64,000 nt of DNA from positions 868,001 to 932,000 of the forward strand of contig NZ_PHQX01000001.1 of the NCBI RefSeq assembly GCF_002803515.1. The letters are read 5' to 3'. Position numbers and translations under genes: made by a program. Below the pieces are notes generated by a model, which saw only the letters and a program-made list of their open reading frames with translations, was not told the origin of the DNA and did no database searches. Shown in pieces: positions 1 through 64,000 of this stretch (position 1 is the stretch's first letter; each line of letters starts with the position of its first letter). Source of the stretch: Stenotrophomonas lactitubi (lineage in GTDB: Bacteria > Pseudomonadota > Gammaproteobacteria > Xanthomonadales > Xanthomonadaceae).

Positions 1-1
1 C

Positions 2-430
2 TCGGGGTTGAGCATCGGTACGGCCGTGCTGGCCGGTGCGGCAGCCTCGCTGCTGTACGGACTGGGCGTGAACCTGGTGAAGCGGCACATGACCGGTCTG
101 CCCTCGGCTGCGGCCGCCGCTGCCACGTTGTCGTGCGCCTCATTGTGGTTGTTGCCGATGGCGCTCACGCATCTGCCGCAGGGCCCGATTCCGGGCAAGG
201 CCTGGGGCGCGGCGATCGCGCTGGGCGTGGTCTGCACCGGATTCGCCTTCCTGATGTTCTATCGCCTGATCGGCCGCATCGGCCCGTCGCGTGCGTCAAC
301 GGTGACCTACCTGGTTCCGTTGTTCGGTGCTGCGTTTGCCTGGCTGTTCCTGGGCGAAGCGGTGACGGTGCAGATGTTGATTGCGGGTGCGTTGATTCTG
401 GGCAGCGTGGCGGTCAGCCAGAAGGGCTGA
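2..430 (+). CDS. DMT-superfamily (EamA) permease, 3' part
   Basis: This is the C-terminal part of an inner-membrane drug/metabolite transporter. The frame is open from the window edge, so the start lies outside. About 142 residues are visible, with four to five hydrophobic segments and the typical EamA ending (YRLIGRIGPSRAS, then TYLVPLFGAAFAWLFLGE, then a last helix). In this family the segment after Tyr-Leu-Val-Pro is the conserved core of the second EamA repeat. The substrate cannot be inferred. The gene converges on the cyclophilin gene across a repeat-rich spacer. The TTG at position 8 is probably an internal codon and not the start. Confidence 0.8.
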   Translation, partial: SGLSIGTAVLAGAAASLLYGLGVNLVKRHMTGLPSAAAAAATLSCASLWLLPMALTHLPQGPIPGKAWGAAIALGVVCTGFAFLMFYRLIGRIGPSRASTVTYLVPLFGAAFAWLFLGEAVTVQMLIAGALILGSVAVSQKG

Positions 431-453
431 GGCTCATTGGCGCCCACGCATCG

Positions 454-480
454 GTAGCGCCGGGCCATGCCCGGCGAGCC
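454..480 (+). repeat. SMAG-type REP palindrome
   Basis: GTAG is followed by the hairpin CGCCGGGC-CAT-GCCCGGCG. The same unit recurs at 45100-45126 and 63787-63813. GTAG-headed short palindromes are the hallmark of S. maltophilia SMAG elements. Confidence 0.8.
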
Positions 481-502
481 CTTTTCCGCGGCTGCGGGGA
501 GG

Positions 503-893
503 TGTCACTTTCTTTGCTCGTGCAAAGAAAGTAACCAAAGAAACACGCCGCCAAACCGCGAGCCGCCGTGCTTCGCACGTCGGTACCCTGCGCTCCTCGG
601 TCCGCCGAGGGACGACGCGGGAACTCGCTGCGCTCAGACACCCGCGCCTCTTTGCCCTCGCCGGACCTGCGGTGCTCGGCTCGCTCAAGGCGGACCCAGA
701 CCAAAGGCTACAGCTGCACCCAGTAGATCCACGCCATGCGTGGATGCATTTGCTGTTGATCTTGCCCTTTCAGTCCGCCTTGAGCGAGCCGAGCATCGCA
801 GGGGACCGACGTGCGAAGCACGGCGGCTCGCGGTTTTGCGGCGCGTTTCTTCTGGTTACTTTTCTTTTCGCGCGAAAAGAAAAGTAACGCCCA
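503..893. repeat. Large imperfect inverted repeat with terminal palindrome
   Basis: The reverse complement of 773-893 matches the left arm almost base for base: 503-595 and then 668-702, with the segment in between present only in the left arm. The shared core includes GAGCCGCCGTGCTTCGCACG and GCTCGGCTCGCTCAAGGCGG. Each arm ends in a small hairpin. The left one is CTTTCTTTGC-tcgt-GCAAAGAAAG. The right one is a perfect 34-bp palindrome at 855-888, which could terminate transcription from both flanking genes. Sequences of this style are common between genes in Pseudomonas and Xanthomonas relatives; their function is unknown. Confidence 0.75.
723..747 (+). repeat. SMAG-type REP palindrome
   Basis: GTAG followed by ATCCACGC-CAT-GCGTGGAT. 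It lies near the centre of the large inverted repeat. The same subtype recurs at 7619-7643, 58148-58171 and, degenerate, at 60372-60394. Confidence 0.8.
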
Positions 894-942
894 TGAACAA
901 TGAAGCATCTTCAGCACGCGTCATGTGCAGGAAGCCAAGCCA

Positions 943-1845
943 CTACCGCACCGGCACCGGGATATTGCACAGGTCGATATGTCCCGCCGGGCGCTTGTAG
1001 AAATCATCCACGCGGTTGCGCCGCGCTTCGACCGTATCGGCGAAGGTCTTCGAGTCGGTGCGCAGCACCTGGATCGGCGTGCGCTCGGCCGCGGGTACGT
1101 CGCTGACGCGACGGATCGACACGATCGGCGTGCGCAGCTTCGGGTCGGCGTAGAAGCCCATCGGTGCCGGTCCGCGCGGGGTCGCGCTGAGCAGTTCCAT
1201 GCCCTTCAGCACGCGGCCGACCAGGGTGATGTTGCGGTCCAGCTGGCGCGGCGATTGGCCAGTCACCACGTAGAGTTCTGCACCGATGCTGCTGTCTTCC
1301 TCGTTGCTGCGGCCCGCACCCAGCATGCCGTAGCAGTGCGCCAGCCAGGCCTTGCCGGCCTGCGGGTCCTGACCGACCGGGAAGCCGTCGACGAAGCCGG
1401 TCTGCGCTGCCCAGCCATCGCGATCCGGCAGCACGCTCACCTTCAAACCGCTGTTGGCACGCTCGAATTCGGCCGGCAGCTTGCGCTGTGCGCTGCCGAA
1501 CGGTTTGGCCTTGGCGGCATCGTCGGCGTCGGCATCGCCGAACTGCACCACGAAGTTGTCCTGCGAGCGGTAGATGCTGGTGCCGTCCCAGAAGTGCTCG
1601 TGGGCGAAGGTCTGGATGTTGCCGACATGGCGCGGGGCGAACTGCGGCGCCAGCTCGATGATCACCCGCCCGGCCGGCAGGTCCATGTACAGCAGGTTGG
1701 CCGGGTCCGGCGTGCGCCAGTCGCTGGCCGTGGAGGCATCCAGGATCTGCTGCGGGCTGCGGTAGGGCGTGGCCGCGCTGGCGAGTGCGGGCAGCAGGCA
1801 GGCCAAGGCCAGGGTGGACAGGGCAAGACGGCGACGGTGCGGCAT
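943..1845 (-). CDS. Secreted cyclophilin-type peptidyl-prolyl isomerase
   Basis: The 300-residue product would catalyse cis-trans isomerisation of prolyl bonds during protein folding in the periplasm. It starts with a clear signal peptide ([10 protein letters not shown] followed by a hydrophobic run, probable cleavage after ALASA). The cyclophilin core is visible from about residue 50: the family's beta-strand motif [19 protein letters not shown], then the [20 protein letters not shown] region, then a C-terminal [10 protein letters not shown] segment. The frame is open further upstream to 1995, but the ATG at 1845 begins the signal peptide. The Phe/Arg active-site pattern is diverged ([11 protein letters not shown]), as in many large xanthomonad homologues. 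It is divergent from the next gene. Confidence 0.85.
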
Positions 1846-1969
1846 GGGATCCCCGGGGCATGAACGAGGCTTCGATTCTGCGCGAGTCGCTGCTGTTGCG
1901 CCAATCCTGCAGACTGGCTGTCGCGCCGCCCCTGCGGCACGATGTGCTTCCTTTGCATGGACGCACGAA

Positions 1970-3445
1970 ATGCCAATGCTGGATCCAGGGGCCAAACTGC
2001 AGGCGATGGTCGATGGCTATCTGAAAGGCAATATCGATGAAGGCGAAGACGGTGTCTGCTGGCTGCATGCACAGTCGCCACGGATGCTGGTCGATATCGA
2101 TGGCCGCCGGCGCAGTTGGTGGGCGCCGCGGAACAGTGAGCTGCTCGACTGCCTTCAGGTCAGTCCGCAGGCACCAGCCGCAGTGCAGGCGGCTGCGTTG
2201 TTTCTCGCCGGCGCGGACGGCAATGGTCACACGCGTCAGGCGGCGCTGCAGCGGATGGGCGCCCTTGCAGGACGTCTGACGCTTTCCAGTGCGTTGCTGC
2301 GCTGCAATGACTGGGTCCCTGAGGTGCGGGTTGTAGCCCAGCAGGTGGTGGAAGTTCTGCTGTCCCGCTGCAGCATCGACGACGTGCTGGCAGCGTGGCC
2401 GCTGGCGGTTCGCTTGCAGGATGCGCAACGGGTGGATGCCGATTGGCGCAGGGATACGCTGGAGGGCTGGCTATCGGCGCCCTCGCAGCGGGCAGTGCTG
2501 GGTGGCCTGCTCGTCCATCGTGACTCACGTACGCGGCTGAGCGCCCATGCGATCGCCTTCGATGTCCACCCGGAGCGTGTGGCGATCCGTGCGCGCGCGC
2601 TGCGGGACAGCGATCCGCGCATTGCACGCATGGCCTTCCAGGACCTTCTCGATGAGGGCGACCCATCGCAGGTGCTGGAGCAGTGCAGCATCGCGCTGAC
2701 AGCTCCCTCCAGCCAAGTGCGCGCGTCGGCCCTGCGGACGTTGGTGGCGCATGAGGTGGAAGGGATCGACGTGTTTGTCGAGGATGCACTGTTCGACCGT
2801 GCACGGGCCGTCCGCAGTCTGGCGGCATTCCTGGTGCGGCAGCGCCACGCAACGCCGGCCATCGAGTTGTGGCGCAGCGCATTGGCGCAGCAGACAGCGG
2901 GGCGCTGGCGCGTGGCGCTGGAAGCGCTGGCCGACCATGCCGTCGCTGAGGACGTTGCACTGTTGCGGTCGCTTTATCCACGGGTGACGGCGCGCCATCG
3001 GCGCAATTGCGTACGAGGCTGGATACGGGCCGAGGGCGGCGCAGGGCTGGCGTTGCTGCGCGTTGCGCTGGAGGAGCCGGGGCGAAGCATCCACGAACTG
3101 TTGACCCACGCGCAGGCGGACTGGGTAGCCGAACTGGACGCCCCCCGGCTGCTGGCGTTCTGCCACGACGGTCCTTCCCCGGTGGCTCAGACCGGACTGC
3201 TTCGGCTGCTGCCCCACATGCCGTTGTGGCAGCATCTGGAACTTCTGCTGGATGCGGTCCCGCAGAGGCAGGACGAACGTGCATGGCATCTGCGCCTGGT
3301 GGAGAACTGGCTTCGCGTGAGCGAGGGTTACTCACCGCTGTCGGCAGCGCGCCGACAAGCCCTGCTGACCCGCCTTGAACACGGTGGGCATGACCTCTCC
3401 AATGCAATGGCACAGCGGCTGGCTGAGGCGGTCCGCCAAGCCTGA
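1970..3445 (+). CDS. Hypothetical HEAT-like repeat protein
   Basis: The 491-residue product is not a known enzyme. It has no signal peptide or membrane helix. Most of it is alternating amphipathic helices with recurring patterns such as RIARMAFQDLLDEGD, VRASALRTLVAHEV and ARAVRSLAAFLVRQRHA, which look like HEAT/ARM-type solenoid repeats. This suggests a scaffold or binding protein. The N-terminal 60 residues contain a compact WLHAQ...WWAPRNSE segment with aromatic residues. I chose the ATG at 1970; an ATG two codons later is equally possible, and neither has a strong Shine-Dalgarno. It stands alone between a divergent cyclophilin and the PadR operon. Confidence 0.65.
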   Translation: MPMLDPGAKLQAMVDGYLKGNIDEGEDGVCWLHAQSPRMLVDIDGRRRSWWAPRNSELLDCLQVSPQAPAAVQAAALFLAGADGNGHTRQAALQRMGALAGRLTLSSALLRCNDWVPEVRVVAQQVVEVLLSRCSIDDVLAAWPLAVRLQDAQRVDADWRRDTLEGWLSAPSQRAVLGGLLVHRDSRTRLSAHAIAFDVHPERVAIRARALRDSDPRIARMAFQDLLDEGDPSQVLEQCSIALTAPSSQVRASALRTLVAHEVEGIDVFVEDALFDRARAVRSLAAFLVRQRHATPAIELWRSALAQQTAGRWRVALEALADHAVAEDVALLRSLYPRVTARHRRNCVRGWIRAEGGAGLALLRVALEEPGRSIHELLTHAQADWVAELDAPRLLAFCHDGPSPVAQTGLLRLLPHMPLWQHLELLLDAVPQRQDERAWHLRLVENWLRVSEGYSPLSAARRQALLTRLEHGGHDLSNAMAQRLAEAVRQA

Positions 3446-3503
3446 TGTGGCCGGTGCCCAACCGGCAGAGTGACTAACGACACATTCGCTATACCGAACT
3501 TCG

Positions 3504-3528
3504 CACTACTGTTGACTTCAACGTAGTG
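3504..3528. promoter_or_regulatory. Near-perfect palindrome upstream of padR-like gene
   Basis: CACTAC-t-GTTGA-ct-TCAAC-GTAGTG is a 25-bp inverted repeat broken by one extra base. It lies 11 bp before the PadR-family start codon and just after a TATACC box at 3490-3495. PadR regulators usually repress their own operon by binding such palindromes over the promoter, so this is the probable operator. That assignment is inference. Confidence 0.5.
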
Positions 3529-3539
3529 GAGGGCCGGTC

Positions 3540-3905
3540 ATGTCCGAAGACGATGTCCACCTGAAGAAGTTCCAGAAGGAGCTCAGCGCCGGCACGGTCT
3601 CGTTGGCCCTGCTGGCGGTGCTGGCCCGCGCCGGTGAGCCGCTGTACGGCTACCTGATCGCCAAAGAGCTGGAGCGTGTGGGCGAGGGCGTGCTCAGCGG
3701 CAAGCAGAGCGCGCTGTACCCGGTGCTGCGCAACCTGGAGGGCGCCGGCCTGCTGGAGAGCCATGTGGAGCCGTCCAGCAGCGGGCCGCCGCGCCGCTAC
3801 TACCGCATCAACGCGCGTGGCCGGGAGGTGCTGGAGCAATGGCGCCAGGCCTGGCGTGACACCCGTGATTCCGTCGATTCCGTGTTGGAGGGGATACCGC
3901 AATGA
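3540..3905 (+). CDS. PadR-family transcriptional regulator
   Basis: The 121-residue product is a winged-helix regulator of the PadR family. The conserved pattern is complete: SLALLAVLARAGEPLYGYLIAKEL, then GVLSGKQSALYPVLRNLEGAGLLES (recognition helix and start of wing), then GPPRRYYRINARGREVL (wing and dimer helix). It is a short PadR with a single C-terminal helix. The start has GGAGGGCC upstream. Its stop overlaps the start of the next gene by 4 bp, so the two are translationally coupled. This is the common arrangement in which a PadR regulator controls a HAAS-domain membrane protein. The ligand is unknown. Confidence 0.9.
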   Translation: MSEDDVHLKKFQKELSAGTVSLALLAVLARAGEPLYGYLIAKELERVGEGVLSGKQSALYPVLRNLEGAGLLESHVEPSSSGPPRRYYRINARGREVLEQWRQAWRDTRDSVDSVLEGIPQ

Positions 3906-4891
3906 ACGACCTGAACCTGGCAGGCAACAGTCTGCCCAGCACCATTCCGCAGTACCTGGCGCAGTTGCGTGCGGCACTGGACGGTGCCGATCCGGCGATG
4001 GTGCAGGACGCCCTGTACGACGCCGAGGAATACCTGCGCTCTGAACTGGCAGCGCAACCCGGCCGCAGCGAAGCCGAGGTCATCGCCGATGTCGCCGGCA
4101 GCTACGGTGCACCGGACGAGGTGGCGGAGATCTATCGCGAAACCGAGCTCACGGTGAACCGCGCGCTGCGTACGCCGCGGGCCGACACGGGCCCGGTGCT
4201 GCGTGCAGCGGCCGAGGCCAGCGGTGCTGCACCGGCGGCGCAGCCGGCAGTCCCCGCGCAGCGTTCGCTGCTGGCGCGCTTCTTCGGCGTGGTGACCGAC
4301 CCGCACACCTACGGCGCGCTGTTCTACATGCTGTTGTCGCTGGCCACCGGCATCTTCTTCTTCACCTGGGTGGTCACCGGCCTGTCGTTGTCGCTGGGCC
4401 TGCTGATCCTGATCATCGGCGTCCCGTTGACCGTGCTGTTCTTCGGCTCGGTGCGTGGGCTGGCGTTGCTGGAAGGGCGGCTGGTGGAAGCGCTGCTGGG
4501 TGAGCGCATGCCGCGCCGGCCGCAGTACACCGACCGCAGCCGCAGCTGGCTGCAGCGTATCGGCGACATGTTCACCGATGGCCGCACCTGGCTGACCCTG
4601 CTGTACTTCGTGCTGATGCTGCCGCTGGGCATCATCTACTTCACGATCGCGGTGACCCTGCTGTCGCTGTCGCTGGGTTTGATCTGGGCGCCGGTGGCGG
4701 CGATCTTCAGTGGCGATATCCCCGGCATCTACATCAACGACGTGAACGTTCTGCCTATGGCGGCCTCGCCGCTGGTGGCCATCGGGGTTGCAGCGGTGGG
4801 CGTGTTGCTGCTGCTGCTGACGATGCACCTGGCACGCGGCATCGGCAAGCTGCACGGCATGCTGGCCAAGAACCTGCTGGTGCGGTTGTAA
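3902..4891 (+). CDS. HAAS/sensor-domain membrane protein coupled to PadR
   Basis: The product has 329 residues. Residues 10-85 form a soluble helical domain (YLAQLRAALDGADPAMVQDA...VIADVAGSYGAPDEVAEIY), typical of HAAS domains that accompany PadR regulators. A flexible Ala/Pro linker follows. Two copies of a membrane module then appear near residues 137-185 and 229-278; both carry YG/WL...LYF/FYM...LSLSLGLIxxP, which resembles the widespread putative sensor domain. A final hydrophobic helix sits near residue 290. Function is unknown. The protein may be a membrane-stress sensor or a protein whose amount PadR regulates. It is the second gene of a two-gene operon, with an ATGA overlap. Confidence 0.75.
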   Translation: MNDLNLAGNSLPSTIPQYLAQLRAALDGADPAMVQDALYDAEEYLRSELAAQPGRSEAEVIADVAGSYGAPDEVAEIYRETELTVNRALRTPRADTGPVLRAAAEASGAAPAAQPAVPAQRSLLARFFGVVTDPHTYGALFYMLLSLATGIFFFTWVVTGLSLSLGLLILIIGVPLTVLFFGSVRGLALLEGRLVEALLGERMPRRPQYTDRSRSWLQRIGDMFTDGRTWLTLLYFVLMLPLGIIYFTIAVTLLSLSLGLIWAPVAAIFSGDIPGIYINDVNVLPMAASPLVAIGVAAVGVLLLLLTMHLARGIGKLHGMLAKNLLVRL

Positions 4892-4910
4892 AGCGGGAAT
4901 CCACGCTTGG

Positions 4911-4988
4911 GTAGGTGCCAACCTTGGTTGGCACGATGCCGCCGGCATCGGGATTCACGGCAGAGCGCCAACCAAGGTTGGCATCTAC
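4911..4988. repeat. Head-to-head pair of SMAG-type REPs
   Basis: A GTAG palindrome with the stem GTGCCAACC/GGTTGGCA (4911-4934) faces an inverted copy ending in CTAC (4965-4988). The two are separated by a small GATGCCG/CGGCATC hairpin. The pair fills the gap between two convergent genes, where it can fold into one long hairpin and act as a two-way transcription stop. Confidence 0.8.
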
Positions 4989-5003
4989 CGGAAGCAGGGC
5001 GGG

Positions 5004-6311
5004 TTACCCCGCCTTGCGGCGCAGCGGGGTGACGTTGCTCTTCTTCTTCGTCGCCTTCGCTGCCGGGGCTTCGGCATGCGCGGCGAAGAAGTCACGCACC
5101 TTCGGGTAGACCACTTCGCGCCAGCGGCGGCCGCTGAAGATGCCGTAGTGGCCCGCGCCTTCGACGATGAAATGCTCGCGGCGGTCAGCAGCAATGCCGG
5201 TGCACAGCGACTGCGCCGCTTCGGTCTGGCCGAGGCCGGCGATATCGTCCAATTCGCCTTCGATGCTCAGCAGTGCGGTATCGCGGATCGCCGACGGATC
5301 GACCTTTTCGCCGTTGACCACCCACTCGCCACGCGGCAGCAGGAAGTCCTGGAACACCACGGAAATGGTGTCCAGGTAGTACTTGGCCGGCATGTCCAGC
5401 ACGGCGTTGTACTCGTCGTAGAAATTGCGATGCGCGTCGGCATCCTCCAGGTCGCCCTTCACCAGGTCGGTGTAGAAATCCCAGTGCGAACTGAAGTGGC
5501 GGCTGGGATTCATCGACAGGAAGCCTGCGTGCTGCAGGAAGCCGGGATACACGCGGCGACCGGCACCGGGATAGCTGGCCGGCACGGTGTGGATGACATT
5601 GTTCTCGAACCACGACAGCGGGTTCTGCGTCGCCAGGTTGTTGACCGCGGTCGGGCTGCAGCGCGCATCGATCGGGCCGCCCATCATCACCAGCGTGCGC
5701 GGCGTCGGTTCACCGCGGCTGGCCATCAATGACACCGCGGCCAGCACCGGTACGGTCGGCTGGCAGACACTGACCACGTGCAGGCGCTCGACGCCGAGAT
5801 GGCGGATGAACTCCTGGATGTAGGCGATGTAATCGTCCAGCCCGAACTCGCCTTCGCTGCCGGGCACCATGCGCGCGTCGACCCAGTCGGTCACGTACAC
5901 ACGGTGGTCGCGCAGCAGCGTGCGCACGGTATCGCGCAGCAGCGTGGCGTGATGGCCCGACAATGGCGCCACCACCAGCACGAACGGCTGGTTGAGCATG
6001 GTGTGCAGCTGGTCGGCTTCATTGCTGTGGCGCTTGAAGCGCAGCAGCTTGCAGAACGGCTTGCTGAGTTCCTCGTGCACCACGATCGGCACGCGCTCGC
6101 CCTCGACTTCGATTTCGTTGATGCCCCACTCGGGCTTCTCGTAATCCTTGCCGATGCGGTGGAACAGCTCATTGACCGCCGCCAGGCGATCAGCGCCGGG
6201 CATCTGCGACCACCAGTGTCCCTGGTTGGCGAAGAACTTGGCGTTGGCCTGGGCCTGGTGCACCCAGGGGGCGAGCAGGTTGCGGGTCAGTTCGTGCAGT
6301 TGATAGAGCAT
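5004..6311 (-). CDS. phaZ: Intracellular polyhydroxyalkanoate depolymerase, Cys nucleophile type
   Basis: The 435-residue alpha/beta-hydrolase would cleave stored poly(3-hydroxybutyrate). The N-terminal YQLHELTRNLLAPW block and the motif VSVCQPT, with Cys at residue 183 in the nucleophile elbow, match the intracellular PhaZ family, which uses Cys in place of the lipase Ser. A conserved VMMGGPIDARCSPTAVN segment follows, with Asp in IEGELDDIAG and His in GAGHYGIFSG as likely triad partners. There is no signal peptide, in line with a cytoplasmic enzyme. The last 20 residues are unusually basic (KATKKKSNVTPLRRKAG). No phaC or phasin gene lies nearby, so the in vivo substrate is uncertain. The gene stands alone and converges on the PadR operon. 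Confidence 0.8.
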   Translation of the reverse strand: MLYQLHELTRNLLAPWVHQAQANAKFFANQGHWWSQMPGADRLAAVNELFHRIGKDYEKPEWGINEIEVEGERVPIVVHEELSKPFCKLLRFKRHSNEADQLHTMLNQPFVLVVAPLSGHHATLLRDTVRTLLRDHRVYVTDWVDARMVPGSEGEFGLDDYIAYIQEFIRHLGVERLHVVSVCQPTVPVLAAVSLMASRGEPTPRTLVMMGGPIDARCSPTAVNNLATQNPLSWFENNVIHTVPASYPGAGRRVYPGFLQHAGFLSMNPSRHFSSHWDFYTDLVKGDLEDADAHRNFYDEYNAVLDMPAKYYLDTISVVFQDFLLPRGEWVVNGEKVDPSAIRDTALLSIEGELDDIAGLGQTEAAQSLCTGIAADRREHFIVEGAGHYGIFSGRRWREVVYPKVRDFFAAHAEAPAAKATKKKSNVTPLRRKAG

Positions 6312-6398
6312 GCCGACCGAATATGTATGGTCTTATGTTGCCGCGCAGCATAGCGCATCCAACTGTCCCGGACGTTAAGCGCACTCAATGGGCGGTAT

Positions 6399-6995
6399 TC
6401 AGCGGGCGGCCTGCTCCAGCGCGGCTGCTTCACCGGCCAGTGCTGGTCCCAGCCAGAGGTGGGACCCGACCGCCTGCAGGCCTTGGCGCGTCAGCTCGCG
6501 CCGGTACCAGCGGGCCGGACGCGACTGGAAGCCGTCATGGTCGCCCTCGAATTCATCTTCGGCGGCGAAGGTCTCCAGGAACGCCACGCCTGCGGTCAGC
6601 TCGGCGACACCGGCCAGGCCCGCGCGCAGTTCGCGGTTGGGCACGTAGTGCATCACGTCCGAACAGACCAGCAGATCGACCGGGGCGCAGGGCCGCAGCC
6701 AGGCGAAATCACCAAAGCTGGCCAAGTGCAGGTTGCGGGTCCGGCCGTAGCGGCGCACAGCGTACTCGCTGCTGTCGAAACCGAGGTATTCGACCTTCGG
6801 ACGCAGTTTCAGCAGCGGCGCGCGCCAGGCGCCTTCGCCGCAGCCGATGTCCAGCACGCTGCGGATCGGTCGTTCCAGGTAGTACTCGGCCGTGGCCACG
6901 GCGAGGGCGACCTTGCGCGCCAGGCGTGCACTGCCACCGATATCGGCGCGGCGGTACCAGCGTTGGAAGTAGGCGGCGTCGTAGGTCTTGTCCAT
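6399..6995 (-). CDS. Class I SAM-dependent methyltransferase
   Basis: The 198-residue product binds S-adenosylmethionine and methylates an unknown acceptor. Motif I (VLDIGCGEG, residues 47-55) and the acidic end of beta-2 (YLGFDSSEYAV) are intact. The motif IV region reads DLLVCSDVMHYVPN, which resembles small-molecule methyltransferases of the NodS/Tam type. There is no DNA-binding or tRNA-binding domain. The ATG at 6995 gives a compact protein with the YDAAYFQRWYR N-terminus seen in this group. The gene is divergent from hemJ. Confidence 0.8.
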   Translation of the reverse strand: MDKTYDAAYFQRWYRRADIGGSARLARKVALAVATAEYYLERPIRSVLDIGCGEGAWRAPLLKLRPKVEYLGFDSSEYAVRRYGRTRNLHLASFGDFAWLRPCAPVDLLVCSDVMHYVPNRELRAGLAGVAELTAGVAFLETFAAEDEFEGDHDGFQSRPARWYRRELTRQGLQAVGSHLWLGPALAGEAAALEQAAR

Positions 6996-7143
6996 GGCGG
7001 TCCGGTGCAGTCGTGAAATCGGCGCCTATCGTACGGTGTTGCAGCACACCATGCGTCGATGTGTCGCGGCGGTTGCACGTGGGGTGGCCTCGCCACGACA
7101 TGCGAGAATGACGGACATCCACGCCAGCCGCCGGAGCGAGCGC

Positions 7144-7599
7144 ATGCAGAGCTACTACTGGGTCAAGACCTTCCACATCGTGTTCGTGGTGGCGTGGATG
7201 GCCACGGTGTTCTACCTGCCGCGCATCCTGGTGAACCTGTCCGAGACGGCAGGGCAGCCGGCGGTGGTCGAGCGCCTGCAGCTGATGGGCATGCGCCTGT
7301 ACCGCTTCGGCCATTCGATGTTCGGCCTGGCGTTCGTGCTCGGCCTGGTGTTGTGGCTGGGCTACAAGGTGATTCCGGATTTCCCGACCATGGTCGCCCC
7401 GGGCGGCGCGGGCTGGCTGCATGCCAAGCTGGGCCTGGTGGTGGTGCTGCTGGCGTACTTCATCTGGATCGGGCGCCTGCTCAAGGGTGTGGCCAAGGGC
7501 AGGGCGCTGCCATCCTCGCGCGCGCTGCGCTGGATCAACGAGATTCCGTTGCTGGCGTTCATTCCGATCGTGTGGCTGGTGCTGGCCAAGCCGTTCTGA
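7144..7599 (+). CDS. hemJ: HemJ-type protoporphyrinogen IX oxidase (CopD-like)
   Basis: The 151-residue membrane protein has four hydrophobic helices. It carries the HemJ signatures: a His in the first helix (WVKTFHIVFVVAWMATVFYLPR, His11) and WLHAKLGLV with His93 and Lys95. The HemJ family oxidises protoporphyrinogen IX to protoporphyrin IX in haem synthesis, passing electrons to the respiratory chain. In xanthomonads it is often labelled a CopD-family protein. The ATG at 7144 has GGAG eight bases upstream; an ATG at 7108 would add 12 residues unlike the family. A strong hairpin terminator follows the gene. Confidence 0.75.
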   Translation: MQSYYWVKTFHIVFVVAWMATVFYLPRILVNLSETAGQPAVVERLQLMGMRLYRFGHSMFGLAFVLGLVLWLGYKVIPDFPTMVAPGGAGWLHAKLGLVVVLLAYFIWIGRLLKGVAKGRALPSSRALRWINEIPLLAFIPIVWLVLAKPF

Positions 7600-7618
7600 G
7601 GGGCGTCACTTGGACCCG

Positions 7619-7643
7619 GTAGATCCACGCCATGCGTGGATGC
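7619..7643 (+). repeat. SMAG-type REP palindrome
   Basis: GTAG with the stem ATCCACGC/GCGTGGAT, about 20 bp after the hemJ stop codon and before the terminator hairpin. Confidence 0.8.
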
Positions 7644-7663
7644 TGTGCGAGGTACAAACAAGA

Positions 7664-7690
7664 AGAGCCGGGCATCTGCCCGGCTCTTTC
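7664..7690. terminator. Bidirectional intrinsic terminator between hemJ and accA
   Basis: Stem AGAGCCGGGCA / TGCCCGGCTCT (11 bp) with a 2-base apparent loop, followed by TTTC on the plus strand and AAG-rich sequence on the other side. It sits between convergent hemJ and accA. Confidence 0.7.
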
Positions 7691-7711
7691 GTTTCTGCAA
7701 TCCCCTGCATG

Positions 7712-7735
7712 TTGCCGGCCAGCGGCCGGCACTAC
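7712..7735 (-). repeat. SMAG-type REP palindrome, reverse orientation
   Basis: Read on the minus strand it is GTAG followed by TGCCGGCC-GCT-GGCCGGCA. It lies just beyond the accA stop codon. Confidence 0.75.
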
Positions 7736-7766
7736 CAAGCTTGTCTAGCGGCCGGCAGCACCGGGC

Positions 7767-8726
7767 TTACGCCGCTTCGTACGTGCCGTAGCTGCGCAGG
7801 CGCTTGTAGCGCTGGTCCAGCAGTTCCTGGGTGGACAGCGCATCCAGCGCTTCCAGCTCATTCAGCAGCACGGCCTTCAGGCGCTTGGCCATCTGCGTCG
7901 GGTTGCGGTGGGCGCCGCCGGTCGGCTCGCGCACGACCTTGTCGACCAGGCCCAGGCCCTTCAGGCGCGGCGCGGTCAGGCCCAGCTGCTCGGCAGCATC
8001 CTTGGCCTTGCCGGCGTCCTTCCACAGGATCGAGGCGCAGCCTTCCGGGGTGATGGTCGAGTACACCGCGTATTCCAGCATCACGGTGCGGTCGCCCACG
8101 CCCAGCGCCAGCGCGCCGCCGGAGCCGCCTTCACCGATCACGGTGCAGATGATCGGTACCTTCAGCTCGGCCATCTCGATCAGGTTGCGCGCGATCGCTT
8201 CGGACTGGCCGCGCGACTCGGCGTCGATGCCCGGCCAGGCGCCGGCGGTATCGATCAGGGTCAGCACCGGCAGGCCGAAGCGCTCGGCCATCTTCATCAG
8301 GCGCAGCGCCTTGCGGTAGCCCTCGGGCTTGGGCATGCCGAAGTTGCGCTTGATCTTTTCCTTGGTGTCGCGGCCCTTCTGGTGGCCGATGACCATCACC
8401 GAGCGACCATTGATGCGGGCCAGGCCGCCCATGATCGCCTTGTCGTCAGCAAAGGCCCGGTCGCCGGCCAGTTCCTGGAACTCATCGCAGATGATGCGGA
8501 TGTAGTCGGCGGTGTACGGGCGCGACGGGTGGCGTGCCAGCTGCAGCACCTGCCACGAGGTCAGGTTGCGGAAGATCTGTGCGGTACGCACGCGCAGCTT
8601 GTCCTGCAGCGCATGCACTTCGGCCTCGACATTGACCGCCGGCCCGGCACTGGCGTTGCGCAGTTCCTGGATCTTGGCTTCCAGGTCGGCGATGGGTTGC
8701 TCGAAGTCGAGGTAGTTCGGATTCAT
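7767..8726 (-). CDS. accA: Acetyl-CoA carboxylase carboxyltransferase subunit alpha
   Basis: The 319-residue product is the alpha half of the carboxyltransferase that moves CO2 from carboxybiotin to acetyl-CoA, giving malonyl-CoA for fatty-acid synthesis. It needs AccD, AccB and AccC from elsewhere. The length and sequence are full-family: an N-terminal helical [17 protein letters not shown], then [13 protein letters not shown], the crotonase-like core [18 protein letters not shown], and the [15 protein letters not shown] oxyanion region. As in other gammaproteobacteria it lies at the end of the rnhB-dnaE-accA block, here separated from dnaE by a lipoprotein gene. Confidence 0.97.
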
Positions 8727-8854
8727 CGGAAGCCGTCGTGTAAAGAAGAGGGGAATTCTAGCCGAATGCGCAGGAACGGCCCGTACGCCTTCGTCTGGAA
8801 ACCGACGGTAGCGCAGTGGGGGCCAGCGGCGCCAGTCGGCCGCCGGCCGCCGGT

Positions 8855-9718
8855 TCAGGGCAGGACCAGCGCGCTGCGGGCCATTTCGGTGCTGCGGATC
8901 GTCACGAAGTCGTTGTAGGCCCGGTTGGCCGCCACCGGCAGTTTCGCGCCCAGCGTCATGGTGGCGCGGGTGAAGGCCATCTGCGCCTGGAAGTCTTCCT
9001 TGCGCAGGGCCTTCTGCTCGCTGGCCGTGGTGGCCTTCAGCCAGCGCGCATAGATATCGCGCACGGGACCGGCATGGGCCTCGAAGGCCGGGTCCAGGGC
9101 GGGCAGCGCGGGCGCCGGTTGCAGCGTGTAGGCGGGCGCCACGTAGCCGGCGGGCTGCTCGCGCTTGTAGGCACCGGGTTCGCCCATGCCGTCCTCGACA
9201 TAGGCGATGAAGTCCGGCGCGGTGAAGATCTTGGTGCTGATCCTGCCGCCGGTCGAATCGACGTGGGCAACCACCTGCTCCTCGGGGAACGGCTCGCGCA
9301 CGCCGAAGTTCCAGGTCTTGTCGATGAACAGGCCGTGGTGCTTTTCGAACGGTCCCTTGAACTCGACCCCACCCAGCTCGATGCCCGGGCCGCTGACGCC
9401 GAAGTTTTTCAGCTTGTCCTCGCCGGTCACATAGATCTCGCGCGCGGTCACGTATTCGCTGAGGCTGGGGTTGATCAGGCCGCCGCGGCCGTCGGCGTAG
9501 ACGATGAAGCGCACGTCGCCCAAGCGGTCGGTATGCAGCTGATGCTCACCGGCAGCCAGGCTGATCGGCCGCGACGCGTGCGCGGCCACCGGCAGTTCCT
9601 TGCCATCGATGCTGATCGCCAGCGGTGCATCGGTCGGGTTGTCGATCTCGAAATCGACCTTGGAGGAACAGCCGGCCAGCGCAAGCGCGGCCATCATCGG
9701 CAACAACAGGTTCTTCAT
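8855..9718 (-). CDS. Hypothetical lipoprotein between dnaE and accA
   Basis: The 287-residue product has a type II signal peptide ([17 protein letters not shown], lipobox LAGC, so Cys17 is lipidated). The mature start [18 protein letters not shown] looks like a beta-rich domain, and the region up to about residue 110 is beta-sheet-like. The remainder is mixed and I do not recognise it as a family. It ends in [10 protein letters not shown]. It is transcribed with dnaE, 59 bp downstream, and interrupts the usual dnaE-accA junction. The longer open frame to 10204 lies inside dnaE and is a shadow. Confidence 0.75.
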
Positions 9719-9777
9719 TGCGGGCAATCGTCCTTGACGTATGCAGCGGGAAAACAACAACGGATCCGGGGCCAGCC

Positions 9778-12700
9778 TCAGCTGGCCCAGGGCGGGCTGT
9801 AGCGCACCTTCAGCGTGCGCACGGCCGGTTCGGCGCGCAGCGCCTCCATCAGCTTGGAATCGACACGCACCGCGCTCTGCCCGGAGACATCGAGCATGCC
9901 GGCGATGCCGCCATCGGGGCCCTTCAGCAGCAGGTCCAAGCGCAGGGGCGTGCGGCCGGGGCGGTGGCGGTCGAGCAGGGCGTCGATGCGTTCCCACACC
10001 GGTCGCTGCTGGCGCAGGTCCAGCCGCAGTGACAGGCGCGTGGCGTAGTTCGCACAGACCTCGTCGAAGTCCCAGCACTGGCGGATCCGCAACGCGAAGC
10101 CGCCATTGAATTCGTCTTCGCGCAGGCCGCCCTTGACCACCAGGATGCGGTCCTTGGTCATCAGGTGGCCGAACTCGGCCATGGCATCGGAGAACGCGCT
10201 GCATTCGACGCGGCCCCGACCATCTTCCAGCTGGATGAAGATCTGGCTCTCGCCCTTGCGGCGCACGCCGACCACCTGGCCGGCAAGCACGGTCTGCACT
10301 TCCGGGCGCCAGCGCTTCTCGCCGCCGCCACTGTTGCTGTTGGCACTCCAGATCTTTTCCACCGAGCCAAGGTCGGTACCGACCAGGTCGCGCACATCAT
10401 CGCGCCAGGGATCGAAGGGGTGGCCGCTGAGATAGAAGCCCAGCGTGTCGCGCTCGCCGTTTAGGCGCTGCAGCAACGGCCATTCGTCGGTTTCCTGCAG
10501 CTCCAGGTGGATGGCCTGCACGCCCGGCTCGGGGCCGCCGAACAGCGAGTTCTGGCCGGACGCGCGCTCGCGCGCCATCTGTTCGGTGGCCTTGATCACT
10601 TCCGGCAGCTGCAGCATCAGCGAGGCACGGTTGTGACCCAGCTCATCCAGCGCACCGCAGTTGATCATGGCTTCCAGCGTGCGCCGGTTGAGCTTGGCCG
10701 AACCGATGCGCGTGCAGAAGTCGAGCAGATCGGTGTAGTCGCCGCCGCGCAGGCGCTCGTCCACCACCGCTTCGCAGGCCCCCTGGCCGACGCCCTTGAT
10801 CGCACCCAGGCCGTACTGGATCGTGTCCGGCGTGGCCGCTTCAAACATGAAGGCGGACTGGTTCACCTTCGGCGGCAGCACGGTCAGGCCGAGGTTGCGC
10901 ACCTCGTCCAGGAAGCCGACCACCTTTTCGGTGTTGTCCATGTCCGAAGACAGCGTCGCGGCCATGAACTCGGCCGGATAATGGCGCTTGAGCCAGGCGG
11001 TCTGGTAACTCACCAGGGCGTAGGCGGCGGCGTGCGACTTGTTGAAGCCGTAGCCGGCGAACTTCTCCATCAGGTCGAAGATCGCATCGGCCTTGGCTTC
11101 GCCGACGCCGTCCTTGGCCGCACCTTCGCGGAAGATCTCGCGGTGCTTGGCCATTTCCGCCGGCACCTTCTTGCCCATCGCACGGCGCAGCAGGTCGGCG
11201 CCGCCCAGCGAGTAGCCGCCGACGATCTGCGCCATCTGCATCACCTGCTCCTGGTACACCATGATGCCGTAGGTGTCGCGCAGGATGCGCTCGGTGCGCG
11301 GATCGGGATACTCCACGTCTTCGCGCCCGTGCTTGCGGTCGACGAAGGAGGGAATCAGGTCCATCGGGCCGGGGCGATACAGCGACACCAGCGCGATCAG
11401 GTCTTCGAAACGGTCGGGCTTGGCGTCCTTCAGCAGGCGGCGCATGCCCGAGGATTCGAACTGGAACACCGCACCGGTATTGCCCGAGGCGAAGATGTCC
11501 TTGTAGGTGGGCGCATCGTCCAGCGGCAGCTGGGTGATGTCCACCGGCGGAATGCCGGCGCGCTCGTGGCGCTTGTTGATCGCCTTCACCGCCCAGTCGA
11601 TGATCGTCAGCGTGCGCAGGCCGAGGAAGTCGAACTTCACCAGGCCGACTTCTTCAACGTCGTTCTTGTCGAACTGGGTGACCGGATTCTTGCCGCGGCC
11701 CTCTTCATCGTGTTCGGCGAACAGCGGGCAGAACTCGCTCAGCGGCTCGGGCGCGATCACCACGCCGCCGGCGTGCTTGCCTGCGTTGCGGGTGAGGTCT
11801 TCCAGCTGCCGCGCCAGGTCGATCAGGTCGCGGACATCGTCCTCGCTCTGGTAGCGCTGGATCAGCTCGGGCGAGGCCATCTCGCTGTCCTTGCCCTCAC
11901 CCATCGCATCTTTCAGCGAGATGCCGAGGATGTTCGGGATCAGCTTGGCGACACCGTCGACCAGGCCATAGGGGAAGCCGAGCACGCGGCCGGAGTCGCG
12001 CACCACCGCCTTGGCCGCCATGGTGCCGTAGGTGATGATCTGGCTGACCCGCTCGCGGCCATATTTGCGTGCGACGTAGTCGATGACTTCGTCGCGACGG
12101 TCCATGCAGAAGTCGATGTCGAAGTCGGGCATCGACACGCGTTCGGGGTTGAGGAAGCGCTCGAACAGCAGGTTGTACGGCAGAGGGTCCAGATCGGTGA
12201 TCTGCAGCGCCCACGCCACCAGCGAGCCGGCACCGGAACCACGGCCTGGACCGATCGGGATGCCCTGCGCTTTGCCCCACTGGATGAAGTCGGCCACGAT
12301 CAGGAAGTAGCCGGGGAAGCCCATCTTGATGATGGTGTCCAGCTCGAACTCGAGGCGGTCGCTGTAATCCTGCGCGGTCATGCCGGGCGCGATGGGATTC
12401 TTTTCCAGGCGCGCGGCCAGGCCCTTGCGCGATTCGCTGCGGATCCAACTGTCCAGCGTCTCCTCGTCGGGCACCGGATAGTCGGGCAGGAAGTAGGTGC
12501 CCAGGCGCATCTCGATGTTGCAGCGCTCGGCCAGCGCCAGCGTGTTGTCGATCGCATCGGGGATGTCGGCAAACAGCGCGCACATCTCCTCGGCCGACTT
12601 CAGGTACTGCTGGTCGCTGTACTCGCGTGGGCGCTTGGGGTCATCCAGCACGCGGCCGGTGGAGATGCACACGCGTGCTTCGTGCGCGCTGAAATCGGAT

Positions 12701-13356
12701 GGCGACAGGAAGCGTACGTCGTTGCTGGCGACCACCGGCAGGCCGCGCTGGCCGGCGGCCATCAGCGCGAACTGGTTGAAGCTTTCTTCGCCGTCGCGAC
12801 CGGTGCGGGTCAGCTCCAGGTGCAGGCCGTCGCCGAACACGCGCTGCCAGTCGGCCAGCTGCTGTTCGGCCAGGTCATGCTTGCCATCCAGCGCCAGGCG
12901 CCCGGCCAGGCTGTCACGGCCGGCCAGGGCGAACAGGCTGGCGTTGCCGGCCTTCAGCCAGTCCGGGTGCACGGCCACGCCGCCCTCGGGGCGATGGCCT
13001 TCCATCCAGGCGCGGGTCAGCAGCCGCGACAGGCTCAGATAGCCCTCGCGGTCGCGGCACAGCAGCGTCATCCGCCACGGGTCCTGGCCTTCCTCGGCGA
13101 TCATCACGTCGGCGCCGGCGATGGGCTTGATGCCCACGCCTTCGGCAGCCTTGTAGAACTTGACCAGGGCGAACAGGTTGTTGAGGTCGGTCACCGCCAG
13201 CGCAGGCAGGCCGAGTTCGACCGAACGTGACAGCAGGTTGGCCTGCTTGGCCTTCTTCGGGTCAGCCTGGTCCGGCTTGGCCGGCACGCGGATGGTCGAG
13301 TCCGCCAGCGAGAACTCGGTGTGGACGTGGAGATGTACGAAGCGGGAGTTGGACAT
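9778..13356 (-). CDS. dnaE: DNA polymerase III subunit alpha
   Basis: The 1192-residue catalytic subunit of the replicative polymerase. An N-terminal PHP domain begins with FVHLHVHTEFSLADS. The polymerase catalytic acidic motif MPDFDIDFCMDRRDEV lies near residues 409-424 and is preceded by the glycine-rich GPGRGSGAGSLVAWAL. The finger/beta-binding region (YQEQVMQMAQIVGGYSLGGAD) and a C-terminal OB fold with tau-binding tail follow. Length is normal for proteobacterial DnaE1. rnhB lies upstream on the same strand, with a 238-bp gap that holds a probable own promoter and a REP pair. Confidence 0.98.
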   Translation of the reverse strand: MSNSRFVHLHVHTEFSLADSTIRVPAKPDQADPKKAKQANLLSRSVELGLPALAVTDLNNLFALVKFYKAAEGVGIKPIAGADVMIAEEGQDPWRMTLLCRDREGYLSLSRLLTRAWMEGHRPEGGVAVHPDWLKAGNASLFALAGRDSLAGRLALDGKHDLAEQQLADWQRVFGDGLHLELTRTGRDGEESFNQFALMAAGQRGLPVVASNDVRFLSPSDFSAHEARVCISTGRVLDDPKRPREYSDQQYLKSAEEMCALFADIPDAIDNTLALAERCNIEMRLGTYFLPDYPVPDEETLDSWIRSESRKGLAARLEKNPIAPGMTAQDYSDRLEFELDTIIKMGFPGYFLIVADFIQWGKAQGIPIGPGRGSGAGSLVAWALQITDLDPLPYNLLFERFLNPERVSMPDFDIDFCMDRRDEVIDYVARKYGRERVSQIITYGTMAAKAVVRDSGRVLGFPYGLVDGVAKLIPNILGISLKDAMGEGKDSEMASPELIQRYQSEDDVRDLIDLARQLEDLTRNAGKHAGGVVIAPEPLSEFCPLFAEHDEEGRGKNPVTQFDKNDVEEVGLVKFDFLGLRTLTIIDWAVKAINKRHERAGIPPVDITQLPLDDAPTYKDIFASGNTGAVFQFESSGMRRLLKDAKPDRFEDLIALVSLYRPGPMDLIPSFVDRKHGREDVEYPDPRTERILRDTYGIMVYQEQVMQMAQIVGGYSLGGADLLRRAMGKKVPAEMAKHREIFREGAAKDGVGEAKADAIFDLMEKFAGYGFNKSHAAAYALVSYQTAWLKRHYPAEFMAATLSSDMDNTEKVVGFLDEVRNLGLTVLPPKVNQSAFMFEAATPDTIQYGLGAIKGVGQGACEAVVDERLRGGDYTDLLDFCTRIGSAKLNRRTLEAMINCGALDELGHNRASLMLQLPEVIKATEQMARERASGQNSLFGGPEPGVQAIHLELQETDEWPLLQRLNGERDTLGFYLSGHPFDPWRDDVRDLVGTDLGSVEKIWSANSNSGGGEKRWRPEVQTVLAGQVVGVRRKGESQIFIQLEDGRGRVECSAFSDAMAEFGHLMTKDRILVVKGGLREDEFNGGFALRIRQCWDFDEVCANYATRLSLRLDLRQQRPVWERIDALLDRHRPGRTPLRLDLLLKGPDGGIAGMLDVSGQSAVRVDSKLMEALRAEPAVRTLKVRYSPPWAS

Positions 13357-13439
13357 GCCGGACCAGGTTGGAGCGCGCAGGCCCCGGGTGCAGACGCGGG
13401 AATCGTCGCCGGGGTCGGGAAGCGCTGGAGTGCCCGGTC

Positions 13440-13468
13440 AGGGTAGCGAGGGCAGGGGGTGGCGACAA
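13440..13468 (-). promoter_or_regulatory. Candidate dnaE promoter
   Basis: On the minus strand: TTGTCG (13468-13463), a 17-base spacer, then TACCCT (13445-13440), about 84 bp before the dnaE start. The spacing is ideal but the -10 element is weak. Confidence 0.35.
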
Positions 13469-13524
13469 GCTCTTGACATGCCCGGGAAGACGGCCGGGTT
13501 CAGGCGTGCGGGAGGCCGCCTTCT

Positions 13525-13579
13525 GTAGAGCCGAGCCCATGCTCGGCTGCTGTGGACAGCCGAGCATGGGCTCGGCTCT
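13525..13579. repeat. SMAG-type REP pair
   Basis: GTAGAGCCGAGC-CCAT-GCTCGGCT is followed by an inverted copy (AGCCGAGC-ATGG-GCTCGGCT) 7 bases later. The pair can fold into one long hairpin between rnhB and dnaE. The same subtype appears at 46593-46653. Confidence 0.8.
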
Positions 13580-13594
13580 GCAACTCCAGCAGGC

Positions 13595-14254
13595 TCAGGC
13601 GATGGTCGCGACAGCGGGCGCTTCCAGGCACTCGCGCACCGGGGCGAAACTGCGCCGGTGCTCCGCGCACGGCCCGTGTTCACGCAGGGCGGCCAGATGT
13701 GCCGGGGTGCCGTAGCCCTTGTGCTGGTCGAAGCCGTACTGCGGGTGGCGAGCGTGCAGGTCCAGCATGTAGCGGTCGCGCGAGACCTTGGCCAGGATCG
13801 AGGCCGCCATGATCGCGCGGTCGATGCCATCGCCGCCGACCAGCGCCTGCGCCGGCAGCACCAATCCCTTGGGTACTACGTTGCCATCGATGCGGGCGAA
13901 GCCGGCCACATGGGCCACCGCCGCGACGACATCGCGCATGCCCTGCAGCGTGGCTTGATAGATGTTCAGGCGATCGATGGCTTCCACGTCCACCAGCACC
14001 ACGTGCCAGGCCAGGGCGCGGTCGAGGATGCGGTCATGCAGCTGCTCGCGGCGGGCCGCGGTCAGCTGCTTGGAATCATCCAGACCATTCAGTCGTGGCC
14101 GCTGCGGATCGAACACCACCGCTGCCACCGCGACGGGGCCAGCCAGCGGTCCCCGACCCGCTTCGTCGACACCGGCGATGCGGTGGCCGGGGTCGATCAC
14201 CGCGGCGCCATCAAACAGGGCCAGGCTGGCCGCTGCGGCATGGCGACGGCTCAT
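13595..14254 (-). CDS. rnhB: Ribonuclease HII
   Basis: The 219-residue endonuclease removes ribonucleotides from DNA and RNA from RNA-DNA hybrids. The active-site motif [16 protein letters not shown] carries the first Asp-Glu pair. [11 protein letters not shown], and later [11 protein letters not shown] with the downstream acidic residues, complete the family pattern. The start overlaps the stop of lpxB by 4 bp, so it is co-translated with the lipid A genes. The N-terminal 25 residues before the motif are longer than in E. coli. Confidence 0.96.
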
Positions 14255-15510
14255 GCTTTTTCCTGGCCGCGGACCAGTAGCTCGCCAACGGCATCGGCTG
14301 CACGCGCCGAGGCATTGCGGCGCAGGCGTTCATGCAGGCGCGCGTAGATACCGTGCAGGTCTGCGATCCGCTGCGGGTGGTCAAACCACTGCTGGACGGC
14401 CGCCGCCAGTTTCTCCGGCGTGCAGTCGTGCTGCATCAGCTCCGGCGCCAGGTCCTGACCGGCAAGGATGTTGGGCAGGGCGAAGCGGTCGACCTTGATC
14501 AACCCCAGCGCCTTCACCAGGCGGTACGTCAGTTCGTTGACCCGGTAGCCGACGACCATCGGCCGCTTCACCAGCATCGCTTCCAGGGTCGCGGTGCCGG
14601 AGGCCAGCACCACCACGTCGGCGGCGATCATCGCGCTGCGCGCCTGGCCGTCCAGTACATGCGAATAGGCCACCGGCAGTGCCGAGCGTGACAGCTGTTC
14701 TTCGATCAGGCGGCGGCAGGCCGCGTTGGCCGCAGGGACCACCACGTGCAGGCCGGGAATGCGCTCGGACACCTGCCAGGCGGCCTCGAAAAAGGCTTCG
14801 CCGAGCTTGGAGATCTCGCCCAGGCGGCTGCCGGGAAGCACGGCCAGCACCTTGGCCGAGGCGGGCAGGCCGAGTTCGATCCGGGCCGCTTCACGGTCGA
14901 CGTGCAGCGGGATGTCATCGGCCATCGGATGGCCGACGAAGCGCGCGTCGATGCCGTGCTTGGCGTAGATCGGTGGTTCCATCGGGAACAGGCACAGTAC
15001 CAGGTCGGCGCTGCTGCCGATCTTCTCGGCGCGCTTCTCGCGCCATGCCCATACCGAAGGGCTGACGTAGTGCACGGTGCGCACGCCACGCTGTTTCAGC
15101 CAGCGTTCGATGCCCAGATTGAAGTCCGGAGCATCGATGCCGATGAACACATCCGGCTGCCACTCCAGCGCACGCTGGCGGAACGCCGAACGCAGCTTGA
15201 GCAGGCGCGGCAGATGGCGCAGCACTTCGGTCAGGCCCATCACCGCCAGTTCGCTGGCATCGTGCCAGGTCTGGCAACCGGCGCTGCGCATCGCATCGCC
15301 GCCGATGCCGGCGAATTCGGCATGCGGGAAGCGGGCTTTCAGTTCGCGTATCAGGCCCGCACCGAGCAGGTCGCCGGAGGCTTCACCGGCGACCAGCGCG
15401 ATCCGCAACGGGCGATCACTCAGCACCCGGTGTGCAGGCACGCTGCCGGCCATCGAGGCCAGCGAAATCACCTCGGCGCCGGCCGGCGCCTGGCCGGTCG
15501 CGCTGCTCAT
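14251..15510 (-). CDS. lpxB: Lipid-A-disaccharide synthase
   Basis: The 419-residue glycosyltransferase joins UDP-2,3-diacyl-GlcN and lipid X to make the lipid A disaccharide at the inner membrane. Family blocks are plain: [18 protein letters not shown] at the N-terminus, the core [35 protein letters not shown], and the nucleotide-site region [22 protein letters not shown]. About 35 residues precede the conserved start, so the true start may be one of the later codons; the ATG at 15510 is favoured because it overlaps lpxA by 4 bp. Confidence 0.96.
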
Positions 15511-16298
15511 CGCAGCAGGTGCCTCTCGGTGTGTTCGATGAAGTCCAGCATCGACTTGACGTCGTCGCTGTCGCGCGCTTGCTCGGCCAGCTGCGCCTTG
15601 GCTTCGGCCAGCGGCAGGCCCGCCACGTACAGCGTGCGGTAGGCGCGCTTGATGGCGGTGATGCGTTCGGGGTCGAATCCGCGGCGCTTCAGGCCCTCGC
15701 TGTTGATGCCGCGCGGGCGGCCCAGCGAGTCGGTGCCGACCATGGTGAACGGGGGCACGTCGCCATTGGTCAGCGCGCCCATGCCGAGGAAGGCATGCGC
15801 ACCGATGCGGCAGAACTGATGCGCGCCGGCGAAGCCGCTGATGATCACGTAGTCACCCACGGTCACGTGGCCGGCCAGCGTGGTGTTGTTGGAGAACACG
15901 CAGAAGTTGCCGACGTGGCAATCGTGGGCCACGTGCGTGTAGGCCAGCATCCAGTTGTCATCGCCGATGGTGGTGATGCCGCCGCCGCCGCCGGTGCCAC
16001 GGTTGAGGGTGACGAACTCGCGGAACACGTTGCGGTCGCCGATCACCAGTTCGGTGCGTTCACCGGCGTACTTCTTGTCCTGCGGCTCGCCGCCGACCGC
16101 GACGTGGCCGATGAAACGGTTGTCGCGGCCGATCCGGGTCGGGCCGTGCACGCTGCAGTGCGGGCCGACCTGGGTGCCGGCACCGATTTCGACTTCCGGG
16201 CCGATGATCGTGAACGCGCCCACGCGGACATCGTCGGCCAGGCGCGCCGACGGATCGATCACGGCGGTGGGATGGATCAGGGGGGCGTTGTCGCTCAT
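15507..16298 (-). CDS. lpxA: Acyl-ACP--UDP-N-acetylglucosamine O-acyltransferase
   Basis: The 263-residue product performs the first step of lipid A synthesis, 3-O-acylation of UDP-GlcNAc. It is a left-handed beta-helix of hexapeptide repeats ([22 protein letters not shown] onward). The catalytic His lies in the [11 protein letters not shown] region, and the C-terminal helical domain begins near [15 protein letters not shown]. Length matches the family. It is translationally coupled to lpxB downstream and follows fabZ with a 19-bp gap. Confidence 0.97.
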
Positions 16299-16317
16299 CT
16301 CGGGCCTCCAGCCAGGG

Positions 16318-16773
16318 TCATTCGCGGGTGCCGGCGCACAGCACCTCGGCGCAGGCGACGACTTCGCCGTCGACCTTGGCCACGCAGTCGTACACGGCCA
16401 TGTTGCGGATTACGCGCTTGATCTCGACGTGCATTTCCAGCACGTCACCCGGCACCACCTGCTTGGTGAAGCGGGCCTTGTCGACCTTGACCATGTAGAA
16501 CAGCTTGGACTGCGCATCGCGGCCCAGCGTCAACTGGGTCAGCACGCCACCGGCCTGGGCCATGGCTTCGATGATCAGCACGCCGGGCATGATCGGCTGG
16601 CCCGGGAAGTGGCCCTGGAAGAACGGCTCGTTGATGCTGACGTTCTTGGTCGCGACGATCGTGCGCTTCTCGTAGTCGATCGACACCACCTTGTCCACCA
16701 GCAGGAACGGGTAGCGGTGCGGAAGCAGCGTCTGGATCTGCGCCATGTCCGGCAGGGTCTGGGGCTGGCTCAT
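16318..16773 (-). CDS. fabZ: 3-hydroxyacyl-ACP dehydratase
   Basis: The 151-residue hot-dog-fold enzyme dehydrates 3-hydroxyacyl-ACP in fatty-acid elongation. It also competes with LpxA/LpxD for hydroxyacyl-ACP, which explains its place in the lpx operon. Catalytic His lies in [14 protein letters not shown] and catalytic Glu in [16 protein letters not shown]. The frame is open to 16851, but the ATG at 16773 has AAGGAG six bases upstream and overlaps the lpxD stop by 4 bp. Confidence 0.97.
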
Positions 16774-17792
16774 TCTTTCTCCTTGCTCACAGACAGGATG
16801 CGACGGGCCAGTGCATCGAGCTGCTTGAAGCGCGCGGCGTTTTTGCGCCACGTGCGGTTGTCGGTCAGGGGCGTGCCGGAGGAATACTCGCCCGGCTCGG
16901 TGATGGAGTTGCGGACCACCGATTTGCCGGTGATCACGACCTTGTCGCAGATTTCGAGATGACCGACGACGCCAACGGCGCCGCCGAGCAGGCAGTAACG
17001 GCCGATCTTGGCGCTGCCGGCAATACCGGTGCAGCCTGCGATGGCCGAGTGGGCGCCGATCTGCACGTTGTGTGCGATCTGTACCAGGTTGTCCAGGCGG
17101 ACGTCCTCGGCCAGCACGGTGTCTTCCAGCGCGCCACGGTCAACACAGGTGTTGGCGCCGATCTCGCAGTCGTCGCCGATGCGCACGCCGCCAAGCTGCG
17201 GCACCTTGATCCATTTGCCGGCATCCATTGCCAGGCCGAAGCCGTCGGCGCCCAGCACGGCGCCGGGATGGATGCGCACGCGCTTGCCCAGCTTGACGCG
17301 GGTGACCAGGGTGACGCGGGCGATCAGCTCGCAGCCGCTGTCGAGGGTGCAGTCTTCGCCGATGATGCTGCCGGCGCCGATGATGCAGTTCTCGCCGATG
17401 ACGCTGCGTGCGCCGATGGTGACGAACGGGCCGACGTAGGCGCTGGCGGCGACCTGCGCCTGCGGATCGATCACCGCGCTGGGGTGGATGCCGGGCGGGC
17501 GGGTCGGGGCGATGTCGAACAGCGCGCCGATCTTGGCAAAGGTGGTGTAGGGATCCTTGGCAACCAGCGCGGTGCCGGGAGCTGCGTCGGCATCCTCGGC
17601 GCGCAGGACCACGATGCCGGCCTGGCTGTCGGCCAGCTGGGCGCGGTAGCGCGGGTTGGCGAGGAAGGTCAGCTGGCCGGCACCGGCATGGGCGAGGGTG
17701 GCCACGCCATGGATGGCGGTGCTCGGGTCGCCATGGACCTGCAGGCCGAACTGATCGGCGAGTTGCTGGGCGGTGTAGGTAGGAGTATTCAC
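16770..17792 (-). CDS. lpxD: UDP-3-O-(3-hydroxyacyl)glucosamine N-acyltransferase
   Basis: The 340-residue enzyme adds the second acyl chain in lipid A synthesis. It has an N-terminal uridine-binding domain (TAQQLADQFGLQVHG...LTFLANPRYRAQL) and a hexapeptide-repeat beta-helix (IHPSAVIDPQAQVAAS onward). The catalytic-His region is LVQIAHNVQIGAHSAIAG, and a C-terminal helix ends at [12 protein letters not shown] 422-bp gap separates it from bamA; skp, which occupies that place in enterobacteria, is absent. Confidence 0.97.
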   Translation of the reverse strand: MNTPTYTAQQLADQFGLQVHGDPSTAIHGVATLAHAGAGQLTFLANPRYRAQLADSQAGIVVLRAEDADAAPGTALVAKDPYTTFAKIGALFDIAPTRPPGIHPSAVIDPQAQVAASAYVGPFVTIGARSVIGENCIIGAGSIIGEDCTLDSGCELIARVTLVTRVKLGKRVRIHPGAVLGADGFGLAMDAGKWIKVPQLGGVRIGDDCEIGANTCVDRGALEDTVLAEDVRLDNLVQIAHNVQIGAHSAIAGCTGIAGSAKIGRYCLLGGAVGVVGHLEICDKVVITGKSVVRNSITEPGEYSSGTPLTDNRTWRKNAARFKQLDALARRILSVSKEKE

Positions 17793-17865
17793 GGCGGGAG
17801 TTTAACGTGTGACGCCATTGCGGTCATGCGGGAGCAAAAGCCGGCGCCGGGTTGATCCGTGGGGC

Positions 17866-17967
17866 GATGGCGCAGGGGACTGCCCAGGACACGCCGTAAA
17901 CCCGTCCCTGGGGGCTCGATGGCGCCATCCATGGCGCCAACGGTCCTGGTCAGCCCCCTGCGCCATC
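17866..17967. repeat. Long-range imperfect inverted repeat with inner palindromes
   Basis: GATGGCGCAGGGGACTGCCC (17866-17885, continuing through AGGAC) pairs with the reverse complement of 17943-17967 with few mismatches. Between them lies GATGGCGCCATC next to ATGGCGCC, two smaller nested palindromes around the Kas I-like GGCGCC core. Possibly a structured 5' leader or a decayed mobile palindrome; function unknown. Confidence 0.5.
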
Positions 17968-18067
17968 ACCGGATGGTCTCCCGCGCGCGAGCGGATCCAA
18001 CGTCCACAGTCGCCTGCAGCCCCGAGCCATACTCGGCTCACAGCGCGTCAGCGTGCGCTTCAATAAC

Positions 18068-18091
18068 GAAAACGCCGGGCAATGCCCGGCG
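18068..18091 (-). terminator. Intrinsic terminator downstream of bamA
   Basis: On the minus strand the stem CGCCGGGC/GCCCGGCG with loop ATT is followed by GTTTTCGTT. It lies about 125 bases past the bamA stop, before lpxD. Confidence 0.6.
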
Positions 18092-18214
18092 ATTCGAGAC
18101 CCGTCTGGTGGAGAGCCCCCCTTCTGTTAAGGGGGGCGCGCCAGCGGCGCGGGGGATAGGTGAAATGCGCGGGCAATTCACCGGAGGTGGATCAGTTCCG
18201 AGGAACGTCGTTCC

Positions 18215-20578
18215 TCAGAACTGGCCACCGAACGTGAACTGCAGGCGTTCGATCTCGTCGCCGTCCTTCTTCTTCAGCGGGAACGCGTAGCTGATCGAGA
18301 TCGGGCCGACCGGGGCGCGCCACAGCAGGGCCACACCGGTGGACACGCGCAGCTCGTTGGCCTTGAAGTTGTCGGTGCCGTTGTAGACGTTGCCGAAGTC
18401 GACGAAGGCCGATACGCGGGCCGACGGGCTGTCGAACAGACGCGGGAAGTAGGCTTCGACCGAACCGACGGTCTTCAGCGAGCCACCCAGCGGCTGGCCG
18501 TTCGGGTAACCGCTGGTGACTTCACGCGGGCCGAGGGTGTTGTCCTCGAAACCACGCACCGAGTTGGTACCACCGGCGTAGAAGTTCTCGTAGAACGGCA
18601 GGCCCGACGCGGTGACGGTACGGGTGGTGCCGTCGCCGTTGTCGATCACGCGGGTCTTGTCGTTGCCGTAGGAATCACCGTAGCCGATTTCGGCGCGGGT
18701 GTTGATCACCAGCGAGGGGATGATCGGCCAGTACTTGCTGATCTGGTAGTTCAGCTTGTAGTACTCGATGGTCGAACCCGGCAGCGTGGTTTCCAGGCCC
18801 ACGCGCTGGTAGGTACCGCGGGTCGGCATGAAGTAGTCGTTGCGGGAGTCGCGCGCCCAGCCCAGCTCCGTGCGCCATGCATGGAAGGTGCGGCTGCCGA
18901 CGGCATCGATGTAGTCGATGATCGACTTCGGAGTCGAGCCCGCATACGTGGTGATCTGGTTGCTGTCGATGCCGAACATCAGCGAGACGGTGTCGGTCTC
19001 GGTGATCGGCACGCCGAACACCACCTGCGCCGAACCGTTGGTGCTGTTGTACTGCGCGGTGTTGAAGTCGGAGTAGTCCAGCTCGCGCCAGGACAGGTTG
19101 TAGCCCAGCGAGACGCCGTCATCGGTGAAGTACGGATTGGTGTAGCTGAAGCCGTAGCGCTGCAGGTAGCTGCTGCGCGAGGCTTCGACCGACACGCGGT
19201 TGCCGCCGCCCAGGAAGTTGTTCTGCGACAGCTGCACCGAGGTGGTCATGCCGTAGGACTGCGAATAGCCCAGGCCGAACACGAAGCTGCCCGAGGTGGT
19301 TTCCTTGACGTTGTAGACGACGTCGACCTGGTCGTTGCTGCCGCTGACGGCCGGGGTTTCCACTTCGACGCCTTCGAAGTAGCCCAGGCGCTGCAGGCGG
19401 ATCTTGGAACGGTCGATCGCGGCCTGCGAGTACCAGCTGTTCTCGAACTGGCGCATTTCGCGGCGCATCACCTCGTCGGAGGTGCGGGTGTTGCCCTTGA
19501 AGATGATGCGGCGAACGGTCACGCGCGGGCCGGGCACGACCTGCATGTTCACCGCCACGGTCTGCTCGGCGCGGTTGGTGGTCGGAATCGGGTTCACCTT
19601 GGCGAAGGCGTAACCGATGTTGGACAGCGAGTTGGTGATCGAGTCGGAGCTGAATTCCAGCAGCGCACGCGAGAACGTGTCGCCGGACTTCTGCACGACC
19701 ATGCGCTCGACGTCTTCCTGCGGCAGGATCGTATCGCCGCTGACCTTGATCTCGGAGATCTTGTACTGGTCACCTTCGGTCACGCCGGCGGTGATGAACA
19801 TGTCGCGCTTGTCGGGGCTGATCGACACCTGCGTCGAGTCGATGCTGAAGTCGACATAGCCGCGGTCCAGGTACCAGGAATTCAGCTTCTCCAGGTCGCC
19901 GGAAAGCTTTTCCTTGGAGTACTGGTCGTCACGGCGGTACCACGACGCCCAGTTGTGTTCCTTGGACTCCCAGTACTCCAGGATGTCCTTGCTGTCGTAC
20001 TTCTCGGTGCCGACGATGTTGACGTGGCGGATCTTGGCCGCCTTGCCTTCCTTGATCGCGATGGCGATGTCGACGCGGTTGCGATCCAGCGGGCTCACCG
20101 TCGGGGTGATGTCGACGGTGTATTTGCCACGGTCGTTGTACTGGCGGCGAAGTTCCTGGGTCACGCGGTCCAGGCTCAGGCGATCGAAGGTGCCGCCTTC
20201 GGTCAGGCCGATGTCGGACAGGCCCTTGAGCAGCTGGTCGGACTTGATGTCCTTGTTGCCGGTGACGGTCAGCTTGTTGATCGCCGGACGCTCCTTGACG
20301 GTCACCACCAGGATGCTGCCCTGGCGATCCAGCTGCACGTCTTCGAAGAAGCCGGTCTTGTACAGGGCGCGGATGGTCTCGCCGACCTTGCTGTCGGTGA
20401 CGGTCTCGCCACGCTCGACCGGCAGGTAGGTGAACACCGTACCGGAGCTGATGCGCTGCAGGCCGTCGACGCGGATGTCGCTGACAGTGAAGGGCTCGGC
20501 TGCCTGGGCCAGGGCGGGAGCGCCGGTGACGGCGGCGAGGGCGAGGGCCAGCAGGCGGCGATTGGGGAGTCGCGTCAT
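18215..20578 (-). CDS. bamA: Outer-membrane protein assembly factor BamA
   Basis: The 787-residue core of the BAM complex inserts beta-barrel proteins into the outer membrane. It has a Sec signal peptide (MTRLPNRRLLALALAAVTG..., cleavage after AQA), five POTRA domains from FTVSDIRVDGLQRISSG to about residue 420, and a 16-strand barrel. VRGFEDNTLGPR is the conserved loop-6 motif, and the terminal strand ends in FTFGGQF with the C-terminal Phe. I chose the ATG at 20578 because it starts the signal peptide. An ATG at 20656 overlapping the rseP stop would add 26 residues. Confidence 0.97.
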   Translation of the reverse strand: MTRLPNRRLLALALAAVTGAPALAQAAEPFTVSDIRVDGLQRISSGTVFTYLPVERGETVTDSKVGETIRALYKTGFFEDVQLDRQGSILVVTVKERPAINKLTVTGNKDIKSDQLLKGLSDIGLTEGGTFDRLSLDRVTQELRRQYNDRGKYTVDITPTVSPLDRNRVDIAIAIKEGKAAKIRHVNIVGTEKYDSKDILEYWESKEHNWASWYRRDDQYSKEKLSGDLEKLNSWYLDRGYVDFSIDSTQVSISPDKRDMFITAGVTEGDQYKISEIKVSGDTILPQEDVERMVVQKSGDTFSRALLEFSSDSITNSLSNIGYAFAKVNPIPTTNRAEQTVAVNMQVVPGPRVTVRRIIFKGNTRTSDEVMRREMRQFENSWYSQAAIDRSKIRLQRLGYFEGVEVETPAVSGSNDQVDVVYNVKETTSGSFVFGLGYSQSYGMTTSVQLSQNNFLGGGNRVSVEASRSSYLQRYGFSYTNPYFTDDGVSLGYNLSWRELDYSDFNTAQYNSTNGSAQVVFGVPITETDTVSLMFGIDSNQITTYAGSTPKSIIDYIDAVGSRTFHAWRTELGWARDSRNDYFMPTRGTYQRVGLETTLPGSTIEYYKLNYQISKYWPIIPSLVINTRAEIGYGDSYGNDKTRVIDNGDGTTRTVTASGLPFYENFYAGGTNSVRGFEDNTLGPREVTSGYPNGQPLGGSLKTVGSVEAYFPRLFDSPSARVSAFVDFGNVYNGTDNFKANELRVSTGVALLWRAPVGPISISYAFPLKKKDGDEIERLQFTFGGQF

Positions 20579-20652
20579 GTCACGTCCGGTAGGAAGGTCG
20601 ATTTCATTGGTAAGGGATGCCGACGCTGTAGACGGCAAAAACATGGAAAAGT

Positions 20653-22011
20653 TCATCGCGGGACCAGGCCGAGGATGTCGTTGTAGAACGCCAATCCCAT
20701 CAGCCCGGCCAGCAACGCCAGGCCGATGTATTGGCCGGCGGCGACGGCACGCTCGCTCAGCGGGCTGCCCTTGACCAACTCGATAAGGTAATACAGCAGG
20801 TGGCCGCCGTCCAAGATGGGGATCGGCAGCAGGTTGATGATGCACAGGCTCAGCGACAGCAGGGCGAGGAACTGGATGAACCAATCCACGCCACGTTTGG
20901 CCGAAATATTGGCGACCCGGGCAATGGTGACCGGGCCGGAAACGTTCTGCAGCGAGGCTTTGCCGGTGACGATCCGGCCCATCATGGCCAATGAATCGGC
21001 GGCCATCCTGCCGGTTTCACGCACCGCCACCGTCACCGACTGCAGCGGGCCGAACTTGAGCAGGGTGTCGTAGGCGGGGCTGTAGCTCTGGGCAAAGCCG
21101 GCGCCGATCTGCCAGGTGGGTTGGCCCTTGCCGTCCTTGCCCTGGCGCGGGGTGATCTCCAGCGCCAGGCGCTCGCCGCCACGCAACACCTCGATCATCG
21201 CCGGGCCACCGCGGCGGCCGAGGCTGCCCACTTCGCTGATGGCCTGCTCGACGCTGTCGATGCGCTGGCCGTCGATCGCCACGATCAGGTCGCCGGTCTG
21301 CAGGTGACCTTCCGCCGCCGAACCCTTCACGATGTTGTCCACCAGCGGCGGCTGCAGCCACGCACGCCAGTACACGCCGGCCAGGATCGGAACCCGGCGT
21401 TCATCGAAACCGGCCGGCAGCTGCGACAGCGGCAGGGTGCGCGAGCGCAGCTGGTCTGCAGGGTCCAGAACTTCAAGGGTCACATCGCGACGGTCCATCG
21501 CCGCCGCGGTCAGGGCCATGCTGGCCTCACCCAGGGTGATCACATCACGGCCGTCCACGCTCAGCAGGCGGTCACCACTGCCGAGCCCGGCCGTGGCGGC
21601 CATGCCCGTAGCGCGGCCCACGGTTGCGGAATAGTCCTGCTTGCCGATCACGAACATCGCCCACAGCAGCAGGATGCACAGCAGCAGGTTGGCGATCGGG
21701 CCGGCGGCGACAATGGCGATGCGCTGCCATACGGTCTTGTGATTGAAGGCCTGGCCGCGCTCGTGCGGGTGGACCTCGACTTCGCGTTCGTCGAGGAATT
21801 TCACATAGCCGCCCAGCGGAATGGCGGCGATGGCGAACTCGGTGCCATGGCGGTCGCGACGCGACCACAGCGGACGGCCGAAGCCGACCGAGAAGCGCAG
21901 TACCTTGACCCCGCACAGGCGCCCGACCCAGTAATGCCCGAATTCGTGGAAGGTGACCAGCAGCCCAAGGCTCACGATCATCCACCAGACCGATCCGATG
22001 AAGTCAGTCAT
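20653..22011 (-). CDS. rseP: RIP metalloprotease RseP (site-2 protease)
   Basis: The 452-residue inner-membrane zinc protease cleaves anti-sigma factors such as RseA after DegS and so activates the envelope-stress response. The zinc motif HEFGH is at residues 22-26 in the first membrane helix and the third ligand is in the C-terminal NLLPIPILDGGHL. Two PDZ domains lie between (GLGSGDRLLSVDGRDV and EGHLQTGDLIVAIDGQRI). Four membrane helices are visible. It sits just upstream of bamA, as in enterobacteria. Confidence 0.96.
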   Translation of the reverse strand: MTDFIGSVWWMIVSLGLLVTFHEFGHYWVGRLCGVKVLRFSVGFGRPLWSRRDRHGTEFAIAAIPLGGYVKFLDEREVEVHPHERGQAFNHKTVWQRIAIVAAGPIANLLLCILLLWAMFVIGKQDYSATVGRATGMAATAGLGSGDRLLSVDGRDVITLGEASMALTAAAMDRRDVTLEVLDPADQLRSRTLPLSQLPAGFDERRVPILAGVYWRAWLQPPLVDNIVKGSAAEGHLQTGDLIVAIDGQRIDSVEQAISEVGSLGRRGGPAMIEVLRGGERLALEITPRQGKDGKGQPTWQIGAGFAQSYSPAYDTLLKFGPLQSVTVAVRETGRMAADSLAMMGRIVTGKASLQNVSGPVTIARVANISAKRGVDWFIQFLALLSLSLCIINLLPIPILDGGHLLYYLIELVKGSPLSERAVAAGQYIGLALLAGLMGLAFYNDILGLVPR

Positions 22012-22066
22012 GCAGGTTCACATTGGCGGACACGGGCGGCGGCGTCATACGGGATGGGTGCGCTGT

Positions 22067-23257
22067 TCAGGTGGCGGCGATGGCGTTCAGGGTCAGCTGG
22101 CGGGCCCGCTGGTCGGCGGACAACAGAACCTCAAGTGTATCGGCTGGTTCGGTCGGCAGTGTTGAAAGAGCGTTAGCAACCAGCGTCGGAATGGTCAGGA
22201 AGCCTATGCGGCCCTGAAGAAACGCTGAAACAGCCTCTTCGTTGGCGGCGTTCAGCACCGCCGGGGCGGTACCACCGGCGCGCATCGCCTGCCATGCAAG
22301 GGCCAGACAGGGGAAGGCGTCGGTGTCGGGGGCCTCGAAATCCAGCCGGCCCTGGGTCAGCAGGTCCAGCCCGGACACGCCCGATTCGATCCGTTGCGGC
22401 CAGCCCAGGCCCACCGCCAGGGTGGTGCGCATGTCTGGCAGGCCCATCTGCGCCAAGGTGGAGCCGTCAACGAACTCCACCAGCGAATGCACCAGGCTCT
22501 GCGGGTGCACCAGCACCTCGATGCGCTCGCCGGGGATGCCGAACAGATGGTGGGCCTCGATCACTTCCAGGCCTTTGTTCATCAACGTCGCCGAATCGAC
22601 CGAGATCTTCGGCCCCATCGACCACTTCGGGTGCGCCACGGCCTGGGCCGGGGTGACCTGCGCCAGTTCGGCGCGGCTGCGCCCGCGGAACGGTCCGCCC
22701 GAGGCGGTCAGCAGGATGCGGCGCACGCCGGCACCGTCGAGGCTGGCATCACGTGAACGCAGGCACTGGAAGATCGCGCTGTGCTCGCTGTCGATCGGAA
22801 TGATCTCGGCGCCGGCACGTTCGGCGGTACGGGTCAGCAGTTCGCCGGCCAGTACCAGGGATTCCTTGTTCGCCAGCAGGATGCGCTTGCCGGCCGCAGC
22901 GGCGGCCAGGGTCGAGGACAGGCCGGCGGCGCCGACGATCGCGGCAACCACGGTATCGCAGGCGTCACTGGCGGCCAGCTGGTCCAGCGCGGCATGGCCG
23001 GCGTGGGCCTGGGTGGCCAGGCCGGCATCGCGCAGGCCGTCACGCAGTTCGGCATACAGGGTTTCGTCGGCGATCACCGCATGCGCGGGCCGGTGCTGCC
23101 GGCACAGGGCCAGCAGCGCCTGTACCTGGCGGCCGGCGGCGAGCACGGTGGCCTGGTAACGCAGCGGGTGGCGGGCGATCACGTCAAGCGTGGAGGCACC
23201 AATCGAGCCGGTGGCGCCGAACACGGCGACCCGGCGCAGGTCTGCAGCAGCATCCAT
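22067..23257 (-). CDS. dxr: 1-deoxy-D-xylulose 5-phosphate reductoisomerase
   Basis: The 396-residue NADPH-dependent enzyme makes 2-C-methyl-D-erythritol 4-phosphate in the non-mevalonate isoprenoid pathway. It shows the NADPH fold [18 protein letters not shown], the metal and substrate region [15 protein letters not shown], the flexible loop [21 protein letters not shown] (split across the motif), and the C-terminal LNAANEEAV helix. It supplies isoprenoid precursor for UppS two genes upstream. The next gene upstream (cdsA) is 2 bp away. Confidence 0.97.
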
Positions 23258-23259
23258 GG

Positions 23260-24096
23260 TCAGAACCCGAAGATTTCCTTGCCCAGTGCGAACACCGGGA
23301 TGGCCGCCAGCACGCCGTCGACGCGGTCGAGCACGCCGCCGTGGCCGGGGATCAGGTGGCCTGAATCCTTGGCGCCGGCATGGCGCTTGATCAGGCTTTC
23401 AAACAGGTCGCCCAGTACCGAGGCGAATACGGCCACCACCGAGGTGACCAGCAGGCCCGGCAGGTGCGCGGCATCGATGCCGGCCAGCCAGCCCAGGCCG
23501 ACGGCCACCGCAACACCGGCGATCAGCCCACCGACGAGGCCTTCCCAGGTCTTGTTCGGGCTGATCCGCGGTGCCAGCTTGCGCTTGCCGAAGTGACGGC
23601 CGGCGAAGTAGGCGCCCGAATCAGCGGCCCAGACCAGCGCCAGCGCGGCCAGCAGCCACAGGTGGCCCTGATGGCCCGGCGGGTCGCCGCCGGCATGGAT
23701 CAGTACCAGCGCCGCCCACGCCGGCACGATCGCCAGGGTGCCGGCCAGCAGCTTGAGGATGCGCGCCGGACTGCCGGGTTGCGCGCCGAAGTTGAAGAAG
23801 CGCAGCCACACCAGCGCGCCCAGCCACCAGGCCACGCCCACCAGCGTCGCGATCTGGAACAGCACCAGGGTGCCGGCATCGGCCCACACCAGCAGCACCA
23901 TCAACACAAGGTTGAGGACCAGCAGCACGGTGCGGGCGAGGGTGTCTTCGACATCGGCCAGTTTCAGCCATTCCCACAGGCCGATCAGCAGCACGGCAGC
24001 AGCGGCGGCGGCCAGCCATTGCGTGGGCAGCAACAGGATCGCAGCAATGGCGACCGGCGCCATGATCAGCGCGGCGAGGACTCGGGTCTTGGTCAT
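23260..24096 (-). CDS. cdsA: Phosphatidate cytidylyltransferase
   Basis: The 278-residue polytopic membrane enzyme makes CDP-diacylglycerol from phosphatidate and CTP. About eight hydrophobic helices are visible. The signature near the C-terminus is present: [21 protein letters not shown], then [14 protein letters not shown], matching the Asp- and Lys-bearing CDS motif. The start overlaps the uppS stop by 4 bp. Confidence 0.96.
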
Positions 24097-24860
24097 GGGC
24101 TGGACGTCTCGGTGGCCAGGGCGGCGATCTGGGCGCTGGTCAGGCCGAAGCGGCGCTCACGACTGGCGTAGGCATCCAGCGCCAGCTGCAGCTGCGCGGC
24201 GTCGAAATCCGGCCACAGCGCTTCGGTGAACCACAGCTCGGTATACGCCAGCTGCCACAGCAGGAAATTGCTGATGCGGGTATCGCCGCCGGTGCGGATG
24301 AACAGGTCCGGTGGCGGCAGGTCGGCCAGAGCCACCTGTCGCCCCAGCAGGGATTCGTCGATCTGCTCGGGAAGCAGGCGGCCGGCGGCCACTTCAACGG
24401 CCAGCGCGCGTGCGGCACGGGCGATGTCCTGGCGGCCACCATAGCTGGCGGCGATCGACAGGGTCAGGGCACTGTTGTCGGCGGTGCGCTGTTCGGCCAG
24501 CTGCATGCGGCTGACCAGCCCGGCGCCGAAGCGCTCACGTTCGCCGATGAAGCGCACACGCACGCCGCGCCGATGCAACTCGTCCACTTCGCGATCGAGC
24601 GCGCCGAGGAACAGCTTCATCAACGCATCGACTTCTTCCTGCGGCCGGCCCCAGTTCTCGCTGGAAAACGCGAACAGGGTCAGCGCCGGAATGCCCAGTT
24701 CCAGGCAGCGCTCGATGGTACGGTTGACCGCACGCGCACCGGCCCGATGGCCGATGACGCGGGGGCGACGGCGCTGCTGTGCCCAACGCCCGTTGCCATC
24801 CATGATGATGGCAACGTGGCGCGGCAGGGCGGCCGGCAGAGGAGGCGGGACTGAAGGCAT
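24093..24860 (-). CDS. uppS: Undecaprenyl diphosphate synthase
   Basis: The 255-residue cis-prenyltransferase adds isopentenyl units to farnesyl diphosphate to make the C55 carrier lipid for peptidoglycan and O-antigen. The catalytic Asp is in HVAIIMDGNGRWAQQR. It also has AGARAVNRTIERCLELGI, FAFSSENWGRPQEEVDALM, and the C-terminal RTGGDTRISNFLLWQLAY and ELWFTEALWPDFD signatures. It lies 5 bp after frr. Confidence 0.97.
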   Translation of the reverse strand: MPSVPPPLPAALPRHVAIIMDGNGRWAQQRRRPRVIGHRAGARAVNRTIERCLELGIPALTLFAFSSENWGRPQEEVDALMKLFLGALDREVDELHRRGVRVRFIGERERFGAGLVSRMQLAEQRTADNSALTLSIAASYGGRQDIARAARALAVEVAAGRLLPEQIDESLLGRQVALADLPPPDLFIRTGGDTRISNFLLWQLAYTELWFTEALWPDFDAAQLQLALDAYASRERRFGLTSAQIAALATETSSP

Positions 24861-24865
24861 CGACT

Positions 24866-25420
24866 TCAGACCGACATCAGTTCCTTTTCCTTGTCGGCGA
24901 CGACCTTGTCGATGTCCTTGATGTTGGCGTCGGTCAACTTCTGGATATCGTCTTCGCCGCGCTTCTTCTCGTCTTCGCTGATGACCTTGTCCTTCAGCAG
25001 CTTGGCGACTTCCTTGTTCGCATCCTGGCGGATGTTGCGCACGGCGATCTTGGCGCCTTCGCCTTCCTTCTGTACCTGCTTGGTCAGTTCCTTGCGGCGC
25101 TCTTCGGTCGGCGGCGGCAGGTTGACGCGGATCGAGGTGCCGATGGTGTTCGGGGTCAGCTCGATGTTGTACAGGCCCTTCTCGATCTCCTTGATCATGC
25201 TCTTGTCGAAGGGCGTGACCAGCAGGGAGTGGGCGTCGGGGTTGGAAATGGACGCGACCTGGTTCAGCGGCGTGCTGGCGTTGCCGTAAGCATTGACCGT
25301 GACGCGGTCCAGCAGGGCCGGCGTTGCGCGACCGGTGCGGATCGAGGTGAGGGTGTGCTTAAGAGCGTCGATGCTCTTGGCCATGCGCGTCTGCGCGTTG
25401 TTCTTGATGTCGTTGAGCAT
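24866..25420 (-). CDS. frr: Ribosome recycling factor
   Basis: The 184-residue product splits post-termination ribosomes together with EF-G. The sequence is colinear with the family: MLNDIKNNAQTRMAKSIDAL, then IRTGRATPALLDRV, the domain II linker PPPTEERRKELTKQVQ, and RNIRQDANKEVAKL. The last residues KELMSV are typical. A perfect TATAAT box lies 34 bp upstream of the start. Confidence 0.98.
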   Translation of the reverse strand: MLNDIKNNAQTRMAKSIDALKHTLTSIRTGRATPALLDRVTVNAYGNASTPLNQVASISNPDAHSLLVTPFDKSMIKEIEKGLYNIELTPNTIGTSIRVNLPPPTEERRKELTKQVQKEGEGAKIAVRNIRQDANKEVAKLLKDKVISEDEKKRGEDDIQKLTDANIKDIDKVVADKEKELMSV

Positions 25421-25453
25421 CGCCAGGGTCCTGGATGTAACTGGAATCGGGCG

Positions 25454-25459
25454 ATTATA
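25454..25459 (-). promoter_or_regulatory. Candidate -10 element for frr
   Basis: On the minus strand TATAAT lies 34 bp before the frr ATG, in the 97-bp pyrH-frr gap. No good -35 element is visible at the right distance, so the promoter may be weak or activator-dependent. Confidence 0.4.
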
Positions 25460-25517
25460 GGCGAATACGGGACGCCGCCGGGCCTGAATCGGCCCGGAGG
25501 TCGCCTTGCGCTCAGCC

Positions 25518-26246
25518 TCAGGCCGGGTCGCGGCCCTGGACGAGGGTGCCGATGTTCTCGCCGTGCAGGATCTTCAGCAGCTCGCCCGGCTGTCCCATGT
25601 CGAACACGCGCATCGGCAGGTCGCTGTCACGGGCCAGGGCGAAGGCGGCGGTATCCATCACTTCCAGGCCACGACGGATCACTTCGTCGTAGCTCAGGCT
25701 GTCGAAACGGACGGCGTCGCTGTACTTGTTCGGATCCTTGTCGTACACGCCATCGACCTTGGTGGCCTTCAGCAGCAGGTCGGCGCCGATCTCGATGGCG
25801 CGCAGGGCTGCGCCCGAGTCGGTGGTGAAGAACGGGCTGCCGACGCCTGCGGCGAAGATCACCAGGCGGCCCTTTTCCAGATGGCGGATGGCGCGGCGGC
25901 GGATGTAGTCCTCGCACACGTCGTTGATCTTGATCGCGCTCATCACGCGGGCCTTGGCGCCCACTTTTTCCAGCGCATCCTGCATGGCCAGCGCGTTGAT
26001 GACCGTGGCCAGCATGCCCATCTGGTCGCCGGTGACGCGGTCCATGCCGCCAGCGGCCAGGCCTGCACCGCGGAAGATGTTGCCACCACCGATGACCAAG
26101 GCGACTTCGGCGCCGGCCTGCTGGGCTTCGACGACTTCACGGGCCAGGCGATTGATGATCTTGGGGTCGATGCCGTAGTCCTCATCTCCCATCAGCGCCT
26201 CCCCGGAAAGTTTCAACAGGATGCGGCGATAGGCGAGCTTGGACAT
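25518..26246 (-). CDS. pyrH: UMP kinase
   Basis: The 242-residue hexameric kinase phosphorylates UMP to UDP in pyrimidine synthesis. Family motifs: [15 protein letters not shown] at the N-terminus, [22 protein letters not shown] (GTP-effector and substrate region), [33 protein letters not shown]. The ATG at 26246 is chosen because it begins the conserved domain; the open frame to 26351 has no family similarity. Confidence 0.97.
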
Positions 26247-26365
26247 AGGGACCTCGGGTGCGTGGAAATCGCGGGCGATTCTACGCGCAAGCGGCGCGCG
26301 GCCAAAGCGTTTTGTGCACTGCGGCGCAAAATACCGGTGTGCCCCGTACATCCGGGGCGCACCAT

Positions 26366-27904
26366 TCAGCCCAGCTCGGCGCCCGCAGTGGCAGACAGTT
26401 CATCATGCCCGAGTTCGCCGGGAGAGCGTGCAATGACCCGGTTGCGGCCCAGATTCTTGGAGCGGTAAAGCACGTCATCTGCAGCGCGCAGGAGGTCCTG
26501 CACGCCGGCAAAACGCTCGTAGCCGCCCTGGGTGGCTACACCGGCCGAGAAGGTGATGAACAGCGGACCGCCTTCCAGTTCCGCCATCGGGGTGGCGACG
26601 ATGTTGGCCAGTACCCGGCGGATAACGTCCAAAGCCACCGATTCGCTGGTGTTGGGCAGCAGGGCGACGAACTCCTCGCCGCCGAAGCGGGCCACGGTGT
26701 CGCTGTTGCGCAGCTGCCCCTGCAGCTTGCCGGCAAAGACGCGCAGCACCTCGTCACCGGTCAGGTGGCCGTGGGCGTCGTTGATTTTCTTGAAATCATC
26801 CAGGTCGATGAAGGCCACCGACAACGGCCAGCCATGGCGGCCGGCACGCAGGAATTCCTGTTCAAGCACGGCTTCGAGCTGGCGGCGGTTGAGCACGCCG
26901 GTCAAGGCGTCGCGATGGGCCTGGTCGGCCAGGCGCTTGGCACGGGCCTCGAATTCATCGGCGCGCCGGCGGGCCTGGTCGGCATCCTGCAGCTCGCGCA
27001 GGTTGCGCAGGGTTGCGAGCTCCTGGGCGTGGTCGATCAGCTCGCGCACGCGGGCCGGCGAATTCAGGCCGTTCTCGAACAGGCTGGCGATGTCCGGCAG
27101 CGCTTCGCTGATCCGGGCCAGGACCTGGTCGAAGCGGGCACTGTCCAGCTCCAGCCGGTCGTGGACCTGCTGCAGGGCGCGCTCGCGGGCGGCATCGGCG
27201 TCTTCATCCAGCCAGATGTCGGCAACGGCGCCAGACAGCTGTACGCAGGCCTGGAATGGATTCTCGGCGGCACCTTCGTCTTCGCTGTGGCGGATGCTGT
27301 CGACCAGGTAACGCGGCAGGCCCCACTCCTCGGCTACCCATGCACCGACGTCGGCGTGGCTGCAGCCGAGTTCCTGGCGCTCGCGCGCGATCAGGTCGGG
27401 GTTGTCGCGCGCTTCGCGCAGCAGCGGCAGGTAGCGTTCGGATTCGGCCTGGGCCAGGCACAGTACGCCCATGTCCTGCAGCAGCCCGGCCAGCATCAGC
27501 TCCTCCAGCCGGCGCAGGCCGCGGGCCTGGCCGAGCTGGCTGGCCGCCAGCGCGCTGAGGATGCTGCGCTTCCAGGCGCGTTGGCGCAGGTCGTGGTCGG
27601 CGCCGCCTTTGCCGGTCAGGCCCTGGGTGACGGTGAAGCCCAGGGCGAGGCTGATCGTAGCGTTCAGCCCGAGCATGGTCAGCGCCTGGCCGAGGTTCTC
27701 GATCCGGCGCCGGCTGGCGTACAGCGGCGAATTGGCGATACGCAGCATGCGGGCACTCAACGCCATGTCGATGGCGATGATGTCCGCAGCGGTTGCGATG
27801 TCCGCTTCCGGGTCCTGGGCCAGTTCGATGATGCGCAGGGCAATACCGGGCGGCGAGGGGAGGTTGCGGCAAAGCGCCAGTGCAGCTGTCAGCTCGGGAG
27901 GCAT
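26366..27904 (-). CDS. HDOD-GGDEF diguanylate cyclase
   Basis: The 512-residue cytoplasmic signalling protein. Residues 10-210 form an HDOD domain ([20 protein letters not shown], later [17 protein letters not shown] and [18 protein letters not shown]). A helical linker follows (about 280-330), then a GGDEF domain from [17 protein letters not shown]. The active site FGGEEF is at 407-412 and an RNSD I-site (399-402) is in the correct place, so it should make cyclic di-GMP and be inhibited by it. It has no membrane segment. It lies between tsf and pyrH, which are adjacent in many proteobacteria. The tsf terminator precedes it, so it probably has its own promoter. Confidence 0.9.
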
Positions 27905-28102
27905 GTCGGGTCGTTCAATTCCATTAGGACAAGAATACCTAGGAATGCATCACAGTCCGCGACTTTCGTTCCTGTTATGTGACTGCAGGTTCCCTTTGCC
28001 GAGTATCGGCTTGATTCGCACGCAACGCAAAGACCCGGGGTTCGGGTGTGCGCACCAACGGTGCACACCCGCAGAAAGGGCGCCCACCGCGGGGGCAGGC
28101 AC

Positions 28103-28131
28103 AAAAAAAGAGCCGCGGTCTCCCGCGGCTC
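28103..28131 (-). terminator. Intrinsic terminator after tsf
   Basis: Minus strand: stem GAGCCGCGG/CCGCGGCTC with a 4-base loop, followed by seven T residues. It lies 33 bases past the tsf stop. Confidence 0.9.
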
Positions 28132-28163
28132 CTTCTGGTTTCATTACAGCCGGGAGGCTGGAA

Positions 28164-29042
28164 TCAGACCTGCATCGCCTTGGCAACTTCAGCGGCGTAG
28201 TCTTCCACCACCTTCTCGATGCCTTCGCCAACGACCAGCAGCTGGAAGCCAGCCACGTCGGCGCCGGCAGCCTTGACCACCTGCTCGACGGACTTGTCGC
28301 CGTCCAGCACGTAGCTCTGGCCGTACAGGGTCACTTCGCTGACGATCTTGTTGATCTTGCCGCTGATGATCTTTTCCAGGATGTCGGCCGGCTTGGACTT
28401 GTCCTTCTCGGACATCTTGGCCAGTTCGATTTCCTTTTCCTTTTCCACGAACTCGGCCGGCACATCGGCAGCCTTGTTGTGCGGCGGCTTCAGCGCAGCC
28501 ACGTGCATGGCCAGGCCGCGAGCCAGTTCGGCGTCGCCACCGATCAGGTCGATCAGCACGCCGACCTTGCCGTTGGTGTGGACGTAGGAACCCACGTTGC
28601 CGGTGGTGTCCAGCTTGACCAGGCGACGGATGAGGATGTTCTCGCCCAGCTTCTGGATGGCGGTGGCGCGGGCTTCTTCGACGGTTTCGCCGGTGGCCAG
28701 CTTGGCGCTCTTCAGCACTTCCACGTCGGTGGCGCCCGATGCCAGGGCAGCGGCAGCGACGGAATCGACGAAGTTCTTGAAGTTGATGTCGTTGGCGACG
28801 AAGTCGGTTTCCGAGTTGATCTCGACCAGCACGGCCTTGCCGCCGTCCTGGGCCAGGCCCAGACGACCTTCGGCGGCCACGCGGTCAGCCTTCTTGTCGG
28901 CCTTGGCAGCGCCGGACTTGCGCAGCGCTTCAGCAGCGGCGTCGATGTTGCCGCCGGCCTCGGTGAGCGCCTTCTTGCATTCCATCATGCCGGCGCCGGT
29001 GCGCTCGCGCAGTTCCTTGACCAGGGAAGCAGTGATTTCCAC
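28164..29042 (-). CDS. tsf: Elongation factor Ts
   Basis: The 292-residue nucleotide exchange factor recycles EF-Tu-GDP. The N-terminal UBA-like region ([24 protein letters not shown]) and the EF-Tu contact motif [14 protein letters not shown] are present, followed by the dimerisation region and the C-terminal module. It is downstream of rpsB with a 125-bp gap that contains a hairpin with a short T-rich tail, which may lower tsf output relative to rpsB. Confidence 0.98.
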
Positions 29043-29130
29043 GGGATTACCTCACGAAAGAAAGGGGTTGGGCCGGCATGGTGGCCGGCCCGTGTGACAG
29101 TTTCCTGTCGTCGCGCCATCGGCAGCGGAC

Positions 29131-29157
29131 AGGAAAGGTGGGCGCGTGGCGCCCACC
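29131..29157 (-). terminator. Attenuator-like hairpin between rpsB and tsf
   Basis: On the minus strand a perfect 9-bp stem GGTGGGCGC/GCGCCCACC with a 3-base loop is followed by TTTCCT. The T-run is poor, so partial termination is more likely than complete stop. Confidence 0.45.
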
Positions 29158-29167
29158 AGGGCCTGGA

Positions 29168-29974
29168 TCAGGCCTGGGCTTCGCCCTTGTCGGCAGCAAC
29201 GGCCTTCTTGGCCGGAGCGCGGCGAACCGGCTTGCCTTCTTCGGCCGGAGCGTCGGCGAACTCTTCTTCACGGACGGTGGCGGCGTGCGGTGCAGCAGCC
29301 TTGCCTTCCAGCACGGCGTCAGCAGCAGCGCGTGCGTACAGCTGCACGGCACGGATGGCGTCGTCGTTGCCCGGGATCGCGTAATCCACCAGCTCCGGGT
29401 TGTAGTTGGTATCGACGACAGCGATCACCGGGATGCCGAGCTTCTTGGCTTCCTTGATGGCGATGTCTTCGTGGCCGATATCGATGACGAAGATCGCGTC
29501 CGGCAGACGGTTCATGTCCTTGATGCCGCCCAGCGAGGCTTCCAGCTTGTCGCGCTCGCGACGCAGGCCCAGCACTTCGTGCTTGACCAGCTTCTCGAAG
29601 GTGCCGTCGGACTCACCGGCTTCCAGTTCCTTCAGGCGGGCAACCGACTGCTTCACGGTACGGAAGTTGGTCAGGGTGCCGCCCAGCCAACGCTGGTTCA
29701 TGAACGGCATGCCGCAACGCTCGGCTTCTTCGCGGATCGACTCACGCGCGCTGCGCTTGGTGCCCAGGAACAGGATGGTGCCGCGCTTCTGGGCAACCGA
29801 CGAGATGAAGTTCATCGCGTCGTTGAACAGCGGGACGGTCTTTTCCAGGTTGATGATGTGGATCTTGCCGCGGGCGCCGAAGATGTACGGAGCCATTTTC
29901 GGGTTCCAGTAGCGGGTCTGGTGGCCGAAGTGGACGCCGGCTTCCAGCATCTGACGCATGGTGACCTGGGGCAT
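29168..29974 (-). CDS. rpsB: 30S ribosomal protein S2
   Basis: The 268-residue small-subunit protein, with the family start [19 protein letters not shown], then [24 protein letters not shown] (split over the coiled region), [10 protein letters not shown], and [10 protein letters not shown]. The ATG at 29974 has AGGAGT six bases upstream. The tail beyond about residue 230 is a low-complexity Ala/Lys/Glu extension ([18 protein letters not shown]), longer than in E. coli. A 5' leader of about 210 nt is predicted from the promoter at 30193-30222. Confidence 0.98.
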
Positions 29975-30192
29975 TGCAATACTCCTGATGGGGAACCGGC
30001 GATTCCGCCCGCGGGATAGGTATGCGGGACGCGTGGAAGCGCTGAAGGTTCCGGGGTTGGGCTTCCCTGTTGCCTCCGTGGCCGAACTCCTTGCGGAGCA
30101 CCCCGGCACGGATGGGGGCAGCAGGTGTGGATTCACCGGTGACGTCCGGTGTGGACGGCGTCCTGCGCACAGGGCGGCAGGACATCCCGGCG

Positions 30193-30222
30193 ATTATAGC
30201 CTGCTTGGCGGGCGGGCTGCAA
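30193..30222 (-). promoter_or_regulatory. Probable rpsB promoter
   Basis: Minus strand: TTGCAG (30222-30217), 18-base spacer, TATAAT (30198-30193). It overlaps the last codons of the fimbrial chaperone-like gene, so rpsB would carry a leader of about 210 nt, long enough for the S2 autoregulation known for this operon in other gammaproteobacteria. Confidence 0.55.
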
Positions 30223-30892
30223 TTGCGGGCGTCGGCGCGGCCAGGATCACCTCTGCGCCGTCCTGCAGGCGGGCGTGGAACCTGCCGCCGGCATAGCCAT
30301 CGGCGCGTGGCGGCAGCTGCCACGCGCGCTGGCGCGCCGCCAGTACGTAGCCGGCAAGACCGGGCAGCAGCAGGCTGCGGTGGCCGCCGACTGCCTCATA
30401 GGAAAGGTCGCTCAGGCGCGCGTGCCCGATGCCACTGTTCAGAAGTCGCAGCATGAGTTGCGACCCGTTGAGCACCACCTCTGCCTGCAGGCAGGGGGAC
30501 GCTGGGCCAACCGGTTCGCCGCGGAACAGGGGCAGTGAATAGCGTGGCATGGCCGGTTCTGCCGGTGCCAGGATGATACGGAATGCCTGTTCGGCGGCCA
30601 CAGGCGCGGACGACGCCGGAAGCAACCAGACGCGCTGGCGCGCACCGGCAGGTACATCCAGCAGGGTTGGGCTGGCCAGCACCTGCGCGCTGCGTTGCAG
30701 GTGTTCGGCACCCGGTTGCTGGTCCCACGCCCAGATCTGCACCTGGCCGCGCCAGTGCCCAGGGCCGGGATTGTGCAGCCACAGCTCGGACCGCCCCTGT
30801 GCGGCCGGCAGGCGCAGGGTGGTCGGCATCAGATCCAGCGCCTGCACGGGCATGGGCAGCAGTGCCAGCAACAGGGGCAGCAGCCGGCGCAT
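30194..30892 (-). CDS. Second PapD-like chaperone-type protein of the fimbrial operon
   Basis: The 232-residue protein has a signal peptide (MRRLLPLLLALLPMPVQA) and a PapD-like pattern: LDLMPTTLRLPAAQGRSELWLHNPG as first strand, a VLASPTLLDVPAGARQRVWLL strand, then the conserved FRIILAP and YSLPLFRG segments, then a second Ig-like domain. It resembles the fimbrial chaperone at 34608-35360 in layout but not in close sequence. It is the last gene of the fimbrial operon, and overlaps the preceding small gene by one base (TGATG). It may be a specialised chaperone or an assembly subunit. Confidence 0.7.
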   Translation of the reverse strand: MRRLLPLLLALLPMPVQALDLMPTTLRLPAAQGRSELWLHNPGPGHWRGQVQIWAWDQQPGAEHLQRSAQVLASPTLLDVPAGARQRVWLLPASSAPVAAEQAFRIILAPAEPAMPRYSLPLFRGEPVGPASPCLQAEVVLNGSQLMLRLLNSGIGHARLSDLSYEAVGGHRSLLLPGLAGYVLAARQRAWQLPPRADGYAGGRFHARLQDGAEVILAAPTPAIAARPPSRL

Positions 30893-31146
30893 CAGTAGTA
30901 GGTGGTTGGCGGTTCAGATGCGGCACGCCCTTGCTCGTCCTGCGCTGGCGGGGCCAGTTCACGGATCTGTGGCGGCAGGTGCAGGGTGTCGCTGTGCTGC
31001 TGTGGCACCGGGCAACGGGGGCCGCCCTCCGTGCCGGCGCAGCCTTCAACCACGGTCAGGCGGATCTGCAACGGAGCGGGCGCCGGGTCGGCCCACGCTG
31101 TCGTGCTGGCAATGGACATCGCTCCGATCAGTACTGCCCGAACCAC
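30892..31146 (-). CDS. Small secreted protein of the fimbrial operon
   Basis: The 84-residue product has a signal peptide (MVRAVLIGAMSIASTTAWA), then a short mature part with two Cys (VVEGCAGTEGGPRCPVP) and a Pro-rich tail ending in TTYY. I do not recognise a family. The start of the mature part (PLQIRLTVVEGC) resembles the first strand of a spore coat U domain up to its conserved Cys, as though it were a truncated pilin-like domain. It lies 74 bp after the tip protein gene and is coupled to the chaperone-like gene by TGATG. Confidence 0.55.
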   Translation of the reverse strand: MVRAVLIGAMSIASTTAWADPAPAPLQIRLTVVEGCAGTEGGPRCPVPQQHSDTLHLPPQIRELAPPAQDEQGRAASEPPTTYY

Positions 31147-31220
31147 CTGCCATCCACCCTGTTGTCGACCTGATGCGCGGTATCGGCCGACATGGGGGAT
31201 TCTGTAGTGCGGGGCGTCAC

Positions 31221-32261
31221 TCAGTAGGTGATCGTTACCTGTACCAGGTCGTTGTAGGTGCCGGCCGGCGGTTGGTCACTCACCGGCGGTACCCGGCCGT
31301 AGATGGTCAAGGGTTGCGCGCTGCCAGTGCCGACACCGCTGAAGGTGTCCACGTTGAGCGTATTGCCCCAGCGCTGGCTGCGCGCAGCATCCCGGTACAG
31401 CTCATAGGTCAGGTAATAGTTGTTGCTGCCGATGGTGGTGCGCATGCGCCGGGTACTGCTCAGTGCAGGGTTGTTCTGGCCATTGTCGAGGCTGACCTGG
31501 AACGCGGTGCGCTTGAGGCAGGTCAGGGTGAGGGTGGCGGTCTGGTCGATATTGGCGGGAATGCCGCCGGTGACGTTGCCGAAATTCATGGTGGTGGTGA
31601 GGTAGCTGCCGCATTGCGGCAGCACGGTGGCAGTGGCATTGAAGGTGAAGGCATTGCTGGCGGTGTTGGTGCCGGTCGCGCCGCCATTGCAGGTGGCTGG
31701 CACGGTGGCGGTGCCCAGCAGCACCTCGTTCCAGGCCCAGGTGAGCACCACGCTGGCACCGGTGAAGGTGCTGCTGTAGTTGCCGGAGGCCAGCACCTGG
31801 TTGGCCGGGATCTGTGCGAACAACTGCGTGGTACGGCTGCCGGAGCCGCCGATCAGCGGCACGCTGTAGGTCATCGTCAGTTCCTGTGCGGGCGGTGTGC
31901 CGCGCGGTGCCAGGCCGGTGACTTCGCTGTAGTTGGCGACGTTGTATATCTGGAAATTGAGCGGATCACTGCTGCCGTTGACCATTGTCCGCCACGGCGA
32001 AGTACTGGTGCCGCCGGTGCCATTGCCCAGGCCGATGCAGACGCGGATGCCGGTGGTGGCGATAAGGCTGAGCGCGGCGGTGGAGCAGTTCACGGCAATG
32101 TTCAAGGTGCCGGGGGTGGCACCTGCGGCGCCGCTGCTGACGTTGCCGAAGGGCAGCAGCGCGTCGGCGGTGGCGGTGCAGGTGGCGGCCGCGCGCGTCG
32201 GTGCACTGGCGATCAGGCCTGCAAGCAGCAGCAGGCCGAGCAGCAGCGGGCGCAGGCTCAC
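31221..32261 (-). CDS. Csu-type fimbrial tip protein with two spore coat U domains
   Basis: The 346-residue protein starts at a GTG that overlaps the usher stop by 4 bp and has GGAGG eight bases upstream. The reading gives a signal peptide (SLRPLLLGLLLLAGLIAS, cleavage near TRAAA). Two spore coat U (SCPU) domains follow: residues about 28-180 beginning CTATADALLPFGNVSSG, and about 200-346 beginning FNATATVLPQCGSYLTTTMNFGNV and ending in YNDLVQVTITY. This two-domain layout matches CsuE, the tip adhesin of Csu pili. An ATG at 32282 would add seven residues before the signal peptide. Confidence 0.8.
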   Translation of the reverse strand: MSLRPLLLGLLLLAGLIASAPTRAAATCTATADALLPFGNVSSGAAGATPGTLNIAVNCSTAALSLIATTGIRVCIGLGNGTGGTSTSPWRTMVNGSSDPLNFQIYNVANYSEVTGLAPRGTPPAQELTMTYSVPLIGGSGSRTTQLFAQIPANQVLASGNYSSTFTGASVVLTWAWNEVLLGTATVPATCNGGATGTNTASNAFTFNATATVLPQCGSYLTTTMNFGNVTGGIPANIDQTATLTLTCLKRTAFQVSLDNGQNNPALSSTRRMRTTIGSNNYYLTYELYRDAARSQRWGNTLNVDTFSGVGTGSAQPLTIYGRVPPVSDQPPAGTYNDLVQVTITY

Positions 32262-34654
32262 GGCGCCACCTCCGGCACGCATTGCAGGGGCGCCGGACGA
32301 GGCCGCGCACCTGCGGCGACCACCTGCGGCGATGCCGGTACCCGCGTACGGCACTGCCCCCTGCTGGTGGTGATGTACAGCACGGTGCCAGCGGCCACGT
32401 CTTCCAGGTACAGCAGTCCGTCGTAACCGACCGAGGCCTGGCGGCCATCCGCCAGTTGCACCTCGCTGCCTGCTTCCAGCGGCTGCCCCGCCATGTCCTG
32501 CACGGTGAGGGTCAACGACGGCCGCGAGCGCAGGTTGAAGGTCAGGCCGGTGCCGGCACGCTGGCGCGGTGTTACCCAGTCCTCGATGCGATCGGCGCGC
32601 ATGTCCGCCGGCAGGTCCAGGGTGTCGATGGAGACGCGGTTGCGCTGCCAGGACAGCAGTGGGCTGATCAGCAGCAGGCCACGATCGTCGGTGACACCGA
32701 TCAGGCGGTTCTCAAGCCGCACGGGAACACCGCCAATGCCATTCGTGCTGACCACCGCGAAGGCATCGGCGACTTCGCGGGCGGCGAAGGTGTGCCCGGC
32801 CATCCACACCAGGCTGCCGCTGGCGCTGCCATAGGCGTAGTTGAGGCCGGCCTGGCGCGAGGCACCGAAGGCGTAGCGACCGACATCGTTGAGGATGCCG
32901 ACTTCGGCCAGGCCGCCGCTGCCGTCGTCGCCGTGGCGGACCTGTGCGCGCCAACCGATCCCCCCGGCACTGCCGTCACCCGGGACTGGCTGGGTGACAT
33001 CGGCGACCCAGCTCTGGCGGTCGCCGTTGCGCTGGGTGGACAGGCTGGCCTGGCGGTTGTTGCCCAGGCTCGCGGTCAGCGACAGGTAGACACTGCGGTC
33101 ATCGCTGTTGTCCAGGTTCTGGTTGACCGACAGGTAGGCCGACCAGCGCTGGCGCCAGCTGCGTGACCAGAACAGGCTGGCATAGCGGTTGTCCTCGCCA
33201 TCGGGATAGCGCAGGCGCAGGTAGCTGGCGCTCAGGGAGCCCAGGCGCAGCAGGTCCAGGCCGACCGTGGCCTGCTCGCTGATGCTGGGCGGCAGGTTGG
33301 CCTGCAGCGCGCCCAGGTCGCGGTAGTCGCCGTGGCTGCGCACGCTGCGCAGATTGACGTTGAAACGACGGTTGTTCCAGCTGTACCCCAGCGCCCACTG
33401 GCCGCCCTGCAGGCCCTGGTAGCGGCTGTGGGCGTACGCGGCATTGACCACGCCCGCGCCGCCCAGCAGCCACCAGCCGCCCACGCCGGCCTGTGCCAGG
33501 CCGCCGCCACCTTCGGCGTGTGCTTCGCCGGTGAATGTGTCGCTGACGCCGCCGCGCCAGCTGGCGCTTGCCACGGTACGGTCGTCGTAGGCGAAGGAGC
33601 GCTCGCCGAACTGCTCGCGCAGCTGGCCGACGCCGAGCGACCAGTCCGACAGGCCCTTGGCCAGCAGTTGCTGGGTGCCGTAGAAGCTGAAATCCAGGGT
33701 CTGCATGCGGCCGAACGCATCGGTGACCACGACCTGCGCGCTGCCGTTGCCGCTGATGCCCGGTTGCGCCGCCAGCTGGAATGGTCCGACCGGCACCTGG
33801 CCGCTGTACTGGCGCAGGCCATCGACATACAGCTCGACCGTGGATGGCACCACCGCCTGGCCGAGGAAGGCCGGCGTCGGGGTAAGCACACGGTACGGCT
33901 GCAATCCGTAATTGCGGCCGATCTGCAGGCCGCCCAGGCGTACCGGCCGGCTCCAGTCGACGAAGCCGCTGTAGAAGTCGCCCACCTCCAGAGTCAGCGC
34001 CCTGTCCGGGAAATCCAGGGTCCAGCGCGTGTCCAGGCGTACGCTGTCGCTGCGCCAGTGGCGGTCTCCGGTCTGGTAGCGACGGCTGACCGCGGTGTTC
34101 TCGAAGGTGCCGGCACCCACGCCGAACACCCGCAGTTCAGAGCTCAGGGTCAGATTGCCGAGGCGGTCGACGCGGCTGCCATACAGGTCGTAATTGAGCA
34201 GGACGCCGGGCGAGGCGCTGCTGCGCGGCGCGCGCGCCTGCGGGCGGCCGAGCACGGTCGTGGGCAGGGTCAACTGGTCCAGTGGCACGTCCAGCGCGAG
34301 GGTCTGCAGGTGGGCGTCATAACGCACCACCGCGCCGCTGATCTGGTCCAGATACACGGGAGCATCGCCACTGGCATTGAAACCGAGCTGGCGCAGGATC
34401 TCGGGGCTGGCCTGCAGGCGGCCGCGATTGTCGGTGAAGGGCAGCAGGCCGCGTGGCGTGCTGTTGAGGGTCACGTCCAGGTACAGCGTCTGGTTGGCCG
34501 TGAGTGGGGTCGGTGGCGGCAGCAGGGCATCGGCGGAGACCCCGGAGACATCGGCTGCATGGGCCGCCGGGGACAGGGCCGCACCGAGCGCTGCGCTCAT
34601 CAGCGCCTCAGCGAGCCGGTGGTGGCGGCAGCGACGTCTGTTCCGACTCGCCAT
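32258..34654 (-). CDS. Csu-type fimbrial outer-membrane usher
   Basis: The 798-residue usher exports and polymerises pilin subunits. It has the N-terminal periplasmic domain (NQTLYLDVTLNSTPRGLLPF), a 24-strand pore with many SLSASYLRLRYPD-like strands, a plug region around the middle, and C-terminal Ig-like domains (DLPADMRADRIEDW...LTVQDMAGQPLEAGSEVQL). It is shorter than FimD-type ushers, as is normal for CsuD-like ones. The ATG at 34654 gives a basic n-region and then a hydrophobic core; an alternative ATG at 34600 has a GAGG Shine-Dalgarno but lacks positive charge at the start. Confidence 0.88.
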   Translation of the reverse strand: MASRNRRRCRHHRLAEALMSAALGAALSPAAHAADVSGVSADALLPPPTPLTANQTLYLDVTLNSTPRGLLPFTDNRGRLQASPEILRQLGFNASGDAPVYLDQISGAVVRYDAHLQTLALDVPLDQLTLPTTVLGRPQARAPRSSASPGVLLNYDLYGSRVDRLGNLTLSSELRVFGVGAGTFENTAVSRRYQTGDRHWRSDSVRLDTRWTLDFPDRALTLEVGDFYSGFVDWSRPVRLGGLQIGRNYGLQPYRVLTPTPAFLGQAVVPSTVELYVDGLRQYSGQVPVGPFQLAAQPGISGNGSAQVVVTDAFGRMQTLDFSFYGTQQLLAKGLSDWSLGVGQLREQFGERSFAYDDRTVASASWRGGVSDTFTGEAHAEGGGGLAQAGVGGWWLLGGAGVVNAAYAHSRYQGLQGGQWALGYSWNNRRFNVNLRSVRSHGDYRDLGALQANLPPSISEQATVGLDLLRLGSLSASYLRLRYPDGEDNRYASLFWSRSWRQRWSAYLSVNQNLDNSDDRSVYLSLTASLGNNRQASLSTQRNGDRQSWVADVTQPVPGDGSAGGIGWRAQVRHGDDGSGGLAEVGILNDVGRYAFGASRQAGLNYAYGSASGSLVWMAGHTFAAREVADAFAVVSTNGIGGVPVRLENRLIGVTDDRGLLLISPLLSWQRNRVSIDTLDLPADMRADRIEDWVTPRQRAGTGLTFNLRSRPSLTLTVQDMAGQPLEAGSEVQLADGRQASVGYDGLLYLEDVAAGTVLYITTSRGQCRTRVPASPQVVAAGARPRPAPLQCVPEVAP

Positions 34655-35360
34655 TGAGCTTGGCCGTGATCTGGTCGTTGTCGCGGTCGATCGCCGTGCG
34701 CTCCAGCGGCCAGCGCATGACCTGGCCGGGCAGCACGTAGCCCAGCAGGCCGGGATGGACGATACGCGGCCGCTCCGGGCTGCCCAGGGCGAGGTCGGCG
34801 ATCTGCGCGTAGCTGTTGCCGGTATTGCCTACTTCCACGCCGTTGCGACCGTCGTCCAGCCGGACCAGGCGGGCGTGCAGCTGCGGTGCCAGCCGGGCGC
34901 TGGCGCCGGGTTGCACGAACACCGGGATGGAATAGCGCAGTACGAACTGCATGCCTTCGCTGCGCGTGGCCAGATCGGGCACCTCATCGACGATCAGCCG
35001 GTAGTACTGCTGCGCAGCCGGTGCGTCGGCAACGGCACGCATGACCCGCACCAGCTGCTGCTGGCCCGCTGCCAGTTCCTGCATCGGTGGCGTAGCCAGC
35101 AGATCCTCGGTGGGCAGCAGTTGCTCCTTCCCGTCCTGCTGTACCCACCGGAACACCCTTACCTGCAGCTTCACCGGCGAGGTGCCGCTGTTGGTCAACC
35201 ACAGTTCGCCAGCGCGCTGGCGTGCTTCCAGCTGCAGGCTGGTGGGGGCGACCTGCAAGCTGGTCGCCGAGACCTCGTTGACCCCAAGCAGGCTGAAGAC
35301 GAGCAGCGCCAAGCCGGTGGCGCGCCACGGGCGGGATCCGGCCATGCGGGCGTGCTCCAT
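34608..35360 (-). CDS. Csu-type fimbrial chaperone
   Basis: The 250-residue periplasmic chaperone holds pilin subunits before they reach the usher. It has a signal peptide (hydrophobic ATGLALLVFSLLGVNEVSA), the first Ig-like domain with TSLQLEARQRAGELWLTNSG and VKLQVRVFRWVQ, the conserved YYRLIVDEVPD strand, and a second domain with IPVFVQPGASA and GNTGNSYAQIADLAL. It is coupled to the pilin gene by TGATG. The TTG three bases upstream is not needed. Confidence 0.88.
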   Translation of the reverse strand: MEHARMAGSRPWRATGLALLVFSLLGVNEVSATSLQVAPTSLQLEARQRAGELWLTNSGTSPVKLQVRVFRWVQQDGKEQLLPTEDLLATPPMQELAAGQQQLVRVMRAVADAPAAQQYYRLIVDEVPDLATRSEGMQFVLRYSIPVFVQPGASARLAPQLHARLVRLDDGRNGVEVGNTGNSYAQIADLALGSPERPRIVHPGLLGYVLPGQVMRWPLERTAIDRDNDQITAKLNGESEQTSLPPPPAR

Positions 35361-35887
35361 CAATAGGTGATCGTGGCGGTAACGGTATCCAGGTAGTTGC
35401 CGGTAGCAGCGTTGGCCGTGCTCAGGTTGAGGATCTGGCCGTAGACGATGTAGGGCACCGCCAGCCCGGTGCCGATGCCGGCCTGGGTGTTGGTGCCGGT
35501 AGTGGCGCCCCAGACCAGGGTGTGTGCGGCATCCTGGTAGAGCTGGTAGCCCACGTAGTTGTTCGCGGTCACTGCGGCGTTGGTGTTCTTCATCCGCCGC
35601 GTGGTGACGTCATTGGCCGTGCCGGCATTGGCACCGGCATTCAGCGCGATGGTGTACGGGGTCAGCGCCGAACACTGCGCGGTCACAGTGCCCTGGCCCA
35701 GGGTCGGGGTGGCGGTGGTGGAAGCGGCGGTGCCGAAGTCGACGTTGGTGGCTGCGGCCGCAGTAATGGTGCAGGCCTTGGTGACCACCAGGGTGACGTT
35801 GAACGTGGTGGTATCAGCGGCGGCGGCCGGGCCTGCCACCAGCAGGGCCAGGGCCCAGGCCAAAGGGGAACGAGCTGCGGATCGCAT
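35360..35887 (-). CDS. Major Csu-type pilin, spore coat U domain
   Basis: The 175-residue secreted subunit. It has a signal peptide (MRSAARSPLAWALALLVAG, cleavage near PAAAA), then one SCPU domain: FNVTLVVTKACTITAAAATNVDFG, a Cys in VTAQCSALTPYTIALNAG, and the C-terminal strand YLDTVTATITY. The first Cys and the Cys in TAQCS probably form the domain disulphide, as in CsuA/B. GGGAGG precedes the ATG by seven bases. It is the first gene of the operon and the likely shaft subunit. Low complexity (Thr/Ala/Asn) is typical. Confidence 0.87.
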   Translation of the reverse strand: MRSAARSPLAWALALLVAGPAAAADTTTFNVTLVVTKACTITAAAATNVDFGTAASTTATPTLGQGTVTAQCSALTPYTIALNAGANAGTANDVTTRRMKNTNAAVTANNYVGYQLYQDAAHTLVWGATTGTNTQAGIGTGLAVPYIVYGQILNLSTANAATGNYLDTVTATITY

Positions 35888-36113
35888 GGACAACCTCCCT
35901 GACCCGAAGGTCCGTTGAACAGGGCGAAAACGGCACATTCAGCGCCGTTTTGACGACAGTGACCCCAGCGTAGGCACCGTAAGTGTCTGTATTGCGTGAG
36001 AATCAGGGATTCGAAAGGGTGTGGGCCATCACGCTTTCACCTTCCTTGCCGGATCCGTGCATGGCCCGGATCGCCAGTTGGGTGGCGTTCGTTCAGATTG
36101 CGGCCGGATCGGC

Positions 36114-36119
36114 GATAAT
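36114..36119 (+). promoter_or_regulatory. -10-like box immediately before map
   Basis: GATAAT ends seven bases before the map ATG, with TTCAGA 16 bases further upstream (36092-36097). If used, the mRNA would begin at or one base before the start codon, that is, it would be leaderless. Confidence 0.35.
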
Positions 36120-36126
36120 GGGAGCC

Positions 36127-36903
36127 ATGAGCGTGAATATCAAAACCCCGCAGGAAATCGAGATGATGCGCATCGCCGGCCGCCTGGCCAGCGAAGTGCT
36201 CGACATCGTCACCCCCCACGTCAAGCCCGGTGTCACGACCGAGGAACTGGACCGCATCTGCCACGACCATGTCGTGAACGTGCAGGGCGCCATTCCGGCC
36301 AACGTCGGCTACCGCGGCTTCCCAAAGACCGTGTGCACCTCGGTCAACAATGTCATCTGCCACGGCATTCCCAGCGAAGGGAAGGTCCTCAAGGATGGCG
36401 ACATCATCAATATCGACGTCACCGTCATCAAGGACGGCTGGCATGGCGACACCAGCCGCATGTACTTCGTCGGCACCCCGTCGGTGATGGCCAAGCGCCT
36501 GGTCGACGCCACCTATGAGGCCATGTGGCGCGGCATCCGCGCGGTGCGTCCGGGCGCAACCCTGGGCGACGTCGGCCATGCGATCCAGAGCTATGCCGAA
36601 GGCGAGCGTTTCAGCGTGGTGCGCGAGTACTGCGGTCACGGCATCGGCAAGGTCTACCACGATGAACCGCAGGTGGTGCACTACGGCCGTCCGGGCCAGG
36701 GCCTGGTGCTGCAGCCGGGCATGACCTTCACCATCGAGCCGATGATCAACGAGGGCACCCGCTACAACAAGGTGCTGCCCGATGGCTGGACCGTAGTGAC
36801 CAAGGACCGCAAGCTGTCGGCGCAGTGGGAGCACATGATCGCGGTCACCGAGACCGGCGTGGACGTGCTGACCCTGTCGCCGGGCGAGTCGCAGGTCTCC
36901 TGA
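36127..36903 (+). CDS. map: Methionine aminopeptidase, type I
   Basis: The 258-residue metalloprotease removes N-terminal Met. The pita-bread fold is complete: IKTPQEIEMMRIAGRLASEV, IPSEGKVLKDGDIINIDVT (first Asp ligand), GDTSRMYFVG (second Asp), YCGHGIGKVYHDEPQV (His), PGMTFTIEPMI (Glu), and WEHMIAVTETG (Glu). The ATG at 36127 begins the conserved part. It is divergent from the fimbrial operon and sits 2 bp before glnD. Confidence 0.97.
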   Translation: MSVNIKTPQEIEMMRIAGRLASEVLDIVTPHVKPGVTTEELDRICHDHVVNVQGAIPANVGYRGFPKTVCTSVNNVICHGIPSEGKVLKDGDIINIDVTVIKDGWHGDTSRMYFVGTPSVMAKRLVDATYEAMWRGIRAVRPGATLGDVGHAIQSYAEGERFSVVREYCGHGIGKVYHDEPQVVHYGRPGQGLVLQPGMTFTIEPMINEGTRYNKVLPDGWTVVTKDRKLSAQWEHMIAVTETGVDVLTLSPGESQVS

Positions 36904-36905
36904 CG

Positions 36906-39533
36906 ATGCTGCCGGCGAGTTCGCTGCTGGACACGCCGGCCGCGTCGCTCAACGACCCGGATTGGGCTGCTGCCGCGCGCGATGCGCTGCAGCAGGCCGA
37001 TACGCGCCTGTACCGCCGCTTCGACCAGGGCGACAACATCGAGCGCCTGCTGGCGTTGCGCGCGCGCGCGGCCGATCACCTGATCCGCCATGCATGGCAG
37101 CGCTGCCTGCCGGCCGACAGTGGCCTGTCGCTGTTCGCAGTAGGTGGCTATGGGCGTGGTGAACTGTTCCCGCGCTCGGACATCGACCTGCTGGTGTTCG
37201 GCGATCCGCTCGCGCAGCTGGCCCACGAGGACGCGCTCGCGCGGCTGTTCGCGCTGCTGTGGGATTGCGGCCTGGCGGTGAGTCACGCGGTGCGTTCGGC
37301 CGCGCAATGCAGCGAGGCCGCTGCTGACCAGACCGTGCTGACGGCATTGATCGAAGCGCGTCCGCTGATGGCTGATGAGGCAGCGCGGCGTGCGCTGCGT
37401 GCGGCGGTGGATGACCGCGAACTGTGGCCACCGCGTGCGTTTTTCCTGGCCAAGCTCGAGGAACTGCGCAACCGTCACCAGCGCTTCGGTGACACTGCCG
37501 ACAACCTGGAGCCGGACCTGAAGGATGGCCCCGGCGGCCTGCGTGATCTCAATACGCTGGGCTGGATGGCGCTGCGTGCGTTTGGTGTGCGCGGTCTGGA
37601 AGCGCTGGTCGGCCTGGGCCATCTGGGCGCTGACGAGGCCGCTGCGCTGAAGCGCGAACGCGCGGTGCTGGCACGACTTCGCTTCGGCCTGCATCTGGTG
37701 GCGCGACGCCCGGAAGAGCGCCTGCGCTTCGATTACCAGAAGACCCTGGCCGCGCGCCTGGGCTTTGAAGACGACGCCGAAAGCCTGGGCGTCGAGAAGA
37801 TGATGCAGGGCTTCTACCGCGCCGCGTCGGTGGTGCGGCGGATCAGCGATCGTCTGCTGCAGCGCTTCGAGGAACAGTTCGATGGCGAGGCGCAGCCCGA
37901 GCCGCTGACCGTGGGGTTCGCCCTGCGCCGTGGCTATCTGGCGGCCAACGATGCCGACTGGCCGAACGCGGACATCGGCCAGGTCTTCGCGCTGTTCGCC
38001 AGCTGGGCGAACAATCCGCAGATCCGCGGCCTGCATTCGTTGACCGCGCGCGCGCTGGCCGAATCGCTGCCGCTGCTGCCTGCCTATGACCAGGCAGACC
38101 CTGACGCGCGCGAACAGTTCATGGCCCTGCTGCGTGGCCAGCGCCCGGTCGACACGCTTTCGCGCATGGCGCGGCTGGGCGTGCTCGGGCAGTGGATTCC
38201 CGCGTTCGCCCAGGTCAGCGGGCGCATGCAGTTCGACCTGTTCCACGTCTACACCGTCGACCAGCACACGCTGATGGTCCTGCGCAACATGGGGCTGTTC
38301 GCCAGCAGTCGCGCCGACGAACGTTTCTCGATCGCCCATGAAGTCTGGCCGCGCCTGCGCAAGCCCGAACTGCTGCTGCTGGCCGGCCTGTTCCACGACA
38401 TCGCCAAGGGGCGCGGCGGCGATCATTCCGAACTGGGCGCGGTCGATGCACGGGCCTTCTGCCACGCGCAGGGGCTGAGCGGTTCGGATACCGAGCTGGT
38501 GGCCTGGCTGGTCGAACAGCACCTGCGGATGTCGGTGACCGCGCAGAAGCAGGACATCGCCGATGCGGACGTGATCCATCGTTTCGCGACCCTGGTCGGC
38601 AGCCGCGACCGCCTCGATTACCTCTATCTGCTGACCTGCGCCGACATCGCCGGCACCAGCCCGAAACTGTGGAACGCGTGGAAGGACCGGCTGCTGGCCG
38701 ATCTGTACTTCGCGACCCGGCGCGCGCTGCGCGAGGGCCTGGAGCATCCGGTGCCGGCCGCCGAGCGCGTGGCCGAAGCGCGCGACAGTGTGCGTGCGCT
38801 GGTGCGCGAGCAGGGCTACGACGATGCCACCATCGACCGCCAGTTCGCGGTGATGCCCGACGAAGGCTTCATCCGCCTGCGCCCGGAACAGCTGGCCTGG
38901 CAGGCCGCCGCGCTGGTACCGATCAAGCAGGGCCAGACGCTGGTGAAGGTACGTCGGATCAGCGTCGACGACCCAGCACTGGAAGTGTTCGTGCACTCGC
39001 CGGACCGTGACGGCCTGTTCGCCGCGATCGTGATGACGTTGGACCGCAAGGGCTACGGCATCCACCGCGCGCGCGTGCTGGATGGTCCTGCCGACACGAT
39101 TTTCGATAATTTTGAAGTGAGCCCGGCCGATACGTTTGCCGATGGCAGCAGCGCCAATCTGGAAGCGGCCCTGCGCGAGGCGCTCAGTGGCGATTTGACG
39201 CGGCTGCGTCCCTCGCGCCGGGTGGTGCCACGCCAGCTTCGCCACTTCCGTTTTGCCCCGCGCATCGAGTTCCGCGATGAACCCGGCGCGACCCGTTTCG
39301 CCCTGGTCGCACCCGACCGCCCCGGCCTGCTGGCCGACGTGGCGTTCGTGCTGCGCAACCAGGGACTGCGCGTGCAGGACGCGCGCATTGCCACATTCGG
39401 CGAACGCGCCGAAGACACCTTCGTGATCAGTGACGAACACGACCTCCCCCTGACTGAATCCGCCCGGCAGCAGCTGCATGACGCAATGCTGGCCTGCCTG
39501 GACCCTGATCGAAACGCTGGAGACCCCGCCTGA
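36906..39533 (+). CDS. glnD: Bifunctional uridylyltransferase/uridylyl-removing enzyme GlnD
   Basis: The 875-residue nitrogen sensor uridylylates and de-uridylylates PII in response to glutamine. Nucleotidyltransferase motif [20 protein letters not shown] starts at residue 80. The HD domain has [18 protein letters not shown] (His-Asp near 497-498) with [19 protein letters not shown] upstream. Two C-terminal ACT domains bind glutamine: [20 protein letters not shown] and [17 protein letters not shown]. The stop overlaps the dapD start (TGATG). Confidence 0.97.
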
Positions 39534-40579
39534 TGGCCACCAAGCCTGTAAAGAAGACTGTCGCGACCGCCAAGAGCGCAGCAGCCAAAAAGACCGCTGC
39601 CGCTGAGCCGGTTGCGAAGAAGACTGCCGCGCCGAAGAAGGCTGCGGTGAAGAAGGCACCAGCGAAGAAGGCCCCGGCCAAGACCGCCGAAGCCGCGCGC
39701 GCCGAGAACATCGCACGCAAGTCGCTGCGCAAGCCGGCCGGCCCGGGCGTGGAAGAACTGAAGTTCGGCATCGAAAGCGCTTTCGAGCGCCGCGCCACGC
39801 TGACCCTGCACGAACTGGAAGGCTCGACCCGTCCGCTGGTCAACCGCGTGATCGATGGCCTGGAAAGCGGCGAATTCCGCGTCGCCGAGCCGGACGGCCA
39901 TGGTGGCTGGAAGGTCAACGAATGGCTGAAGAAGGCCGTGCTGCTGTATTTCCGCGTCAACGACATGGCCGTGGTCGATGCACGCCCGGCACCGTTCTGG
40001 GACAAGGTCGAATCGCGCTTTGCCGGCTATGACGAGGCGAAATTCCGCCGCGGCGGCGTGCGCGTGGTGCCGGGTGCGATCGCCCGTCGCGGCACGTACT
40101 TCGGCAAGGACGTGGTGCTGATGCCGAGCTTCACCAACATCGGTGCGTACGTCGGCGAAGGCACCATGGTCGACACCTGGGCCACCGTCGGTTCCTGCGC
40201 GCAGATCGGCCAGCACTGCCACCTGTCCGGTGGTGCCGGCATCGGCGGCGTGCTCGAACCGCTGCAGGCCAGCCCGACCATCATCGAAGACCATTGCTTC
40301 ATCGGTGCGCGTTCGGAAGTGGTGGAAGGCGTGGTCGTCGGCCATCACAGCGTGATCGGCATGGGCGTGTTCCTCAGCCAGAGCACCCGCATCTACAACC
40401 GCGCCACCGGCGAAATCAGCTACGGCTACATCCCGCCGTACAGCGTGGTGGTGTCCGGCTCGCTGCCGAGCAAGGACGGTACCCACTCGCTGTACTGCGC
40501 GGTGATCGTCAAGCAGGTCGATGCCCGCACCCGCAGCAAGACCAGCGTCAACGACCTGCTGCGCGGCCTGGCCGACTGA
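39533..40579 (+). CDS. dapD: Tetrahydrodipicolinate N-succinyltransferase with H1-like N-terminal tail
   Basis: The 348-residue enzyme succinylates tetrahydrodipicolinate in the lysine/diaminopimelate pathway. The catalytic left-handed beta-helix begins near [17 protein letters not shown] (residue 72), with [20 protein letters not shown] and the C-terminal [18 protein letters not shown]. The first 70 residues are not part of the usual 270-residue enzyme: 15 of the first 50 are Lys, in repeats such as [11 protein letters not shown], like histone H1 or AlgP tails. It sits between glnD and the reductase and dapE genes. The start is fixed by coupling to glnD. Confidence 0.95.
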
Positions 40580-40592
40580 CGGAGCCGCACGC

Positions 40593-40958
40593 ATGAGCAC
40601 CACCGTCTACGGTCTGAAGAACTGCGATACCTGCAAGAAGGCGACCAAGTGGCTGGACCGCTTCGGCGTGCCGTACACCTTCGTCGACTACCGCGACAAC
40701 AAGCCCAGCCCGGAAACGCTGCTGGAATGGGCCGCCCAGCTGGGTGGCCTGGCGGCGATGGTCAACAGGTCCTCCACCACCTGGCGGCAGTTGCCGGACA
40801 ACCGCAAGGCCGCCGATTCGGAAGCGGAGTGGAAGCTGCTGCTGCGCGAATACCCGCAGCTGATCAAGCGCCCGCTGGTGGTGACTGCCGACGGCAAGGT
40901 CAGCCAGGGTTTCAGCGACAACGGCTTCAAGGCGCGCTTCGGCGTGGGCGGCGCGTGA
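40593..40958 (+). CDS. ArsC/Spx-family reductase (YffB-like)
   Basis: The 121-residue thioredoxin-fold protein. The start [21 protein letters not shown] carries a CXXC (Cys11, Cys14), and [20 protein letters not shown] and [18 protein letters not shown] complete the ArsC/YffB pattern. Such proteins sit next to dapE in many proteobacteria. A role as a glutathione-dependent reductase is inferred in other species; a true arsenate reductase is less likely because of its location. Its stop overlaps the dapE GTG start by 4 bp. Confidence 0.85.
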
Positions 40959-42082
40959 GCGCCGTCCTCGACCTGGCCTGCGATCTGATTGCACGGCCGT
41001 CGGTGACCCCGGACGATGCCGGTTGCCAGCTGCTGATCGGTGAACGTCTGCAGGCGGCCGGTTTCACCTGCGAGCACCTGCGGCTGGGCGAGGTCGACAA
41101 CCTGTGGGCCACTCACGGCAGCGGCGCACCGGTGCTGGTCCTGCTGGGCCACACCGACGTGGTGCCGCCGGGCCCGCGCGAGGCATGGCAGAGCGATCCG
41201 TTCGCACCGCAGATCCGCGATGGCGTGCTGTACGGTCGTGGTACCGCGGACATGAAGGGCAGCGTGGCTGCGTTCGTGGTCGCTGCCGAACAGTTCGTTG
41301 CGGCCCATCCGCAGCACACCGGCACGCTGGCGGTGCTGTTGACCAGTGACGAAGAAGGCGATGCCATCGACGGCGTGCGCCATGTCGCGCGGCTGTTCGC
41401 CGAGCGCGGCCAGCGCATCGACTGGTGCATCACCGGCGAGCCGTCGTCCACCGCCACGCTGGGTGACCTGCTGCGCGTGGGACGGCGTGGCAGCCTGTCG
41501 GCCAAGCTGCGCGTGCAGGGTGTGCAGGGCCACGTGGCCTACCCGGACAAGGCGCGCAACCCCATCCATCTTGCCGCGCCGATGCTGGCCGAACTGAGCG
41601 CACGGCGCTGGGACGAGGGCTATGAGAGCTTCCCGGCGACCAGCCTGCAGATCTCCAACATCCATGCCGGTACCGGCGCCAACAACGTGATTCCCGGTGA
41701 GCTGGAGGTGGATTTCAACATCCGCTACAACCCGCATTGGGATGCAGCGAAGCTGGAAGCGGAGATCACCACGCTGCTGGACCGTCATGGCCTGCAGTAC
41801 ACGCTGAAGTGGCACCGCAGCGGCGAACCGTTCTACACGCCCGAAGGGACGTTGCGCGCAGCGGCGCGCGCCGTGTTGGCTGAGCACACCGGTCGCGCGC
41901 CGGAAGAGAGCACCGGTGGTGGCACCTCCGATGCGCGCTTCATCGCACCCCTGGGTGCGCAGTGCATCGAAGTCGGCCCGGTCAACGCAAGCATCCACCA
42001 GGTGGATGAAAACGTGCGCGTGGACGAGCTGGAAGCGCTGCCGGGGCTGTACCAGCGACTGGTTGAACGCCTGCTGGTGTAG
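40955..42082 (+). CDS. dapE: Succinyl-diaminopimelate desuccinylase
   Basis: The 375-residue dizinc hydrolase makes LL-diaminopimelate and succinate. It starts at a GTG inside the reductase stop. Metal and catalytic motifs: [11 protein letters not shown] (His66, Asp68), [12 protein letters not shown] (bridging Asp), [10 protein letters not shown] (catalytic Glu pair), CITGEPSS, and the terminal [19 protein letters not shown] (last His). The lid domain is intact around [12 protein letters not shown]. It completes a dapD-dapE pair and thus two steps of the succinylase branch. Confidence 0.96.
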
Positions 42083-42110
42083 CGCTCGTCCAGCAGGTTG
42101 CTGTGGATAC

Positions 42111-42127
42111 GCCGGGCATCGCCCGGC
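42111..42127. terminator. Hairpin between dapE and convergent Sel1 gene
   Basis: Stem GCCGGGC/GCCCGGC with loop ATC in the 46-bp gap. It lacks a T-run on either strand, so it may be a degenerate REP and not an efficient terminator. Confidence 0.4.
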
Positions 42128-42128
42128 G

Positions 42129-43022
42129 CTATTCCGAGAACTGGAAGAACGGCGGTTTGATCGCTTCGCGCCAGTACGACTCGTCGGCCATGTAGAAGTC
42201 CTGCGCGTGTGCCTTGGCGAACCACGCCGCCGCGGCATCTACGTTCTTCTGCAGGCCATCGCCGCCGCGACCGAGAGCCAGTCCGGCCAGGTACTGGCCA
42301 TACACGTTGCCCTGCGCAGCGGCACGCTCATACCAGCGCAGCGCTTCGGTTTTGTCCTGCACCACGCCGATGCCGGCCTCGTACAGCGTGCCCAGGTCCA
42401 CCTGCGCTTCGGCATCGCCGCGCGCGGCGCGGCGCTGGATGCGCGCGATCACCGGGTTCGGTGAGGCATCAGCGCTGAGCGGAGTGCCGGGTTTCGCGGA
42501 CCCGCTGGTGGCATCGCGCAACGGCTGCAGCTTGTACAACTGACGCAGGTAGACCGCGCGGCGCAGGCGCCAGCGCAGTGCGCCCTCCATGTCGCCACGT
42601 CGCTCATACCACGTCTCCAGATCGCTCATCGCATACGGCGAGCCGTGATAGGCAGCGCGGTGGTACCAGCGGTAGGCCTTGCGCGCGGAGGGTTTCAGCA
42701 CCACCGCGTCGGGCTTCTGCGGGGTATCAGCACTGTCCAGCCGGCCGCGTTCCAGGATCGTGCCCAGCTGTTCCTCGGCGCTTGTGGTGCGATGGGTGCG
42801 CGGCGAGGTGGCAGCGGCGCGCGCGTACCAGTCCAGCGCGCGCACGTCGTTGCGGTACTGGTACAGCTTGGCCACGCGCAACGCCGAATCGAACTGGCCA
42901 TCGGCAGCTGCGGCCAGGGCGTCGCGTTCGCTGTCATCGACCGGGCGGGTGGGCGTGGTCGCACAGCCGGCCAGGGCGATCAGGGCCAGGAGGGGCAGCA
43001 GGCGACGGCAGCAAGGGTTCAT
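42129..43022 (-). CDS. Sel1-repeat lipoprotein
   Basis: The 297-residue protein has a type II signal peptide (MNPCCRRLLPLLALIALAGC, lipobox LAGC). It is built from Sel1-like/TPR-type helical repeats: KAYRWYHRAAYHGSPYAMSDL, then AEAQVDLGTLYEAGIGVVQD, KTEALRWYERAAAQGNVYGQ, YLAGLALGRGGDG. Such proteins bind partner proteins; the partner is unknown. It is divergent from asnB and shares the 358-bp spacer with the asnB leader. The longer open frame to 43610 is a shadow. Confidence 0.85.
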   Translation of the reverse strand: MNPCCRRLLPLLALIALAGCATTPTRPVDDSERDALAAAADGQFDSALRVAKLYQYRNDVRALDWYARAAATSPRTHRTTSAEEQLGTILERGRLDSADTPQKPDAVVLKPSARKAYRWYHRAAYHGSPYAMSDLETWYERRGDMEGALRWRLRRAVYLRQLYKLQPLRDATSGSAKPGTPLSADASPNPVIARIQRRAARGDAEAQVDLGTLYEAGIGVVQDKTEALRWYERAAAQGNVYGQYLAGLALGRGGDGLQKNVDAAAAWFAKAHAQDFYMADESYWREAIKPPFFQFSE

Positions 43023-43137
43023 CCATGAATTCCGGAAAGCGGGCAGGGAATTATCGGGGTCGCTACCGGCGTGGCCGCTGAATCGGTTGCCATCGCAACT
43101 GTTGCGCCGCGCCGGAAACCCGGTTACGGTCGGATCC

Positions 43138-43239
43138 ATGTCGCTCCGCCTGGCCACCGCCGTCAACAACAGCAACCGCAATAATCTGCGCGCGAATAAT
43201 CGTGCGCGGCCGATGCGGGACTGCGCCCTGGGTAGATAG
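43138..43239 (+). CDS. Asparagine-rich leader peptide of the asnB attenuator
   Basis: A 33-codon ORF, starting ATG and ending TAG, lies upstream of the asnB terminator. Seven of its codons specify Asn and are clustered: 43165, 43168, 43174, 43180, 43183, 43195 and 43198, in the string VNNSNRNNLRANNR (positions 9-22). The other residues are ordinary. In attenuators of amino-acid operons such a run makes the ribosome stall when the matching charged tRNA is scarce. The Shine-Dalgarno is weak (GGAT). I know of no described leader of this type for asnB in proteobacteria, but that is memory, not a search. Confidence 0.8.
   Translation: MSLRLATAVNNSNRNNLRANNRARPMRDCALGR
43207..43219 (+). promoter_or_regulatory. 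Antiterminator arm complementary to the asnB terminator
   Basis: CGGCCGATGCGGG lies inside the leader ORF. It is perfectly complementary over 13 nt to 43269-43281 (CCCGCATCGGCCG), the 5' side of the terminator, and nearly identical to the terminator's 3' arm. Pairing would destroy the terminator hairpin. A small stem (43189-43194 with 43203-43208, loop containing two Asn codons) lies just upstream and could compete. Confidence 0.75.
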
Positions 43240-43264
43240 ACAGCAACATACGCCCGGACACCAG

Positions 43265-43295
43265 AAAACCCGCATCGGCCGATGCGGGTTTTTTT
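43265..43295 (+). terminator. asnB attenuator terminator
   Basis: Stem AAAACCCGCATC / GATGCGGGTTTT with a GGCC tetraloop, ending in seven consecutive T residues. It is 85 bp before the asnB start. This is a textbook intrinsic terminator in a leader. Confidence 0.9.
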
Positions 43296-43380
43296 GTGCC
43301 CGGGCGCAGCCCCACCCGGGCCTGGATGGCCGGTCGAACACCTTCCCCCCGTGTACTTCCCCACAACAGGAGTTCCACCC

Positions 43381-45072
43381 ATGTGTTCGATCTTCGGTAT
43401 TTTCGGCCTGCAGGCCGGTGACGATCTTCCTTCCCTGCGCCGCCATGCGCTGGAGCTGTCGCAGCGCCAGCGCCATCGCGGCCCGGACTGGAGCGGCGTG
43501 TACCTGGACGAAGGCGCGCTGCTGGTCCACGAGCGCCTGGCCATCGTCGATCCGGCCGGCGGCTCGCAGCCGCTGCTGTCCGAAGACGGGCAGCTGGCGC
43601 TGGCGGTCAACGGCGAGATCTACAACCACCAGCAGCTCAAGGCCGGCCTCGCCGAAGCCTATGCCTTCCAGACCGGCTCGGACTGCGAGGTGATCAACGC
43701 GCTGTACCGTCAGGGCGGATCGCCCGCGCAGTGGCTGGAACAGCTCAACGGCATCTTCGCCTTTGCCCTGTGGGACCGTGCAGCCGGCCGTGTGCTGGTG
43801 GCGCGCGATCCGGTCGGCGTGGTGCCGCTGTACTGGGGCCATGATGCGCAGGGGCGGCTGCGCGTAGCTTCTGAAATGAAGGCGCTGGTCGATACCTGCG
43901 CCGACGTTGCCCAGTTCCCGCCGGGCCATTACTACGACAGTGCCAGCGGCGAACTGGTGCGCTACTACCAGCAGCCGTGGCGCGAGTACGACGAGGTGCA
44001 GGGCCGCCAGGCCGATCTCGCCGAGCTGCGCCAGGCCTTTGAACATGCGGTGGAACGCCAGTTGATGAGTGACGTGCCGTATGGCGTGCTGCTGTCGGGC
44101 GGGCTGGATTCGTCGCTGGTTGCCGCCGTGGCAGCACGTTATGCGCGGCGTCGCATCGAAGATGGCGGCCAGAGCGAAGCCTGGTGGCCGCGCCTGCATT
44201 CGTTCGCCATCGGCCTGAAGGGTTCGCCGGATCTGGCGGCTGCTGCGGTCGCCGCCGAAGCGCTGGGCACCGTGCACCACGGCTTCGAATACACCTTCGA
44301 GGAAGGTCTGGATGTGTTGCCGGAGGTGATCCGCCACATTGAAACCTACGACGTCACCACCATCCGCGCCTCCACGCCGATGTTCCTGCTGGCGCGCCGG
44401 ATCAAGGCGATGGGGGTGAAGATGGTGCTGTCCGGTGAGGGCAGCGACGAGATCTTCGGCGGCTATCTTTACTTCCACAAGGCACCGGACGCGCGCGAAT
44501 TCCACCAGGAACTGGTGCGCAAGCTCGACGCCCTGCACAACTACGATTGCCTGCGCGCCAACAAGTCGATGATGGCCTGGGGCGTGGAGCCGCGCGTGCC
44601 GTTCCTGGACCGCGAGTTCCTCGACGTGGCCATGCGTTTCGATGCCGCGCACAAGATGGTCGGTGCCGGCTTCGGTGGTCGCCGCATCGAGAAGGCAGTG
44701 CTGCGCGAGGCCTTCGAGGGCTACCTGCCGGACAGCATCCTGTGGCGGCAGAAGGAGCAGTTCAGCGATGGTGTCGGCTACGGTTGGATCGACGGCCTGA
44801 AGGCGCACGCCGAAGCACAGGTCAGCGACCGCGTACTGGCCGCCGCCGACAAGCGCTTCCCGCACAACCCGCCGCAGACCAAGGAGGCGTACTACTACCG
44901 CCACCTGTTCGAGCAGTTCTTCCCCAGTCATGCGGCGGCTGAAACCGTGCCGGGCGGGAAGTCGATCGCCTGTTCCTCGCCGGCAGCCATTGCCTGGGAC
45001 GCCAGCTTCGCCGCAGCCGCCGATCCGTCGGGCCGCGCCATCGCCGGCGTGCACGAGCAGGCTCTGGCCTGA
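43381..45072 (+). CDS. asnB: Asparagine synthase (glutamine-hydrolysing), AsnB
   Basis: The 563-residue enzyme makes Asn from Asp, Gln and ATP. The N-terminal class-II glutaminase uses Cys2 (MCSIFGIFG). It shows RQRHRGPDWSG, HERLAIVDP and NGEIYNHQQL. The C-terminal synthetase has the PP-loop LLSGGLDSSLVAAVAA from about residue 237, SGEGSDEIFGGYLYF, and RVPFLDREFLDVAM. Length and C-terminus match the AsnB family. The start has AGGAG nine bases upstream. The leader just before it makes regulation by Asn availability likely. Confidence 0.96.
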   Translation: MCSIFGIFGLQAGDDLPSLRRHALELSQRQRHRGPDWSGVYLDEGALLVHERLAIVDPAGGSQPLLSEDGQLALAVNGEIYNHQQLKAGLAEAYAFQTGSDCEVINALYRQGGSPAQWLEQLNGIFAFALWDRAAGRVLVARDPVGVVPLYWGHDAQGRLRVASEMKALVDTCADVAQFPPGHYYDSASGELVRYYQQPWREYDEVQGRQADLAELRQAFEHAVERQLMSDVPYGVLLSGGLDSSLVAAVAARYARRRIEDGGQSEAWWPRLHSFAIGLKGSPDLAAAAVAAEALGTVHHGFEYTFEEGLDVLPEVIRHIETYDVTTIRASTPMFLLARRIKAMGVKMVLSGEGSDEIFGGYLYFHKAPDAREFHQELVRKLDALHNYDCLRANKSMMAWGVEPRVPFLDREFLDVAMRFDAAHKMVGAGFGGRRIEKAVLREAFEGYLPDSILWRQKEQFSDGVGYGWIDGLKAHAEAQVSDRVLAAADKRFPHNPPQTKEAYYYRHLFEQFFPSHAAAETVPGGKSIACSSPAAIAWDASFAAAADPSGRAIAGVHEQALA

Positions 45073-45099
45073 CCGGCAGTGCCCGGTCGCCTGACAACG

Positions 45100-45126
45100 G
45101 TAGCGCCGGGCCATGCCCGGCGAGCG
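45100..45126 (+). repeat. SMAG-type REP palindrome
   Basis: GTAG plus CGCCGGGC-CAT-GCCCGGCG, the same subtype as at 454 and 63787. It lies between asnB and the antiporter gene. Confidence 0.8.
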
Positions 45127-45184
45127 CACAGCGCCGGAGCAGGCAAGGACGTATCATCGGCGCCCTGCACATTGGGGAATGTTC

Positions 45185-46567
45185 ATGGACGTACAGACCG
45201 GAGGTCCCGTGCGGCCGACGAAGTGGGCGTGGCGTTACCTGGTCTGGGCCGGCGTGCCGCTGCTGGTCGGCCTGCTGCTGGCCCGCTATGCCGGGCCCGG
45301 GCTGCCGACGGTGGCCAGCAAGGCCGAAGCCGTGGTCGGCAGCGATTGGGCGCATCACCTGGCCTCGCCGCTGGGCCTGTTCCTGCTGCAGCTGCTGGTG
45401 CTGTTGCTGGTCGCCAAGGGCGCGGGCGCACTATTGAAGCGTTTCGGCCAGCCGGCCGTGATCGGCGAGATGGCCGCTGGCCTGATGATGGGGCCGCTGT
45501 TGCTGGGCAGTCTGCTGCCACAGGTGCACGGCGCGCTGTTCCCGGCCACTTCGCTGGGGCCGCTGGGCATGCTCAGCCAGCTGGGCGTGCTGATGTTCCT
45601 GCTGGTGGCCGGCGCCGAACTGGATCTGGGTGCGCTGCGTGGGCGTCGTCGATTCGCCTTCACCGTCAGCCACGCGGGCATCGCGGTGCCGTTCGTGCTC
45701 GGCGTGGCCCTGGCCATCTGGCTGTACCCGCAGCATGGGCCGCAAGGTGTGAGCTTTACCGCGTTCGCGCTGTTCGTCGGCATCTCGATGAGCATCACCG
45801 CCTTCCCGGTGCTGCTGCGCATCCTCGCTGATCGCGGCATCACCCACACATCGCTGGGGCAGACCGCCATTGCCTGCGCGGCGTTGGGCGATGCGACCGC
45901 GTGGTGTCTGCTGGCGCTGATCGTGGCGGCTGCGCAGGCCACTGGCTGGCTGCCGGCCAGCCTGAACCTGCTGTGCGTGGTGGCGTTCATCGCGCTGATG
46001 CTGGGGCTGGTGAAGCCGTGGTTTGCCCGCCAGACCATCGCGCCGGGTCGCGAAGGACGCTGGCTGCTGGGCATCCTGCTGCTGTCATTGGCCAGTGCGT
46101 TGGTTACCGAAGTGCTCGGCATCCACGCGCTGTTCGGCGCGTTCGCTGCGGGTGTGGCGGTGTCGTCCAATGCGCAGCTGCGGCAGCTGCTGGTGGCCAG
46201 GGTCGAACCGTTCGCGGTGACCCTGCTGCTGCCGCTGTTCTTCGCCATGACCGGCCTGCGCATGCGTGCCGACGCGCTGCGCAGCAGCGACATCCTGCTG
46301 TGCGTGGTGGTGATCGCAGTGGCCACGGTGGGCAAGCTGCTGGGCACCTGGAGTGCGGCGCGCAGCACCGGCATGGCCTCGCGCGAAGCGTGGCGACTGG
46401 GGGCGCTGATGAACACCCGCGGGTTGATGGAGCTGATCGTGCTCAACCTGGGCTACGAGCTGGGCCTGCTGGGCGACCGCCTGTTCTCGGTGCTGGTGAT
46501 CATGGCGCTGGTGACCACCGCAATGACCGGGCCGCTGTTGAACCTGATCGAGCGCCGCAGGGCCTGA
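45185..46567 (+). CDS. Cation:proton antiporter (CPA2 family)
   Basis: The 460-residue inner-membrane protein exchanges Na+ or K+ for protons. There are 12-13 hydrophobic helices. The motif VIGEMAAGLMMGPLLLGSL is the family's VIGEILAG-type signature, followed by LMFLLVAGAELDL and TAFPVLLRILADRG. There is no C-terminal TrkA/RCK domain, unlike KefC. The ATG at 45185 has GGGG eight bases upstream; ATG 45179 is possible but too close to it. The exact cation is not predictable. Confidence 0.85.
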   Translation: MDVQTGGPVRPTKWAWRYLVWAGVPLLVGLLLARYAGPGLPTVASKAEAVVGSDWAHHLASPLGLFLLQLLVLLLVAKGAGALLKRFGQPAVIGEMAAGLMMGPLLLGSLLPQVHGALFPATSLGPLGMLSQLGVLMFLLVAGAELDLGALRGRRRFAFTVSHAGIAVPFVLGVALAIWLYPQHGPQGVSFTAFALFVGISMSITAFPVLLRILADRGITHTSLGQTAIACAALGDATAWCLLALIVAAAQATGWLPASLNLLCVVAFIALMLGLVKPWFARQTIAPGREGRWLLGILLLSLASALVTEVLGIHALFGAFAAGVAVSSNAQLRQLLVARVEPFAVTLLLPLFFAMTGLRMRADALRSSDILLCVVVIAVATVGKLLGTWSAARSTGMASREAWRLGALMNTRGLMELIVLNLGYELGLLGDRLFSVLVIMALVTTAMTGPLLNLIERRRA

Positions 46568-46592
46568 CCCGGTCGCGCCGGGCGGGCATTTT

Positions 46593-46653
46593 GTAGAGCC
46601 GAGCCCATGCTCGGCTCCGCACCAGAAGCAGCCGAGCATGGGCTCGGCTCTAC
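46593..46653. repeat. SMAG-type REP pair, terminator-like
   Basis: GTAGAGCCGAGCCCATGCTC (continuing to GGCT) and an inverted copy ending CTAC surround a 12-bp spacer. The pair lies between convergent genes (antiporter and acylase), where it can act as a shared transcript end. Confidence 0.8.
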
Positions 46654-46690
46654 AGCGTGCAGCGCACCCTCGGGCATGTGGGTGCCGCCG

Positions 46691-49021
46691 TCAGTGCACC
46701 GGTACCAGCGTCATCGTGTGCTGTGCCTTGCCGGGCAGGAACGGGGTGGGGCGACCATGCACCCAATCCTCATGGCCCGCGCCCCAGTAAGGCGACAGCG
46801 GATGGCCGCTCTGCCCACCCGGCATGTGCACGATGCCGTCGGCCTCGTGGCCGGGCGAGACCACCATCCGCTGCGAGGCACCGAAGGTCGGCGTCTGTAC
46901 ACGCGGCATATCACGGTCGCCGGGCAGCGGATCGGCCGGCATGCACAACCAGCGGCTGGCGAAGGCGGGCAGGGCGCGCGCGACCGGATGGCAGATCGCT
47001 GCGGTATTGCGCTCGCCCCAGCTGCGGTGTGCCAGCGGCCCCTGCGTGGACAGCTCCGCTTCGGTGCGACGTGCAGCGTCGGCCAGCAGCGCATCCCAGC
47101 TGGTGTACGCGGGCGGCAGCAGGTTGGCGGGTCGCTGTTCCAGCATCGGCCAGGCGACACCTTCCAGCTGCGCCAGACGTGGTGCCAGGAAGTCCTCGCC
47201 CAGCTGCGCCCGGGCCGGTGCCAGCAGCGCATCGTTCAGCGTGTCGAGCACCTGTGTACGGAACTCGCGCACCACCCGGTAGCTGGTCGAATTGATCGCG
47301 GCGCGCCCGTCCCAATGGCGGCTGACCGTGCCCAACCGCTTCAGTGCCGGATCGTCGCTGTGCTCGATCACCTCCTGCAGCAGCACCCACCAGCGCTGCA
47401 GGAACACTGCGCGGTCGTCCAGCTGGATTGCCAGCAGGTCGTGTTCGTCGAAGCGCTCCTGTGTGGCCAGCAGATCACGGATCTGCCGTCCGCGTGCACC
47501 GAGGTCGTAGCCGCCGTTGCCGACGGTGGCCAAGGTCGCCTCGTCCACCACGCGGCTGTTGGCGGTCCACAGCCGATGCGCGGGTGGATCGATCAGGCTC
47601 GGCGCGGCGTCGCTGCGGATCGGCCAGGGTGCGCAGCCTGGGTTGGCCTGATTGTCATTGAAGCCCAGTGGCGCGCAGCTCGGGCCACGGTCAGGTCGCG
47701 CGCCGACCAGGCGCCACGCGATGCGCCCGCTGCGGTCGCCGATGAGCAGGTTCTGTGCGGGAATGCCGGCGTGGTCGGCAATCTGCAGGGCCTGGTCCAG
47801 ATCGGCGGCGCGTGCCATGTCGGCGAAGTCCATGCGCACCGCGCCCGGCAACTGCGCGACCCAGCGCAGGGCGTCACCGCTGCCATCGGCGTGGGTGTGC
47901 AGGATCGGCCCCCACGCGGTTTCGCGTACCGGGAATTGCACGTCGGTGCCGCCGGCCACGACGATCCGTTCCTCATGCACGGTCACCGTGGCGTCGGCGG
48001 GCTCGCTGCGGAAGTCGGCGGTGTCGATGTAGCTGTTGGTGAAACCCCAGGCCACGTGGCCGTTGCTGCCGACAATCACCGCCGGCACGCCCGGCAGCGA
48101 GAACCCGCTGACGTCGACCTGGCCACCTGCGGCCTGCGGATCGGGGTAGCGCAGGCGCACACGGAACCACAGGCTGGGGGCGCGCAGGCCCAGGTGCATG
48201 TCGTCGGCGACGATCGCACGGCCATCGGTGGTCAGCGCGCCGGCAACGGCGAAATTGTTGCTGCCGACCGCGTCGGCATCTTCCGCAGCCTGGCCGGTCG
48301 AGGCCTTCAGCGTGCGCAGGTCCAGCTGGTTGGCATCGGGCAGGGGGGCGTTGCCGCGGGGAGCGCCGGCCAGCGGCGCGTCCCATTCGCTGCCGTCATG
48401 CGCCAGCAGGGCATACAGGGCCGGCGGCACCACCGCGCGGATGCGCTGCAGGGCCAGTTCGGACTGGTTGCTGGGATCCTGCAGGTCCGCGTACATGGCC
48501 AGGCCTGCCAGCACGCTGTCGCTGGCCTGCCACGGTTGCGGCGCCTGCCGCAGCAGCAGGTAGGCCCATGGCCGCACCGCCAGGCTGCCCAGGCCCTGGT
48601 TGACCCCGTCCACATAGGCGCGCACGGCCGCAGGGTCGCTGCCCAGCGCATCCTGCAGATGGGCCTCGGTGCGCGCACGCAGGCGGTGTACGCGCATGCG
48701 CTTGTCGGCCTCGATCGCCTTCGCCCCGAACAGCGCGGACAGTTCACCGGCGGCACTGCGCCGCATCAGGTCCATTTCGAAATAACGTTCCTGCGCGTGA
48801 ATACGGCCGAGCGCCCGCAGCGCATCGGCCTTGTTGCCGGCGGTGATGGTGACCACCCCCAGCGCATCGCGCTCCACGGTGACCTTGCCGGCCAGCCCGG
48901 GCAAAGGGCGCTCGCCGTCCAGCTCGGCCAAGCTGCCGCGCAGCAGCAACCACAGGACCAGCACCGCGAGCAGCACGATCGCGACCAACGCACCCAGAAT
49001 CCACCGCCACGTACGACGCAT
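46691..49021 (-). CDS. Penicillin acylase-family Ntn hydrolase
   Basis: The 776-residue precursor is a secreted or periplasmic amidohydrolase. An N-terminal hydrophobic helix (WILGALVAIVLLAVLVLWLLL) anchors or exports it. The alpha-chain pattern PGLAGKVTVERDALGVVTIT is present. Self-cleavage should occur before Ser254 in AVGSNNFAVAG, which becomes the catalytic N-terminus. The beta chain holds VPAVIVGSNGHVAWGFTNS and the C-terminal ADPLPGDRDMPRVQ and MPGGQSGHPLSPYWG signatures. The family includes penicillin and acyl-homoserine-lactone acylases; the substrate here is unknown. Confidence 0.88.
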   Translation of the reverse strand: MRRTWRWILGALVAIVLLAVLVLWLLLRGSLAELDGERPLPGLAGKVTVERDALGVVTITAGNKADALRALGRIHAQERYFEMDLMRRSAAGELSALFGAKAIEADKRMRVHRLRARTEAHLQDALGSDPAAVRAYVDGVNQGLGSLAVRPWAYLLLRQAPQPWQASDSVLAGLAMYADLQDPSNQSELALQRIRAVVPPALYALLAHDGSEWDAPLAGAPRGNAPLPDANQLDLRTLKASTGQAAEDADAVGSNNFAVAGALTTDGRAIVADDMHLGLRAPSLWFRVRLRYPDPQAAGGQVDVSGFSLPGVPAVIVGSNGHVAWGFTNSYIDTADFRSEPADATVTVHEERIVVAGGTDVQFPVRETAWGPILHTHADGSGDALRWVAQLPGAVRMDFADMARAADLDQALQIADHAGIPAQNLLIGDRSGRIAWRLVGARPDRGPSCAPLGFNDNQANPGCAPWPIRSDAAPSLIDPPAHRLWTANSRVVDEATLATVGNGGYDLGARGRQIRDLLATQERFDEHDLLAIQLDDRAVFLQRWWVLLQEVIEHSDDPALKRLGTVSRHWDGRAAINSTSYRVVREFRTQVLDTLNDALLAPARAQLGEDFLAPRLAQLEGVAWPMLEQRPANLLPPAYTSWDALLADAARRTEAELSTQGPLAHRSWGERNTAAICHPVARALPAFASRWLCMPADPLPGDRDMPRVQTPTFGASQRMVVSPGHEADGIVHMPGGQSGHPLSPYWGAGHEDWVHGRPTPFLPGKAQHTMTLVPVH

Positions 49022-49146
49022 TGCAGGTCCTTCCCGAGCATGTCGGCCGATTGTAGCCGCAGGCGCAACTGCGACTGATTCCGATTAGATCACCGTATTT
49101 CCAGATGGGGCACCATGGGCGCCATCGATTCACAGGAGCTCCCCCC

Positions 49147-49635
49147 ATGAAAGGCAACCCGGACGTCATCGCCTGCCTGAAGGAACTGCTGCGCGGCGAA
49201 CTCGCCGCCCGCGACCAGTACTTCATCCACTCCCGCCGCTACGAGGACCAGGGCCTGTTCGCGCTGTACGAACGCCTGAACCACGAGATGGAAGAAGAGA
49301 CCCAGCATGCCGACGCGCTGCTGCGCCGGATCCTGTTCCTGGGCGGCGACCCGGACATGCGCCCGCATGCCACCGAGCCGGGCAAGACCGTGGAGGAGAT
49401 GCTGCGCAAGGACCTGGACACCGAATACGCCGTTCGCAACAACCTCGCCGCCGGCATGAAGCTGTGCGAGGAGAAGGGCGACTACGTGAGCCGCGACATG
49501 CTGCTGGCGCAGTTGAAGGACACCGAGGAAGACCACGCGTGGTGGCTGGAGCAGCAGTTGGGCCTGATCAAGCGCATCGGCCTGGAGCTGTACCAGCTGA
49601 GCAAGATCGACGGCAGCGGCGCCCCGGCGCACTGA
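49147..49635 (+). CDS. bfr: Bacterioferritin with Thr at the haem-ligand position
   Basis: The 162-residue iron-storage subunit starts [21 protein letters not shown]. Ferroxidase ligands are in place: Glu18, Glu51, His54, Glu near 93, and the EEDH pair near 126-129. In the E. coli protein Met52 binds haem between two subunits; here residue 52 is Thr ([11 protein letters not shown]), so this form should lack the normal haem site. The Shine-Dalgarno is AGGAG. No Fur-type box was obvious. It converges on parC across a REP-rich spacer. Confidence 0.9.
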
Positions 49636-49650
49636 TCCAGTACCGCCTTT

Positions 49651-49741
49651 GTAGAGCCGAGCCATGCTCGATTGCTTTCCGGTAGAGCCGACCGCTGGTC
49701 GGCTGCTGTACCTGATGTAGAGCCAAGCCATGCTTGGCTGC
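49651..49741 (+). repeat. Run of three SMAG-type REPs
   Basis: Three GTAG palindromes in the same direction at 49651-49673, 49682-49706 and 49717-49741. Each has a different stem (GAGC..GCTC, GCCGACC/GGTCGGC, GCCAAGC/GCTTGGC), so they are family members, not a recent tandem copy. Confidence 0.75.
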
Positions 49742-49840
49742 ATTCCGCGGAAGCACAACGTCCCGTCGCCCGCCAGCACCGGAGCACCGCCAGCCAGCCT
49801 TCGCCAGCCAGCTGCTCCACCGCCCGCCAGCCGACAAACA

Positions 49841-49870
49841 AAAAAGCCGGGGAATGCCCCGGCTTTTTTG
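49841..49870. terminator. Strong bidirectional terminator between bfr and parC
   Basis: Stem AAAAAGCCGGGG / CCCCGGCTTTTT with loop AATG, A-rich on one side and T-rich on the other, so it works on both strands. Confidence 0.9.
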
Positions 49871-49882
49871 TGTCTGGCGTCC

Positions 49883-50009
49883 GGGGTCGGATCCGTTTTC
49901 GAAGAAAACGGCTCTGACCCCATCGGGTGAGGCGTGCCAACCAAGGTTGGCATCTACCAGAGGCGTTGCCTGGGATCGGAGCCCTTTCCGTTGAAAGGAA
50001 TCCGACCCC
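49883..50009. repeat. Two related GGGGTC-type hairpins
   Basis: 49883-49900 (GGGGTCGGATCCGTTTTC) pairs with 49904-49921 with two mismatches. A second hairpin, 49972-49989 with 49993-50009, has the same GGGTCGGA...CCGACCCC frame. A reverse GTAG REP (49934-49957) lies between them. Such GGGGTCRGA hairpins are a separate repeat type from SMAG. Confidence 0.6.
49934..49957 (-). repeat. SMAG-type REP palindrome, reverse orientation
   Basis: On the minus strand GTAGATGCCAACC-TT-GGTTGGCA, close to the copies at 4911-4988. Confidence 0.75.
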
Positions 50010-50014
50010 GCGCC

Positions 50015-52258
<2,244 letters not shown>

Positions 52259-52317
52259 GCGGCGTTGTTACCTATGTCGGGAGGCGGTGACGGCGGTCGC
52301 CGCTCTCAATCCAGTGA

Positions 52318-53226
52318 TTATCCGGATGCGGCGGGGGATGCCAAGCCGCGTGCAGGGTCAAGGCCCGGTTCCAGGCCGTGGCCGGCCCGTGCCAGGTAGC
52401 GTCCGGGCGGCAACCCGAAGTGTCGCCGGAACACAGTGACGAAGGCGCTGGCGCTGCTGAAGCCCAGTGCGTGGGCGATATCGGCCACGCTGCGGCCCTC
52501 GCTGAGCTGCCGCAGCGCTTCGGCCAGCCGCGCCTGCTGCCGCCACTGGGCGAAGCTCAGGGTGGTCTCGTCGCGGAAATGGCGGGTCAGGCTGCGCGGC
52601 GACAGGCCGGCCCAATGCGCCCACTGCGCCAGGCCGCGCTCGTCGGCCGGGTCGGCCAGCAGCTGCGAGGCGATCTTCAGCAGGCGTCGGTCGCGTGGCA
52701 TCGGCAGATGCATGCGCTGGCGCGGCGCGGTGCGGATCTCGTCCAGCAGCACGTTGATGATGTGCTGCCGCTCGGTGGTGCTTTCGTAGTCCTGCGGCCA
52801 GTCGCAGATGCGTTCGGCCACCGCCTGCGCCAGCCGCGAGATGCCCAGCACGCAGGGGTCGGCCGGCAGTTCGGCGCACAGCGGTGCGGCCAGCACCATG
52901 CCCCAGCCGCGCAGGGGACCATCGATGTGGACCGTATGCGGTTCGGCTGGTGGCATCCAGCCCGCCGAGCCTGGCGCCAGCGACCAGGTGCCATGTGAGG
53001 TGCGGGTGGTCAGCAGGCCGCGTTCAACGCAGATCAGCTGCGCGCGGACGTGGTGATGCCAGTCCACTTCGCGGGCCAGCCCCTGCGGGCTGTCGAAGCG
53101 GAAGGCGATGACCGGCGGGCCGTCGTTGCGCTCGAACCAGTCCAACGCTTCTTCACGCAGCAGGGTGGCAGGTCCGGGTTCGCCCGCCTTCACGTGGACT
53201 GGGGGTGGCTTGAATGTGACATTCAT
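52318..53226 (-). CDS. AraC-family regulator with cupin domain
   Basis: The 302-residue regulator has an N-terminal cupin-like sensor domain with VDWHHHVRAQLICVERG and GSAGWMPPAEPHTVHIDG. The C-terminal double helix-turn-helix runs LAQWAHWAGLSPRSLTRHFRDETTLSFAQWRQQARL, then VADIAHALGFSSASAFVTVFRRHFGLPPGRYL. Its target and ligand are not evident. It is divergent from emrR and its start codon overlaps one half of an 11-bp inverted repeat shared with the emr promoter region. Confidence 0.88.
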   Translation of the reverse strand: MNVTFKPPPVHVKAGEPGPATLLREEALDWFERNDGPPVIAFRFDSPQGLAREVDWHHHVRAQLICVERGLLTTRTSHGTWSLAPGSAGWMPPAEPHTVHIDGPLRGWGMVLAAPLCAELPADPCVLGISRLAQAVAERICDWPQDYESTTERQHIINVLLDEIRTAPRQRMHLPMPRDRRLLKIASQLLADPADERGLAQWAHWAGLSPRSLTRHFRDETTLSFAQWRQQARLAEALRQLSEGRSVADIAHALGFSSASAFVTVFRRHFGLPPGRYLARAGHGLEPGLDPARGLASPAASG

Positions 53227-53295
53227 TGGCTGGATTGTACTACCGGGCCAGTTGGGAGCGCCATTAAGGTGGCGCCTTCACCTGATCCAGCCAAT
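53225..53295. promoter_or_regulatory. Perfect 11-bp inverted repeat 49 bp apart
   Basis: ATTGGCTGGAT at 53225-53235 and its reverse complement ATCCAGCCAAT at 53285-53295. The left copy overlaps the AraC-family start codon and the right copy is in the emrR leader region. Such spaced pairs are compatible with looping by an AraC-type regulator. Chance is not excluded. Confidence 0.4.
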
Positions 53296-53310
53296 TGCTG
53301 CAACACAGCA

Positions 53311-53347
53311 TTCGATGCCAGATCGAATATTTCCATTGAGAAATATT
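53311..53347. promoter_or_regulatory. Candidate EmrR operators
   Basis: Two perfect palindromes overlap: TTCGAT-N5-ATCGAA (53311-53327) and AATATTTC-N6-GAAATATT (53326-53347), both 25-60 bp before the emrR start. MarR regulators bind pseudopalindromes of this length in their own promoter. Assignment is inference. Confidence 0.55.
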
Positions 53348-53371
53348 TTTTTTGGAAGAGAATGCTCCCCC

Positions 53372-53815
53372 ATGATCTGTCCTGCAACCACTCCCCCCAG
53401 CTTCGGTCTGCTGCTGCGCCAGGTGCGCGACGGCCTGGTCCGCCAGCTCGACGCGTCCATGGCCGAAGAAGACCTCGGCATCGGCTTCACCCACTACATC
53501 GGGCTGAAGGTGCTCTCGAACATGGCGCCGTGCACGGCCAACGAACTGGCCCAGGCCATCGACCAGGTGCCCAGCGCGGTCACCCGCCTGCTGGACAAGC
53601 TGGAAGCGCTCGGTTGCGTGCGCCGCGAGCCGCATGCCCAGGACCGGCGTGCGCTGCAGATCGTATTGACCGAAGAAGGCCGCGCGCTGTGGGCGCGGTT
53701 GAAGCTGCGCGGCGACGCGGTGATGGATTACGCCCTGCGCGATCTGTCCGCCGACGAACGCACGCAGCTGCTGTCCCTCCTGACCCGAATCCGCGATTCC
53801 CTGACGACCCCATGA
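53372..53815 (+). CDS. emrR: MarR-family repressor of the emr operon
   Basis: The 147-residue winged-helix protein. The family DNA-binding helix is in QVPSAVTRLLDKLEALGCVR and the wing in REPHAQDRRALQIVLTEEG, followed by a C-terminal dimer helix (LSADERTQLLSLLTRIRDSL). The gene order (MarR, TolC-like protein, EmrA, EmrB) is that of the described S. maltophilia emrRCAB operon, where the regulator represses the pump. The ATG at 53372 has GGAAGAG 11 bases upstream. The stop overlaps emrC by 4 bp. Confidence 0.88.
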   Translation: MICPATTPPSFGLLLRQVRDGLVRQLDASMAEEDLGIGFTHYIGLKVLSNMAPCTANELAQAIDQVPSAVTRLLDKLEALGCVRREPHAQDRRALQIVLTEEGRALWARLKLRGDAVMDYALRDLSADERTQLLSLLTRIRDSLTTP

Positions 53816-55305
53816 ACCCGATCCCGCATCCCACTCTCCGCCGGTCCGGGCGCGCGCTGCTGGTTTCAGCGCTGGCCCTGGCCCTGGCCGCCTGCGCCAG
53901 CAGCCGCGGCCTCACCCCGCAGGGCCACGTGCTCGACGTGGACAGCCTGCACAGCGAACGCACCTTGTCCGACAGCGACCTGAGCGCCGCCGGTTTTCCC
54001 GCCCAGGACTGGTGGAAGGCACTGGGCGATACGCAGCTGGATGCGCTGATCGCCGAAGGCTTGGCCGGCCATCCGAGCCTGGACGCCGCCGACGCCCGCC
54101 TGCGCCAGGCACAGTCACAGGTCGGCACCGCGCGCGCCGATCGCCTGCCCAGCCTGTCCGTGTCCGGTGGCTACACCGGTCTGCGCCTGCCCGAATCGAT
54201 GGCCGGCGATGAAATCGGTGGCCACTACGCCGGCAGCAGCCAGGTTGCCTTCGATTTCAGCTACGGCATCGACCTGTGGGGCGGCAAGCGCGCCGCCTGG
54301 GAGGCCGCCGTGGACGGCGCTCATGCCGCTACCGTCGAGGCCCAGGCCGCACGCCTGAACCTGTCCACCGGCATCGCCCAGGCTTATACCGATCTGGCTT
54401 ACGCCTGGCAGCTCAATGACGTAGCCGAAGAAGAACTGGCGCGCTCGCAGAAGTCGCTGGAACTGACCCGTCAGCGTCGCAGCGCCGGCATCGACAGCGA
54501 CCTGCAGGTGCGCCAGGCCGAAGCCCGTGTGCCGGCCGCACAGCAGCAGTTGCTGGCGGCGCAGCAGCGCATCGATGCGGGCCGCACTGCGTTGGCCGCG
54601 CTGGTCGGCAAGGGCCCGGACCGTGGCCTGTCGATCGAACGCCCGCGCGCGATGAACCCGTTGGCGCTGCAGCTGCCGGGCGTGGTGCCCAGTGAGCTGC
54701 TCGGTCGCCGCCCCGACATCGTCGCCGCGCGCTGGCGGGTAGAAGCGGCCGACAAGCAGATCAAGGTCGCCAAGACCAAGTTCTACCCGAGCCTCAACCT
54801 GACCGCACTGGCCGGCGTGGTCGCACCCAACGTCGGCGACCTGCTGCAGAGCAGCTCCAGCTTCGCCTACATCGGTCCGGCGCTGAGCATGCCGATCTTC
54901 GAAGGCGGCAAGCTGCGCGCGAACCTGGCCAACACCGATGCGCAGTACGACCTGGCCGTAGCGAACTACAACCAGGCGGTGCTCGATGCACTGCGCGACG
55001 TCGCCGACCAGGTCAACGCAGTGCGCTCACTGGCGCAGCAGGCGCAGTCGCAGCAGCAGGCGGTGGATACCGCACGCGCCGCGTTCGACCTGGCCCAGCA
55101 GCGCTATCGCGCCGGCATCGGCAGCTACCTGGACGTGCTGACCGCGCAGTCCACCCTGCTGCAATCGCAGCAGCAGCTGGCCGGCCTGCAGTCGCAGCAG
55201 CTGCAGACCTCGGTGCGCCTGAGCAAGGCGCTCGGCGGTGGTTTCCAGCCCAGTGACGCCGACGCCGCACCGCTTGCTTCCCATTCCGATTCCTCGCATT
55301 CCTGA
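53812..55305 (+). CDS. emrC: Outer-membrane efflux protein EmrC
   Basis: The 497-residue TolC-like channel of the EmrCAB pump. It is a lipoprotein of the NodT group: signal peptide with lipobox in LALALAACASS (Cys28 acylated). The two repeats of the TolC fold are visible: LDALIAEGLAGHPSLDAADARLRQAQ, then SYGIDLWGGKRAAWEAAV, and later LLGRRPDIVAARWRVEAADKQI and IGPALSMPIFEGGKLRANL. The frame is coupled to emrR by ATGA. Confidence 0.9.
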   Translation: MNPIPHPTLRRSGRALLVSALALALAACASSRGLTPQGHVLDVDSLHSERTLSDSDLSAAGFPAQDWWKALGDTQLDALIAEGLAGHPSLDAADARLRQAQSQVGTARADRLPSLSVSGGYTGLRLPESMAGDEIGGHYAGSSQVAFDFSYGIDLWGGKRAAWEAAVDGAHAATVEAQAARLNLSTGIAQAYTDLAYAWQLNDVAEEELARSQKSLELTRQRRSAGIDSDLQVRQAEARVPAAQQQLLAAQQRIDAGRTALAALVGKGPDRGLSIERPRAMNPLALQLPGVVPSELLGRRPDIVAARWRVEAADKQIKVAKTKFYPSLNLTALAGVVAPNVGDLLQSSSSFAYIGPALSMPIFEGGKLRANLANTDAQYDLAVANYNQAVLDALRDVADQVNAVRSLAQQAQSQQQAVDTARAAFDLAQQRYRAGIGSYLDVLTAQSTLLQSQQQLAGLQSQQLQTSVRLSKALGGGFQPSDADAAPLASHSDSSHS

Positions 55306-55316
55306 AGACGCCTGCC

Positions 55317-56495
55317 ATGAGCCAGACCCAAGACACTGCGGCCCCCGCCGCCCCCAACCGTCGCGGCAAGCTGCTGCGCGGCCTGTTCGTGATCGTCGTG
55401 CTGCTGCTGGCGGCACTGGCGCTGTGGTACTTCATGTTCGGCCGTTGGTTCGAAGAGACCGACGACGCCTACGTGCAGGGCAACCAGGTGCAGATCACCC
55501 CGCTGGTGGCCGGCACCGTGGTCGCCATCAATGCCGATGACGGCATGCGCGTGGAGCGCGGCCAGCTGCTGGTGCAGCTGGACCCGGCCGATACTTCGGT
55601 GGCCCTGCAGCAGGCTGAAGCCAACCTGGCCAAGACCGTGCGCCAGACCCGCGGCCTGTACCGCAGCGTCGAGGGTGCACAGGCGGATCTGAACGCGCGT
55701 CAGGTGACCCTGAAGCGCGTGCGCGACGACTTCGCACGCCGCAAGGGCCTGGCCGCCACCGGCGCCATTTCCAACGAAGAACTGGCCCACGCCGGCGATG
55801 AGCTGGCGGCTGCCGAAGCGGCCGTGGCCGGTTCGCGCGAGACCGTCGAGCGCAACCGTGCACTGGTCGATGACACCGTGATCGCCACCCAGCCGGACGT
55901 GCAGGCCGCCGCCGCGCAGTTGCGCCAGGCCTTCCTCAACAATGCGCGTTCGGGCATCGTCGCGCCGGTCACCGGCTATGTCGCCCGTCGTTCGGTGCAG
56001 GTCGGTCAGCGCGTGCAGCCGGGCAATGCGCTGATGGCGGTGGTGCCGACCGAGCAGATGTGGGTCGAAGCCAACTTCAAGGAAACCCAGCTGCGCCACA
56101 TGCGCCTGGGGCAGGAAGTGGAGCTGAAGTCGGACCTGTATGCCGGTGACGTGAAGTACAAGGGCCGTATCGACAGCCTCGGCCTGGGCACTGGTTCGGC
56201 GTTCTCGCTGCTGCCGGCGCAGAACGCCAGCGGCAACTGGATCAAGATCGTGCAGCGCGTGCCGGTGCGCATCGCCATCGATGCCAAGCAGCTGGCCGAA
56301 CACCCGCTGCGCATCGGCCTGTCGATGAAGGCCGAAGTGAGCCTGCGCGACCAGAAGGGCGAAGTGCTGCCGAGCGCGGCCGCCAAGGGCACGGTGTTCG
56401 ACACCGACGTGTACGCCAAGCAGTTGCACGATGCCGATGAGGTGATCCACACGATCATCCAGGGCAACCTGCCGCAGCAGGGCAAGGCGAGCTGA
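55317..56495 (+). CDS. emrA: Membrane-fusion protein EmrA
   Basis: The 392-residue HlyD-family adaptor joins EmrB to EmrC. One N-terminal membrane helix (LLRGLFVIVVLLLAALALWYF, about residues 18-38) is followed by barrel and lipoyl halves (TDDAYVQGNQVQITPLVAGTV and GIVAPVTGYVARRSVQVGQRV), a long coiled-coil hairpin between them, and the EmrA motif VVPTEQMWVEANFKETQL. It sits 11 bp after emrC. Confidence 0.95.
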   Translation: MSQTQDTAAPAAPNRRGKLLRGLFVIVVLLLAALALWYFMFGRWFEETDDAYVQGNQVQITPLVAGTVVAINADDGMRVERGQLLVQLDPADTSVALQQAEANLAKTVRQTRGLYRSVEGAQADLNARQVTLKRVRDDFARRKGLAATGAISNEELAHAGDELAAAEAAVAGSRETVERNRALVDDTVIATQPDVQAAAAQLRQAFLNNARSGIVAPVTGYVARRSVQVGQRVQPGNALMAVVPTEQMWVEANFKETQLRHMRLGQEVELKSDLYAGDVKYKGRIDSLGLGTGSAFSLLPAQNASGNWIKIVQRVPVRIAIDAKQLAEHPLRIGLSMKAEVSLRDQKGEVLPSAAAKGTVFDTDVYAKQLHDADEVIHTIIQGNLPQQGKAS

Positions 56496-56503
56496 GGCCG
56501 GCC

Positions 56504-58090
56504 ATGTCCGCACAAGCTCCAGCTGCGCCCGGCTCTCCGGGCGCACCGGCGGCGCCGGGTGCGGCCGCCGGCTTCCTGCCACCCAGTGTGGCCCTGTGCA
56601 CCGTGGGCCTGGCGATGGCCTCGTTCATGCAGGTGCTCGACACCACCATCGCCAACGTCTCGTTGCCGACCATCGCCGGTAATCTTGGCGCCAGTTCGCA
56701 GCAGGCAACGTGGGTCATCACCTCGTTCGCGGTGAGCACCGCGATCGCGCTGCCGTTGACCGGCTGGCTCAGCCGTCGCTTCGGCGAGCGCAAGCTGTTC
56801 GTGTGGGCCACGCTGGCCTTCGTGATCACCTCGCTGCTGTGCGGGCTGGCCCAGAGCATGGGCATGCTGGTGCTGTCGCGCGCGCTGCAGGGCTTCGTCG
56901 CCGGCCCGATGTACCCCATCACCCAGTCGCTGCTGGTCTCGATCTATCCACGAGAGAAGCGCGGACAGGCGCTGGCGCTGCTGGCGATGATCACCGTGGT
57001 GGCACCAATCTGTGGGCCGATCCTCGGTGGCTGGATCACCGACAACTACAGTTGGGAATGGATCTTCCTGATCAACGTGCCGCTGGGCATCTTCGCAGCG
57101 CTGGTGGTGGGTAACCAGTTGAAGGGTCGCCCGGAGCAGGTCGAAAAGCCGAAGATGGACTACGTTGGCCTGGTCACCCTGGTGATCGGCGTGGGCGCCT
57201 TGCAGCTGGTGCTCGACCTGGGCAACGACGAGGACTGGTTCTCGTCGATGAAGATCGTGGTGCTGGCCTGCGTGGCCGTGGTGGCGCTGACCGTGTTCCT
57301 GATCTGGGAACTGACCGACAAGGATCCGATCGTCGACCTGAAGCTGTTCCGGCACCGCAACTTCCGCGCCGGTACGCTGGCGATGGTGGTGGCCTACGCG
57401 GCGTTCTTCAGCGTGGCACTGCTGATTCCGCAGTGGCTGCAGCGCGACATGGGTTACACCGCGATCTGGGCGGGCCTGGCGACGGCGCCGATCGGCATCC
57501 TGCCGGTGATCATGACCCCGTTCGTGGGCAAGTACGCATCGCGCTTCGACATGCGCATGCTGGCCACGATCGCGTTCGTGGTGCTGTCGATGACCAGCTT
57601 CCTGCGGTCGGGGTTCAACCTGCAGGTGGACTTCCAGCACGTGGCCGGCGTGCAGCTGATCATGGGCATTGGTGTCGCGCTGTTCTTCATGCCGGTGCTG
57701 CAGATCCTGCTGTCGGATCTGGATGGTCGTGAGATCGCGGCCGGCTCGGGCCTGGCAACGTTCCTGCGTACGCTGGGCGGCAGCTTCGCCGCGTCGCTGA
57801 CCACCTGGCTGTGGGCGCGTCGTACGCAGGTGCATCACGCAGACCTGACCGAACACATCTCGGTGTATCAGCCGGGCATGCAGGACCAGGTCGCAGCGAT
57901 GGGGCAGGGCGACCTGCAACATGGTGCGGCGGTGTTGAACAACATGATCAACCACCAGGCGTCGCAGATGGGCTTCAACGACATCTTCTTCCTGCTGGGC
58001 TGGATCTTCCTGGCGATCATCACCTTCCTGTGGCTGGCCAAGCCACCGTTCGGTGCAGGCGCAGGTGCCGCCGCCGGTGGCGGGCACTGA
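56504..58090 (+). CDS. emrB: MFS multidrug transporter EmrB
   Basis: The 528-residue DHA2-family proton-driven exporter with about 14 helices. Family motifs: FMQVLDTTIANVSLPTIAGN in the first helix, the motif A-like LTGWLSRRFGERKLF, and PILGGWITDNYSWEWIF. It completes the tripartite emrCAB pump that in S. maltophilia is reported to export hydrophobic compounds. A hairpin terminator follows directly. Confidence 0.95.
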   Translation: MSAQAPAAPGSPGAPAAPGAAAGFLPPSVALCTVGLAMASFMQVLDTTIANVSLPTIAGNLGASSQQATWVITSFAVSTAIALPLTGWLSRRFGERKLFVWATLAFVITSLLCGLAQSMGMLVLSRALQGFVAGPMYPITQSLLVSIYPREKRGQALALLAMITVVAPICGPILGGWITDNYSWEWIFLINVPLGIFAALVVGNQLKGRPEQVEKPKMDYVGLVTLVIGVGALQLVLDLGNDEDWFSSMKIVVLACVAVVALTVFLIWELTDKDPIVDLKLFRHRNFRAGTLAMVVAYAAFFSVALLIPQWLQRDMGYTAIWAGLATAPIGILPVIMTPFVGKYASRFDMRMLATIAFVVLSMTSFLRSGFNLQVDFQHVAGVQLIMGIGVALFFMPVLQILLSDLDGREIAAGSGLATFLRTLGGSFAASLTTWLWARRTQVHHADLTEHISVYQPGMQDQVAAMGQGDLQHGAAVLNNMINHQASQMGFNDIFFLLGWIFLAIITFLWLAKPPFGAGAGAAAGGGH

Positions 58091-58114
58091 TCGATCGTTG
58101 TTGTTGAAACGCAG

Positions 58115-58143
58115 AAACCCCGCCGGAAGGCGGGGTTTTTGTT
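58115..58143 (+). terminator. Intrinsic terminator of emrRCAB
   Basis: Stem AAACCCCGCC / GGCGGGGTTT with GGAA loop, ending in a T-rich run (TTTTTGTTT), 24 bases past the emrB stop. Confidence 0.9.
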
Positions 58144-58147
58144 TGCA

Positions 58148-58171
58148 GTAGATCCACGCCACGCGTGGATG
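58148..58171 (+). repeat. SMAG-type REP palindrome
   Basis: GTAG and ATCCACGC/GCGTGGAT, directly after the emr terminator. Confidence 0.8.
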
Positions 58172-58210
58172 AACCGCCGCGATAACGATCGCGTTTCAAA
58201 TTCCGGACAT

Positions 58211-58233
58211 GAAAAAACCCGCTTGCGCGGGTT
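58211..58233 (-). terminator. Terminator of first tRNA-Leu gene
   Basis: On the minus strand AAACCCGC/GCGGGTTT with a 4-base loop ends in T6 (complement of the A run at 58212-58217), about 20 bases past the tRNA 3' end. Confidence 0.8.
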
Positions 58234-58251
58234 TGATCATTGTCTGAGTCA

Positions 58252-58338
58252 TGGTGCCCAGGAGAGGACTCGAACCTCCACGAAGTTGCCCCCGCTAGCA
58301 CCTGAAGCTAGTGCGTCTACCAATTCCGCCACCTGGGC
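58252..58338 (-). tRNA. tRNA-Leu (anticodon CAG), copy 1
   Basis: An 87-nt type II tRNA with encoded CCA end. The acceptor stem GCCCAGG pairs with CCTGGGC. The D-arm GGCGGAATTGGTAGACGC is the standard Leu form, the anticodon loop is TTCAGGT (CAG), a long variable arm follows, and the T-arm is GGTTCGAGTC. It is identical over its whole length to the copy at 60207-60293. Confidence 0.97.
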
Positions 58339-58352
58339 GACTCAGGAGGAGA

Positions 58353-58381
58353 ATTTTGCAGGAAGCTTGGATATGTGTCAA
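58353..58381 (-). promoter_or_regulatory. Promoter of tRNA-Leu copy 1
   Basis: Minus strand: TTGACA (58381-58376), 17-base spacer, CAAAAT (58358-58353). It lies 15 bp upstream of the tRNA and just past the LysR stop codon. Confidence 0.85.
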
Positions 58382-58388
58382 CACCATT

Positions 58389-59300
58389 TCACACATTTTT
58401 TTCTGCACCCATTTCCGCGTCCATATCCAGATGCAGCAGCAGGCTGCGCATCGGCGGCGAGAGCTTTTCCCAGTCTGCAAACGCGGCGCACAGTCGGCGC
58501 TGTGCCCATGCGTTGCCGAGTGCAACGGCGACGATGCCGGTGGCCCGTCGGTGCTGCCGTGCGATCGTGCGTGGCGCGATGCCCACGCCGATGCCATGGC
58601 CCACCATCGTGCACAGGCCTTCGAAGGTCTTCATGCGGATGCGCACGTCGAGCGTGCGTCCGGCCTCTGCCGCCAGTTCTTCGATATAGGTCTGCAGTGC
58701 GTTGCCGTCGGCCAGCGCGACGAAGGTCTCGCCCAGCACATCGCTGAAGTCGAGCGAGCGCCGCGCGGCGAAGCGATGGCCGGCCGGCAGCAGCATCATC
58801 AGCGGGTCTTCCGCAACCACATGGCGGCGCAGCCCATCGGCGGGGACGGCGTCACTGATGATGCCGGCCTCTGCCTGGCCGGCGCGGATCGCACGCACGA
58901 CTTCATTGCTGGTGCGTTCGTGCAGTTCCACGCGCAGGCGAGGGCGTTCGGCCAGCCATGGGGCCAGTCGTGCGGGCAGGTAGCTGGTCAATGCCGCAGT
59001 GTTGGCATACAGGTGCAGCGTACCGCGCGCGCCGTGGGCGAAGGCCTGCAGTTCGCCGCGCAGCTGTGCCTGCTGCTGAAGGATCAGGCGCGCGTGATGG
59101 GCCAGTGCGGCGCCCGCTTCGGTGAGGCTGACGCCGCGCGGGTGACGGGTCAGCAGCGCGGTGCCGGCGTCGGTTTCGATCGCGCGCAGGCGTTCGCTGG
59201 CCGAGCCCAGTGCCAGATTCGCCTCTACGGCGCCGGCGGTGATGCTTCCGGCGTCGGCCACCGCCAGGAACAGGCGCAGATCGGCAATGTCCAGACGCAT
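58389..59300 (-). CDS. LysR-family transcriptional regulator
   Basis: The 303-residue regulator has the N-terminal helix-turn-helix (RLFLAVADAGSITAGAVEANLALGSASERLRAIE), a linker, and a periplasmic-binding-like effector domain with two lobes, for example HLYANTAALTSYLPARLAPWL and later FVALADGNALQTYIEELAAE. It is divergent from a TauE/SafE exporter gene and probably controls it. It ends 8 bp upstream of the tRNA-Leu promoter. Confidence 0.9.
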   Translation of the reverse strand: MRLDIADLRLFLAVADAGSITAGAVEANLALGSASERLRAIETDAGTALLTRHPRGVSLTEAGAALAHHARLILQQQAQLRGELQAFAHGARGTLHLYANTAALTSYLPARLAPWLAERPRLRVELHERTSNEVVRAIRAGQAEAGIISDAVPADGLRRHVVAEDPLMMLLPAGHRFAARRSLDFSDVLGETFVALADGNALQTYIEELAAEAGRTLDVRIRMKTFEGLCTMVGHGIGVGIAPRTIARQHRRATGIVAVALGNAWAQRRLCAAFADWEKLSPPMRSLLLHLDMDAEMGAEKNV

Positions 59301-59399
59301 GTCATGACCTCGCATCGTAGTCGTTGCCTTCGGAGCAGCCGAAGGACAGGGCGGGAATGCCGCATTGTGCGCTGAAGTGCCGCCGGCTCCAATGAAGGC

Positions 59400-60146
59400 A
59401 TGAACGAAACGATCTACTTCTATGGGTTGCTGGTGGGGGTGTTCCTGTTGGCCGGGCTGGTCAAGGGCGTGACCGGCATGGGCCTGCCGACCGTGGCGAT
59501 GGGGCTGCTGGGCGGCGCGTTGTCGCCGGTTGCGGCGGCCTCGATGCTGTTCATTCCCACCTTTGTCACCAATGCCTGGCAGCTGCTGTCCGGTCCATCG
59601 GTGGGGCAGATCGTGCGGCGGCTGTGGCCGATGATGCTGGCGGTGGTGATCGCTACGCTCGGTGCCGCCGCGTTGCTGGTGCGGGTGGATCGTGATGTGT
59701 CGCGTGCCGCGTTGGGCGTGGCGCTGGTGGTCTACGCCGGGTACGCGTTGCTGGCGCCGGTGTTGCGGGTGCCGGCTCGGCGCGAGCGCTGGCTCGGACC
59801 ACTGGTGGGCGCGATGTCCGGCGTGGTGACCGGCGCAACCGGCGTGTTCGTGATGCCGGCGGTGCCCTACCTGCAGTCGCTGGGGTTGCAGCGCGACGAG
59901 CTGGTGCAGGCGCTGGGGCTTGCATTCACGGTGTCCACCATTTCGCTGACCACAGGCTTGGTGCTGCATGGTGCGTTCGGCGTGCAGCAGCTCGGCCTGA
60001 GCGCGTTGGCGGTGGTGCCGTCGCTGGCCGGGATGTGGCTGGGGCAAGTGATCCGCCAGCGCATCAGTGCGCGGGTATTCCGTGCCTGCTTCCTCGGCTT
60101 CCTGTTGCTGCTTGGCCTGGAGCTGGTGCTGCGTTCGTGCTGGTGA
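59400..60146 (+). CDS. TauE/SafE-family membrane exporter
   Basis: The 248-residue protein has seven or eight helices and the family's two repeated halves: GLVKGVTGMGLPTVAMGLLGG and GAMSGVVTGATGVFVMPAVPYL. In this family the members export organosulphur compounds or sulphite, but the substrate here is unknown. Divergent from the LysR gene and placed between two identical tRNA-Leu copies. Confidence 0.85.
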   Translation: MNETIYFYGLLVGVFLLAGLVKGVTGMGLPTVAMGLLGGALSPVAAASMLFIPTFVTNAWQLLSGPSVGQIVRRLWPMMLAVVIATLGAAALLVRVDRDVSRAALGVALVVYAGYALLAPVLRVPARRERWLGPLVGAMSGVVTGATGVFVMPAVPYLQSLGLQRDELVQALGLAFTVSTISLTTGLVLHGAFGVQQLGLSALAVVPSLAGMWLGQVIRQRISARVFRACFLGFLLLLGLELVLRSCW

Positions 60147-60167
60147 TGCCGGCTGGAGGCCAGACAA

Positions 60168-60194
60168 GAAAAAACCCGCTTTCGCGGGTGTTTT
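60168..60194. terminator. Terminator shared by TauE/SafE gene and tRNA-Leu copy 2
   Basis: ACCCGC/GCGGGT stem with TTTC loop, an A-run on the left (AAGAAAAAA region) and a T-run on the right (TTTTTC). It lies between convergent genes and can work on both strands. Confidence 0.75.
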
Positions 60195-60206
60195 TCATTC
60201 TCGACA

Positions 60207-60293
60207 TGGTGCCCAGGAGAGGACTCGAACCTCCACGAAGTTGCCCCCGCTAGCACCTGAAGCTAGTGCGTCTACCAATTCCGCCACCTGGGC
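60207..60293 (-). tRNA. tRNA-Leu (anticodon CAG), copy 2
   Basis: An 87-nt tRNA identical in sequence to the copy at 58252-58338, again with encoded CCA. Confidence 0.97.
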
Positions 60294-60306
60294 GTCGAGG
60301 AGGAGA

Positions 60307-60335
60307 ATTATGCGGTGCCGTGACGGAGGTGTCAA
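60307..60335 (-). promoter_or_regulatory. Promoter of tRNA-Leu copy 2
   Basis: Minus strand: TTGACA (60335-60330), 17-base spacer, CATAAT (60312-60307). Confidence 0.88.
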
Positions 60336-60371
60336 CACCCTTGTGAAACTCCCGCGTCGGTCGCGCTCTGC

Positions 60372-60394
60372 ATATCCACGCCATGCGTGGATGG
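60372..60394 (+). repeat. Degenerate SMAG-like palindrome
   Basis: ATCCACGC-CAT-GCGTGGAT without the GTAG head (ATAT in its place), between the second and third tRNA genes. Confidence 0.6.
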
Positions 60395-60415
60395 GTGCCG
60401 AACCCGGATCGCAGG

Positions 60416-60441
60416 CAAAAAAAATCCCCGCCGAAGCGAGG
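60416..60441 (-). terminator. Terminator of tRNA-Leu copy 3
   Basis: Minus strand: TCCTCGC-TTCG-GCGGGGA with one G-T pair, followed by eight or nine T residues. Confidence 0.8.
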
Positions 60442-60452
60442 AGTTTTTTCGT

Positions 60453-60537
<85 letters not shown>

Positions 60538-60551
60538 GTTCCAGAGGCGCA

Positions 60552-60580
60552 ATTGTGAAGATGAACCGGGGGGCTGTCAA
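60552..60580 (-). promoter_or_regulatory. Promoter of tRNA-Leu copy 3
   Basis: Minus strand: TTGACA (60580-60575), 17-base spacer, CACAAT (60557-60552). Divergent from rnr. Confidence 0.85.
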
Positions 60581-60665
60581 CGATTTCCCGAAAATTCTTA
60601 ATGGGGATGCTTCAACCGGTTTGCTGACCCGTTCTGCACGCCCGCAACGGCTACCATGGAGGGCG

Positions 60666-63125
60666 ATGACTACCAAAAAACCAAGCAAGGGCGGGAGCAA
60701 GTCCCGCAGTGAAGCCCCCAACAAGGGTGCCAAGGCCGGCCCGGCCCGCAACAACAAGCCAGGCAAGCCGTTGCCGGGCTGGCTCCCCACACTGGCCGAA
60801 GGTGGCGCACCGCCGTCTGGTCGAAGCCGCCGCAACGCAGAGGCACCGGCCCCCGCGCCGGGCCGCAAGCTGCCGCCGACGGGCAAGGTGATCGACGATC
60901 CCTATGCGTCCCGCGAAGCAGAAAAGTACGAACAACCCATCGCCAGCCGCGAGGCCATCCTGGCCCTGCTGGAGCGCTGCGAAGGGCCGCAGACCGCTGA
61001 AGAACTCGGTGCGCGCCTGGGCCTGACCGCACCGGACCGTGCCGAAGCGCTGTCGCGCCGGCTCGGCGCGATGGTCCGCGATGGCCAGCTGGTGCAGAAC
61101 CGCCGCGGCGGTTTCGCGCCCATCCAGACCTTGAATCTGGTCACCGGCGTGGTGATCGCCAATCCGGAAGGGTTCGGCTTCCTGCGCCCGGTTGAAGGCG
61201 GCGACGACCTGTTCCTGCCGCCGTACGAAATGCGCAAGGTGATGCACGGCGACAAGGTGTTGGCCCGTGTCACCGGCATCGATCACCGCGGCCGTCGCGA
61301 AGGCAGCATCGCCCGTGTGCTTGAGCGCGGCATGACGCGCCTGATCGGCCGCTTCAGCGTCGAGATGGGCATCAACTACGTGGTGCCCGATGACAAGCGC
61401 ATCCAGCGCAACGTGCAGGTACCGCCGGACCAGACCGGCGGCGCGCGCGATGGCCAGCTGGTCGTCTGCGAACTGACCCAGGCACCGGACAGCCGCCGCC
61501 CGCCGATCGGCCGCATCATCGCCGTGCTCGGCGACAAGCTGACCGCATCGCTGGTGGTGGAGACTGCGATTCACGGCCATGAGCTGCCGTTCGAGTTCCC
61601 GCAGGAGGTGCTGGACGAAGCCGCCTCGGTGCCGCTGGTGGTCGAGCCGGCGATGATCGGTGACCGCGTCGACCTGCGCAGCACGCCGCTGGTCACCATC
61701 GATGGCGAGGACGCCAAGGACTTCGACGACGCGGTGTACTGCGAGCCGAACGCCGATGGCTTCCGCCTGGTGGTCGCCATTGCCGACGTCTCCAACTATG
61801 TCCGTCCCGGCACGCCGCTGGATGATGAAGCGCAGAAGCGCGCCACCTCGGTGTACTTCCCGGGCTTCGTGGTGCCGATGCTGCCGGAAACGCTGTCCAA
61901 CGGCATCTGCTCGCTGATGCCGAAGGTCGATCGCATGTGCTTTGTCTGCGACATGCAGATCGACCGCGAAGGCGTCGTCACCCACTCGCGCTTCTACGAA
62001 GCGGTGATGAATTCGCACGCGCGCCTGACCTACACCCAGGTGTGGCAGGCGGTAGGCGAGGATGATGCCGGTGCGAAGGCGTTCATCGGCGACCTGCTGC
62101 CGCAGGTGCAGCGCTTGCACCAACTGTATAAGGTGCTGTCCAAGGCGCGCACCAAGCGTGGCGCGATCGAGTTTGAAAGCAGCGAAGTCCGCTTCGTGCT
62201 CGACAATCGCGGCGAAGTCACCCAGGCCGGCATGCTGGTGCGCAACGATGCGCACAAGCTGATCGAAGAATGCATGATCGCGGCCAACGTGGAGGCGGCG
62301 AAGTATCTGTTGTCGCGCCATGTGCCGGCGCCTTACCGCGTGCATGAGAAGCCGCCGGAGACCAAGTACGCCGATCTGCTGGAATTCCTCAAGGAGTTCA
62401 AGCTGAGCCTGCCGCCGTGGTCGAAGGTGCGCCCGGGCGATTACACCAAGCTGCTGAAGAAGATCCGCGACCGTCCCGATGCCACGCTGCTGGAATCGGT
62501 GCTGCTGCGCAGCCAGAGCCTGGCCGTGTACAGCCCCGACAACAATGGTCACTTCGGCCTGGCGCTGGAGGCGTACGCGCACTTCACCTCACCGATCCGT
62601 CGTTACCCGGATCTGCTGGTGCATCGTGCGATCAAGCATGCGCTGTCGGGCAAGCCGCTGGACAAGTTCACCTACAACGCCCGCGAGATGGCCGCATTGG
62701 CTCTGCAGTGCTCTGAGCGTGAGCGTCGTGCCGATGAAGCCGAGCGCGAGGTGGATGAGCGTTACCGCGCGGCGTGGATGGAAAAGCACGTGGGTGGCCA
62801 GTTCGACGGCGTGATCAGCGGCGTGACCAGCTTCGGCCTGTTCGTGGAGCTGGCCGACTCGAAGGTACAGGGCCTGGTGCACGTGACCCAGTTGCCGCAG
62901 GACTATTACAAGTTCGACGCGACCCGCAAGACGTTGACCGGCGAGCGCCGTGGCAGCAGTTACCGCCTGGGGGACCAGGTGCGCATCCTAGTGCTGAAGG
63001 CCAGCATGGAAGAGCGCAAGATCGACTTCCGTCTGGTCGAGCACAAGGGCGAGGAAGAGGTGGCAAGCCCGGCCCCGTTGCCCGAGCGCGGCAAGCCGGC
63101 CAAGCGCACGAAAAAGAAGTATTGA
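60666..63125 (+). CDS. rnr: Ribonuclease R
   Basis: The 819-residue 3'-5' exoribonuclease degrades structured RNA. It has cold-shock domains (GVVIANPEGFGFLRPVEGGDDLFLPP), the RNB domain with catalytic Asp cluster (TIDGEDAKDFDDAVYCE), the conserved HFTSPIRRYPDLLVHRAIKH, and a C-terminal S1 domain (DGVISGVTSFGLFVELADSK). A basic, Pro/Ala/Lys-rich N-terminal tail of about 80 residues and a Lys-rich C-terminus (KRTKKKY) frame the enzyme. The ATG at 60666 has GGAGGGC just upstream. It precedes rlmB, as in enterobacteria. Confidence 0.96.
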   Translation: MTTKKPSKGGSKSRSEAPNKGAKAGPARNNKPGKPLPGWLPTLAEGGAPPSGRSRRNAEAPAPAPGRKLPPTGKVIDDPYASREAEKYEQPIASREAILALLERCEGPQTAEELGARLGLTAPDRAEALSRRLGAMVRDGQLVQNRRGGFAPIQTLNLVTGVVIANPEGFGFLRPVEGGDDLFLPPYEMRKVMHGDKVLARVTGIDHRGRREGSIARVLERGMTRLIGRFSVEMGINYVVPDDKRIQRNVQVPPDQTGGARDGQLVVCELTQAPDSRRPPIGRIIAVLGDKLTASLVVETAIHGHELPFEFPQEVLDEAASVPLVVEPAMIGDRVDLRSTPLVTIDGEDAKDFDDAVYCEPNADGFRLVVAIADVSNYVRPGTPLDDEAQKRATSVYFPGFVVPMLPETLSNGICSLMPKVDRMCFVCDMQIDREGVVTHSRFYEAVMNSHARLTYTQVWQAVGEDDAGAKAFIGDLLPQVQRLHQLYKVLSKARTKRGAIEFESSEVRFVLDNRGEVTQAGMLVRNDAHKLIEECMIAANVEAAKYLLSRHVPAPYRVHEKPPETKYADLLEFLKEFKLSLPPWSKVRPGDYTKLLKKIRDRPDATLLESVLLRSQSLAVYSPDNNGHFGLALEAYAHFTSPIRRYPDLLVHRAIKHALSGKPLDKFTYNAREMAALALQCSERERRADEAEREVDERYRAAWMEKHVGGQFDGVISGVTSFGLFVELADSKVQGLVHVTQLPQDYYKFDATRKTLTGERRGSSYRLGDQVRILVLKASMEERKIDFRLVEHKGEEEVASPAPLPERGKPAKRTKKKY

Positions 63126-63137
63126 AAGGTGTGCCGA

Positions 63138-63264
63138 CCAACGGTCGGCACCCACCTCGCCCGGTAGGTGCAAACCAACGGTCGGCACCCACCTCGCCCG
63201 GTAGGTGCCAGCCAACGGTCGGCACCCACCTCACCCGGTAGGTGCCAACCGTTGGTTGGCACGA
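63138..63264 (+). repeat. 37-bp tandem array of GTAGGTGC palindromes, 3+ units
   Basis: The core CCAACGGTCGGCACCCACCT recurs at 63138, 63175 and 63212 with exact 37-bp spacing. Each unit carries a GGTAGGTGC head and can form a CCGACC..GGTCGG hairpin. A partial fourth unit with a GTTGG variant ends the array at about 63264. It lies between rnr and the GFA gene. It is a tandem expansion of the SMAG type and not CRISPR. Confidence 0.8.
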
Positions 63265-63284
63265 CGTTTCGGAGGAACGCAGCC

Positions 63285-63779
63285 ATGCAGGGCCAACCCG
63301 AATACAGCGGCGGCTGCCAGTGCGGTGCAATCCGCTTCCAGGTGCGTGGCGAGCTGACCGACAGTTCGATCTGCCACTGCCGGATGTGCCAGAAGGCCTT
63401 CGGCGCGTACTACGCGCCGCTGGTCTCGGTGCGCGGCGTGCAGTTCAGCTGGACCCGCGGCCAACCGCGTTATTTCCAGTCGTCCAACGTCGTGCGGCGC
63501 GGGTTCTGCGCCGACTGCGGCACGCCGTTGACCTACGAAGCACCCGATGGCGTGGCGGTGGCCGCCGGTGCCTTCGATCAGCCTGAGCGCCTGCCGCCGA
63601 CCATCCAGTATGGCGTCGAGCGCAAGCTGCCCTTCGTTGACGGGCTGGGCAGGCTGCCGGCACGCCGCACCGAGGAAGATGTCGCCGCGCTGGAGTTCCT
63701 GGCCACGATCGTGTCCCACCAGCACCCCGACCACGACACCCCGCACTGGCCCCCACGCAGCCGTTCGGCCGAAGGGTGA
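63285..63779 (+). CDS. GFA-family zinc-binding protein
   Basis: The 164-residue product has the zinc-binding pattern of the glutathione-dependent formaldehyde-activating (GFA) fold: CQCG near residue 12, CHCRMC near residue 30, and CADCG near residue 75. Other conserved pieces are YYAPLVSVRGVQFSW and RGFCADCGTPLTYE. The name does not prove a role in formaldehyde metabolism. Start chosen by GGAGGAA ten bases upstream. Confidence 0.85.
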   Translation: MQGQPEYSGGCQCGAIRFQVRGELTDSSICHCRMCQKAFGAYYAPLVSVRGVQFSWTRGQPRYFQSSNVVRRGFCADCGTPLTYEAPDGVAVAAGAFDQPERLPPTIQYGVERKLPFVDGLGRLPARRTEEDVAALEFLATIVSHQHPDHDTPHWPPRSRSAEG

Positions 63780-63786
63780 ACGGCAG

Positions 63787-63813
63787 GTAGCGCCGGGCCA
63801 TGCCCGGCGAGCG
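63787..63813 (+). repeat. SMAG-type REP palindrome
   Basis: GTAG plus CGCCGGGC-CAT-GCCCGGCG, identical in core to 454-480 and 45100-45126. Confidence 0.8.
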
Positions 63814-63871
63814 CGAAGCGCGGCCGCCCCTGATGCTCTACCATAGCCACCCCCTTTCCGGTCCTGCCCGC

Positions 63872-64000
63872 ATGAGCAAGAACAGCCAGTGGATCGTCGG
63901 CGTCAACGCCGTCGCCTCCTCCATCGAGAACGACGCCGAGAACGTCCGCGAAGTGCTGGTCGAGGCCGGTGCGAAGAACCCGCGCCTGACCGAGATCGAG
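63872..64000 (+). CDS. rlmB: 23S rRNA methyltransferase RlmB (SpoU family), N-terminal part
   Basis: Only the first 43 codons are visible. They read MSKNSQWIVGVNAVASSIEN..., which fits the N-terminal substrate-binding domain of TrmH/SpoU-type 2'-O-ribose methyltransferases, where WIVGVNAVASSIE is a conserved start. The gene continues beyond the window. Following rnr is the usual place of rlmB in gammaproteobacteria, which supports this call over other SpoU members. Confidence 0.75.
   Translation, partial: MSKNSQWIVGVNAVASSIENDAENVREVLVEAGAKNPRLTEIE

Follow-up and report, generated by a model that had tools for sequence, protein, structure and literature searches.

In the 64,000-nucleotide (64-kb) stretch of Stenotrophomonas lactitubi DNA studied here, referred to below as the window, the asparagine synthetase gene asnB is very probably controlled by a ribosome-mediated transcription attenuator that senses Asn-tRNA(Asn). 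Attenuation had been proposed in an earlier sequence-only reading of the locus, and comparison with relatives now supports it, as both the Asn codons and the pairing between leader and terminator are kept among them. Features of the locus, ordered by position, are the following.

43102..43107, + strand: candidate -35 element TTGCGC of a putative promoter, its TTG kept in position in most relatives.
43125..43130, + strand: candidate -10 element TACGGT, after a 17-nt spacer and 7 nt before the ATG.
43138..43239, + strand: leader ORF of 33 codons, MSLRLATAVNNSNRNNLRANNRARPMRDCALGR, with ATG at 43138 and TAG at 43237-43239.
43165-43170, 43174-43176, 43180-43185 and 43195-43200, + strand: Asn codons of the leader ORF.
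43165..43185, + strand: main cluster of Asn codons (NNSNRNN), at which a stalled ribosome would leave segment 2 free (geometry predicted over 98 loci).
43207..43219, + strand: segment 2, the 5' side of the antiterminator, within the ORF, CGGCCGATGCGGG.
43265..43295, + strand: intrinsic terminator hairpin with a T7 tail, seen in sequence and fold, with covariation of the helix in Lysobacter-type loci.
43269..43281, + strand: segment 3, the terminator 5' arm and loop, exact complement of segment 2.
43381..45072, + strand: asnB, glutamine-hydrolysing asparagine synthetase (NF006949, TIGR01536, Pfam).

The elements named by the sequence-only reading can all be read directly at the locus. The 33-codon ORF ahead of asnB carries seven Asn codons, three AAC and four AAT, and the stem, GGCC loop and T7 of the terminator lie at 43265-43295. 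Segment 2 lies in the final third of the ORF and matches 43269-43281 exactly as its reverse complement, in agreement with the claimed 13-nt complementarity to the 5' side of the terminator; the 3' part of segment 2 has the same sequence as the 3' arm of the terminator. The GC-rich arms (43265-43276 and 43281-43292) enclose the loop at 43277-43280, and four of the seven T at the end of the terminator (43289-43295) pair with the A-tract. A consensus scan, the rule of which counts T only beyond the extended stem, omitted this + strand terminator. Minimum free energy of the segment 43138-43300 is -68.8 kcal/mol (z -3.76), and none of 200 shuffled versions is equally low. The asnB product scores 871 bits with NF006949 (cut-off 499) and 432 bits with TIGR01536 (cut-off 267). 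The gene 5' of the leader, coding for a Sel1-repeat protein, is divergent on the minus strand, so the + strand terminator is not its own.

According to the proposed mechanism, RNA polymerase would start at or beside the leader ATG. With ample Asn-tRNA, a ribosome would follow closely and pass the Asn codons and segment 2 at the end of the ORF; with segment 2 held from segment 3, segments 3 and 4 would pair and transcription would end before asnB. In most relatives, the antiterminator core would be masked by the ribosome itself once this had reached the stop codon. When Asn-tRNA is scarce, the ribosome would stall in the Asn cluster, leaving segment 2 free to pair with segment 3. The terminator could not form under this 2:3 pairing, and asnB would be transcribed.

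Conservation of the leader was assessed in asnB loci sampled as one genome per species and limited to the best 80 of 586. A leader with clustered Asn codons followed by a terminator was found in 66 of these 80 loci, which answers positively the earlier question of whether Asn codons are conserved in relatives; it is absent from 13, and L039 has only 60 nt of upstream sequence. The 66 loci with the leader are titled with Lysobacterales genera or higher names, two metagenome-assembled genomes (L011 and L013) being named only as Pseudomonadota/Proteobacteria. The 13 lacking it all bear labels from outside Lysobacterales, namely Acidobacteriota, Actinomycetota, Myxococcota or Deltaproteobacteria, Bacteroidota, Planctomycetota, and other Gammaproteobacteria. 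Three loci without a leader (L028, L040, and L067, labelled Holophagales, Rhodococcus, and Deltaproteobacteria) encode AsnB 74-80% identical to that of the window and fall among Lysobacterales sequences in the AsnB tree; either asnB was transferred without its leader, or the bins are contaminated.

Altogether, leaders were accepted in 101 of 151 loci including the window itself, that is, in 100, and 98 non-identical ones were retained when duplicates L091 and L109 were dropped. The search was built on a CCYGC/GYGGG core in the terminator and a cluster of three or more Asn codons, and leaders of other design would escape it. L103, recognized by a looser detector and failing the stricter T count, stays outside the 98.

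Distribution at the level of the order was followed in 121 genomes, of which 71 encode a near full-length AsnB and 70 had their upstream regions read (G109 was left out). By family label, the leader occurs in 17/18 of f1, the family of the window, in 14/15 of f12, and in 3/3 of f2; the f12 count includes L120, with three Asn codons only, and L103, found by the looser detector only. The single genomes without it in f1 and f12 (G091 and G067) have AsnB with an identity of only 64-66%. In the remaining families the numbers are 1/18 in f7, 0/13 in f9, and 0/3 in f4, f5, and f10 together. The lone case in f7 (L132, genome G082) is an Asn-rich leader with a terminator before a 64%-identical asnB, with its -10-like hexamer located farther from the ATG; the 17 other sampled AsnB genomes of f7 have no leader. 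A class-wide sample of 229 genomes contains one genome outside f1 (G258, from another family) with an AsnB match at E <= 1e-150, and inspection by eye of its upstream region (L159) disclosed no such leader.

Asn makes up 18.9% of residues in the 98 non-identical leaders, compared to 1.5% in AsnB of 66 loci. Each leader has a median of 6 Asn codons, in the range 3-10, with just three in relatives L013, L019, L022, and L120. The leader frame of the 98 loci contains 626 Asn codons in 3314, while the other two frames contain 3 and 5 in 3216 each, a contrast that is somewhat inflated because frame 0 was chosen for Asn.

We also considered how often this arrangement appears elsewhere. A generic detector looked for a short ORF (12-75 codons) in which a stretch of 15 codons holds five or more Asn, followed 8-90 nt on by a hairpin with a T-rich tail. 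Applied to both strands of the 64-kb window, it gave one match in 636 overlapping 450-nt segments, corresponding to the asnB leader. Throughout L001-L080 it gave 80 matches in 4864 segments, distributed over 54 loci, and every one is an asnB leader; 15 of the 100 accepted leaders are missed by this detector. An ORF that arose by chance was rejected on the specificity of the detector and the near confinement of Asn codons to one frame. A match in L082 overlaps the position of the query itself but on the other strand, and it was read as the palindromic terminator and not as a second copy.

Three other explanations were weighed against attenuation by a ribosome stalled at Asn codons. A terminator and an antiterminator alone would also fit a riboswitch or a T-box, an RNA that binds a metabolite or tRNA instead of responding to ribosome stalling. 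A search for an Rfam entry had been suggested earlier, and none matches the leader region: at gathering thresholds, the scanned 64-kb window yields three tRNAs only, and no amino-acid leader (His, Leu, Thr, Trp, and others) or T-box. A riboswitch or T-box was rejected on this ground, and we consider it highly implausible, also in view of what is conserved. In alignments A1 and A2, conservation resides mainly in the Asn codons and segments 2-4, and the codons are maintained in one frame with the third base free (195 AAT and 219 AAC in 66 loci). As a separate observation, the three tRNAs are tRNA-Leu(CAG) genes on the minus strand at 58252-60537, within 2.3 kb, and two of them, 1955 nt apart, have equal Rfam scores.

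The Asn excess could be unrelated to sensing of Asn if, for example, AAY codons served to keep the RNA unstructured and the ORF acted as a general sensor of the state of translation. This would be in line with the AAT fraction of Asn codons, 0.47 in leaders vs 0.14 in asnB and higher in leaders of 63/66 loci, as AAT lowers structure. Selective charging would not explain this preference for AAT, as one tRNA reads both Asn codons. Nevertheless, the equally A-rich Lys codons (AAA/AAG) account for just 0.2% of leader residues, the gene served is an asparagine synthetase, and the detector picked up no other Asn leader in the sequence it scanned, making a general sensor very improbable. Somewhat less remote, and still improbable, is that the Asn-rich peptide has its own function or that the terminated RNA works as an sRNA, with control of asnB secondary or absent. 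The short terminated RNA would be discrete, and some attenuator peptides act in trans, as reported for peTrpL (PMC7298713). Against such a role, the peptide varies between 20 and 44 residues and diverges widely in sequence and length outside the Asn cluster and the end encoding segment 2, while the Asn codons, the pairing, and the place before asnB are kept. Attenuation driven by Asn codons thus stays the preferred reading.

It further relies on two mutually exclusive helices, the antiterminator (2:3) and the terminator (3:4). The terminator core CCYGC/GYGGG is present in accepted loci as a search requirement, and the leader opposite to it mostly has GCRGG or a near variant. Paired with its own terminator arm, the leader end has a mean duplex energy of -21.1 kcal/mol over 98 loci, compared to -13.9 kcal/mol when the leader end is dinucleotide-shuffled and -16.9 with arms of other types. 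The own arm beats the mean of foreign arms in 83/98 loci (Wilcoxon 6e-14, a value only indicative because the loci are related). Relative to shuffles, p 0.05 is reached in 67/98 loci and missed in 31/98, and L045 and L052 form only a weak duplex. Together with L056, these two constitute a Lysobacter subgroup in which the antiterminator is weak or shifted; the switch may be on its way to being lost there, or a different pairing may be in use.

Compensation is clearest at one position of the core. The terminator arm reads CCUGC in five loci (L021, L023, L025, L027, and L034), and in 5/5 the leader has A, not G, at the corresponding place, so that the antiterminator stays Watson-Crick and the terminator gets a U-G wobble. 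In the remaining 93 loci the arm base is C, and the leader shows G (84) or C (9) there, never A. Mapped on the AsnB tree, the U/A state requires four changes (each a gain or a loss), of which well supported branches enforce three; accordingly, it changed more than once.

In alignment A2, composed of 16 Lysobacter-type leaders, 90.2% of cells are paired in helix 2:3 as opposed to 24-45% for its slid versions, and the covariation score and the number of cells with double changes are above all 500 shuffles. Double changes affect 1/7 pairs, a count matched by 454/500 shuffles, and the number of pair types is not above shuffles either (500/500 as high). The terminator helix of Lysobacter-type loci has 96.9% of cells paired and double changes at 2/10 pairs. 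Unprompted, RNAalifold placed the 2:3 antiterminator in the consensus of 17 Xanthomonas/Stenotrophomonas-type leaders, where the covariation term of +0.42 means no covariation support; the same consensus pairs segment 4 with a CCGCA located in the Asn cluster. The complementarity noted by the sequence-only reading is therefore retained among relatives, with compensation clear at one position and pairing weaker in some loci.

Geometry of the ribosome was approximated by a footprint rule, in which the ribosome is taken to shield 12 nt beyond the first base of its A site. Under this rule, stalling would leave the antiterminator core free at 600/626 Asn codons in the 98 loci, with at least three such codons in every locus, which favours the earlier claim that stalling frees 43207-43219. 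With the ribosome at the last core-freeing Asn codon, helix 2:3 is predicted to be at least half formed in 93/98 loci. With the ribosome at the stop codon, the core is covered fully in 75/98 loci, at least by half in 80/98, and not at all in 3/98; zero pairing in this state holds by construction.

The clade of the window departs from the common geometry. From the start of segment 2 to the end of the ORF it has 29 nt vs 20 nt in most relatives, the stop being 9 nt further downstream, and simple arithmetic with the footprint rule indicates that a ribosome at the stop would cover about one of nine core bases. As segment 2 would be barely covered, something else must keep it away there, and a predicted local hairpin may separate it from segment 3 in this clade. 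A general, conserved 1:2 protector hairpin is not supported, since sequestration of the core by upstream RNA equals that in shuffles (0.65 vs 0.65 in 98 loci). Fold energy of the 1:2 region is -14.6 vs -12.1 when shuffled, with p 0.05 reached in 28/98; among 12 loci inspected, p is low in L001, L008, L118, and L083, the locus of the window (p 0.01). In addition, the antiterminator is predicted without any ribosome in 58/98 leaders, L083 included, and an untranslated leader may for this reason read through instead of terminating. The stop geometry in the window clade, the unsupported protector, and the ribosome-free antiterminator slightly reduce our confidence in attenuation, and likewise in the more novel reading given below of a first Asn-specific attenuator.

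Sequences preceding the leader suggest where its RNA starts. No sigma-70 consensus promoter was detected at the leader in a consensus scan. In 88/98 loci a TTG begins 35 or 36 nt ahead of the leader ATG, promoter score having had a part in the choice of starts; among leaders that have a single in-frame ATG, 34/38 carry TTG at the same spot. The end of the best -10-like hexamer is 6-7 nt ahead of the ATG in 94/98 loci, and the hexamer has the form TAnnnT in 38/98. A promoter score of at least 4.5 was obtained in 96/98 loci compared to 1.3% of 10290 shifted anchors, again with starts partly chosen by score. Shine-Dalgarno-like motifs stand before the leader ATG in 20/98 loci, as against 92/98 for asnB; the -10 candidate is CAGGAT, which itself contains AGGA, in 16/98 leaders. 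The spacing of TTG and -10 and the scarcity of Shine-Dalgarno motifs indicate that the leader transcript is probably leaderless, as judged from the placement of these motifs.

The source of Asn-tRNA was addressed by examining related enzymes in the genomes. The host genome encodes AsnRS (633 bits) and four weaker AsnB-like matches in addition to asnB, while no AsnA was found and no GatA exceeded the cut-off (219 bits vs 481). In the order sample of 121 genomes, AsnRS is over cut-off in 114 and GatA in 38. Near full-length AsnB and GatA over cut-off do not co-occur in this sample, GatA being over cut-off in 0/71 genomes with such an AsnB and in 38/50 others (counted by hand). Where asnB and its leader exist, Asn-tRNA should consequently depend on free asparagine, and this dependence is the feedback an attenuator needs. 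In a Xanthomonas citri quorum-sensing study (PMC6337780), asnB (XAC1433) is listed with amino-acid genes that shift in the same direction as thr/his genes in planta, a change that is compatible with an attenuator and is no test of it.

We slightly favour the view that this is the first described Asn-specific attenuator: a two-state device, loaded on a leaderless transcript and with no obligatory protector, in which the terminating ribosome would mask the antiterminator in most members. It would belong to Lysobacteraceae, Rhodanobacteraceae, and their near kin that lack tRNA-dependent Asn synthesis, and would hence have to sense charging with free Asn. No report of an Asn attenuator was found in searches confined to open-licence literature. 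A list of E. coli/Salmonella attenuators in one such paper contains no Asn (PMC1183508). If the proposal is true, asparagine joins the amino acids sensed by ribosome stalling, the alignment could become an Rfam family, and an explanation for control of asnB would be at hand in relatives from Xanthomonas, Stenotrophomonas, Lysobacter, Rhodanobacter, and Dyella. Two questions would also become testable: can attenuation operate on a leaderless mRNA that has no protector hairpin, and what favours AAU in leaders when a single tRNA reads both Asn codons?

Compared with known systems, the asnB leader resembles the classical proteobacterial attenuators (trp, his, leu, thr, ilv, and phe) in having a leader ORF with cognate codons, a terminator before a gene for synthesis of the same amino acid, and an antiterminator segment overlapping the leader ORF. 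A survey by Vitreschak from 2004 reportedly covers branched-chain, His, Thr, Trp, and Phe attenuators, with Asn not among them. The asnB leader differs from the classical ones in using Asn, in being probably leaderless, and in the lack of a generally supported 1:2 protector; moreover, its segment 2 ends just before the stop in most relatives, where the terminating ribosome would mask it. Firmicutes have Asn-specific T-box elements that serve Asn-related genes, and T-boxes bind uncharged tRNA directly. Sensing of Asn-tRNA is shared with these elements, while the asnB leader has an ORF with Asn codons and no T-box match. A further likeness in arrangement is to trpL of Sinorhizobium meliloti, a ribosome-mediated attenuator in which the leader ORF starts at the first base of the transcript and is therefore leaderless, as proposed here for asnB. 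The two differ in that trpL responds to Trp and belongs to alphaproteobacteria, and they are likened by their arrangement and not by homology.
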